From: Candidatus Cloacimonadota bacterium
GTDB taxonomy: Bacteria > Cloacimonadota > Cloacimonadia > JGIOTU-2
Assembly: GCA_016932035.1 (NCBI GenBank)
Contig: JAFGDR010000058.1
Location: 1-37,036, forward strand
Length of the DNA stretch: 37,036 bases
Direction: 5' to 3'
This document shows positions 1-37,036 of the stretch, piece by piece. The notes under the pieces are model-generated. The model saw nothing but the letters and a program-made list of their open reading frames with translations. It searched no databases and was not told the origin of the DNA. The translations under genes were made by a program, and so were the position numbers. Position 1 is the stretch's first letter. Each line of letters opens with the position of its first letter.

Positions 1-947
<947 letters not shown>

Positions 948-996
948 TTTTTCTCTTAAATTCTCTTACTTTACTCACTACCTATTTTTAATACAT

Positions 997-1146
997 GGGC
1001 AGTGAAATGATTGGTTGTTATAGCAGTGTGGGTACACCTGTTCCCATCCCGAACACAGAAGTTAAGCACACGTGCGCTGATGGTACTGCATGGGAAACTG
1101 TGTGGAAGAGTAGGTCGCAGCCAATCATTCCGCTGCCCAATTTTTT
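997..1146 (+). terminator. 5S flanking duplex with trailing T-run (processing stem and possible terminator)
   Basis: Bases 997-1017 and 1118-1138 are complementary over 21 positions; the only deviations are G-U pairs. The duplex therefore extends helix I of 5S by about 13 base pairs on the outside. It is followed after two A residues by six T (1141-1146). The long duplex is what an RNase III-type processing stem looks like, and the stem plus T-run could also terminate the rRNA operon. The processing role is inferred. Confidence 0.65.
1010..1127 (+). rRNA. 5S ribosomal RNA
   Basis: The 5S signature block CCCATCCCGAACACAGAAG lies near 1044-1062, with loop E and helix IV/V sequences following and GGAAGAGTAGGTCGCAGCC near the 3' end. 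The 5' strand TTGGTTG pairs with the 3' strand CAGCCAA to form helix I. The gene sits about 65 bases downstream of 23S with no tRNA between. Exact mature ends are uncertain because complementarity continues well beyond helix I on both sides. Confidence 0.96.
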
Positions 1147-1160
1147 ATTATGAAACCCAA

Positions 1161-1197
1161 AGGGCAATGAATCAAATCATTGCCCTGTTTTTGTTTT
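1161..1197 (+). terminator. Intrinsic terminator of the rRNA operon
   Basis: A perfect 10-bp stem AGGGCAATGA / TCATTGCCCT (1161-1170 and 1177-1186) with a 6-base loop is followed by GTTTTTGTTTT. It is a strong Rho-independent terminator directly behind 5S and reads in the rRNA direction. Confidence 0.9.
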
Positions 1198-1390
1198 AAA
1201 ATGAGTTTTATATTTTTGGGTGTGGTTTCTATAACGTTTATCATAACTTGCATCACTTATGTATTTTATGATGGGAGGGGGTACGACAATAATGTAATGC
1301 AGTACAATCCGAACTTATTTTTCTTTTTCATAATAAACCTTGTTAATACACAACGCAAAAAAAAATTGCTGTAAAGTTTCATTTATGTGC

Positions 1391-1430
1391 ATAAGAAAAA
1401 GCCCTCAAAAAAATCTTCAAGGGCTTTGTA
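1391..1430 (-). terminator. Intrinsic terminator of the rocD-LKR-SDH operon
   Basis: Read on the minus strand, AAAGCCCT and AGGGCTTT (1398-1405 with 1420-1427) form an 8-bp stem around a T-rich loop, followed by further T residues. It lies about 20 bases beyond the stop codon of the saccharopine dehydrogenase gene and closes that operon. Confidence 0.8.
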
Positions 1431-1449
1431 ATCTATTACAATTGAAATA

Positions 1450-2772
1450 TTACATGTCTTCAAACCGCTCGACACATTCGATGTTTTGTTTTTTCAATTC
1501 TTCAAGAACGGGCAGGTAGATCTCAGGATCGACAGGTATCTTCACACCCTTTTCCTGTATCTTTCCTTCAAGAATGAGCTTCACTGCGATCGCAGCAGGC
1601 AGTCCAACGGTTCGTGACATCGAAGAGTCACCATTCGGAATACCATAATCGATCATGGTCGAAGTAATATGCTGTTTCTTGTCCGGAAATTTTGCAATAA
1701 AATCATGGTGAAGTACGAGCAGGTCTCGTTCACCCGGTTCGTAATTCAGTTTATTGTTCAGAGCATGACAGAATACGTCCATTGCTGTTCCTTCATCAAG
1801 ACCAATGATGATATCGCTGAGAAGTCCAAGCCATTCAATTCGGTAGATCGGGTTGGCATCAATTGGAAGTTCCCACTGCGCTGCGAGGTTTTCTTTGAGC
1901 GATGTATGAGTATCGGTTGTCACGAAATTTATCATGAAATCTGCATACGTAATGCCCGTGAGGTCATACTTCTTCTCATCATCGAGAAGACCGAGGTCAA
2001 CGATCTTTTTCATGGTTGCGCACCATCCGGGATAGCGCAGGGTACCGCGAAACATGGTCTTTGTATTTTCAATACTATATAGATCGACATAAGGAACCGA
2101 ATTTCTATTTGGATATCCCTCGAGCGTGCCGAATTCAGGAATCTCGACTTCCCAGTGATGGGCAAAGAGTTCCGGTCCGGGAATATCGATGATCTCGCCA
2201 TCCTCGAGCCACTTTGATGCATTCTTTCCTGCCATGACTACGCCGCGTGGGCTCCATGAAAATTTGTAACCCCAGGGATTGGTATTTGCTTCAGGAGCTG
2301 GAAGTCCACCGCAGTATGATCTGAAACTGAGGATCCTTCCGTTTTGTTCTTTCACACCGTCTATAACTCTCATTGCTGACATGTGATCGATACCGGGATC
2401 GACGCCGATCTCATTAAGAATGAGCACATCAGCATCACGGGCATCCTCGTCCAGTTCGCGCATTGCATCGCTTACATAGGATGTTGTGACCATGTGTTTA
2501 CCGTGTTTGATGCAGAGTTTTGCCACTTTCACATGATAGACATAGGGCAGTAAGCTAACAGAGAGATCGTGCTCAGAAACCAGTTTATCAAGCATATCAT
2601 CATCCTGAACATTCAACTCGACAGGCTTCCCATTTGGATGACCGGCAACCAGCTTTTCAGCTTTGCTGACCGTTCTGCTTGCCACAGTCACCATAAAATC
2701 TTTTTGAGCAAGAAGATAGTTCACATGAGGTCTGGATACCAATCCAGCTCCTAGAATAAGTACTTTTTTCAT
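1450..2772 (-). CDS. Saccharopine dehydrogenase (L-glutamate-forming)
   Basis: Second step of the saccharopine route of lysine degradation: saccharopine is oxidised to glutamate and 2-aminoadipate 6-semialdehyde. The 440-residue protein opens with a Rossmann NAD(P)-binding motif (MKKVLILGAGLVSRP) and carries the family block LNEIGVDPGIDHMSAMR, nearly identical to that of yeast Lys9 and the C-terminal half of animal and plant AASS. The start at 2772 is chosen because AAAGGAT precedes it at good spacing. An upstream in-frame ATG at 2838 would overlap the preceding reductase gene by 47 bases and add 22 residues unlike the family. It follows the reductase by 19 bases, so the two activities fused in eukaryotes are adjacent separate genes here. 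Direction (degradation versus synthesis) is inferred from the rocD neighbour and cannot be read from the sequence alone. Confidence 0.92.
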   Translation of the reverse strand: MKKVLILGAGLVSRPHVNYLLAQKDFMVTVASRTVSKAEKLVAGHPNGKPVELNVQDDDMLDKLVSEHDLSVSLLPYVYHVKVAKLCIKHGKHMVTTSYVSDAMRELDEDARDADVLILNEIGVDPGIDHMSAMRVIDGVKEQNGRILSFRSYCGGLPAPEANTNPWGYKFSWSPRGVVMAGKNASKWLEDGEIIDIPGPELFAHHWEVEIPEFGTLEGYPNRNSVPYVDLYSIENTKTMFRGTLRYPGWCATMKKIVDLGLLDDEKKYDLTGITYADFMINFVTTDTHTSLKENLAAQWELPIDANPIYRIEWLGLLSDIIIGLDEGTAMDVFCHALNNKLNYEPGERDLLVLHHDFIAKFPDKKQHITSTMIDYGIPNGDSSMSRTVGLPAAIAVKLILEGKIQEKGVKIPVDPEIYLPVLEELKKQNIECVERFEDM

Positions 2773-2791
2773 TGAAATATCCTTTCGTATC

Positions 2792-4093
2792 TTATAAAAA
2801 CTTTTTGATGTATTTGTAATTCTCTGTAAGTTTGCCATTATAAAGGATCAAGGCATTCTCGAGTTCAAATGGTAGATCGGTTCTATCAAGTTTACCATCT
2901 TCGTGAGTTTTGACAAGCTGGGGAACAAAATCGATCAATGCTTTGCTGAAAGCCATTGACGCATCTCTCGGTATTTCACAGGGAAGATTATCCCGACCGA
3001 CAACAATAACGCCCTTTGCTTCGTTGCCATCTACTACAGCATCGGTGTGTGGGTCGTAGGTATAGGTAGGATTATCAGGCTCGGTTATTTTACTGGTTAT
3101 TTCAATCGCTCCTTCTATATCGCAGCTAACATCCCCAATTACCTTAAGTTTGAGTGGTTCGCCATCTTTTGTGATATTCTTCAATGCCTTTTTGGTTACC
3201 AATCGAGGGCTTCCAAGCGACCAGTAGATGCAGTTCATCAGAATCGTAAGGTGGGGTATATATTGAGTAAACTGAGATACATATTTTTTTGGATGAGCGA
3301 AATAATCCTGTAATTCGAATTGCGCAGATCGGTCTTTTGGTACAACCATATCGATCTCTTTGAAAACAACCTTATAAAGATGTCTGTTCGAAATATTTTT
3401 GTCCTTTAATGAAAGAAGTTCCTGAGGTGTTATATCGATGTGCGGTAAACAATCCAATATTTCCTGTGCACCTTTAGACACATTGCCATAGCCTGTAAAA
3501 CCTACAACGAGAGGACATATGTCATCCGGAAGTCCCTGAGCTGAAATATTCTCTGCAATATTTTTGAGGGAGTTCTTTATATCTTCGACTGAGTGATATT
3601 CATACGCCTTTTTTATTGTTTCAAAAGGAGTTTTCAAACCTTCATGTTTCAATCGCTGTCCATATGCCCAGAGCGCATCGATCATACCAGCAATACCTGC
3701 ATGACGTCCAAAAAAAATCAAGCGCTGATACTTATCATTCACGATCTTTTCATAATCGATGAGATTGCATTTAAGGTCCATCATACACTTGAGCATCGGC
3801 ATGTTATAAAGCTGTCCTTTGATCACATGAGAGAAAAACACATAGGTTTTTCCGCGCTGGAAGAAGGATTTTGGTATTTCTTTCACACCGAATACAACAT
3901 CGCAATCCGAAAGGTCTTCCTGAACGTTTGCACCTGCTTGTTTGTACTCATCATCGGTAAAAACACGAATTTTTGAAGGTTCAATAAAGGTTTGTATGCT
4001 GAATTCATCATGTAGGAGTTTTACATGCTCCGGCGTGATTGCCACGCGACGTTCCCAGGTGCTTTTATCTTCTCTTCGTATTCCTATCTTCAT
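2792..4093 (-). CDS. Lysine-ketoglutarate reductase (saccharopine dehydrogenase, L-lysine-forming)
   Basis: Condenses lysine with 2-oxoglutarate and reduces the imine to saccharopine. The 433-residue protein has an alanine dehydrogenase/PNT-type N-terminal domain (RREDKSTWERRVAITPEHV at about 6-24), the LKR hallmark FFGRHAGIAGMIDAL in mid-protein, a nucleotide-binding stretch GFTGYGNVSKGAQEIL, and IGDVSCDIEGAIE toward the C-terminus. These match the N-terminal half of eukaryotic AASS. The ATG at 4093 comes one base after the stop codon of the upstream aminotransferase, so translation is probably coupled. A TTG five codons upstream would overlap the aminotransferase and is less likely. The gene is in an operon with rocD and the glutamate-forming saccharopine dehydrogenase. 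Cofactor preference cannot be told by eye. Confidence 0.92.
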   Translation of the reverse strand: MKIGIRREDKSTWERRVAITPEHVKLLHDEFSIQTFIEPSKIRVFTDDEYKQAGANVQEDLSDCDVVFGVKEIPKSFFQRGKTYVFFSHVIKGQLYNMPMLKCMMDLKCNLIDYEKIVNDKYQRLIFFGRHAGIAGMIDALWAYGQRLKHEGLKTPFETIKKAYEYHSVEDIKNSLKNIAENISAQGLPDDICPLVVGFTGYGNVSKGAQEILDCLPHIDITPQELLSLKDKNISNRHLYKVVFKEIDMVVPKDRSAQFELQDYFAHPKKYVSQFTQYIPHLTILMNCIYWSLGSPRLVTKKALKNITKDGEPLKLKVIGDVSCDIEGAIEITSKITEPDNPTYTYDPHTDAVVDGNEAKGVIVVGRDNLPCEIPRDASMAFSKALIDFVPQLVKTHEDGKLDRTDLPFELENALILYNGKLTENYKYIKKFL

Positions 4094-4094
4094 A

Positions 4095-5336
4095 TTATAT
4101 CTCGTCAAAAACCTGTTTTATTCGTTTCAACGCATCCCTGAGCTGATCTTCGGTAATTACCAACGGCGGAGCAAAACGAATGATGTGTTCGTGAGTTGGT
4201 TTGGCAAGAACGCCTTTGTCTTTGAGTTTCAGGCAGACCTTCCATGCATCGATGCCGTCTTTAGGTTTGATGACTACGGCATTGAGCAAACCTTTTCCCC
4301 GCACGATTTCAATGAGTGGAGAGTCTATTGCTTCGAGTTCAGCGCGAAAGATCTTTCCCAATCTTTCTGCATTTTCTGTAAGATGTTCTTCTTTGATGAC
4401 TTTGAGAGCTGCGGTTGCAACAGCGCATGCAAGCGGAAACCCGCCAAAGGTCGAACCGTGCTCACCCGGATTGATGGTCAGCATTATTTCTCTGCTGGAA
4501 AGAACAGCGCTGATTGGAAGCACGCCGCCAGAAATTGCCTTTCCAAGGATTAGAACATCAGGTTTGACTTCTTCATAATCACATGCGAGCAGACGACCTG
4601 TTCGTCCAATACCGGACTGGACTTCGTCAGCTACGAAAAGAACATTATATTGTTTACAGATATCATAGCATTTTTTGATGTAACCCTCATCCGGCACATA
4701 TACGCCAGCTTCACCCTGAATTGGTTCGACGATAAATGCGCATACTTCTTCACCCTGTTCTTTGAGAACTTCTTCAAGAGCTTGAGGGTCGTTATACGGA
4801 ATTTTAATGATGCCGGGAAGGAATGGACCAAAATGGGTTCTGCAATCAGGATCGGTGGAGGCAGAAATAACACCTATCGTTCTTCCATGAAAATTATTTT
4901 CACAGAAGATTATCTTTGCTTTGTTGTCTTCGATCCCTTTTTTGACATATCCCCATCTGCGAGAGAGTTTCATCGCGGTTTCCACACCCTCGACGCCGGT
5001 ATTCATTGGCAAGACCATTTCAAATCCGAAATACTCGGTGACGAATTTTTCATATTCACCAAGCTTGTTGTTGAAGAATGCTCGTGAGGTAAGTGTGAGT
5101 ACTTTTGCCTGTTCAGTGAGGGCATTAATAATTTTTGGATGACAATGTCCCTGGTTCACTGCAGAATAGGCAGAAAGAAAATCATAATATTTATTGCCTT
5201 CGGGATCCCATACGAAAGGTCCATCACCTTTCGCGATCACGACAGGAAGCGGATGGTAATTGTGAGCCCCGTAGGTTTCTTCAAGTTCCATTGCTTTTTT
5301 GCTTGAAATGTTTCCAAATTCAAGTTTATCAGCCAT
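4095..5336 (-). CDS. rocD: Ornithine aminotransferase
   Basis: PLP enzyme that transfers the delta-amino group of ornithine to 2-oxoglutarate, giving glutamate 5-semialdehyde and glutamate. The 413-residue protein is strikingly similar over its length to RocD and human [14 protein letters not shown] near 24-34, [57 protein letters not shown], the PLP lysine in [18 protein letters not shown], and the C-terminal [20 protein letters not shown]. Those blocks separate OAT from acetylornithine and GABA aminotransferases. GGAG lies five bases before the ATG, and a TTGACA box lies 47 bases upstream. It is first in an operon with the two saccharopine-pathway genes. A side activity on lysine or aminoadipate semialdehyde is possible but not indicated by the sequence. 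Confidence 0.93.
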
Positions 5337-5360
5337 AACTACTCCGGCTATTTTTTGACT

Positions 5361-5389
5361 CTTTGTGATGCCCTATTTGGAGATGTCAA
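5361..5389 (-). promoter_or_regulatory. Putative promoter of the rocD operon
   Basis: An exact TTGACA occurs on the minus strand at 5389-5384. A 17-base spacer leads to ACAAAG at 5366-5361, a poor -10. The box ends 47 bases before the rocD start, a distance shared with several other genes in the window. Confidence 0.45.
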
Positions 5390-5527
5390 GGATAGTGAAC
5401 ACTTCTTATAAGCTATTAAAAGAAACCTTCGTGACAGTTCAATGTTATAACCAAGTAAGGCATAAAATTGCATTTTCGGAGGTAATTCATATCCTGTTCA
5501 ATCGTGTAGCGAGTGCTTCATCCTTCG

Positions 5528-5620
5528 CTGTGAACCACTTTCGACACCTGGATTTTAATTATCCAGATTTGTCAGGATGATTCGAGAACAACACTCATTT
5601 AGAAGTGGAACTTCGAAACT
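5528..5620 (+). repeat. Degenerate intergenic repeat, copy A
   Basis: Four short blocks recur in the same order as in copy B at 34484-34556: GAACCA (5532-5537), GGATTTTAAT (5550-5559), GATTCGAGA (5579-5587) and CGAAACT (5614-5620). Offsets between the first three differ from copy B by only one or two bases. Copy A has about 24 extra bases before the last block. This suggests an eroded dispersed element; its function and boundaries are unknown. Confidence 0.45.
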
Positions 5621-5657
5621 CATTTTACATTATGATTTTATTATTTTGGTTTAGAAT

Positions 5658-6998
5658 TTAATACTCCAAACTACTTCCGCCGATAAATTCACGCAGAACC
5701 GAATGAGCTGGAACAGAGGAATCATCTGTAACAGGAAAGACTTCTTCAAGTGAGTCCAGAATCCTTCTAGAGCGAGTATAGGCATCCTCTTTCAGTGGAT
5801 CATCCTTGAATTTTTCAGTCCATTCACGGAACAGACTGAGCACTCTACCAGCATAAAGCGCAACTTCATACGGCATTGCACTATTTATAATGTAGTCGGT
5901 CGTGTTGATATACGGAATAATATGCCTGAGTTCACTGCTGCGCACATAGTGCCAGTGCTCTAGGGTTTGCTGCGGATTATATGCACGATGAGTCGCATCC
6001 CGGAGCATTCTGCGTATCAGGCGAAGGTCTGTCCATCGAATATACTGTCCTTTATTATTCTTCATTTGCAGGAGCGGTTCAAGGTACAGCTTGAATTTTA
6101 TATCGTCAGCAACATCTTTGGTCATTGCAGGGAACAGCCCATGCAGACTATCAATCAGAAGAATTTGATGGTTTTCCAATTTCATTTTTGTCCGGTTCAG
6201 ATGCCGGGTGCCTGTCTTGAAATCATAGAAGGGGATGACGACTTCTTTCCCATCACACAGCGCAGCAATATGTTCATTGATCATCGGCAGGTCGAGTGCC
6301 TGTGGTGTTTCAAAATCGTAATCTCCGAACTCATCTTTCGGATGCATTTCCAGGTCGAAGAAATAGTGATCGACATTTAATGTGACAAAACTCAATCCAT
6401 GTTTCTTTAAACGTTCTTCCAGCTTTATTGTCGTCGTAGTTTTACCTGACGAAGAGGGTCCGCTGATCATCACGAGCTTGATCTTTTGCTCACGCTCGAG
6501 TATCAGGTTCGATGCGATATTCACTTCATTTTCATATGCGCTTTCCGATTCATGCACGATATGTGGAAATTCTCCATTTTCGATACGAGCATTCATACCG
6601 GTAATAGTATTCAGGTCATGCGATGTTGCCCAATCGAGCACTTTCCAGAGTTTTGCCCAGGGAATATTCTGAGAAGGGTGGGATAATCGTTGATTTCGCT
6701 CTTCCCGTTTCCTGTTTTGTTCATTGCGGTATAGGATATATTCCTTCGCCACTTCGTCATGCCCATTTTTTATCAAGACCTGCTCCACGATGTCCTGTAT
6801 ATCTTCCACGTGGGGTGGATTTTCTGCAGAATATTTCTCTCTAAGAATATTCACTACCTGCTTTTCAAGACGTTCAGCAGGCTGCTTATCCCGGCCACCA
6901 ACTGCAACGGCAGCTCTGTATATTGCGTTAGAAATACGTGAAGGATTGAACCTCACCTTAGCACCACTTCGTTTTATCACATGTGTAATCTCGGACAT
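5658..6998 (-). CDS. ATP-cone / uridine kinase-like P-loop kinase fusion
   Basis: The 446-residue protein has an N-terminal ATP-cone (about residues 4-95: THVIKRSGAKVRFNPSRI, then VEDIQDIVEQVLIKNG and EYILYRNEQNRKRE), the nucleotide-sensing module normally found on ribonucleotide reductases and NrdR. The C-terminal half is a P-loop kinase of the uridine kinase/phosphoribulokinase superfamily. It has Walker A GPSSSGKTTTT at 180-190, LNVDHYFFD near 207-215 where uridine kinases have an Asp followed by aromatic residues, and LIDSLHGLFP further on. A likely role is phosphorylation of a nucleoside or sugar under (d)ATP control. The substrate is not known, and I do not assign udk. AGGAG sits at ideal spacing before the ATG. 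The gene appears monocistronic. Confidence 0.85.
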   Translation of the reverse strand: MSEITHVIKRSGAKVRFNPSRISNAIYRAAVAVGGRDKQPAERLEKQVVNILREKYSAENPPHVEDIQDIVEQVLIKNGHDEVAKEYILYRNEQNRKREERNQRLSHPSQNIPWAKLWKVLDWATSHDLNTITGMNARIENGEFPHIVHESESAYENEVNIASNLILEREQKIKLVMISGPSSSGKTTTTIKLEERLKKHGLSFVTLNVDHYFFDLEMHPKDEFGDYDFETPQALDLPMINEHIAALCDGKEVVIPFYDFKTGTRHLNRTKMKLENHQILLIDSLHGLFPAMTKDVADDIKFKLYLEPLLQMKNNKGQYIRWTDLRLIRRMLRDATHRAYNPQQTLEHWHYVRSSELRHIIPYINTTDYIINSAMPYEVALYAGRVLSLFREWTEKFKDDPLKEDAYTRSRRILDSLEEVFPVTDDSSVPAHSVLREFIGGSSLEY

Positions 6999-7015
6999 AG
7001 TTACTCCTATGTTGC

Positions 7016-7044
7016 GATTTTCTGATTATGAACAATTTTGTCAA
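7016..7044 (-). promoter_or_regulatory. Putative promoter of the ATP-cone kinase
   Basis: TTGACA lies on the minus strand at 7044-7039, with AAAATC 17 bases further at 7021-7016. The box ends 40 bases before the ATG, which would leave a leader little longer than the Shine-Dalgarno sequence. Confidence 0.4.
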
Positions 7045-7130
7045 CTTGCTGAGATTTGAATGTTATATATACGTAATCATACGAGAATTGAAAACCTATT
7101 TTTATGAACTCAATGAATTATTTATTATTA

Positions 7131-7159
7131 TTGACATAAAATCCAGCTACCATTTTTCA
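7131..7159 (+). promoter_or_regulatory. Putative gcvH promoter (-35 box)
   Basis: TTGACA lies at 7131-7136 and the expected -10 window (7154-7159) is T-rich without a TATAAT match. The gap to the start codon is 82 bases, longer than for other genes here. No glycine-riboswitch core is visible in the leader. Confidence 0.35.
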
Positions 7160-7218
7160 AGCTACAAAATGAATATTAAAAGAATAATAACTATACATCA
7201 TTACACAAAGGAGCTTTC

Positions 7219-7596
7219 ATGGTAAAAGACGAACTTTTTTATACAGAGACCCATGAGTGGATCAAGGTCGATGGCAAGATCGCCACAATGGGAATCACAG
7301 ATTATGCCCAAAAAGAACTTGGCGACATCGTGTATGTAGAGCTTCCTGAGGTTGATAGTGAACTAACAGCTGGTGATGTTCTGGCAACAGTTGAAGCAGT
7401 GAAAGCAGTTGAAGAGATCTATATTCCTCTGAGTGGCATCATCGTAGAGGTAAATGAACAGCTTACAGATGCATCCGATCTTATGAATTCCAGTCCTTAC
7501 GATGAGGGATGGATTGCAAAATTTGAAATTTCCAGCACTGATGAGCTTGAGGGTTTACTCGAAGCTGACGAATACAGGAAACTCATCGGCGCATAA
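7219..7596 (+). CDS. gcvH: Glycine cleavage system H protein
   Basis: A 125-residue lipoyl-carrier protein that shuttles the aminomethyl group between the P, T and L proteins of the glycine cleavage system. The diagnostic start YTETHEWIKVDGKIATMGIT, the GDIVYVELPEV block, and the lipoylation site VEAVKAVEEIY with Lys62 are all present. Length is normal (about 125-130). A strong AAAGGAG precedes the ATG. Neighbours are unrelated and the gene is followed at once by a strong terminator, so it is transcribed alone; gcvT, gcvP, the L protein and lipoate ligase are not in this window. It could serve glycine cleavage encoded elsewhere or act as a general lipoyl carrier. Confidence 0.95.
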   Translation: MVKDELFYTETHEWIKVDGKIATMGITDYAQKELGDIVYVELPEVDSELTAGDVLATVEAVKAVEEIYIPLSGIIVEVNEQLTDASDLMNSSPYDEGWIAKFEISSTDELEGLLEADEYRKLIGA

Positions 7597-7619
7597 GTAA
7601 TTTTCCCCCTTACACTTAG

Positions 7620-7659
7620 GAAGATCCTCCGTACCCCCTTGGAGGGTCTTCTTTTTTTT
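7620..7659 (+). terminator. Intrinsic terminator after gcvH
   Basis: An 11-bp stem GAAGATCCTCC / GGAGGGTCTTC (7620-7630 and 7641-7651, one G-T pair) with a 10-base loop is followed by eight T. A textbook terminator 23 bases after the gcvH stop. Confidence 0.93.
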
Positions 7660-8004
7660 GATTATTTATATCTGTAAGTATGAAAAGAAAAACATAAAAA
7701 TCTTGAATATTCAGTAGTGCAAACAGAATATCCAACCGAACAAGGATTGGGGTTCAAGGCTCTCATGTGAGACTTTCCATCAAAAAGAGTGCTCAATAAA
7801 AAAATCATCGACGCGGATTGTGAGGAAATTGAAATATAATTATAAGTCGTAAATGTGCCAGTAGTTTCGATAGAACAAACAACTTCTTGATTGTATTTGA
7901 AACTCAGGTGGTCATTGGTCATTCCGTGCTTGTCGCACCAAAGTGACAGCCAAGGCGTATTGGAGAATGGATATTATTTTTCAAATTGGAATATTTGATT
8001 GTAT
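7660..8004. other. Gene-free stretch between gcvH and the MFS transporter
   Basis: About 345 bases with no convincing coding signal on either strand. A minus-strand frame at 7662-7922 lacks a ribosome site and has a composition unlike a real protein. No hairpin with a T-run was found for the transporter gene that ends at 8005. Nothing else was recognised. Confidence 0.5.
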
Positions 8005-9252
8005 TTAATGTTTCCTCTCCGCAACTTTCACGAACGAATAACCCATACTTACCAGCAACCCGATAAGACCGAGTGCAATACCGACGCCAAATGTGTCAGC
8101 TAAAAATCCCATGAGTGGAGATAGGATTACAATAAAAATCGTTTTTAATTGAGTCTCAACGGACAGTCCTGTTGCCATAACATGTGAGTCGATATTTTCG
8201 CTGATAAAACCAACATTCATAGGTCTTCGTACGTTCTGGAGCATATATACAATGATAAAAAGAACGATCGCAAAAATCTTCACATCAACATATGTTGCAA
8301 CACCCGCAAGTATCACAGCAGTTAGACCGAACATGTAACTTCTATTGATCGCTGTCGTTACATTTTTGAAATGTGATACAAAATTCTGTGACCTTCTCGA
8401 AGCATATGCAGAAAGGATAAATAGGACGAAGTACGTGATCGAGATGATGATAGTACTCCGTTGATTCCCCAAGCTAACAAGGATCGGAAGGGATAATGCA
8501 AAGGTCTGTAAGATCGGTTGCAGGTAATCCTTCACTGCTTTGAATAGCCCGTCAAAACTCGCTGAATTAAAGTAAGCTCGCAGAAGTAAAGAATTCTTGA
8601 ACATCTGTACAAAATTTCTTAACGTAGCTTTGAAGTTTGATGCAACTCCCTTCCAGAATGATAACCGTTCGATCTTTGTAATTTTGCCATTCAAATAGTT
8701 TGGATAGGTGAGCATAAGCATAAGACCAAGGATGTACGGCACGATTGAAGCAAGAAAGATAATCCGATACGATTCTGCAAAAAATACTAGAATTCCTGCC
8801 ATGAGTGCCGATACCGCAGAACCGATCTGCGAAGCGCTTCTTGTGTGACCGTAATATTCGATCTTGCGGTCGGTAATGTAATGCAGTTTTAGGTAATCGA
8901 GAATCATTGCTTTATGCGTTCCCGACCTGAATGCTTCACCAAATGCAAACAAAACCATAGCAAGGACATATAATCCAAAGTAAGGGAAAAGGTAAAAGAT
9001 AATGAATGAAAAAATGTAACTCACAAAGGCGAGAACCATTGAAAATTTTCGTCCATAACTATCTGCGAAAAATCCGGTAGGTATCTCAAGAATGCCTGTG
9101 GCAATTTCCCTGATAGAGAAAAGCGTTCCTATTTGAAGAAAGGAAAATCCCATTTCTCTGAAAAACAGGATAATGAAGGGATCGAAGAACCTAAGATTTT
9201 TCAGGAAACCGTAGGTGCAAAATTTGTAATACTGCAGATTCTTAGGAACCAT
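8005..9252 (-). CDS. Major facilitator superfamily transporter
   Basis: A 415-residue integral membrane protein with about 12 hydrophobic segments. The MFS loop 2-3 signature appears as GFFADSYGRKFSMVLAF near residues 60-76, just after the second membrane segment. A second similar position (GFLADTFGVGIALGLI) occurs near the C-terminus, at the expected loop of the second half. Charged central loop residues follow LTYPNYLNGKITKIERLSFW. Substrate cannot be deduced; the sequence resembles broad drug/sugar-type MFS proteins. It starts six bases after the coaE stop and is the last gene of the folP-cdaA-coaE run, but its Shine-Dalgarno sequence is weak, so it may rely on translational coupling. Confidence 0.85.
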   Translation of the reverse strand: MVPKNLQYYKFCTYGFLKNLRFFDPFIILFFREMGFSFLQIGTLFSIREIATGILEIPTGFFADSYGRKFSMVLAFVSYIFSFIIFYLFPYFGLYVLAMVLFAFGEAFRSGTHKAMILDYLKLHYITDRKIEYYGHTRSASQIGSAVSALMAGILVFFAESYRIIFLASIVPYILGLMLMLTYPNYLNGKITKIERLSFWKGVASNFKATLRNFVQMFKNSLLLRAYFNSASFDGLFKAVKDYLQPILQTFALSLPILVSLGNQRSTIIISITYFVLFILSAYASRRSQNFVSHFKNVTTAINRSYMFGLTAVILAGVATYVDVKIFAIVLFIIVYMLQNVRRPMNVGFISENIDSHVMATGLSVETQLKTIFIVILSPLMGFLADTFGVGIALGLIGLLVSMGYSFVKVAERKH

Positions 9253-9258
9253 GCTTAT

Positions 9259-9852
9259 CTATTTTTGTGCTTGTTGAAGCTTCTCCCAGATAATCGTTAT
9301 ACGCTCATTCAAAGCTTTGATTGTACCATCATTTTCAATGATGAAATCAGCTAAGGCGATGGGGAATTCCTGCTGTGCTCGAATACGCACTTTTGCTTCT
9401 TTTGCTGTTATGTGAGTATGTTTTACCAGTCGGGAAATTTTTACTTTTTCCGGTGCAGTTACCAAAATGACATACGTGCATATCTCGTTCATGCTCCACT
9501 GAAACAGGAGCGCAGCATCGATCACGATCATTGGATCGGTTGACTGTTCGACTCTTCGCAAAATTTCTTTTATAAGAGCTGGGTGAACGAGTGCATTGAG
9601 TACTTTCAGCTGTTCAGGATCTTTGAAAACTATTTTTCCGAGTTCTTTTCTATTGATTTCATGATTGTCTAAAACAGATTTCCCAAAATAGGCAACGATT
9701 TGATCTTTAATTTTCTCGTCATACAGGATATTATGACCAATTCTATCTGCATTGATCACGGGAATTCCTTTGTTAATGAAAAACTCGGCAACGAGTGACT
9801 TACCCGAGCCGATCCCTCCGGTTATTCCCACAATGTTTCTATTCGAATTCAT
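9259..9852 (-). CDS. coaE: Dephospho-CoA kinase
   Basis: Catalyses the last step of coenzyme A synthesis, ATP-dependent phosphorylation of dephospho-CoA. The 197-residue protein is the usual length and starts with the family P-loop IVGITGGIGSGKSLVAEFF (about 8-26). It then shows GIPVINADRIGH, LNALVHPALIKEILRR and MIVIDAALLFQWSMNEICTYVI, the last corresponding to the conserved VPLLFE-type stretch. Its first 14 bases overlap the end of cdaA and it is followed closely by the MFS gene, so it is cotranscribed with folP and cdaA. Confidence 0.95.
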   Translation of the reverse strand: MNSNRNIVGITGGIGSGKSLVAEFFINKGIPVINADRIGHNILYDEKIKDQIVAYFGKSVLDNHEINRKELGKIVFKDPEQLKVLNALVHPALIKEILRRVEQSTDPMIVIDAALLFQWSMNEICTYVILVTAPEKVKISRLVKHTHITAKEAKVRIRAQQEFPIALADFIIENDGTIKALNERITIIWEKLQQAQK

Positions 9853-10582
9853 CCATTAAGGTCTGGGTAAGGATGTCGATGGAAACATGAGATTTCATTG
9901 TTCCATTCTTTGCGGTTGATATCTTTCCTGTTTCCTCTGAAACCACGATTACAAATGCATCTGTTTGCTCTGATATTCCGATTGCTGCTTGATGTCGTGT
10001 TCCAAATCGCTGTACATATTTTGTTTGATTTGTAAGTGGCAGGATCACTTTTGCTGCAACGATCCGGTTGTCTTTTATAACCATTGCACCATCGTGGAGA
10101 ACGGTCCTTTTGTTGAAGATAGTAAGGATCAGCTTTTCTGAAATTTCAGCATCGATGATCTCCCCAGTACTGATATAGTCATCCATTCCGACTTTTTCCA
10201 CCAGAACAAAAATTCCACCGATCTTACTGAAAGACATGGCCCGAATAGCATTGATGAGTTCGGTGAATCGATAATCTGATTTCTGTGGAAACAGTGATCG
10301 CATGAAAGGTTTCTGACCGAATTTGATAAGAGCAGATCGAATTTCCGGCTGGAATAGGACTACGAGAGCAATAGCCCAGATATCTCGTATAATGCGGACG
10401 ATAGAACCAAGAAGTGTTAAATTGAGGAGTTCGGCAATGAAATAGATGATCACCACAAGGACCAAACCCCAAACAATCTGATAGGTTTTTGATCCATGCA
10501 CCAGCAGTATGAGCCTATAAATGATATAGGTGACTACTAATATATCTATGACGTCAAGGACGTTTGGAATGAGAAAACTCAT
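9839..10582 (-). CDS. cdaA: Diadenylate cyclase (CdaA/DisA_N family), membrane-bound
   Basis: Makes c-di-AMP from two ATP. The 247-residue protein has three N-terminal hydrophobic segments (about residues 10-75) as in CdaA, then VLFQPEIRSALIKFGQ, the catalytic DGA motif in KRTVLHDGAMVIKDNRIVAA, and the second motif as GTRHQAAIGISEQTDAFVIV. The usual RHR triplet reads RHQ here. The fold motifs are otherwise intact, ending with VSEETGKIS. The gene overlaps folP by four bases and coaE by 14. A folP-cdaA neighbourhood is, from memory, seen in other bacteria. The CdaR regulator and GlmM, frequent partners in Firmicutes, are not in the window. Confidence 0.9.
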   Translation of the reverse strand: MSFLIPNVLDVIDILVVTYIIYRLILLVHGSKTYQIVWGLVLVVIIYFIAELLNLTLLGSIVRIIRDIWAIALVVLFQPEIRSALIKFGQKPFMRSLFPQKSDYRFTELINAIRAMSFSKIGGIFVLVEKVGMDDYISTGEIIDAEISEKLILTIFNKRTVLHDGAMVIKDNRIVAAKVILPLTNQTKYVQRFGTRHQAAIGISEQTDAFVIVVSEETGKISTAKNGTMKSHVSIDILTQTLMDEFE

Positions 10583-11784
10583 GATCGCATATCTCTTATT
10601 GCATCGATGATTTGTGCAAGTTTTTTATGAGGTGCCACTTCATGCACTCGAACGATATGTGCTCCCTGTAAGATAGAATAAGCATGCGCACCAAGAGTAC
10701 CTTCAAGGCGTTCTTCCTTTTCTGATTTCTGAAGCCAGCCGATGAAGCTTTTATTTGAGCATCCGATAAGGATTGGTTTGTCGAGACATTTGAATTCATA
10801 TAGTTTATGAATGATCGTGAGATTATCCTCTATCCGTTTTCCAAATCCGATACCTGGGTCGACAATGATCTGCTGAGTCGGAATGCCTGCTTCTTCAGCA
10901 ATGTGTATGGACTTGTTAAGGTACTCAAGAATTTCTTCAACAACATCTTCATAGGTTGGTTCTTTCTGCATATCCCGAGGAGTTCCTTTAATATGCATGA
11001 CGATCACTGCCACATCATTAAATTCAGAAATAGTCTTTGCCATATCAGGATCGAAGTGAAGACCGCTGATGTCATTCACGATTCGAACTCCTTCAACAAG
11101 TGCTGCTCTGGCGACATCTGCTTTGTAGGTATCAATTGAAAATGGTATATCAAATCTCTGTATTGCCCTTGAAATAATAGGAATGACCCTGTCCAGCTCT
11201 TCCTGCACCGATACTTTTTCTGCAAAAGGCCGTGTCGATTCACCACCGATATCTATGATATCTGCACCCGCATTCACCATTTTTTCTATGTGATGCATTG
11301 CAACATCGGCCTTAGTGTACTTGCCGCCATCATAGAAGGAATCGGGCGTAAGATTGAGAACACCCATAATATGTGTTCGATCAAAAGAAAGAGTTCGATC
11401 TCCGGCTTTGATTGAGTAGGGTAGTTTTCTTTCTTTAATGTCGACAAGTTTCTGCAGACGATTAATAATGTCTGGTATCTCAAATATATCCTGGAAGGAG
11501 AGTTTTTTTATTAGCTTGTGAATCAATTTAAGATTCCCGAGAATGATGACATCCGACCGATTGACCTTACCATTCACGACTCCCCGCGAAACTGCTGCAT
11601 CACCACCGATACTGAGCATGTCCTGTTTAATGATATTAGCAGCTCCCAATTTGATGTTTTTTAGTTTTATCGCAGTGCAGAGTGATTTTTCAAACATGGA
11701 TTCAATACCTTGTGAGGTTACACCGATCCGTTTCAATTCAATAATGCAATCATCTGCCTTTTGCACACACAATATTCTATCCAT
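10579..11784 (-). CDS. folP: Dihydropteroate synthase with N-terminal extension
   Basis: Condenses 6-hydroxymethyl-dihydropterin pyrophosphate with p-aminobenzoate in folate synthesis. The catalytic TIM barrel occupies about residues 130-401, with THIMGVLNLTPDSFYDGG, ADIIDIGGESTRPFA, PFSIDTYKADVA, VNDISGLHFDP, VIVMHIKGTPRDM, IIVDPGIGFGKRIEDN and ILIGCSNKSFIG. About 120 residues precede it and contain KQDMLSIGGDAAVSRGVVNG and SDVIILGNLKLIHKLIKKL. I remember this extra domain from other bacterial DHPS but do not know its function. The second of two adjacent ATGs (11784) is best spaced from AGGAT. A TTG further upstream would lie inside the terminator of the previous gene. It is first in the folP-cdaA-coaE-MFS run. 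Confidence 0.92.
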   Translation of the reverse strand: MDRILCVQKADDCIIELKRIGVTSQGIESMFEKSLCTAIKLKNIKLGAANIIKQDMLSIGGDAAVSRGVVNGKVNRSDVIILGNLKLIHKLIKKLSFQDIFEIPDIINRLQKLVDIKERKLPYSIKAGDRTLSFDRTHIMGVLNLTPDSFYDGGKYTKADVAMHHIEKMVNAGADIIDIGGESTRPFAEKVSVQEELDRVIPIISRAIQRFDIPFSIDTYKADVARAALVEGVRIVNDISGLHFDPDMAKTISEFNDVAVIVMHIKGTPRDMQKEPTYEDVVEEILEYLNKSIHIAEEAGIPTQQIIVDPGIGFGKRIEDNLTIIHKLYEFKCLDKPILIGCSNKSFIGWLQKSEKEERLEGTLGAHAYSILQGAHIVRVHEVAPHKKLAQIIDAIRDMRS

Positions 11785-11795
11785 CATACATCCTA

Positions 11796-11832
11796 TAAAG
11801 AAAGCCCACAACGGTATGTGGGCTTTGATCTA
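11796..11832 (-). terminator. Hairpin between the aminotransferase gene and folP
   Basis: On the minus strand, AAAGCCCAC and GTGGGCTTT form a 9-bp stem around an 8-base loop, followed by CTTTAT. It lies between the aminotransferase stop (11851) and the folP ribosome site. It is probably a terminator, though the T-tract is short, so partial read-through into folP is plausible. No separate TTGACA box was seen between it and folP. Confidence 0.7.
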
Positions 11833-11850
11833 TCTATTTATTACATGGCT

Positions 11851-13065
11851 TTATTTTGCATGTTCTTTAATTACAGTTGCCAAACGTTTTACTCCCTCAA
11901 CGATCTGTTCTTCAGTTGGATAAGAGAAGTTAATTCTCATGGCATCGTGACCTGAATCATCGCAATGGAAAGCTGAACCAATGACATAGGCGACGTTTTT
12001 ATCTACTGCCTTATAGAAAAGCTCATCGGTATCGATTCCCATATGACCGGGTACACGCATAAAGAGGAAAAGACCACCTTCCGGTTTTGTCCAGGTAACA
12101 CCTTCGGGCATATATTTCTCAAAGGCATCAAGCATGATATCTCGTTTTTTGCGATACATCTTTTTGATATTATCAATATTTTTATCGAGATACCCTTTCT
12201 CCATGAAGCGACCGATAATACGTTGTGAGAATGTTGGAGGACACAGGTCTGTTGATTGTTTGGCGACAACAAGTTTTGTTATCACTTGAGGATGTGCTAA
12301 GATCCAGCCAACACGGAATCCAGGAGCAAAGATTTTAGAGAAAGTTCCCAAAAGAATAACTCGTCCTTCATTATCCAGGCTATAGATTGTTGGTACAGGA
12401 TCTCCTTCAAAACGCAATTCTCTGTATGGACTGTCCTCAAGAATAATGAGATCAAATTCATAAGCGAGTTCCAATATCTCGTGGCGACGTTTAAGACTCA
12501 TAGTCATTCCAGCAGGATTTTGAAAATCAGGAACGATGTAGATGAATTTTGGTTTGTTTCCGCTGTCATTCAGAATCTTTAATTCTTGGCGTAATAATTT
12601 TGAACTCTTGCCCTCTTCATCATGCGGGACACCGATCATCTCTGCGCCATATGCATTGAAAGCTCCCAAACCGCCAACATACGATGGAAGTTCAACAATA
12701 ATCGGATCACCCGGATCTATAAATATTTTTGCTGTCAGATCTAAACCTTGTTGGGATGATGTCGTAACGAGTAAATTTTCCTCTTTAACATCCATTCCAT
12801 TTTTATGTGAATGCTTTATCAGCTGATCTCTGAGAACATGATCACCTTCTGTCGCACTATATTGTAATGCAATCTTACCCTCTTTTTCCATAACTTCATT
12901 AACGACCTCTTTTACCTCTTCAACAGGAAATGAATCAGGCGAAGGAAGACCGCCGGCAAAGGAAATAATCTCAGGTTTTGCAGTGAGTTTCAGAAGTTCA
13001 CGAATAACCGACTTCTTCATCCTTCTCGAATTAATTGAAAAGAGCTCATCAAAATTAACTGGCAT
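11851..13065 (-). CDS. Class I/II PLP aminotransferase (2-aminoadipate / aromatic type)
   Basis: A 404-residue fold-type I aminotransferase. Features include IISFAGGLPSPDSFPVEEV near the N-terminus, ALQYSATEGDHVLRDQL, TTSSQQGLDLTAKIFIDPGD, YIVPDFQNPAGMTMSL (the aspartate/Asn-Pro block), the PLP lysine in LLGTFSKIFAPGFRVGW, and RINFSYPTEEQIVEG at the end. These resemble the LysN/AroAT group (2-aminoadipate, aromatic or branched-chain substrates) that is also related to MocR-type domains. The ATG at 13065 is preferred over 13095 because GAGGT precedes it and the TTGACA box would place the transcript start close to the upstream ATG. Physical separation from the saccharopine operon leaves a lysine link open but unproven. 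Confidence 0.87.
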   Translation of the reverse strand: MPVNFDELFSINSRRMKKSVIRELLKLTAKPEIISFAGGLPSPDSFPVEEVKEVVNEVMEKEGKIALQYSATEGDHVLRDQLIKHSHKNGMDVKEENLLVTTSSQQGLDLTAKIFIDPGDPIIVELPSYVGGLGAFNAYGAEMIGVPHDEEGKSSKLLRQELKILNDSGNKPKFIYIVPDFQNPAGMTMSLKRRHEILELAYEFDLIILEDSPYRELRFEGDPVPTIYSLDNEGRVILLGTFSKIFAPGFRVGWILAHPQVITKLVVAKQSTDLCPPTFSQRIIGRFMEKGYLDKNIDNIKKMYRKKRDIMLDAFEKYMPEGVTWTKPEGGLFLFMRVPGHMGIDTDELFYKAVDKNVAYVIGSAFHCDDSGHDAMRINFSYPTEEQIVEGVKRLATVIKEHAK

Positions 13066-13091
13066 AGTAACTACCTCATCTTTTTTTGTAT

Positions 13092-13120
13092 TCATGTTAT
13101 TTTATTCCAAATGCTGTCAA
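13092..13120 (-). promoter_or_regulatory. Putative promoter of the aminotransferase gene
   Basis: TTGACA lies on the minus strand at 13120-13115, with ACATGA at the -10 position 17 bases on. The box ends 49 bases before the ATG at 13065 but only 19 before the ATG at 13095, which supports the shorter protein. Confidence 0.45.
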
Positions 13121-13236
13121 GTTAAATTCCTAAGATTCAACTAAGGATTTATTTTATAAAAGATTGGGTAATCCTTAACATTCAAAATGGTAAAAATTTT
13201 CTCATCAAATATATTTTTATACGAAAATCATTACAT

Positions 13237-14013
13237 CTAACGATGAAAAATAACCTTGTAGAATGCAACGATTCCAACAAACAAACAGATAATACCAGCT
13301 ATCCATTTTATGGGATCGGCAAGTGGGTAATGAGTATTATAAATGAGTAGGAGATCAACAGTACAGACAAGAAGGACAATGCCATATATGATCTGAGAAA
13401 TCCTCGAGTAACCCCAGGTGGATTTATCTGCAAGAGATACTCCGATCCAAGCACTGAACCAACCGAGTAATGCACCTGCAAGAACATCAATAGGCCAATG
13501 CGCGCCAACCACGATCCGAGAAAATCCAACAAGGAGAGCAAAAATGATACTCCACATGAAGATTGCCTTCTGCCGAAATGTGAAAGCAATGACACCCATC
13601 AACGTAAAAATGGTTGTTGAATGTCCGGAAGGAAACGCATGCTTTGTCAGTCGCCGTCCGATAATATGGAATGTATCGGCAGGAAGCACACCAGCAGGTC
13701 TGGGTACATCCAAGATTCTTTTAAGACTGTGCAGAACGATCATATAAAATATAGATGCAATGAGTACGCTCCAGATTATATCCGGTCTTTTTTTGAGGAA
13801 CGGGAATAAGAGAACAGCTGCGAAAAGCCCATCGCCAAAAAGAGTAATAAACCCCCAGAAACGATCACCTGTTATTGTGTTTGCTTTATTGAATAGTAAA
13901 AAGAGCTTTGTGTTGATGCCCATAAATTGTATAATGATCATGAGCATCATAAATATGAGAAGAGGTGACCATACCCAAGGATCTTTGAAGGAAGGGGCAG
14001 ATTTTTTTATCAT
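13237..14013 (-). CDS. PAP2-family membrane phosphatase
   Basis: A 258-residue membrane protein with about six hydrophobic segments and all three type 2 phosphatidic acid phosphatase motifs: LKRILDVPRP (motif 1), HAFPSGHSTTIFTL (motif 2, catalytic His), and SRIVVGAHWPIDVLAG (motif 3, nucleophilic His and Asp). Family members remove phosphate from undecaprenyl pyrophosphate, phosphatidic acid or lipid A on the outer face of the inner membrane. The start is uncertain: ATG at 14013 gives a short cytosolic tail before the first membrane segment, while ATG at 14082 would add 23 residues; neither has a clear Shine-Dalgarno sequence. The divergent neighbour is an ArnT-like sugar transferase, so a shared role in lipid A or lipid-carrier modification is reasonable but inferred. 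Confidence 0.85.
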   Translation of the reverse strand: MIKKSAPSFKDPWVWSPLLIFMMLMIIIQFMGINTKLFLLFNKANTITGDRFWGFITLFGDGLFAAVLLFPFLKKRPDIIWSVLIASIFYMIVLHSLKRILDVPRPAGVLPADTFHIIGRRLTKHAFPSGHSTTIFTLMGVIAFTFRQKAIFMWSIIFALLVGFSRIVVGAHWPIDVLAGALLGWFSAWIGVSLADKSTWGYSRISQIIYGIVLLVCTVDLLLIYNTHYPLADPIKWIAGIICLFVGIVAFYKVIFHR

Positions 14014-14061
14014 ATCAAAATTGAAAATGATATTATTTATTTGGCAATGTTTCCGAGAAAA

Positions 14062-14090
14062 TTGACATCTATAATGATTCATATTATGCA
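14062..14090 (+). promoter_or_regulatory. Putative promoter of the ArnT-like gene
   Basis: TTGACA at 14062-14067 is followed after 17 bases by TATGCA (14085-14090), ending 47 bases before the start codon. A TATAAT at 14070-14075 is too close to the box to be its partner. Confidence 0.45.
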
Positions 14091-14114
14091 AAATTCTCAA
14101 TAGAGAAGGTTTGT

Positions 14115-15608
14115 ATGAAAAAATCAGTATTATCGATCTTTGATATTTTTAGAGATACGACCGCACTGCTTATTCTAGGGATAGGATTTGTTGTACGTTT
14201 GATCGCTAGTATATTTGTAGTACCTGGTATCGATGAAGCATACTACGGCGTCTGTTCTTATTTTCCTGCATGGGGATTTTTTGATCACCCTCCGATTGTT
14301 GTAATCACAGCTGGTTTCGGCAGATGGCTGACCGATTCGTATTCTCCGCTAAGTTTGCGTTTAGGGGCTATTATTCTATTCCTGATCTCTGCAATTCTTA
14401 TGTATTTTATTGTAAGAAGTCTCTTCGAGAGGAAAGCTGCAATCTTCTCTATCCTTTTTCTGCATACGATCCCTTACTTTTTTGTTGGAATGGGAGCATT
14501 CGTCATTCCGGATAATGCACTTGGTGTATTCTGGTTACTCTTTATCCTGAGTATCATGAAGGTGAATCAAACCGGAAAAGGGATCTGGTTTTTGTTGTCT
14601 GGTGTCAGTCTCGGTTTTGCTATGCTGTCGAAATATCATGCAATTCTGCTGCTTTTGAGTATTGGATTTTGCCTGATAGCTTTCAGGGAATGGCGCAGAT
14701 ATTGGAAAAGTCCCTTCCTCTATATCGGGCTTCTTGTTGCAGGGCTGATATTCCTTCCCAATGTTTTATGGAATGCGAAACACGACTGGGTTTCTTATAC
14801 ATACCAATTCGGAAAAGGCGTTGGACATCATAGTATTTCTTTCACGAAATTCTACCAGGGGGTACTTGTTCAAGCTGCGTATCTGTTGCCGTGGATTATG
14901 ATCATACTCATTATCAGTATAGTAAAAACGATCGACGAAAATGATGAACATTATCGATGGCTGCTACCCTTTGCACTTCTCCCGATCGGTATTTTTACCC
15001 TTTTCGGAGCAACTCAGCAGATACTCCCACATTGGCCCATGCCCGGCTATCTTGCTGCAATAATCCTCACCTCAGGGTGGATGTTCAGCTGGAAAAAACC
15101 AGCAGTAAAATGGACATTCTGGAGCACGGGAATCGTGACTACTGTTCTCCTCATTATCATTGTTATTCATTCGATCACGGGATTTCTTAATCTAGGGGTC
15201 AAAATGGATCTCACCCTCGAAGGATTTGGATGGGATAAGGTTATCGACGATCTGGAAGGTCGCAATTTGTTGGATGATGAAACCTTCCTTTTCACACATA
15301 AATACATCACTGGCGGTGAACTTGGCTATGCTGCTCAAAAGAGATATCCGGTAGCTGTCTTTGATGTTGGGAGCGCACATCATTTTGCGTATTGGTCTCC
15401 AATGGATTCACTGATGGGTAAAGATGGTATCTTTGTGATGCATCCACGTTATACAACGAGTCCTGAAGCTCGATATTCTGAATATTTTGAAGAGATAATT
15501 CCACTCACTGGAGTCATGATCTATCGTAATGGAAAGTATGAGATGACATATAATCTGTGGTTATGTAAAAACCTGCAAAAACCTTATCCGCTGGATTATG
15601 GTCCGTAG
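14115..15608 (+). CDS. ArnT/PMT-like (GT39/GT83 fold) integral membrane glycosyltransferase
   Basis: A 497-residue polytopic membrane protein of the dolichyl/undecaprenyl-phosphate-sugar-dependent type. The first periplasmic loop carries the catalytic acidic motif VPGIDEAYYGVCSYFPAWGF followed by FDHPP, as in PMT_2 proteins. About ten hydrophobic segments follow, and there is a soluble C-terminal part of about 140 residues (from about 355). AGAAGG precedes the ATG. Members transfer a sugar from a polyprenyl-phosphate carrier to lipid A, protein or another acceptor; the donor and acceptor are not known here. It is divergent from the PAP2 gene, a pairing that fits envelope lipid or glycan modification. 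Confidence 0.85.
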   Translation: MKKSVLSIFDIFRDTTALLILGIGFVVRLIASIFVVPGIDEAYYGVCSYFPAWGFFDHPPIVVITAGFGRWLTDSYSPLSLRLGAIILFLISAILMYFIVRSLFERKAAIFSILFLHTIPYFFVGMGAFVIPDNALGVFWLLFILSIMKVNQTGKGIWFLLSGVSLGFAMLSKYHAILLLLSIGFCLIAFREWRRYWKSPFLYIGLLVAGLIFLPNVLWNAKHDWVSYTYQFGKGVGHHSISFTKFYQGVLVQAAYLLPWIMIILIISIVKTIDENDEHYRWLLPFALLPIGIFTLFGATQQILPHWPMPGYLAAIILTSGWMFSWKKPAVKWTFWSTGIVTTVLLIIIVIHSITGFLNLGVKMDLTLEGFGWDKVIDDLEGRNLLDDETFLFTHKYITGGELGYAAQKRYPVAVFDVGSAHHFAYWSPMDSLMGKDGIFVMHPRYTTSPEARYSEYFEEIIPLTGVMIYRNGKYEMTYNLWLCKNLQKPYPLDYGP

Positions 15609-15625
15609 AAAATATACAAAATTTC

Positions 15626-16066
15626 TTAATTGTTCCTTTCTTCAGACAAGGCTAACGCAAAATACCCGACCGGTGACCAGTCACTCCATTCCGGAACTGA
15701 GAGAAATCCTATTGTGGCAATCATCCTCAAACGGCAGTAGTATGTTTGTCCAATCGTAAACTTTTCAATTGGAATTTCAATATATCTTACCAAATTCACA
15801 TTATAATAAACATAGTCATGACATTCGCTGTCGAAGAGTAAATTAGAAAAATCTTCAGTGGTTGCGACCTGTACCTGCCCCTCTGTTTCATATACACAAA
15901 AACTAAATGTTATACAGTTAAGTGTATCGACATAAATCGTATCTTCTTGAGATTCTGCTTCATCAGGAAGGTAAAGACCGATTGGGCCATCATATTTATA
16001 TTCCAAACTACACGTACAAAGTACGACTGCCGAAAACAATAATAAAAAAAACATCTTGCTTTTCAT
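15626..16066 (-). CDS. Small exported protein, possible lipoprotein, function unknown
   Basis: A 146-residue protein with an N-terminal hydrophobic signal (about residues 4-18) ending in LCTCSLEY. Cys20 could be lipidated, but Thr at -1 makes the lipobox non-canonical. The mature part is beta-rich. It contains TIYVDTLNCITFSFCVYETEG, YVYYNVNLVRYIEIPIEKF, GQTYYCRLRMIATIG and WSDWSP, reminiscent of a fibronectin type III-like fold, although I cannot assign a family. AAAGGG precedes the ATG. It lies 11 bases behind the barrel-protein gene, so the two are probably made together and the protein may be a partner of that barrel. Confidence 0.7.
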   Translation of the reverse strand: MKSKMFFLLLFSAVVLCTCSLEYKYDGPIGLYLPDEAESQEDTIYVDTLNCITFSFCVYETEGQVQVATTEDFSNLLFDSECHDYVYYNVNLVRYIEIPIEKFTIGQTYYCRLRMIATIGFLSVPEWSDWSPVGYFALALSEERNN

Positions 16067-16077
16067 GTTAGTGCCCT

Positions 16078-16812
16078 TTATAATACTATACCTATAAAAC
16101 AGATAGCGCTAAGGTTACTCACCTCGCCCGTAACCGATTTTTCGTTTATTTTGTTAACACTCTTCGTCACTCTTATATCAAGATATACTGGCTTATATAT
16201 TGTTGATAAACTTACCTGCACACCAATCAAAAAGCCAGCATCCTCTTTTTTTACATATTGAAGTTTATCATCGACTTTTTTCTCATACCTTTCTGTGATC
16301 TCGCCATCAGCGTTTGAAGCTTCATATGAAAAAGAATACTCATATAATCGGCTGAGAAGTCTAGCATAATACAATCCAGCGTAAGGTTTACATATCTCTT
16401 TACCGAAAAGAGAAAGAGTTGTTCGAAGATAAAACGGTATTTCTAAATAATGAAGTTCCTGAAATCCATCCCATTTACTCAATTGGGAATAGTAATCTCC
16501 ACTTCCATATACATGATTCTCATACTTAACATTATATCTTCTCACTGCGTAGAGCAAATCTGTGTTAAAACTTATGAGATCATGTACAATGTATGAAAAT
16601 ACAATACCACATATGAACGAGGGCGAAGTACTCGAACCTGCTGAACCGACCGATAAATAATGATAGTAACTGTCTTTTAGTATATATGAGGGAAAATTTA
16701 ATCCGCACATTATTCCCTTTTGAAATTCTCCTGCATAGTTATGAAAAGACAATATGAATATGAAAAATAATAGCGAAATTACTGTGACAACTCTTTTTCT
16801 TTCCCGGATCAT
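16078..16812 (-). CDS. Putative outer-membrane beta-barrel protein (PorT-like)
   Basis: A 244-residue protein with a signal peptide (hydrophobic residues 9-22, cleavage probably after NYAG). The mature sequence alternates hydrophobic and polar residues in short strands and ends in IGIVL, as in small barrels of the PorT/OMP_b-brl_2 type. Supporting stretches are QKGIMCGLNFPSY at the start, LHYLEIPFYLRTTL, KPYAGLYYARLL and GFLIGVQVSL; the LEIPF..R and AG pattern is typical of that family in FCB bacteria. AAGGAG is well placed before the ATG. Function is unknown; the family is found as immunoreactive or secretion-associated surface proteins. It is cotranscribed with the following small exported protein. 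Confidence 0.72.
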   Translation of the reverse strand: MIRERKRVVTVISLLFFIFILSFHNYAGEFQKGIMCGLNFPSYILKDSYYHYLSVGSAGSSTSPSFICGIVFSYIVHDLISFNTDLLYAVRRYNVKYENHVYGSGDYYSQLSKWDGFQELHYLEIPFYLRTTLSLFGKEICKPYAGLYYARLLSRLYEYSFSYEASNADGEITERYEKKVDDKLQYVKKEDAGFLIGVQVSLSTIYKPVYLDIRVTKSVNKINEKSVTGEVSNLSAICFIGIVL

Positions 16813-16828
16813 TTTATCTCCTTAACTC

Positions 16829-16857
16829 TCCAATAAAATAATACCTTTTTCCGTCAA
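16829..16857 (-). promoter_or_regulatory. Putative promoter of the barrel-protein operon
   Basis: TTGACG lies on the minus strand at 16857-16852, one base off the TTGACA box used elsewhere, ending 39 bases before the start codon. The -10 position is ATTGGA, a weak match. Confidence 0.3.
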
Positions 16858-16921
16858 CTTATTTGCATTTTACAGTATTCTATATTCGTACTCACACGCG
16901 CCGATCCGTGAGCTATAAATA

Positions 16922-17467
16922 TCAAAATCCCAATTCCTTCTCGATACCTGCCATTGCTTGCAGTGTGTGGTCGATAAAATCTTCGAGAGACATACCGAAT
17001 TCCTCACAGGTTTTGATTTGCTCCCTATTTGCACCTGCTGCAAAGCGTTTTTCTTTGAATCTTCTCATCACAAAATTTGTATCTAATGATGATATTTTTT
17101 TATCTGGATGCATCAGCGTTGCTGCAACGATAAGTCCTGTTAATGAATCAACTGCATAGAGAACCTTATCCATATTCGATTTTCTCTCCACATGCCCAGG
17201 ATGTGCTTCGATCGCATACAGTATTTTCTCATCGAGTCCTTTGTCTTTGAGCAGTTCAACTGAATCTTTACCATGCCGTACAAAATTATTCACCGTTGTT
17301 TCATAATCAAGGTCATGGAGCATACCGGCAAGTGCCCACATCTCTTCGTCTTCTTCGAAATATCGTGCAAAATGAGCCATTGCAGCTTCCACAGCCAGGC
17401 AGTGCTTCCGAAGGTTCTTGTTCTTCAGGTGTTGTTTCAATAATTCAAGTGCTTCTTCTCGTGTCAT
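16922..17467 (-). CDS. HD-domain hydrolase
   Basis: A 181-residue protein of the HD metal-dependent phosphohydrolase superfamily. It shows His22 in LRKHCLAVEAAM, the His-Asp pair in ALAGMLHDLDYE (about 51-52), a third His in NNFVRHGKDSVELL, AIEAHPGH, and the final Asp in VLYAVDSLTGLI. These are the metal ligands expected of an HD domain, and the length matches stand-alone HDIG proteins. Substrate is unknown; nucleotides are typical. AAAGGAT precedes the ATG. It starts 10 bases after the phoH-like gene and is cotranscribed with it. Confidence 0.88.
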   Translation of the reverse strand: MTREEALELLKQHLKNKNLRKHCLAVEAAMAHFARYFEEDEEMWALAGMLHDLDYETTVNNFVRHGKDSVELLKDKGLDEKILYAIEAHPGHVERKSNMDKVLYAVDSLTGLIVAATLMHPDKKISSLDTNFVMRRFKEKRFAAGANREQIKTCEEFGMSLEDFIDHTLQAMAGIEKELGF

Positions 17468-17477
17468 AATGAATCCT

Positions 17478-18827
17478 TTATAAATATTTTGCAGCCATCT
17501 CAGCCAGTACAGAGCGTTCGCCCTTGACCAGCGTCACATGACCGGATAGTTTCTCATCTTTGAATTTCTCGACCACCACACTCAAGCCATTGCTTTCAGA
17601 ATCCAGATAGGGTATATCGATCTGGTATGGATCGCCGGTCAACACCACTTTTGTTCGATCGCCGGCTCGTGTGATAATGGTTTTCATCTCATGGGGTGTC
17701 AGGTTTTGCGCTTCATCAACGATCATGAATTGGTCTGGCAGACTTCTCCCGCGAATGTAAGTCAAGGGTTCAAGTTCGATAAATCCATAATCCAGAAACT
17801 CATCGAGAGAGGATGTGCGTTTTCGTCCAAATTTACCCTTTTCCTTTTTTTCATCTTCCTGCTCATGGCTCTGGAGGAGGATTTCCATGTTGTCATATAT
17901 CGGTTGCATCCAAGGATTGTATTTTTCCTTTTTTGAACCCGGCAGATATCCGATATCTTTACCGAGTGGAAAGATCGGACGTGTGACAATGAGTTTTGTA
18001 AATTTTTCTTCCTGAATTGTTTTCTGCAAACCTGCAGCAAGTGCAAGAAGTGTTTTCCCCGTACCTGCAATGCCGATGAGTGAAACGATTTTTATAGAAT
18101 CATCAAGGAGGATATCAAATGCTGCTTCCTGTTCCGGATTGAGCGCTTTCACTCCCCAGATTGGTTCTCCTTTGTAGAACTTAAGGGGTCGTACGACATC
18201 TTCGTCCTTATGGTATTTCAAAATCACATTGTGGTGAAATTTATCTTTTTCATATAATAGAAGGAATTGATTATAAAATGATAGTCCGAAGGAATTTTTC
18301 ACTTCTTGCTCTTTTTTTAAAGCATCCACTTCCGATCCGGTCACTTCTTTTTTTAGAACGCCGGTATAAAGTTCTTCAAAGTTGATTGTTTCAGCTTCAT
18401 AGTTGATCGCCTTCAGCCCGATTGCATCCGCCTTGATGCGCACATTGGCGTCTTTGGAAACCATGATAACTTCTTTGTCGGGATTTTCTTTTTGGAACTT
18501 GTAAGCAGTACCGAGGATCAAGTTGTCGTTTACATCGGTGATAAGAATATCATTCACATCTCCATCTACTTTATGGGCAAGTGAGACCTGGAGAATGCCG
18601 CCGTTTTTTAATTTTACTCCTTTGGCAAGTGAGTCCTGCTTACGCAATCCATCGAGTATTCTGCTGAATTGACGGGCATTCCTGCTTTTTTCATCCAGCC
18701 CTTTTTTGAACTGGTCGGTTTCCTCGATAACGGTAATAGGAATGACAATTTTATCTTTAGGATATGCATAAATTGCCGATGGGTCGTGAATTACCACATT
18801 CGTGTCGAACACATATATCTTTTGCAT
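17478..18827 (-). CDS. PIN domain-PhoH ATPase fusion (PhoH2 type)
   Basis: A 449-residue protein joining an N-terminal PIN ribonuclease domain to a C-terminal PhoH P-loop ATPase. The PIN half shows KIYVFDTNVVIHDP at the start, IPITVIEETDQFKKG, ARQFSRILDGL, and the acidic TDVNDNLILGTAYKF. The PhoH half shows ALNPEQEAAFDILLDDSI, Walker A LIGIAGTGKTLLALAAGL, VTRPIFPLGKDIGYLPGS, Walker B FMIVDEAQNLTPHEMKTI, and RAGDRTKVVLTGDPYQID. Such proteins have RNA helicase and RNase activity and are linked to RNA turnover. The ATG at 18827 is preceded by AGAAGG and lies 59 bases from a TTGACA box. The ATG at 18854 has no ribosome site and would sit almost at the predicted transcript start. Confidence 0.9.
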   Translation of the reverse strand: MQKIYVFDTNVVIHDPSAIYAYPKDKIVIPITVIEETDQFKKGLDEKSRNARQFSRILDGLRKQDSLAKGVKLKNGGILQVSLAHKVDGDVNDILITDVNDNLILGTAYKFQKENPDKEVIMVSKDANVRIKADAIGLKAINYEAETINFEELYTGVLKKEVTGSEVDALKKEQEVKNSFGLSFYNQFLLLYEKDKFHHNVILKYHKDEDVVRPLKFYKGEPIWGVKALNPEQEAAFDILLDDSIKIVSLIGIAGTGKTLLALAAGLQKTIQEEKFTKLIVTRPIFPLGKDIGYLPGSKKEKYNPWMQPIYDNMEILLQSHEQEDEKKEKGKFGRKRTSSLDEFLDYGFIELEPLTYIRGRSLPDQFMIVDEAQNLTPHEMKTIITRAGDRTKVVLTGDPYQIDIPYLDSESNGLSVVVEKFKDEKLSGHVTLVKGERSVLAEMAAKYL

Positions 18828-18863
18828 CTGTTCCTTCTTCTGTTCTTTTTCCATGATCGTTTG

Positions 18864-18892
18864 AGTGTTGATGGCAAGTATTTTTATGTCAA
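18864..18892 (-). promoter_or_regulatory. Putative promoter of the phoH-HD operon
   Basis: TTGACA lies on the minus strand at 18892-18887, with AACACT at the -10 position 17 bases on, a poor match to TATAAT. Confidence 0.4.
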
Positions 18893-19122
18893 ATTAATAT
18901 TGAACTATTAGCTTTTTGAACCCAATTAATGTAAATCTTGACAAATAAATAATTAAAATCGTTATGGAAAATAGAGACCGAGATTTGATGAGAATATGTT
19001 TTTATTTAATGATCCTACTTAAGGTTATCACACATTGAAAGTTATTCTTATTTTATGTCTTATAAGTAGTATAATATAGAGACATTTATGATAGGATAAT
19101 TTAACAATAGGAGGATTAAAAA

Positions 19123-19860
19123 GTGAAAATTATTATTTTAATATTTATTACATTACTTCTTTTGTTTTCAAACACTTTTGGTGATTATGTAGAAATTGGA
19201 ATAGGGGAATATTTAACCTGGTATGTTCCTGTTTATTCTACTTATGATTATAGCTGGACAAGAACAATTTATCCTAGAAAAGATATTGGTTTATCGTTTG
19301 ATATTACTAAAATCTCTTATAGAACTCTGTGGATTGAAGGTACTACTAGATATAACCAGAAAATCTTTATGAAACATACTTCTGATGATACTTATTCAAA
19401 CGGAGATTATGAAGACACAACAACTTATACAAAAGTTTATGATGGCACAATTTACTGGAATGGTAGTGGCTGGTTTGATATTACCCTTGATACTCCCTTT
19501 AGTTACAATGGTATTGATAATCTTGTAATTTACTATCAGAATCATCACGGTGTTGCTTTGCCTGAAGAAGATAAATTCAATTTTTACTATACCTATGATC
19601 AATATCGAGCTATTTATAAAGGTCAAGATGGATCATTCCCCACATCATGGGGCACGATGTGTGCATACCCACCTGATATTAGACTTCATTATACTATTTC
19701 AGGTCCAATGCTACAATTAACACCTACTGAAAAGAATTATGAGGATGTTGATGTAATGCATCCTCCCCACAAACATTCACCGTCGAAAATATTGGAAGTG
19801 GAGAATTATCTATCAGCTCTGTTAGTATTAGTGGAACAAACAGTGATCAATTCTCTCTAG
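19123..19860 (+). CDS. N-terminal fragment of the frameshifted surface protein
   Basis: The 245-residue reading frame before the frameshift. It holds the signal peptide (KIIILIFITLLLLFSNTFG) and a beta-rich domain with ISYRTLWIEGTTRYNQKIFM, YDGTIYWNGSGWFDITLDTP and NGIDNLVIYYQNHHG. I recall this domain type from secreted proteins of Cloacimonadota-like bacteria. The last 35 residues, after DVDVM, are out of frame and not real protein. A strong AGGAGG supports the GTG start. If the indel is a sequencing error, this is simply the 5' part of the full gene. Confidence 0.7.
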   Translation: MKIIILIFITLLLLFSNTFGDYVEIGIGEYLTWYVPVYSTYDYSWTRTIYPRKDIGLSFDITKISYRTLWIEGTTRYNQKIFMKHTSDDTYSNGDYEDTTTYTKVYDGTIYWNGSGWFDITLDTPFSYNGIDNLVIYYQNHHGVALPEEDKFNFYYTYDQYRAIYKGQDGSFPTSWGTMCAYPPDIRLHYTISGPMLQLTPTEKNYEDVDVMHPPHKHSPSKILEVENYLSALLVLVEQTVINSL

Positions 19861-21359
19861 ATGATTTAAACAGATATCCAGTCACTCTAGATAATGGAGA
19901 ATCAATAACTTTCGAGGTTTTATTTGAGCCGACTTCAACTGGTTCGAAGATAGCCACACTTTCCGTGTACTCTAATAGGGGTACTCATATTTCTGATCTT
20001 GAAGGTGAAGGAGTTCAAAATTACTTTGGGGGTGGAGGTGACGAAGAGGGAGGATATTATTTTGCCAATAGTCTTGCTACACTTGCCACATCACACCCAA
20101 CATATAGCTGGTATCCTAATCAGACAGGTGGTTCAAACGAAGGAACTTTGATTGCTGATACTGACTTTGTTAATGGAAATGAAGATAATGGTCACACCAA
20201 TCTAATAAATATATTCGATGATTCATCAAATTTTAATTTTTTTGGGATTAATTATACTCAGATGTATTTAAGTACAAATGGTACAATTGGTTTTGGAGAT
20301 GATCCAACACCTTGGCATGCATATACTTTTCAAAGAATTCCAAGCGCTTTGTTTGGTTATAATAATATGATTGCCTGGTGTTGGGATAACCTTGATTATG
20401 ATAGCGATTCATCAGCAGATGTAAATATCCGAATCTCGAGATTATCAGATAGGTCAATTATTACATTTTGGCATTATCCAAATTTGGAAGGAACACAGTA
20501 TATTACTGCTCAAGTTGTGATATTTAAAAATGGTAACATATTTATAATGTATAATGATGATGAAAGCACATATGATTCAACACAAAATGATTGTTCAATA
20601 GGGATTGAAAATGCGGATGGAAGTAAGGGAGTAAATTATAGATATGATGAAGAAGGGGGGCCAATATTTGGATCAAACCTTGCACTGGCTTTTGGACAGG
20701 ATGAATCAACACTTCCAGCAGAAATTTTATCAGGTTCCTTTACTGCATCATATACTTATAATGAATACGGATCTAATTATATCTCAATAGATTGGACTAC
20801 TCTTTCTGAAAATGATGTGCTGGGATGGTTTATATATCGTAATTCAATAAATGATCTCTTTACAGCAATTAGAATATCTTCTTTAATTGAGGGATATGGT
20901 TCAACTACACTTACTCATGTATATTCCTATAACGATTACACTGCAAAAATTCATCCTGGAAATGTTTATTACTATTGGCTTGAAATGATCGATTTCAGTG
21001 GAAACATAGATCAATACAATACAATTGCACAAGTGGTAATCCCTGATATACAAACACCAGGTCAAAATAACAATCCAATTATATATAATTTTTCTGCTTC
21101 ACCAAATCCATTTTCTGAAACTACTTCTATTTGCATAACTTTAGAGAAGACGGAACGAGTTGATATTTCCGTTTACGACATAACAGGGAGACTGATAAAG
21201 AAGTATAATCAATTATTAATTCCGTCAGATGAAGAATATTTTCTTGAATTTCAAGCTAAAGATAGAAAAGGAGATAGTATATCAAATGGTATATATCTGA
21301 TAAGTTTATCTATTGAAGGAAAACCATATAAAACTGAAAAGATAATCCTAGTTAAATAA
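19758..21359 (+). CDS. C-terminal part of the frameshifted surface protein, with type IX sorting domain
   Basis: Open frame downstream of the frameshift, readable from about 19758 although it has no own ribosome site; the first in-frame start-type codon considered is a GTG at 19965 inside the choice-of-anchor D repeat. It contains the rest of that repeat, a glycine/glutamate-rich linker (GGGGDEEGGYY), a nidogen-like domain (LINIFDDSSNFNFFGINYTQ, MYLSTNGTIGFG, IAWCWDNLDYDSDS, AQVVIFKNGNIFIMY), a fibronectin III-like segment and the C-terminal sorting domain ending KTEKIILVK. It would not be secreted without the upstream signal peptide. Confidence 0.7.
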   Translation, partial: ASSPQTFTVENIGSGELSISSVSISGTNSDQFSLDDLNRYPVTLDNGESITFEVLFEPTSTGSKIATLSVYSNRGTHISDLEGEGVQNYFGGGGDEEGGYYFANSLATLATSHPTYSWYPNQTGGSNEGTLIADTDFVNGNEDNGHTNLINIFDDSSNFNFFGINYTQMYLSTNGTIGFGDDPTPWHAYTFQRIPSALFGYNNMIAWCWDNLDYDSDSSADVNIRISRLSDRSIITFWHYPNLEGTQYITAQVVIFKNGNIFIMYNDDESTYDSTQNDCSIGIENADGSKGVNYRYDEEGGPIFGSNLALAFGQDESTLPAEILSGSFTASYTYNEYGSNYISIDWTTLSENDVLGWFIYRNSINDLFTAIRISSLIEGYGSTTLTHVYSYNDYTAKIHPGNVYYYWLEMIDFSGNIDQYNTIAQVVIPDIQTPGQNNNPIIYNFSASPNPFSETTSICITLEKTERVDISVYDITGRLIKKYNQLLIPSDEEYFLEFQAKDRKGDSISNGIYLISLSIEGKPYKTEKIILVK

Positions 21360-21584
21360 GTTATTATTATTTCAATACATTAGTTATTTTATATTGAATT
21401 AACCGTCATATATTAATACGATTATTATCTATTCTATATTCATTACCCAAGGATATATTGCATAATTAAAAACAATAATATTCGATTGAAACATACTCAT
21501 AACTTACCAAATATCTGTTTCATTTTCAGTTGACTTTATAAATAGTTCACTATTAAATAAAAAGAAATTCATAACATTCTATTC
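21360..21584. other. AT-rich non-coding stretch after the surface-protein gene
   Basis: About 225 very AT-rich bases with no recognised gene, RNA or repeat between the surface-protein stop and the terminator at 21585. Confidence 0.5.
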
Positions 21585-21609
21585 GGGAAGCATATGCTTC
21601 CCTTTTTTT
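21585..21609 (+). terminator. Intrinsic terminator upstream of nusB
   Basis: GGGAAGC/GCTTCCC with loop ATAT (an 18-base perfect palindrome) is followed by seven T. It isolates the surface-protein transcript from the nusB operon. Confidence 0.9.
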
Positions 21610-21610
21610 A

Positions 21611-21639
21611 TTGACAACATATGTACTTGACAGGGACTT
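21611..21639 (+). promoter_or_regulatory. Putative nusB operon promoter
   Basis: TTGACA at 21611-21616, directly after the terminator, ends 46 bases before the nusB ATG. A second TTGACA at 21627-21632 would start transcription at the ATG itself and is less likely to be used. The -10 is unclear (GGACTT at 17 bases, ACTTAT at 19). Confidence 0.45.
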
Positions 21640-21662
21640 ATCATTCTTTGATAAGGTGAGAC

Positions 21663-22103
21663 ATGAAACGACGAGAAGCCAGAGAAATTGCGGTGCAAAT
21701 GCTGTATGGACTTCACTTTGAAGAGATACCGCAAGACCACCTTTCTTTCGACGACTTATTAGACGAGAAATTCACCGAAGCAATATCAGTTAGCGACGTA
21801 ACTTTTACTCTTGAGGATAAGCAATTTTGCATAGATTTGGTTAAAGAAACATACCTTCATCTCAACGAAATTGATGAACTCATAAAGAAATTTTCAAAAA
21901 AGTGGTCGTTTGACAGGATCAATATCCTGGAGAAATGTGTTCTGCGTCTTGGCGTTATGGAGATCGAATATACTGATATCCCGGGAAAAGTAGCGATCAA
22001 TGAAGCTATCGAACTGGCTGAGGATTTCTCAGGGCAACGGTCAAAAAAATTTGTGAACGGCATCCTCGATGCTATCATGCATAGGGAAAAGAACAATGAT
22101 TAA
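21663..22103 (+). CDS. nusB: Transcription antitermination factor NusB
   Basis: A 146-residue all-helical RNA-binding protein that acts with NusE (S10) at boxA in rRNA antitermination. The N-terminal KRREAREIAVQMLYGLHF is the family arginine-rich RNA-contacting helix. The C-terminal half shows WSFDRINILEKCVLRLGVME, IPGKVAINEAIELAEDFSG and the terminal SKKFVNGILDAIM. Length is normal. AAGGTG precedes the ATG. It heads a plus-strand run whose next gene overlaps its stop by eight bases. Confidence 0.96.
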   Translation: MKRREAREIAVQMLYGLHFEEIPQDHLSFDDLLDEKFTEAISVSDVTFTLEDKQFCIDLVKETYLHLNEIDELIKKFSKKWSFDRINILEKCVLRLGVMEIEYTDIPGKVAINEAIELAEDFSGQRSKKFVNGILDAIMHREKNND

Positions 22104-22983
22104 TGTGAGTTTGGGCATTTTTGCCTATAATGAAGAAAAAAATATCAGGCAGCTTCTTGAAGCTGTGGAAGCACAGATTTTTAAAACAGTCAAACTCAAA
22201 GAGATCATCGTGGTATCCAGCGCTTCTACTGATCGGACCGATGAGATCGTGCGTGAATTTGAAAAAAAAGATCCTCGTATAAAACTTGTTGTTCAGAAAG
22301 AGCGAAAGGGTAAATCCTCGGCAATTAATCTCTTTCTGAAAGAAGCAACCGGTGATGTGCTCATCATAGAAAGTGCTGATACGATTCCCGCAAAAGATAC
22401 GATCGAGAAACTCGCTGCGCCCTATGTCGATGAAACAATCGGTATGACCGGCGGACGTCCGGAACCCATCAATAATCCAAAAAGTTTTATTGGATTTGCC
22501 GTATGCATGATGTGGCGTTTACATCATAAGATGGCTATGGTTTCTCCTAAATTGGGAGAAATGGCTTCTTTCAGAAATCTCGTGAAAGAAATACCAGAAC
22601 ACAGCCCGGTCGATGAAGCAAGTATCGAATCTATCATCACACATCATGGACTCAAACTCAAATATATTCCAGATGCAATCGTGCACAACAAGGGACCGGA
22701 AAATGCAGCAGATTTTATTAAACAACGCAGACGTATTTATACCGGGCATTTATGGTTGCAGGATAACCAGGACTATACAGTCATCTCTCAGAATTCCGGT
22801 TTGATTATCGGACTAACACTTAAAGAATTCTCCCTCAATCCAATCAAGGATCTGAAAATTATTTACACAATGCTTCTCGAAGTTTGGGGACGTTTCCTCG
22901 GCTGGTATGATTACAAAATATTGAAGAAGATCCCATACAAATGGGAAATCTCGGAATCAACAAAAGATTTAAGTAAGTCATAA
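22096..22983 (+). CDS. Family 2 glycosyltransferase
   Basis: A 295-residue GT-A glycosyltransferase. The N-terminus VSLGIFAYNEEKNIRQLLEA is the nucleotide-sugar-binding entry motif. IIVVSSASTDRTDEIVREF, KGKSSAINLFLKEATGDVLI and ESADTIPAKDTIEKL follow, the last occupying the place of the usual DxD. There is no strong membrane anchor, but the C-terminal part (from about 215) has hydrophobic helices and could associate with the membrane. The ATG at 22096 overlaps the nusB stop and is preferred because the domain starts there. It is followed immediately by the radical SAM gene. Sugar and acceptor are unknown. Confidence 0.87.
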   Translation: MINVSLGIFAYNEEKNIRQLLEAVEAQIFKTVKLKEIIVVSSASTDRTDEIVREFEKKDPRIKLVVQKERKGKSSAINLFLKEATGDVLIIESADTIPAKDTIEKLAAPYVDETIGMTGGRPEPINNPKSFIGFAVCMMWRLHHKMAMVSPKLGEMASFRNLVKEIPEHSPVDEASIESIITHHGLKLKYIPDAIVHNKGPENAADFIKQRRRIYTGHLWLQDNQDYTVISQNSGLIIGLTLKEFSLNPIKDLKIIYTMLLEVWGRFLGWYDYKILKKIPYKWEISESTKDLSKS

Positions 22984-24066
22984 ATGAAAAGCATAAAACT
23001 ACTCCTCAAACTTATTTTCCTCCGTCTTTCACGACATCTCTACCAAAAGATCCTGCTGCCGGTCAATTATACAGTTAGTGTGACATATCGCTGTAATTCC
23101 CGATGTAAAACCTGTAATATCTATAAGATCAAAAGCGATGAACTTTCTGTCGATGAGTATGATAAAATATTTCGATCTATAGGAAAAGCAGCATACTGGA
23201 TCACGATTAGCGGCGGTGAACCATTCCTGAGAAGAGATCTTGAAGAGATCATTAATGTGATGTACAAAAGATCCAGACCGAGTATCATCAACATTCCTAC
23301 AAACGGACTGCTGTGCAAAGAAATACCTCAACGCGTTCGCGCAATCGCAGAGAATTGCCCGAACAGTAATATCGTGATCAATGTTTCAATAGATGATATT
23401 GAAGAACGCGATTCCGAAATACGTGGTGTGCCCGATGCTTATAAAAAAGCATTACAGACCTTCGAGGGAATCACAAAGATCGATTTGTGCAATGTGAATG
23501 TGGGCATTCATACGGTTATATCAAAATTCAATGTCGGACGATTCAGAGAAATTTCAGGCAGTATAATGGACCTCCATCCAGACTCATATATTACGGAAAT
23601 AGCTGAGAATCGGGTCGAACTCGATACAATGAATGAGGATATTACTCCAAATGTCATGGATTACTCTCAAGCAATCGACTTTCTCCTTCATAAGATAAGA
23701 ACGACTCCTTTCAAGGGTTTCAATAAAATAACCCAAACCTTCCGTATCGAGTATTATAAGATGGTTAAAAAAATCCTGAAAGATAAGCATCGAATCCTTC
23801 CTTGTTATGCGGGAATTCTCTCTGCACAGATCGTACCGAATGGAGATGTATGGCCTTGCTGTATCAAAGCAGTCGTGATTGGAAATGTAAAAGAACACAA
23901 TTACAATTTTAAAAAACTCTGGAAAACTAGTAAGCTACTCAAAGATGAACGAAAGCTGATCCGCCAGGAAAAATGCTACTGTCCGATGGCAAATGCTTCA
24001 TATACGAACATGCTTATGAGCAATAAGATCCTATTCAAAGCTGTGTTGAGATTGCTGAAAAAATGA
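22984..24066 (+). CDS. Radical SAM protein with SPASM-like C-terminus
   Basis: A 360-residue protein with the radical SAM cluster motif CNSRCKTC (Cys37, Cys41, Cys44) after VTYR, the SAM-contact ISGGEPFLRRDLEE near 75-88 and INIPTNG. The C-terminal region has further cysteines in RILPCYAG, GDVWPCCIKAVVIGNV and EKCYCPMA, a pattern of an auxiliary 4Fe-4S cluster as in SPASM or twitch domains. The N-terminal 25 residues are basic and hydrophobic, so membrane association is likely. It starts directly after the glycosyltransferase stop and overlaps the next gene by four bases (ATGA). The family modifies peptides, lipids or sugars; the context (GT2, CDP-alcohol transferase) suggests a lipid or glycoconjugate substrate, but this is inference. 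Confidence 0.87.
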   Translation: MKSIKLLLKLIFLRLSRHLYQKILLPVNYTVSVTYRCNSRCKTCNIYKIKSDELSVDEYDKIFRSIGKAAYWITISGGEPFLRRDLEEIINVMYKRSRPSIINIPTNGLLCKEIPQRVRAIAENCPNSNIVINVSIDDIEERDSEIRGVPDAYKKALQTFEGITKIDLCNVNVGIHTVISKFNVGRFREISGSIMDLHPDSYITEIAENRVELDTMNEDITPNVMDYSQAIDFLLHKIRTTPFKGFNKITQTFRIEYYKMVKKILKDKHRILPCYAGILSAQIVPNGDVWPCCIKAVVIGNVKEHNYNFKKLWKTSKLLKDERKLIRQEKCYCPMANASYTNMLMSNKILFKAVLRLLKK

Positions 24067-25433
24067 GCGATAAATTCTTTACTATTCAAAAGCAGTACTC
24101 CATAAAAGACGGTAACTATATTTATTCTGACTTTTATGAGAAAACGCAGGAAAAAGTAGCGCTGATACTGAACTCCTATGAGCAAACCGAAAAATCAGAA
24201 CAGGCAATCGGCATCCTTCTCAATGTATTTAAAGAAAATTTTTTCGATACATCCTATGATATAAAATCCAGACTCCAGAATGCAATTCGGGAAATGAACT
24301 GGCATCTTACTGCTTTTTTCAATAGGGAAAAATGCAAATTCGAAATGTCTGCTGTTATCTGTGTTATCAAGAACAATAAAGTATATTTCGTGCAAACCGG
24401 CCGCTTGATAATCTACGCCTTCACCGATACATTACTCCCGGTAGGATTGGATATTCAGAAAAACTTCAAAGAATCATTTCATGTTCCCATGCTTGGCATC
24501 AAAGAAGGTGATCTGCAGATAAAAGTACTGACAATCGATCTCGAACAAGATACAGATATCTTCATCCTACCTTTCACAGCTGCAAAAAATATTGATGCTT
24601 CACGTTTTGATAAAGATAATTTCACTCAAGATATAAACACTCTTTTTGAGGAAAAATCAATACCACTTATTCGAATTACCGCTTCAGACATGCATTCTCA
24701 TTATAAACCCCGCAGAAAATTCAGGTTTAATTCCAGAATGACCGGACGGATCATGCTGATCGTCATCATTATCGCAACTGCCTACGTGCTTTTTGGACGC
24801 AAGTGGGGACAGGGACTTCTCAGTAGTGGAAAAGAAGTTATCAGTGAAAAAATGAGTCTGGTTGATTACAGATCACTCCTGCAAAATATGCCGTTCCCGG
24901 GCTTCGAAGTAAGAGACTGGCAGTGGTTAAGTCCGGCTGAGATAACAATGCCGCCAATTTTTGATGCGGAAAATATCTACATCATTACTGGAGATGAAAT
25001 AACCTGCGTGAAAAAGAACACCTTCCAACTTAGATGGAAAGAACAATTTGATGGAGATATTCAGGATGTTCAGTCGTTCCGTGACGAGAAACTTCTTGTC
25101 ATAGATTCAAAAGGAAACCATTCCTTGCTGGATAAAGCTAATGGGGAGATCGAGTGGCACAAAGTCAAGCCTGTAGTTCAGGAAAAGTATAGTAAACAAA
25201 CACCGCAGGTCATTCCTATTGATTACCTTCGTGATGGTCGACTTGAACAAAATTATTATCTTTTATCAAATAAAAATGCAGTGAGACTGATCCTTGCAGA
25301 CAAAGGGGATGTGATTGCTGAAGAAGTATTTGACGAGAAGATAGATTATATTTCAGATTACGATTATGTTGAAAAATGTTTTTATATCAGCATGGGCAGG
25401 AAGATCGTAAAAATCGATCTTGTTATTCTGTAG
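24063..25433 (+). CDS. Transmembrane protein with degenerate PP2C-like cytosolic domain and PQQ/beta-propeller-like outer domain
   Basis: A 456-residue protein with three parts. Residues 1-215 resemble the PP2C fold in pattern (KVALILNSYEQTEKSEQAIG, LQNAIREMNWHLTAFFN, MSAVICVIKNNKVYFVQTGR, IDLEQDTDIFILPFT), but the catalytic metal-binding aspartates (DG, GD.R, final GDN-type) are not recognisable, so it is probably a pseudophosphatase. A basic stretch (HYKPRRKFRFNSR) precedes one membrane segment, RIMLIVIIIATAYVLF (229-244). Residues 245-456 are outside and look like a partial propeller with PQQ-like repeats (IYIITGDEITCVKKNTFQLRWKE, LLVIDSKGNHSLLDKANGEIEW). It overlaps the radical SAM gene by four bases. 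It may sense an envelope state; no function is assigned. Confidence 0.75.
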   Translation: MSDKFFTIQKQYSIKDGNYIYSDFYEKTQEKVALILNSYEQTEKSEQAIGILLNVFKENFFDTSYDIKSRLQNAIREMNWHLTAFFNREKCKFEMSAVICVIKNNKVYFVQTGRLIIYAFTDTLLPVGLDIQKNFKESFHVPMLGIKEGDLQIKVLTIDLEQDTDIFILPFTAAKNIDASRFDKDNFTQDINTLFEEKSIPLIRITASDMHSHYKPRRKFRFNSRMTGRIMLIVIIIATAYVLFGRKWGQGLLSSGKEVISEKMSLVDYRSLLQNMPFPGFEVRDWQWLSPAEITMPPIFDAENIYIITGDEITCVKKNTFQLRWKEQFDGDIQDVQSFRDEKLLVIDSKGNHSLLDKANGEIEWHKVKPVVQEKYSKQTPQVIPIDYLRDGRLEQNYYLLSNKNAVRLILADKGDVIAEEVFDEKIDYISDYDYVEKCFYISMGRKIVKIDLVIL

Positions 25434-25498
25434 TTGATATGACGAATTCCGGATTCGTATTTTATATAAAAGGTTTTAAAAAGGAAAGATAGTTCGAA

Positions 25499-26419
25499 AT
25501 GGCAAAAAAAGTAAATGTCAACAACATCAAAGAATATAACCAGAAGGTTCTACGTGAGTTCAGAACATCTCTGAAGCACACCATTTTTGATGAAACATTG
25601 ACCCTCTATATTCTCCGTCCTATAGCTTTTATATTCGTCAAGATGATCTATCGTACGAATATAACACCAAACCAGGTCTCCCTGATGACAATCATTACAG
25701 GTCTTATCAGCGGATTTATTTATTCCTTTGGAAAACCGATATTTTTCATTATCGGCGGTGGATTGCACTTTTTCTGCCTTGTGCTGGATTGTGTTGACGG
25801 TATGATCGCTCGATTGAAGAAGAATGGTACTCCCGTTGGCAGGATCGTCGATGGTTTTGCAGATTACTCGGTCGGCGTGGCAGTTTTCATCGGTTATGGG
25901 ATTGGACTAGCGCATGCAGGATACCAGGTGCCTTTTTCTATTAATATCTCACACTGGACACTACTTGCCATTTCTGCTGTTAGCTGGATCTTCCATTCGA
26001 TAATTGTGGATTATTACCGTGTCGAGTTCATGGCTCATGGTCTTGGGATGATCAAATCTACTTGGGAAGAAAAGAGGCATTTCAAAGAAGAATTGAGAAA
26101 AATCAAGCATGAGAAGGGCAGGATCATGGATAAGATACTTATCGCATTGTATCTTGGCTATTCCCACCTTCAGCTCTTCAATCTGGAAAAAAGAGAAGTG
26201 TACGATCAAAAAACGTACTATAAAAAGAACAAAGTCATGGTCTTCCTTTGGTTCTGGATCGGTCCCACTGCTCAGGCATTTTTCATGATCATATCAGCAA
26301 TTTTATTCAGACCAATCATTTTCTTCGGGTATATTCTTATAATTGCGAATCTATGGATGATCGTACTCTGGATCATCCAAATACATATAAATAAAAAAAT
26401 CCTCATCAAGGAAACATAA
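25499..26419 (+). CDS. CDP-alcohol phosphatidyltransferase family protein
   Basis: A 306-residue integral membrane enzyme. The complete CDP-alcohol signature, D-x2-DG-x2-AR-x8-G-x3-D-x3-D, occurs at residues 97-122 (LDCVDGMIARLKKNG then GRIVDGFAD). The membrane segments are around 62-96, 123-135, 150-170 and two near the C-terminus. A soluble, highly charged insert (about 180-245) separates the halves and is longer than in phosphatidylglycerophosphate or phosphatidylserine synthases. The enzyme exchanges CMP of a CDP-linked lipid or alcohol for another alcohol. It is last in the nusB run, about 65 bases after the PP2C-like gene, with AAGGAAAG upstream. The exact lipid product is not deducible. 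Confidence 0.87.
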   Translation: MAKKVNVNNIKEYNQKVLREFRTSLKHTIFDETLTLYILRPIAFIFVKMIYRTNITPNQVSLMTIITGLISGFIYSFGKPIFFIIGGGLHFFCLVLDCVDGMIARLKKNGTPVGRIVDGFADYSVGVAVFIGYGIGLAHAGYQVPFSINISHWTLLAISAVSWIFHSIIVDYYRVEFMAHGLGMIKSTWEEKRHFKEELRKIKHEKGRIMDKILIALYLGYSHLQLFNLEKREVYDQKTYYKKNKVMVFLWFWIGPTAQAFFMIISAILFRPIIFFGYILIIANLWMIVLWIIQIHINKKILIKET

Positions 26420-26461
26420 ATAATCAATAAATGCTTATATGATAAGGAACACTACAAAAGG

Positions 26462-26490
26462 TTGACCAAATAATTGTACATTATGGTTCA
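26462..26490 (+). promoter_or_regulatory. Possible promoter of the citrate lyase genes
   Basis: TTGACC at 26462-26467 lies 70 bases before the start codon in an AT-rich gap. No good -10 is visible. Confidence 0.25.
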
Positions 26491-26537
26491 TGACGAATTA
26501 AAATTTTTCAGCAACTATTTTTCATTAAGGAGTTAAT

Positions 26538-27719
26538 ATGGCAAAGATAGCATCTGCCGGAAATTATGGTCCGAAGATCCGCTCTGACTGCTTGGTAACA
26601 ATCGAGCTTACAGATAGCGGGTTGGATATAGAGCTCATCAGCAAGATTAAAGATTTTTTTGGAGATCATATCATAGCGCTTGCGCAGGATGTTTTGAATT
26701 TCTTTGGCATTAAAAATGCAAAAATTAAAATCGAAGATCAGGGAGCGCTGGACTTTGTTATCGCTGCTCGTATTGAAGGTGCACTCAAGAAAGCTGATCC
26801 ATCCATATCTAAATCCTACCTTCCCGAGATGAAGGCTCATTGCGAATATAAATCTTCGAAGGATGCACTTCGAAGATCTCGACTATACCTTCCGGGCAAT
26901 TCCCCAAAACTGATGCTAAATGCCGGCTTACATGACGCAGATGCCCTTATTCTTGATCTCGAGGATTCGGTTCATCCCGATGAAAAAGATGCAGCGAGAA
27001 TACTCGTTCGAAATGCTCTTCGAACAGTTGATTTCAAAGGTGCGGAACGAATGGTGCGCATCAATCAGCTTCCGCTTGGATTTGAAGATATAAAAGAGAT
27101 CATTAATGAAAATGTTCACGTCATACTGATCCCGAAATGTGAATTAGCCCAGCAGGTTATCGATGTTGATGCAAAAATTGCCGAATGTAAGAAATCCAAA
27201 AAGCCGGTCTTTCTTATGCCGATCATCGAATCTGCAAAAGGAGTTATGCATGCATATGAGATCGCAGGTGCATCAGAGAATGTTGTTGCACTTGCACTTG
27301 GACTTGAGGATTATACAGCAGACATCGGAGTGACTCGATCAAAAAGTGAAGATGAATGTTTCTTTGCAAAAAGTATGGTTGTCAACGCTGCAAAAGCTGC
27401 TGGTAAACAGGCAATTGATACAGTATTCTCAGATGTGAATGACATGGAAGGTTTGTACGAGAATGTCAAACAGGCAAAAGCCCTTGGTTTTGATGGTAAA
27501 GGTTGTATCCATCCTCGCCAGATCAGGGTAATCCATAAAGCATTCCTTCCTACTGTAGAAGAACTGGTAAAAGCAGAGAGTATTATCGATGCATTCAATG
27601 CTGCCAAAAAGGAAGGTAAAGGAGTTGTTTCTCTGGGAAGTAAGATGATCGATGCGCCGGTTGTAAAGCAAGCTCAAAAAGTTTTGAAAATGGCAAAGAT
27701 CGGAGGTATGATCAAATGA
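26538..27719 (+). CDS. citE: Citrate lyase acyl-carrier and beta subunit fusion (CitD-CitE)
   Basis: Residues 1-88 form the gamma/acyl-carrier domain (SAGNYGPKIRSDCLVTIEL, ISKIKDFFGDHI, IKIEDQGALDFVIAARIEGAL). Residues 111-393 are the citryl-lyase beta subunit (RRSRLYLPGNSPKLMLNAG, DALILDLEDSVHPDEKDAAR, VRINQLPLGFEDI, IIESAKGVMHAYEIAGAS, LALGLEDYTADIG, GFDGKGCIHPRQI, GVVSLGSKMIDAPV). CitD and CitE are usually separate genes. In CitD the prosthetic phosphoribosyl-dephospho-CoA sits on the first Ser of AGTLESSD; here a three-residue insertion puts Arg15 at that place and Ser16 next. AAGGAG precedes the ATG. The stop overlaps citF by four bases. The enzyme splits citrate to acetate and oxaloacetate; a citramalate substrate is possible. 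Confidence 0.92.
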   Translation: MAKIASAGNYGPKIRSDCLVTIELTDSGLDIELISKIKDFFGDHIIALAQDVLNFFGIKNAKIKIEDQGALDFVIAARIEGALKKADPSISKSYLPEMKAHCEYKSSKDALRRSRLYLPGNSPKLMLNAGLHDADALILDLEDSVHPDEKDAARILVRNALRTVDFKGAERMVRINQLPLGFEDIKEIINENVHVILIPKCELAQQVIDVDAKIAECKKSKKPVFLMPIIESAKGVMHAYEIAGASENVVALALGLEDYTADIGVTRSKSEDECFFAKSMVVNAAKAAGKQAIDTVFSDVNDMEGLYENVKQAKALGFDGKGCIHPRQIRVIHKAFLPTVEELVKAESIIDAFNAAKKEGKGVVSLGSKMIDAPVVKQAQKVLKMAKIGGMIK

Positions 27720-29278
27720 AAAAAGCAGATAAATTTGTAAAAAATGCAGCCGGACGTCTCGTACCCACGATCGTAAACGGCAAAAAAGTTATGCCTTTTA
27801 TGGGAGTTGGAAAATACAGACCTAACCACAAAGGTGCTTCACCCCGAGTACCAACTATCATAGATTATCCGATGGATTGCAATAAGGTCGTAGGTTCTCT
27901 TAAAGATTCACTCATACAATCAGGTTTGAAAGACGGCATGACCATTTCGACACATCACCATTTCAGAAATGGAGATTATGTTGCGAATTGGATCTTCGAA
28001 ATTGCAGCAGAACTTGGCATAAAAGATCTTGTTTGGCTACCAAGCGCTGCTTTTCCCTGCCATGCGCCGATCATAAAACATCTTGAATCCGGTGTTGTTC
28101 ATCATATTGAAGGCAGCTTGAACGGACCTCTTGGAGATTTTTGCAGCCGTGGCAAGATGAAAGGACTTGGATACTTACGAAGTCATGGCGGCAGATATCG
28201 TGCTATTGCCGATGGTGAAATCCATGTTGATATTGCAGTACTTGCTGCTTCAGCTTCAGACATGACGGGTAATGCAAACGGTGTTCTTGGAAAACATCCT
28301 TTTGGTCCAATGTCGTTTTCTAAAGTTGATTCCATGATTGCAGACCGGACGATTATTGTCACAGATACGTTGCTTGATTTCCCCTGTTACCCATGGGAAA
28401 TAATGGGCAACGAGGTGGATTTCGTTGTTGTTGTTGATGAGATTGGCGATCCTTCAAAAATAGTATCCGGCACGACAAAAATTACAAAAAGCCCTGACCG
28501 TTTGCTCATTGCCGAATATGCTGCAAAATTTGTTGAAGCAGCTGGTATTCTCAGAGACGGAATGAGCTTTCAGGCAGGAGCCGGTGGAGTATCATTAGCA
28601 TTTACCGATTTTGTAAATAATATGATGATTGAAAAAGACATCAAGGCAAGAAGTATGATCGGGGGAAGTACAAAATATCTTGTAGATATGATGAATAACG
28701 GTCGTACCGATTATATCTTTGACGGACAAAATTTTGGCTTAGAAGCGATCGTTTCTCTGAGAGATAATCCCAGACACATACCAATTGATGTTCGTGAAAG
28801 TTACGATTATCATGCAAAAAGTAACCTCGTTCAAATGATGGATGTGATTGTACTCGGTAGTACAGAAGTTGATGTTAACTTCAATGCGAATTGCGTGACT
28901 CACAGTGATGGACGAATGCTACACGGTATTGGTGGATTCCAGAACTGTATGATGGCAAAATGCACCATGATCGCTGCGCCGTCATTTAGAGATAGAATTC
29001 CGGTGATCAAGGATGAAGTAACTACACTTGTGGCACCTGGTGACTTGGTCGATGTTATCGTAACAGAACGAGGTATAGCCATTAATCCGTTGAGAGCTGA
29101 TCTGATTGAAGCAACAAGGAATTCAAGACTTCCGATAAGAGATATTCGTGACATTAAAGATGAGGTCGATGATATGTGCGGTATTCCGGTAAAACCAAAA
29201 CTTTCTGATGAAGCAGTCGCAGTTGTTGAATGGGTTGATGGCACGATCCTCGATACGATTTACAAGATCGAAGAATAA
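27716..29278 (+). CDS. citF: Citrate lyase alpha subunit (citrate:acetyl-ACP transferase)
   Basis: A 520-residue CoA-transferase-type subunit that exchanges acetyl for citryl on the acyl carrier. Family blocks include NAAGRLVPTIVNGKKVMPFMG near the N-terminus, GMTISTHHHFRNGDYVAN, EGSLNGPLGDFCSRGKMKGL, RSHGGRYRAIADGEIHVDIA, FQAGAGGVSLAF, GGSTKYLVDMMNNG, VTHSDGRMLHGIGGFQN and VVEWVDGTILDTIYKIEE. The length is typical of CitF. It overlaps the CitD-CitE fusion by ATGA. The ligase (citC), holo-enzyme transferase (citX) and prosthetic-group synthase (citG) genes usually found beside it are not in this window. Confidence 0.95.
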   Translation: MKKADKFVKNAAGRLVPTIVNGKKVMPFMGVGKYRPNHKGASPRVPTIIDYPMDCNKVVGSLKDSLIQSGLKDGMTISTHHHFRNGDYVANWIFEIAAELGIKDLVWLPSAAFPCHAPIIKHLESGVVHHIEGSLNGPLGDFCSRGKMKGLGYLRSHGGRYRAIADGEIHVDIAVLAASASDMTGNANGVLGKHPFGPMSFSKVDSMIADRTIIVTDTLLDFPCYPWEIMGNEVDFVVVVDEIGDPSKIVSGTTKITKSPDRLLIAEYAAKFVEAAGILRDGMSFQAGAGGVSLAFTDFVNNMMIEKDIKARSMIGGSTKYLVDMMNNGRTDYIFDGQNFGLEAIVSLRDNPRHIPIDVRESYDYHAKSNLVQMMDVIVLGSTEVDVNFNANCVTHSDGRMLHGIGGFQNCMMAKCTMIAAPSFRDRIPVIKDEVTTLVAPGDLVDVIVTERGIAINPLRADLIEATRNSRLPIRDIRDIKDEVDDMCGIPVKPKLSDEAVAVVEWVDGTILDTIYKIEE

Positions 29279-29301
29279 TACACAAAAAATATACAAACAC
29301 C

Positions 29302-29329
29302 GAAGGCGATAATGCGCATTATCGCCTTC
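29302..29329. terminator. Perfect 28-base palindrome after citF
   Basis: The 14-base arm GAAGGCGATAATGC is followed immediately by its exact reverse complement. It would fold as a 12-bp stem with a 4-base turn, but no T-run follows, so it may be a bidirectional stabilising or terminator stem, or a protein-binding site. Confidence 0.6.
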
Positions 29330-29339
29330 ATGTTATATA

Positions 29340-29365
29340 AAAAGCCCTTCATTCAAAGGGCTTTT
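29340..29365. terminator. Bidirectional terminator between citF and the PDZ gene
   Basis: AAAAGCCCTT / AAGGGCTTTT form a 10-bp stem with a 6-base loop. On the minus strand it is followed by a T-rich stretch (about 29330-29339), which makes it a good terminator for the sigma/PDZ operon. On the plus strand the stem itself ends in TTTT, so it may also serve the citrate lyase operon. Confidence 0.75.
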
Positions 29366-29397
29366 GGGAGAAACGAGCTATCTTTGTGTGTATCCCC

Positions 29398-30645
29398 TTA
29401 GATTGCTCCGCTATCTTCGATGCGTAACACATCGACATCTAGTTTTTTTAATTTTTCATGCAGTGAATCCAATTTTGCATCCAGTTTAACGCCCCCTTCT
29501 TCCATTCCTTGTTCTATCTTTTGCATAATATTTTCAAAATCAAGGATCTTTTTTTCATCTCCATCGATATACATTTTCATCAGCCCGTTATCAATGGAAA
29601 TCTGCAGTTGGTCAGCAAAATCGGATTTCTCTCCAACTTTGGTATTGACTGTTATCACTTCCCCATCGCGTAGTACTTCGAGGACCACGTCATTATCAAC
29701 TTCAACATCATCAAGGATCATAGAAATATCATTAATATCATCAACCATTATACCGTTGATCTCAACAATAACATCCTTTTCCTTAAGTAATGATCCTGCT
29801 GCTGGAGAGCCTTCGTATATTTTCTTTATCAACAAACCATCTTTGTCATCAAGTTCATCCACCTGCAATCCGAGCCATTTGCCATCCTTGTCTTTGTAAT
29901 TCCACACATATACATTACTTGGTTTATCAAACCAATCAAAATTTCCGAAGATTTTTTTATTGATCTCTTTCTTTCCAAGTACAACATTGAATGTTTTATA
30001 CTCTCCATCGCGGAAAATATCAACAGTAACAGATTGCTCCGGTTCCATGCCAACCAGCATTTTGCTGATCTGGTCTGACGTATAGACATGCTGACCTGCA
30101 AGATCGAGCATGATATCTCCTTCGAGTATTCCTGCATCAGCACTGGGTCCATCCTTAACGATATCAGAGATCAAAACGCCATAATTGGTATTGAGTCCTT
30201 TCTTTTGGTATTCTTTCTCTTTCATATCGGAAAGATACACACCAAGGTATGCCTTATATTCCGGCTTAGGTTCGAAATCTGCTTTGTTTGCTAGTGTGAG
30301 TTTGATCGTTTTTTCATCACCGTCACGGTAAATTTTAAACTTAACTTTTTGCCCGGGTTTGTACATCTTAAGCATTTTTGTGAACTGGTCATGGTTGAAG
30401 AGTTTTGTTCCATCCATCTCAAGGATAATATCCTTGCTCATCATGCCTGCTTCCTGTGCCGGCGTATCATCGACAACACCATTAACAATAATGCCATATT
30501 CAACACCTACATCTTCATAATCCCAGATATCTCTGGGATAAATACCCACAAATGCTTTCCCCTCTTCTTCCGCTGAGAGTGGTAATACAGCTGCGATCAA
30601 AAGGACCATAAATCCAAGTGATGCAATGAGTTTCAGCTTTTTCAT
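29398..30645 (-). CDS. Secreted triple-PDZ protein without protease domain
   Basis: A 415-residue protein with a signal peptide (KKLKLIASLGFMVLLIAAV, cleavage near LSAEEEG). Three PDZ-type domains follow: about 30-118 (YGIIVNGVVDDTPAQEAGM, DIILEMDGTKL), 132-225 (YGVLISDIVKDGPSADAGI, DIMLDLAGQHV) and 257-338 (GLLIKKIYEGSPAAGSLLKE, DVIVEINGIMV). Each ends in RDGE or RDGD. The last 75 residues are acidic and helical with a likely coiled coil (SLHEKLKKLDVDV). No serine protease or metalloprotease motif is present, so it probably binds misfolded or C-terminal peptide ends in the periplasm. GGAGG precedes the ATG; it is third in the sigma factor operon. Confidence 0.87.
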   Translation of the reverse strand: MKKLKLIASLGFMVLLIAAVLPLSAEEEGKAFVGIYPRDIWDYEDVGVEYGIIVNGVVDDTPAQEAGMMSKDIILEMDGTKLFNHDQFTKMLKMYKPGQKVKFKIYRDGDEKTIKLTLANKADFEPKPEYKAYLGVYLSDMKEKEYQKKGLNTNYGVLISDIVKDGPSADAGILEGDIMLDLAGQHVYTSDQISKMLVGMEPEQSVTVDIFRDGEYKTFNVVLGKKEINKKIFGNFDWFDKPSNVYVWNYKDKDGKWLGLQVDELDDKDGLLIKKIYEGSPAAGSLLKEKDVIVEINGIMVDDINDISMILDDVEVDNDVVLEVLRDGEVITVNTKVGEKSDFADQLQISIDNGLMKMYIDGDEKKILDFENIMQKIEQGMEEGGVKLDAKLDSLHEKLKKLDVDVLRIEDSGAI

Positions 30646-30666
30646 TTTGGTTATACCTCCATTTTG

Positions 30667-31131
30667 TTAAAATGTTCTATTATAAGCAAGTTGTGCATGC
30701 TGTGCATCAAACTCTGACACGATCAGCACTGCATCGTTATTTTCATGGGATTTGTATTTACGGATCACGTATGCTTTATCTTCTCGATATTTTTCCGGAT
30801 CGATATCATCTCGGATGGAAGGATTCCTGATAGATGTGTATTTCAGGCAATCAATCAATTCCATTGTTGTCTTTGGTTTCACAGCTGAACCAGCAGATGC
30901 GCGAAACGTGATCTCATGAGCTTTGAGTGCAAACTGTGGTCTTATAACCAGTGTAAGGGCAACTGCAAAAAAAAGGACTGCGAATCCAACTGCCCATCGA
31001 AGATTGGCATAGACCCGTTTTGTGGAATTGAAATATCGGTTTATTAACTGAGATTGAAGTTCATGTTCAAATATCTCAGCTTTGAGGATTGGCACTTCGA
31101 TCTTGTCTAAGGTTTCTTCAAATTTCTTCAT
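30667..31131 (-). CDS. Single-pass membrane protein, probable anti-sigma factor
   Basis: A 154-residue protein whose N-terminal 45 residues are charged and helical (EETLDKIEVPILKAEIFEHE). One membrane segment follows at about 47-64 (AVGFAVLFFAVALTLVI), then about 90 outside residues. This is the topology of an anti-sigma factor: a cytosolic helical sigma-binding part, one membrane helix and an extracytoplasmic sensor part. There is no recognisable zinc-finger HxxxCxxC, so it would be outside the ZAS group. Its gene overlaps the sigma factor end by 14 bases, as is usual for such pairs. The assignment rests on position and topology, not on sequence similarity. Confidence 0.65.
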   Translation of the reverse strand: MKKFEETLDKIEVPILKAEIFEHELQSQLINRYFNSTKRVYANLRWAVGFAVLFFAVALTLVIRPQFALKAHEITFRASAGSAVKPKTTMELIDCLKYTSIRNPSIRDDIDPEKYREDKAYVIRKYKSHENNDAVLIVSEFDAQHAQLAYNRTF

Positions 31132-31678
31132 AGGATATATCTCCCTGTAAAAAGTTTCGTAACTTTTCTAATGAACGATGTACTTGTACTTTAATTGTTC
31201 CTTCTTTCTGTTTGAGGATCTCAGCTATCTCTTTATGTTTCATCTTCTCAAAGAAGCGGAGTGATATCAGGTTCTGCTCATACAGATCGAGTTGACGGAT
31301 TGCTTCTTTTAATGATTGATAATCAAGATCCATGAGTTCCTTGCCTTGGATTGTTTGCTTTTCACGCAACTTATCCTTCATCTGCTGATTTCGCTTTTCT
31401 TTCCTGAAATATTGATTGGTTTCGTTCACCGCAATCCGATAGAGCCAGGAAGAGAAGGAGCATTTTTTCTCATTAACGAAACGATATCGACCAATATTCG
31501 TCATTGCTTTATAAAAAATATTAGACACGATCTCGTTACGCGCAGCGTCATCGTTCACTCTATGATACACAAAATTATTGATCTTTGGAAAATATCTCTG
31601 ATACACTTCTCCAAAAGCGGAGATGTCTTTTTTCGCTTTCAAAATGAGCTTTTTTTCAGACACGTTCATCATTTCCAT
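31118..31678 (-). CDS. ECF-type RNA polymerase sigma factor
   Basis: A 186-residue sigma-70 family protein with the two ECF regions. Region 2 is about residues 20-95 (ISAFGEVYQRYFPKINNFVY, NEIVSNIFYKAMTNIGRYRF, FSSWLYRIAVNETNQYFRKE). Region 4 is about 128-177 (LDLYEQNLISLRFFEKMKHK, EIAEILKQKEGTIKVQVHRS, LEKLRNFL). Region 3 and a region 1.1 are absent, as expected. The first of two candidate starts is used; the ATG three codons later is possible. It is followed by an overlapping anti-sigma candidate and a PDZ protein, suggesting envelope-stress regulation. Its own promoter may be TTGACC 50 bases upstream. Confidence 0.9.
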   Translation of the reverse strand: MEMMNVSEKKLILKAKKDISAFGEVYQRYFPKINNFVYHRVNDDAARNEIVSNIFYKAMTNIGRYRFVNEKKCSFSSWLYRIAVNETNQYFRKEKRNQQMKDKLREKQTIQGKELMDLDYQSLKEAIRQLDLYEQNLISLRFFEKMKHKEIAEILKQKEGTIKVQVHRSLEKLRNFLQGDISYEEI

Positions 31679-31705
31679 GTTTCATGTACCTTTATAACGT
31701 AAAAA

Positions 31706-31734
31706 TGAGAAAAAGGTTACAAGGTTTAGGTCAA
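31706..31734 (-). promoter_or_regulatory. Possible promoter of the sigma factor operon
   Basis: TTGACC on the minus strand at 31734-31729 is 50 bases from the ATG. It lies next to the oppositely oriented TTGACA of the TPR gene, so the two divergent promoters are nearly back to back. Confidence 0.3.
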
Positions 31735-31738
31735 TTTC

Positions 31739-31767
31739 TTGACAAGATACTAACCTTTTAAATCCTA
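31739..31767 (+). promoter_or_regulatory. Putative promoter of the first TPR gene
   Basis: TTGACA at 31739-31744 ends 46 bases before the ATG at 31791. The -10 window reads ATCCTA. The transcript would begin near 31774, making the upstream ATG at 31776 leaderless and the start at 31791 more likely. Confidence 0.45.
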
Positions 31768-31790
31768 AATTATAAATGAGGAGTCATTCT

Positions 31791-32990
31791 ATGAAAAATT
31801 TTTTTATTATTACAACTTTTATTTTTCTCGTTACCTGTCTTGGTGCAAAAACATTCATGAGGGAATATAACTATCGTGCAGGTGAAGCGGACAGCAAGAT
31901 AACAGCAAGAGCAATTGCACTCGAGCAGGTGAAGCGTCTACTCCTTGAAGAAATCGGTGTATATATCAGCACTTCCTTCGAGAATAAAACTATCGAAATC
32001 GGTGATGAGATAAAAGAACTGACTACTCAGGATATCGAAGTCATCTCCGCTGGAATTACTGAAACTACCATCATTGAAGAGGACTGGACAGGTGATCATT
32101 ACTTTATAAAAGCAGAGATCATCGTTGATGAAAACGATGTGCTTGAACGGCTGAATGATGTGGTGCAGGACCAGGAACGGGCAGAAGAACTTGAGGAGTC
32201 ACGCAAACGCGCAGATGAAGCGCTTGCCCAGATTGATGATTTAAACAAAAAATTAGCTGCACTCCAGCAGGAGAATGAAGCACTTAAACAAGAGCAGGAT
32301 GAGCTTGAAAGTCATAAAGACATGCTTGCAGATGATAAAGTAAAAGAGAAGGAATACGAGATCCAGGTCAATCAAAGTAAGATCGATCAGCAGAAAAGAG
32401 AATTGCAGGCACAATACCTGGCAGAGAATAACAAACTCGCTGCTGAATACTGGTTCCAGAAAGGTGTTTCTGCAAAAGATAACGGAAATTTTGATCAAGC
32501 TATCGATAACCTAATGAAAGCTAAAGAATATAATCCTGACGATCCCCGCATCTATGCAGGACTCGGTCTCTGCTATGGCATGAAACATAATTTTGATGAA
32601 GCGATCGGAAACTATGAAAGAGCTCTTGAATTAAAACCGAACGATCCTCGAACCTTGGTCGGGCTTGCGATGGTCTATGAACAGCAAGGTGACAGGCAGC
32701 ATGCAAAAGAGCTTGTGCTCGAAGCAATCAAATCAAATCCGAATTATGCGAATGGACTTCTTACACTCGGGATCATTCAAAATCAAATAGGTAATTATGA
32801 GGAAGCGCGGGAAACACTGGTAAAACTTATCGCAATGAAACCACGATATTCGGCTGCATACTTCCAACTCAGTTTTGTTTTCAAAAATCTGGGTGATAAC
32901 GATAAAGCATTAAAAAATCTTCAGAGAGCTGCGGAATTGGGTCATAAGAAAGCTCGGCAATTAATAAAGGAAGTTAATAAGAAAAAATAG
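31791..32990 (+). CDS. Secreted coiled-coil TPR protein with FlgT/LPP20-like N-terminal domain (paralog 1)
   Basis: A 399-residue protein. It has a signal peptide (1-19, FFIITTFIFLVTCLGAK) and a conserved domain at 20-125 with YRAGEADSKITARAIALEQV, LLLEEIGVYIS, LTTQDIEVISAGITET and YFIKAEIIVDENDVLERL; this looks related to the N-terminal domains of FlgT/LPP20-type proteins. A long coiled coil (126-215) is rich in Glu, Gln and Lys. About five TPR repeats (218-399) follow (AAEYWFQKGVSAKDNGNFDQ, YAGLGLCYGMKHNFDEAIGN). It is the paralog of the next gene, about 135 bases downstream. It is likely a periplasmic or outer-membrane scaffold. GGAG precedes the ATG. Confidence 0.85.
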   Translation: MKNFFIITTFIFLVTCLGAKTFMREYNYRAGEADSKITARAIALEQVKRLLLEEIGVYISTSFENKTIEIGDEIKELTTQDIEVISAGITETTIIEEDWTGDHYFIKAEIIVDENDVLERLNDVVQDQERAEELEESRKRADEALAQIDDLNKKLAALQQENEALKQEQDELESHKDMLADDKVKEKEYEIQVNQSKIDQQKRELQAQYLAENNKLAAEYWFQKGVSAKDNGNFDQAIDNLMKAKEYNPDDPRIYAGLGLCYGMKHNFDEAIGNYERALELKPNDPRTLVGLAMVYEQQGDRQHAKELVLEAIKSNPNYANGLLTLGIIQNQIGNYEEARETLVKLIAMKPRYSAAYFQLSFVFKNLGDNDKALKNLQRAAELGHKKARQLIKEVNKKK

Positions 32991-33071
32991 AGAATCCAGC
33001 GATCACATACACATTCTAAACTTATTATTCTCAAGCTACTTCCAAAAGTATCATCTTCGGAAAATAATACT

Positions 33072-33099
33072 TTGACAAATTGAAAATTACTGATATATT
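33072..33099 (+). promoter_or_regulatory. Promoter of the second TPR gene
   Basis: TTGACA (33072-33077), a 16-base spacer and TATATT (33094-33099) form the best promoter in the window, ending in a leader of about 19 bases with AAGGAG before the start at 33125. Confidence 0.6.
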
Positions 33100-33124
33100 T
33101 CTATAGCTTCATAAGGAGTTTTCT

Positions 33125-34438
33125 ATGAAAAAAATTATAATATTGTTGCTCATGATCTTTTTTGTATTTTCCCTCTCTGCAAAAACCTTTGTTCGGGATT
33201 ATACCTATCAGGCAGGGGAAGCAGACAGCAAGTTGAGTGCAAGGGCTATCGCTTTGGAACAAGTTAAACGTTTGCTTCTGGAAGAAGTTGGCGTGTATAT
33301 CAGTTCATCACTTGAAATTCAAACGATCGAGATCAGCAATGAGCTGAAAGAGCTCACAAAACAGGATATTGAAGTCATTTCTGCGGGTATTACTGAAACC
33401 AAGATCGTAGGTGAAAAATGGAATGGCGAATCCTATTGGCTGAAAGCTGAAATCCAGCTTAATGAAAATGACGTGTTACAAAGGCTTGAGAACCTCGTTA
33501 ACAACAACGAATATAAGAAAGCAATTGAAGATAGCCGGAAAGAAACAGATGCAGCACTTGCTGAGATAGAAAGACTGCGATCCGAACTTGAGCAGGAAAA
33601 AGATAAAAACAAGCAGGCGCAACTGCAAAAAGCTTATATCACAGAGACAAATAAATTGAGTGCTTTGGATTTATATGAAAAAGGTTCAGAAGCTTTTTAC
33701 AATGATGATATTGAGAATGCTGTAACATATTTAGAAGAATCTGTAAAAATTGATCCAACCTCTACAATTGCATGGTTTATTTTAGGTATTGTAAATAAAA
33801 TTAATAGCGACTATGGACAGGCAATCAAATGTTATACTAAGATTTTGGAATTAGATTCGCTGTATTCATACGCCATAGTTGGACTTGGCGAAATTTACCA
33901 GGAAAAACATGACTATGATAAAGCTGTGTTTTATTATAAAAAAGCCTTGCAAATAGATTCTCAGGATTTTAGCGCTTACATAAATCTTGGAATGACCTAT
34001 GAGAATATGGAATATTATGATGAAGCAATTGCATGTTACAAAGAAATGATGGAACTTGATACTGAAACCTCTTATGAGATCGGTTGCCTGGCACGAGTAT
34101 ATGAAAAAATGGAAGACTATTCCAACGCAATAACCTATTATAATCTTGTACTAGAACAAGATCCTGAAAGCATATTAGATTTGATGTATTTAGGGAATAT
34201 TTACTGCAAAGTTAGTGATTATTCTCACGCAGTAGACACATACAAAAAAGCTTATGCTTTAGAGCCGGACAATATATGGATTTTAAATAGTCTCGGTCAG
34301 GCGTATTTTTCTTTGGGAGATAGGGAGAATAGTTATAAATATTACATCAAATCAGCTCAACTTGGCGATACTGAGGTTCAGGACTGGTGTGACACATATG
34401 GTATTGAATGGCGTGTTGAAAAAGTGCAGCAGAAATAG
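33125..34438 (+). CDS. Secreted TPR protein with FlgT/LPP20-like N-terminal domain (paralog 2)
   Basis: A 437-residue protein with a signal peptide (KKIIILLLMIFFVFSLSAK). Its domain at 20-125 aligns without gaps with that of the preceding gene and is about 70% identical by eye (YQAGEADSKLSARAIALEQV, LTKQDIEVISAGITETKIV). A shorter coiled coil (about 126-170) is followed by about seven TPR repeats (181-430, such as AIACYKEMMELD and GNIYCKVSDYSHAVDTYKKA). The repeat region shows little similarity to that of paralog 1 and is visibly more AT-rich, so the C-terminal half has diverged or been replaced. AAGGAG precedes the ATG. It has its own promoter although it follows paralog 1. Confidence 0.87.
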   Translation: MKKIIILLLMIFFVFSLSAKTFVRDYTYQAGEADSKLSARAIALEQVKRLLLEEVGVYISSSLEIQTIEISNELKELTKQDIEVISAGITETKIVGEKWNGESYWLKAEIQLNENDVLQRLENLVNNNEYKKAIEDSRKETDAALAEIERLRSELEQEKDKNKQAQLQKAYITETNKLSALDLYEKGSEAFYNDDIENAVTYLEESVKIDPTSTIAWFILGIVNKINSDYGQAIKCYTKILELDSLYSYAIVGLGEIYQEKHDYDKAVFYYKKALQIDSQDFSAYINLGMTYENMEYYDEAIACYKEMMELDTETSYEIGCLARVYEKMEDYSNAITYYNLVLEQDPESILDLMYLGNIYCKVSDYSHAVDTYKKAYALEPDNIWILNSLGQAYFSLGDRENSYKYYIKSAQLGDTEVQDWCDTYGIEWRVEKVQQK

Positions 34439-34483
34439 CATAAAGTAAGGATTTGCGAGTTATGATATAGCGGTTCACACTTC

Positions 34484-34556
34484 ATTGCGAACCAATTCTT
34501 CCACACAGGATTTTAATCGCAGCGAACGATATGAGTGTGATTCGAGAATCGAAACT
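34484..34556 (+). repeat. Degenerate intergenic repeat, copy B
   Basis: Holds the same ordered blocks as copy A at 5528-5620: GAACCA (34489-34494), GGATTTTAAT (34508-34517), GATTCGAGA (34539-34547) and CGAAACT (34550-34556). It lies in the gap between two convergent genes. A hairpin CCAAGC/GCTTGG follows at about 34562-34577. Confidence 0.45.
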
Positions 34557-34587
34557 TTTTACCAAGCCCTAGCTTGGCAAAACAAGT

Positions 34588-35109
34588 TTATAATACCTTT
34601 CCTAATTTATTGATAACCTTATCAAAAATTGTATCTCTATTGAACTGTGTCACCTCAAAGATCTGAACATCCTCTCTCGCTTTTAACTCCTTCGTGAGTT
34701 CACAATCAATCCTTTTTATCGTTGCAAGAAGTGGTTTGTCTGAATCAAATACCTGTCGCAATTTGTCACAAAATGTCTGACTGAACATCTCCATCCTGCC
34801 GATCTCATCGATCACGATAAGGTCTGCGTTCGTGAGTGCTTGCTCCAGTGCAGGAATACCAATTTTTTCGAACGCATCAATATTCAACCCATACTTATTC
34901 ACCCGGTATGGAGAATCTGATTTCTCAGAAGCCATGACCATCTGGTTGCCCTCAAAATCGGTAATATAGAATCCGGTTCGTCTGCCCTGCTCCATCATTT
35001 CATGAGTATAGAAACCAGCTATTTTGCATGAAAGCTGCTTCGTGATCTTATTGATAAATGTCGTCTTTCCAACACCGGGATAACCTGTAATGAGTATGTT
35101 CTTTGGCAT
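34588..35109 (-). CDS. THEP1-type nucleoside-triphosphatase
   Basis: A 173-residue P-loop NTPase of the NTPase_1 (THEP1) family. It has Walker A NILITGYPGVGKTTFINKI at about 4-22, CKIAGFYTHEMMEQGRRTGF (the conserved GFYT..R..G.R.GF pattern), Walker B ADLIVIDEIGRMEMFSQTF, and the C-terminal LATIKRIDCELTKELKARED block. Family members hydrolyse ATP and GTP slowly; the biological role is unclear. The family is best known from thermophiles and archaea but is also in other bacteria. It stands alone on the minus strand, convergent with TPR paralog 2. Its ribosome site is weak. Confidence 0.9.
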   Translation of the reverse strand: MPKNILITGYPGVGKTTFINKITKQLSCKIAGFYTHEMMEQGRRTGFYITDFEGNQMVMASEKSDSPYRVNKYGLNIDAFEKIGIPALEQALTNADLIVIDEIGRMEMFSQTFCDKLRQVFDSDKPLLATIKRIDCELTKELKAREDVQIFEVTQFNRDTIFDKVINKLGKVL

Positions 35110-35171
35110 GGCAACAAAAATTGATATTTAATACAACCACGCAAGAAATTTTTATTTCAAATATATAAAAC

Positions 35172-35201
35172 TTGATGTAATAAGCGCATGTAGGTTATTA
35201 T
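35172..35201 (+). promoter_or_regulatory. Possible promoter of the Cache lipoprotein operon
   Basis: TTGATG (35172-35177) with TATTAT (35196-35201) 18 bases on gives a plausible promoter. The -35 ends 53 bases before the start codon. Confidence 0.35.
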
Positions 35202-35230
35202 TAATCAAAAAATTACACTGTGGAGACACT

Positions 35231-35758
35231 ATGTTTCGAACAATATCTTTCGTTTTCACTTTGTCTGTAGTTATAGTAGTTATGTCAGCATGTACGTGCC
35301 CCTACTGTGAAAAGCTGGAGTACAAAGACACTCAAACAACGATCGAAGCTGAAGTACAAAAAAAAGCTCAGGAATTAGTGAAAATCTCAGATAGACAGGA
35401 AGGAGACATAACATCTGTTCTCACTTCGCTCTTATCTGGAAACGCACGCATCTTTGGAGCTGCATATGCTTCAGCACCCTATGATGAGAGTAATGAACTT
35501 ATCGAAACGTATTATGTATTTCGAGATGGTGATGATATTAAGAAAATCCATGATCCAGCTTACAATTTCATGACATCTGAAAATAGCAATTGGTATAAAA
35601 AACCATATCTGAGTAAAAAAGCAGAATGGAGCATTCCATATTATGATGTTGATGGATCAGGAGCAAATTACTATTTGACTACATACTCATATCCAATACT
35701 GGAGAACGGAGAGGTTCAATTTATCCTTACTGCAGATTATCTTCTTTCCACAAAATGA
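35231..35758 (+). CDS. Lipoprotein with Cache (PDC)-type sensor domain
   Basis: A 175-residue protein. A hydrophobic signal (about 5-18) is followed by VMSAC, a lipobox placing the lipidated cysteine at 21. Residues 40-172 look like one PDC/Cache domain. A helix (EAEVQKKAQELVKISDR) is followed by GNARIFGAAYASAPY, TYYVFRDGDDIKKIHDPAY and the hallmark segment NWYKKPYLSKKAEWSIPYYD. TTYSYPILENGEVQFILTAD closes it. These match the sensor part of chemoreceptors and histidine kinases, but no transmembrane helix or signalling domain follows. It may be a periplasmic ligand-binding accessory. It is probably in one transcript with the two acetyltransferase genes downstream (12-base gap). Confidence 0.75.
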   Translation: MFRTISFVFTLSVVIVVMSACTCPYCEKLEYKDTQTTIEAEVQKKAQELVKISDRQEGDITSVLTSLLSGNARIFGAAYASAPYDESNELIETYYVFRDGDDIKKIHDPAYNFMTSENSNWYKKPYLSKKAEWSIPYYDVDGSGANYYLTTYSYPILENGEVQFILTADYLLSTK

Positions 35759-35770
35759 AGAGCTGAAGTC

Positions 35771-36190
35771 ATGTCAGAGATAACGTATAATAACACATTA
35801 CCCGATATTGATCAGTACTACACTCTCTTTCAGTCAACCGGCTGGAACACTGATTATAAAGCAACTCCTCAAGAATTGATAATCTCAATCAAGAATAGTT
35901 GGTTTTCTGTAAGTGCTTATCATCAGGATAAGCTTGTTGGATTCGGACGTATGCTGTGTGACGGTGTTCTTCATGCTGTCTTGTTCGATGTAATTGTGAT
36001 GCCAGAATATCAAAGGAAGGGAATCGGAACAGAAATCATGAGCAGTCTGCTTGCCAAATGCGATGAATACAACATCAGAGATATTCAGCTTTTCTGTGCA
36101 GAATATAAGGAATCTTTCTACAACAAGTTTGGTTTCAAACCGAGACCTGATAATGCACCGGGCATGGAGATCAAAAAAAGTATAGAATGA
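35771..36190 (+). CDS. GNAT family acetyltransferase
   Basis: A 139-residue GCN5-related N-acetyltransferase. The acetyl-CoA-binding motif A is LFDVIVMPEYQRKGIGTEIM (Q-R-K-G-I-G), followed by LLAKCDEYNIRDIQLFCAE and the final FYNKFGFKPRPDNAPGMEI, the usual (Y/F)xKxGF motif. DKLVGFGRMLCDG forms the N-terminal strands. The substrate is unknown. It overlaps the next gene by four bases (ATGA) and follows the Cache lipoprotein gene by 12 bases. Confidence 0.88.
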   Translation: MSEITYNNTLPDIDQYYTLFQSTGWNTDYKATPQELIISIKNSWFSVSAYHQDKLVGFGRMLCDGVLHAVLFDVIVMPEYQRKGIGTEIMSSLLAKCDEYNIRDIQLFCAEYKESFYNKFGFKPRPDNAPGMEIKKSIE

Positions 36191-37036
36191 GATTAGTAGC
36201 ATATTCGGACGTCGATTTATTTCTTGAATCTGCTCTGCCTGTATTACTTGAGAATGAGGTAGAAAATAACCTTATCCTCGGTATTACTTTGGTCTTGAGA
36301 AATAATCCTGATATCTATCCACAGAAATTTCTTGCTGAGATCCGAGATAAAGGAAAACCTGAAACCATTGCTGTATGTACACCACCTCATAAACTGTTAC
36401 TGTACAGCAAAAATGAACACGCAAACGACCATTACAAGCTCATCGTAGAAAAGATGCTGAAGACTCAAAGCATTCCTGGGGTTCTTGCTTCGAAGGATAC
36501 TGCACTGAACTTTGCAAAGGTCTGGCAAGATTTGACGAACGGAACAGTTAAACCGGGTATGTCAGAACGAATCTATAAGCTGGAAAAGGTTTCATTCCCA
36601 TCAAAGACCAAAGGTAACATGAGAATTGCTGCTGAGAAAGATTTTGAACTGATCTGTGAATGGATCAGGGCTTTCCATCATGAAGCAACACCAGCAGATC
36701 CTCTCGGAAATGTCGAAGCTTTTGTTAAAAGAAAAATAGGGAAAAATGAGATTGCTTTCTGGGAAACTGAGAATCCCGTAAGCATCATTGCTAAGGCAAG
36801 GCCAACCATAAACGGAGTGTGTGTGAATATGGTTTACACACCACCCGAACAACGCGGACAAGGATATGCAAGCAATCTTGTAGCAGCATTCAGCCAATCT
36901 CTGCTTGACGAAGGATGGAGATTCTGCACACTTTTTACTGATTTATCGAATCCTACCTCAAACAGTATTTACCAGAAAATCGGATACAGACCGATATGCG
37001 ATTTTCTGGAATACATGTTTGAGAAACAAAAGGATT
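36187..37036 (+). CDS. GNAT family acetyltransferase, larger type (3' truncated by window)
   Basis: The frame opens with ATGAGATTAGTAGCA overlapping the previous stop and stays open to the end of the window (283 codons, so the protein is incomplete). An N-terminal region (about 1-125) begins MRLVAYSDVDLFLES and includes LLENEVENNLILGI. A linker precedes a C-terminal acetyltransferase domain. In it, MVYTPPEQRGQGYASNLVAA is the acetyl-CoA-binding motif and NSIYQKIGYRPICDFLEY the closing motif, which means little is missing. This arrangement resembles the FR47-like/GNAT proteins of about 280-290 residues. The substrate is unknown. Confidence 0.85.
   Translation, partial: MRLVAYSDVDLFLESALPVLLENEVENNLILGITLVLRNNPDIYPQKFLAEIRDKGKPETIAVCTPPHKLLLYSKNEHANDHYKLIVEKMLKTQSIPGVLASKDTALNFAKVWQDLTNGTVKPGMSERIYKLEKVSFPSKTKGNMRIAAEKDFELICEWIRAFHHEATPADPLGNVEAFVKRKIGKNEIAFWETENPVSIIAKARPTINGVCVNMVYTPPEQRGQGYASNLVAAFSQSLLDEGWRFCTLFTDLSNPTSNSIYQKIGYRPICDFLEYMFEKQKD

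Follow-up and report, generated by a model that had tools for sequence, protein, structure and literature searches.

The window analyzed here is a 37,036 nt stretch of DNA from the metagenome-assembled genome of a Candidatus Cloacimonadota bacterium. In this window, nusB is followed by genes for a GT2 glycosyltransferase, a radical SAM enzyme (rSAM), a membrane protein with a PP2C-like head and a propeller-like tail (termed the third protein) and a CDP-alcohol phosphotransferase. A reading made before any database search (the sequence-only reading) had grouped the last four genes into one uncharacterized module. All four open reading frames are co-directional at the positions first claimed, and both these positions and the proposed families were confirmed by the ORF and Pfam analyses. 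The features of the locus are as follows:

21585-21602, + strand: terminator-like hairpin found by pattern scan, 7 pairs (5 G-C), then TTTTTTT
21663-22103, + strand: nusB (PF01029, 116 bits), the conserved upstream neighbor
22096-22983, + strand: GT2 glycosyltransferase, 295 aa (PF00535), the first core gene
22984-24066, + strand: radical SAM enzyme, 360 aa (PF04055 and SPASM PF13186), the second core gene
24063-25433, + strand: PP2C-like/propeller membrane protein, 456 aa (AlphaFold2 model, Foldseek, hydropathy), the third gene
25442-25458, + strand: small stem-loop, then ATTTTATAT, a weak terminator-like element separating the third gene from the CDP-alcohol gene
25499-26419, + strand: CDP-alcohol phosphotransferase, 306 aa (PF01066), a local neighbor outside the conserved unit

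The nusB and GT2 genes overlap by 8 bp, the GT2 and rSAM genes abut (0 bp), and the rSAM and third genes overlap by 4 bp. The CDP-alcohol gene follows after a 65 bp gap that holds the small stem-loop, and the folding energy of the 70-base stretch around this element is -5.2 kcal/mol. The hairpin located just 5′ of nusB likely marks the 5′ boundary of the transcription unit, to judge from its sequence. By itself, this hairpin gives no evidence of function.

We surveyed 125 Cloacimonadota genomes and scored adjacency on testable loci. The GT2 gene resides directly upstream of the rSAM gene at 50 of 56 loci, the third gene resides directly downstream of it at 51 of 56, and nusB is found no more than 1.7 kb upstream of it at 50 of 53. 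Presence was assessed in a high-quality subset of 71 genomes (≥90% complete, ≤5% contaminated), wherein matches at E ≤ 0.001, paralogues included, were obtained for GT2 in all 71, for rSAM in 70 and for the third gene in 65. In one genome that is 96% complete (G070), rSAM and the third gene are both missing and GT2 gives no more than a weak match, a joint absence that is expected of a unit. Two others (G121 and G122) have rSAM and the third gene together with no GT2 gene beside them.

The neighbors of the locus in Cloacimonadota are mostly housekeeping genes (nusB, ribH, valS and a PhoH-like gene), and the sequence-only reading had suggested that the linkage to nusB may be merely positional. 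This proposal does not hold, since the nusB-GT2-rSAM order recurs across the phylum and the order ribH-nusB-phosphoesterase-GT2-rSAM is found in another phylum. In a mirror-tree comparison, rSAM distances are tracked more closely by those of nusB than by those of GT2, and part of the linkage is therefore accounted for by vertical inheritance. The order of the GT2, rSAM and third genes is kept across the phylum, which is more than chance. The conserved unit in Cloacimonadota is nusB-GT2-rSAM plus the PP2C-like/propeller gene, with GT2-rSAM as its core pair.

The CDP-alcohol gene does not belong to this unit. Bona fide homologues occur in 33 of the 125 genomes, in families f1 and f12 only, and most genomes with the GT2, rSAM and third genes have none. 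Genus g1, that of the window, is the only one in which the gene adjoins the module (in several species, at loci L069, L071 and L143), and even in this genus it is missing from the module site in G109 and G114. Genes were expected by one proviso of the sequence-only reading to be neighbors only in close relatives if the module were spurious, which is what we find for the CDP-alcohol gene and is untrue of GT2-rSAM. The CDP-alcohol protein scores 34.9 bits against CDP-OH_P_transf (PF01066) and retains an intact motif (D97xxD100G101xxA104R105x8G114x3D118x3D122), which corresponds to the DxxDGxxARx8GxxxDxxxD signature of AF2299 and the PIP synthases. It differs from these enzymes in its length of 306 aa, in its extra C-terminal membrane segments and in equivalog scores that fall well under every curated cut-off.

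A pathway in which the GT2 enzyme, rSAM, a sensor and the CDP-alcohol enzyme jointly produce one unusual membrane lipid would suit the shared direction of the four genes, the presence of the CDP-alcohol gene at the site in several g1 species, and the fact that 32 of the 33 genomes with this gene also carry GGGP synthase. However, this last co-occurrence is confounded by ancestry because the CDP-alcohol gene is confined to f1 and f12, and in f12 the gene sits beside LicD, CDP-glycerol-transferase-like (TagF-like) and NTP-transferase genes. The gap with its stem-loop also argues against such a pathway, which we consider very unlikely, and a conserved unit of four genes is contradicted by the distribution and synteny of the CDP-alcohol gene. 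The module as first drawn is therefore retained for its first three genes, which hold their order, and not for the fourth. The CDP-alcohol enzyme is best explained as a genus-level neighbor, separate in function, that acts in phospho-alcohol decoration or on a head group.

The GT2 protein matches PF00535 with 98.7 bits (cut-off 23.3). An in-frame ATG is also present at 22069, and homologues in the alignment begin at 22096. The GT-A motifs N12/E13, S93xD95, D173E174 and Q210R211xR213 are invariant in this alignment, with S-x-D being a variant of DxD. The nearest solved relative is the family 2 glycosyltransferase 6yv7 (E 6e-15). The catalytic core is that of DPM1/PcManGT-type and other polyprenyl-phosphate or membrane GT2 enzymes, from which the window's protein differs in its S-x-D, in the lack of membrane helices by hydropathy, and in the absence of any curated equivalog match above cut-off. 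No curated family covers this GT2.

The rSAM protein scores 45.8 bits against PF04055 (cut-off 29.5) and 27.4 bits against SPASM PF13186, which is above the Pfam cut-off. Its CX3CX2C motif (C37, C41 and C44) and GGE motif (G77 G78 E79) are invariant in the alignment, and its N-terminus forms a hydrophobic, basic helix. Only five C-terminal cysteines are invariant (C274, C292, C293, C331 and C333), short of the seven in a complete SPASM motif with its two auxiliary clusters. By sequence, the enzyme is of a reduced SPASM/twitch-like type. Its fold matches are of a general kind, among them enzymes that act on peptides, nucleotides and sugars (SkfB, MoaA, SuiB, viperin, BlsE and DesII). A defense function was rejected, as the rSAM domain matches viperin models only weakly and the other proteins not at all.

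No curated family covers rSAM, and among curated models we found no established substrate, unrelated or otherwise, for its family. The top curated model is NirJ2, and AhbD matches as well (65.5 bits, cut-off 500). These matches, and the riboflavin genes that adjoin the pair in Cloacimonadota and in the other phylum with the ribH-nusB order, could point to a radical-SAM reaction in the cytosol that serves tetrapyrrole or cofactor metabolism, in which case nusB and ribH would be signs of a housekeeping operon and not of envelope work. We judge this improbable, given that NirJ2 reaches just 81.9 bits (cut-off 500), that known heme pathways have no place for a glycosyltransferase partner, and that no other tetrapyrrole gene was recognized nearby.

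The pairing itself has a precedent in mycofactocin, for which a SPASM-type radical SAM enzyme (MftC) is likewise genetically paired with a GT2 enzyme (MftF) (PMC3023750). Maturation of a ribosomal peptide or cofactor in this manner would be consistent with the presence of SkfB and SuiB among the top rSAM fold matches and with weak matches to both mycofactocin models. Yet these matches are far under the cut-offs (58.1 versus 265 bits for MftC, 38.7 versus 280 bits for MftF), the genomic partners are different, no precursor-binding gene was seen, and the junctions from nusB to the third gene leave no space for a precursor peptide gene. A mycofactocin or other RiPP system was rejected on the basis of the scores and the lack of space, and a peptide or cofactor maturation system of this general type is an unlikely explanation for the pair. 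The sequence-only reading was right to describe an uncharacterized conserved cluster.

The third protein can be divided into three parts:

24063-24692, + strand: PP2C-fold head, residues 1-210 (Foldseek to tPphA and others; SaSTP alignment)
24735-24806, + strand: single membrane helix, residues 225-248 (hydropathy; helix 224-245 in the model)
24894-25430, + strand: BamB/PQQ-type partial beta-propeller tail, residues 278-456 (AlphaFold2 model, Foldseek)

The head and tail had been guessed without tools, and both are backed by the AlphaFold2 model (mean pLDDT 81.7, pTM 0.47). Foldseek matches the modeled head to tPphA (E 3.8e-9, TMt 0.64, prob 1.00), with TMt values of up to about 0.65 for PP2C phosphatases, and matches the modeled tail to BamB. 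The PQQ_2/BamB Pfam score is 22.7, under the cut-off of 27.6. Residues 1-210 share their predicted fold with the PP2C serine/threonine phosphatases tPphA, PppA, PstP and SaSTP. Unlike these enzymes, the third protein has R114 at the position of the GDSR aspartate (alignment to SaSTP), no match to Pfam phosphatase families in any of 33 members, and a fused helix and propeller. DG.GG and SDG motifs were not seen by eye in a 34-sequence alignment. The best reading of the model is that the head is a catalytically dead, pseudophosphatase-like PP2C domain. A basic stretch precedes the membrane helix, suggesting that the N-terminal side is probably cytosolic, and the modeled propeller tail would then probably lie outside the cytoplasm. 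The PQQ beta-propeller membrane kinases 7eq5 and 7dxn also combine a signaling enzyme domain with a propeller, and they and BamB have the same BamB/PQQ repeat type. The third protein instead has a partial propeller (~180 residues) and a pseudophosphatase head rather than a kinase. A literature search found no description of PP2C combined with BamB or a propeller.

The third protein is fast-evolving, with a mean pairwise identity across Cloacimonadota of 26% versus 58% for GT2, 62% for rSAM and 66% for ribH. A contig scan with the window's third protein as query gave matches in the same genus only. In several genomes the protein is split, or lost in whole or part, and the GT2-rSAM pair is kept, implying that the third protein is not essential to the chemistry. 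Among the genomes tested it is restricted to Cloacimonadota, as 20 genomes from outside the phylum yielded only generic PQQ-repeat matches.

GT2-rSAM is an ancient pair whose genes adjoin across nearly all of Cloacimonadota, as they do in no fewer than three other lineages. The two genes adjoin on the same strand and in the same order in 17 of 17 loci of G334's phylum, in 3 of 3 loci of G350's phylum and in the further lineage of G254. The next genes after the pair encode DUF362 and methyltransferase proteins in the 16 loci of G334's phylum that are long enough to show them. G334 also carries an LPG_synthase_TM gene and more glycosyltransferases downstream. The orthologues are non-adjacent in two other lineages. 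In one (G339 and G198), a single gene joins the GT2 orthologue to a DPM1-like glycosyltransferase and adjoins PMT_2, polyprenyl synthetase and UbiA genes, and the rSAM gene of G339 adjoins a gene for a geranylgeranyl-reductase-type (GGR-type) flavoprotein. In the other (G360), genes for a DPM1-like protein, an epimerase-like protein and a member of the same methyltransferase family as in G334's phylum lie close to the GT2 orthologue.

The GGR-type, polyprenyl synthetase and UbiA neighbors could also be taken to place the pair in the archaeal-type ether-lipid pathway of Black Sea Cloacimonetes. NIOZ-UU3, which is among the metagenome-assembled genomes whose GGGP and DGGGP synthases proved active (PMC7852524), is a close relative (L002) and carries the window's locus. 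However, GGGP synthase (PF01884) was detected in 67 of the 125 genomes and in none of family f3, where the full GT2-rSAM-PP2C module is retained. This family contradicts an obligate link to archaeal lipids, and we regard participation of the pair in that pathway as highly improbable.

We favor a reading, to which we assign about even odds of being correct, wherein GT2-rSAM builds or alters an envelope glycan or glycolipid that is membrane-associated and probably polyprenyl-linked, with the third protein serving as sensor or scaffold. In Cloacimonadota, the pair is passed down vertically alongside nusB and, in many cases, ribH. GT2 would most likely add a sugar to a membrane-associated acceptor, or transfer one within it (polyprenyl-phosphate-linked glycans and glycolipids are examples), and rSAM, held at the inner membrane face by its N-terminal helix, would carry out a radical modification of this sugar or its acceptor. 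The third protein may couple the state of the envelope to both enzymes through its dead head in the cytosol and its BamB-like propeller outside. The lack of a membrane helix in GT2 and the generic fold matches of rSAM count against a membrane glycan. The DPM1 fusion and the PMT_2 and polyprenyl synthetase neighbors speak for a glycan, but they are drawn from other phyla, and the non-adjacency of the two orthologues in G339/G198 and in G360 weighs against the reading. Our data show the pair with its conservation and order, the predicted folds and the lost GDSR aspartate, whereas the substrate, the membrane location of the enzymes and the sensing role are inferred. The interpretation first offered for the locus is thus supported in part: a link to a lipid-linked glycan is plausible, and the membership of four genes is not.

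Conservation of the pair at about 60% identity across a largely uncultured phylum, with its order kept in other phyla, suggests that it probably has a basic function, and its product is named by no curated family and is not described in the literature searched. If the pair does produce a lipid-linked glycan through radical chemistry, this would represent a new step of envelope biosynthesis and a chemical handle on Cloacimonadota, which are already of interest for possible mixed bacterial/archaeal membranes. With its pseudo-PP2C and propeller parts, the third protein would add a new layout of transmembrane sensor. More tentatively, the product might be a new, phylum-defining envelope glycan or glycolipid, made with radical chemistry on a lipid-linked sugar as the key step and watched in Cloacimonadota by a transmembrane sensor of a new type, built from a dead PP2C domain inside and a partial BamB-like propeller outside, although we hold this fuller version to be rather doubtful.

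A literature search found no description of DUF362 combined with a radical SAM enzyme and a glycosyltransferase. DUF362 was considered as a missing phylum-wide partner and rejected, because nearly all matches in Cloacimonadota represent a more distant member with a partial profile alignment. The single strong, full-length match in the phylum is in G121.

The four genes that the sequence-only reading had grouped behind nusB were confirmed, both in their coordinates and in their families. They lie in the following order, shown with their flanking genes.

19965-21359, gene 5′ of nusB; its product has a type IX secretion C-terminal sorting domain (PF18962)
21663-22103, nusB
22096-22983, GT2
22984-24066, radical SAM gene (rSAM)
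24063-25433, third gene, encoding a 456-residue protein with a PP2C-like head, a membrane helix and a BamB-like propeller tail
25499-26419, CDP-alcohol phosphatidyltransferase gene
26538-27719, citrate-lyase ORF in which an acyl-carrier (CitD-type, PF06857) domain is fused to a CitE-type lyase domain, a fusion that looks unusual
27716-29278, CitF, next after the fusion ORF

The four genes from nusB through the third gene are packed translationally (junction gaps of -8, 0 and -4 bp), with a terminator-like hairpin 5′ of nusB. The third gene is separated from the CDP-alcohol gene by 65 bp containing a small stem-loop. The source assembly comprises 2.44 Mb in 66 contigs and is 95% complete.

We mapped 60 regions covering the module, plus 20 others that mostly surround the CDP-alcohol gene, and the recurring arrangement was (ribH)-nusB-GT2-rSAM-third gene. 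By a strict count, no more than 300 bp separate rSAM from an upstream GT2 in 50 of 56 testable loci, and no more than 350 bp separate it from a downstream third gene (or the PP2C-like half of that gene) in 51 of 56; of the 53 loci testable for nusB, 50 have it no farther than 1.7 kb away. Of the six GT2-rSAM exceptions, three belong to near relatives of the window and have small ORFs inserted between the two genes. In the window's closest relatives (loci L068, L069, L070 and L143) the insert consists of MNT-like nucleotidyltransferase and/or HepT-type small ORFs, possibly a toxin-antitoxin pair; the window has no such insert. In genomes G121 and G122, rSAM adjoins the third gene, and GT2 is on a different contig with nusB.

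Searches of 125 Cloacimonadota genomes matched GT2 in all, some matches being paralogues (true orthologues in about 115, counted at E < 1e-50), and rSAM in 121 (70 of 71 good-quality genomes); 108 (65 of the 71 good-quality ones) matched the third gene. Genome G070, 96% complete, lacks rSAM and the third gene and has only a weak GT2 match.

The proposed four-gene module holds in part: GT2, rSAM and the third gene form a conserved cluster, but the CDP-alcohol gene, which adjoins it only in the window's genus, is not a member. Within that genus it is not beside the module in G109 or G114. Searches matched it in 37 of 125 genomes, 33 of them scoring above about 130 bits, and these 33 carriers are confined to families f1 and f12. 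In f12 it often sits among LicD, CDP-glycerol-transferase-like, NTP-transferase and Maf genes. With these other partners, the gene, whose product has an intact catalytic motif, looks like an independent phospho-alcohol function.

The third protein's closest named relatives are Candidatus Cloacimonadota MAGs, including NIOZ-UU3, whose contig carries the locus too. NIOZ-UU3 belongs to a MAG set with GGGP and DGGGP synthases shown to be active (PMC7852524). GGGP synthase is present in 67 of 125 Cloacimonadota genomes, across most families and including the window's (G000:C40:7995-8672), and by hand count in 32 of 33 CDP-alcohol gene carriers, a co-occurrence for which ancestry can account because those carriers fall in two families. 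We rejected an archaeal-lipid role for the module, since family f3 keeps it intact and no GGGP synthase was found there among the 125 genomes searched.

The third protein was modelled with AlphaFold2 from an alignment (pLDDT 81.7; pTM 0.47, so that the relative placement of its domains is uncertain). The head matches PP2C phosphatases and the tail BamB, with a single hydrophobic segment (residues 225-248) between them. All 33 sequences in the head alignment were scanned, and none gave a useful Pfam match. In a profile alignment with an S. aureus phosphatase (a weak sequence match, E about 0.01), R114 aligns with the GDSR aspartate, and the remaining PP2C metal motifs were not seen in the family alignment. 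The protein evolves fast (mean identity 26%), and some genomes have head alone, tail alone, both as separate ORFs, or neither; it is thus accessory to the two enzymes. Loci L104-L121 and L093 (families f12 and f5) show one ORF, two ORFs, head only, tail only or none within a few related genera.

Among 387 genomes sampled around the window, close rSAM orthologues occur in several lineages, and GT2 adjoins rSAM in G350, G210, G334, G193 and G254, all outside Cloacimonadota. In the phylum of G334, rSAM is present in 17 of 20 genomes (13 of 13 of good quality), with GT2 immediately 5′ in all 17 and DUF362 and methyltransferase genes immediately 3′ in all 16 loci of sufficient length; this order is constant across L209-L224. 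The pair is also adjacent in 3 of 3 cases in the phylum of G350. G334 and G193 share the order ribH-nusB-phosphoesterase-GT2-rSAM, indicating that the nusB/ribH link either predates the phylum or has moved as one block. The finding is better stated as a GT2-rSAM pair of ancient origin, joined in Cloacimonadota by a pseudo-PP2C/propeller partner. B12-binding radical SAM genes also lie within the cluster in G350, G210 and G254. The sole strong full-length Cloacimonadota match to the cluster-type DUF362 protein (G121:C64:1677-2771, 303 bits) was possibly acquired from another lineage.

No curated family covers GT2 or rSAM, NCBIfam scores being far under cut-off, and the rSAM model (pLDDT 85.3) resembles generic SPASM/twitch enzymes that act on peptides, nucleotides and sugars. 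The function of the pair and its partner is one that we infer, and gene contexts in other lineages, which are clues and no proof for Cloacimonadota, point to membrane-linked glycan chemistry for the pair. In G339 and G198 (loci L194 and L195), the GT2 orthologue is fused in a single ORF behind a DPM1-like glycosyltransferase domain and adjoins PMT_2, polyprenyl synthetase and UbiA genes; rSAM is at a separate site, beside a geranylgeranyl-reductase-type protein. The orthologue in G360 lies inside a polysaccharide-like cluster, and G334 has an LPG_synthase_TM protein and more glycosyltransferases downstream.
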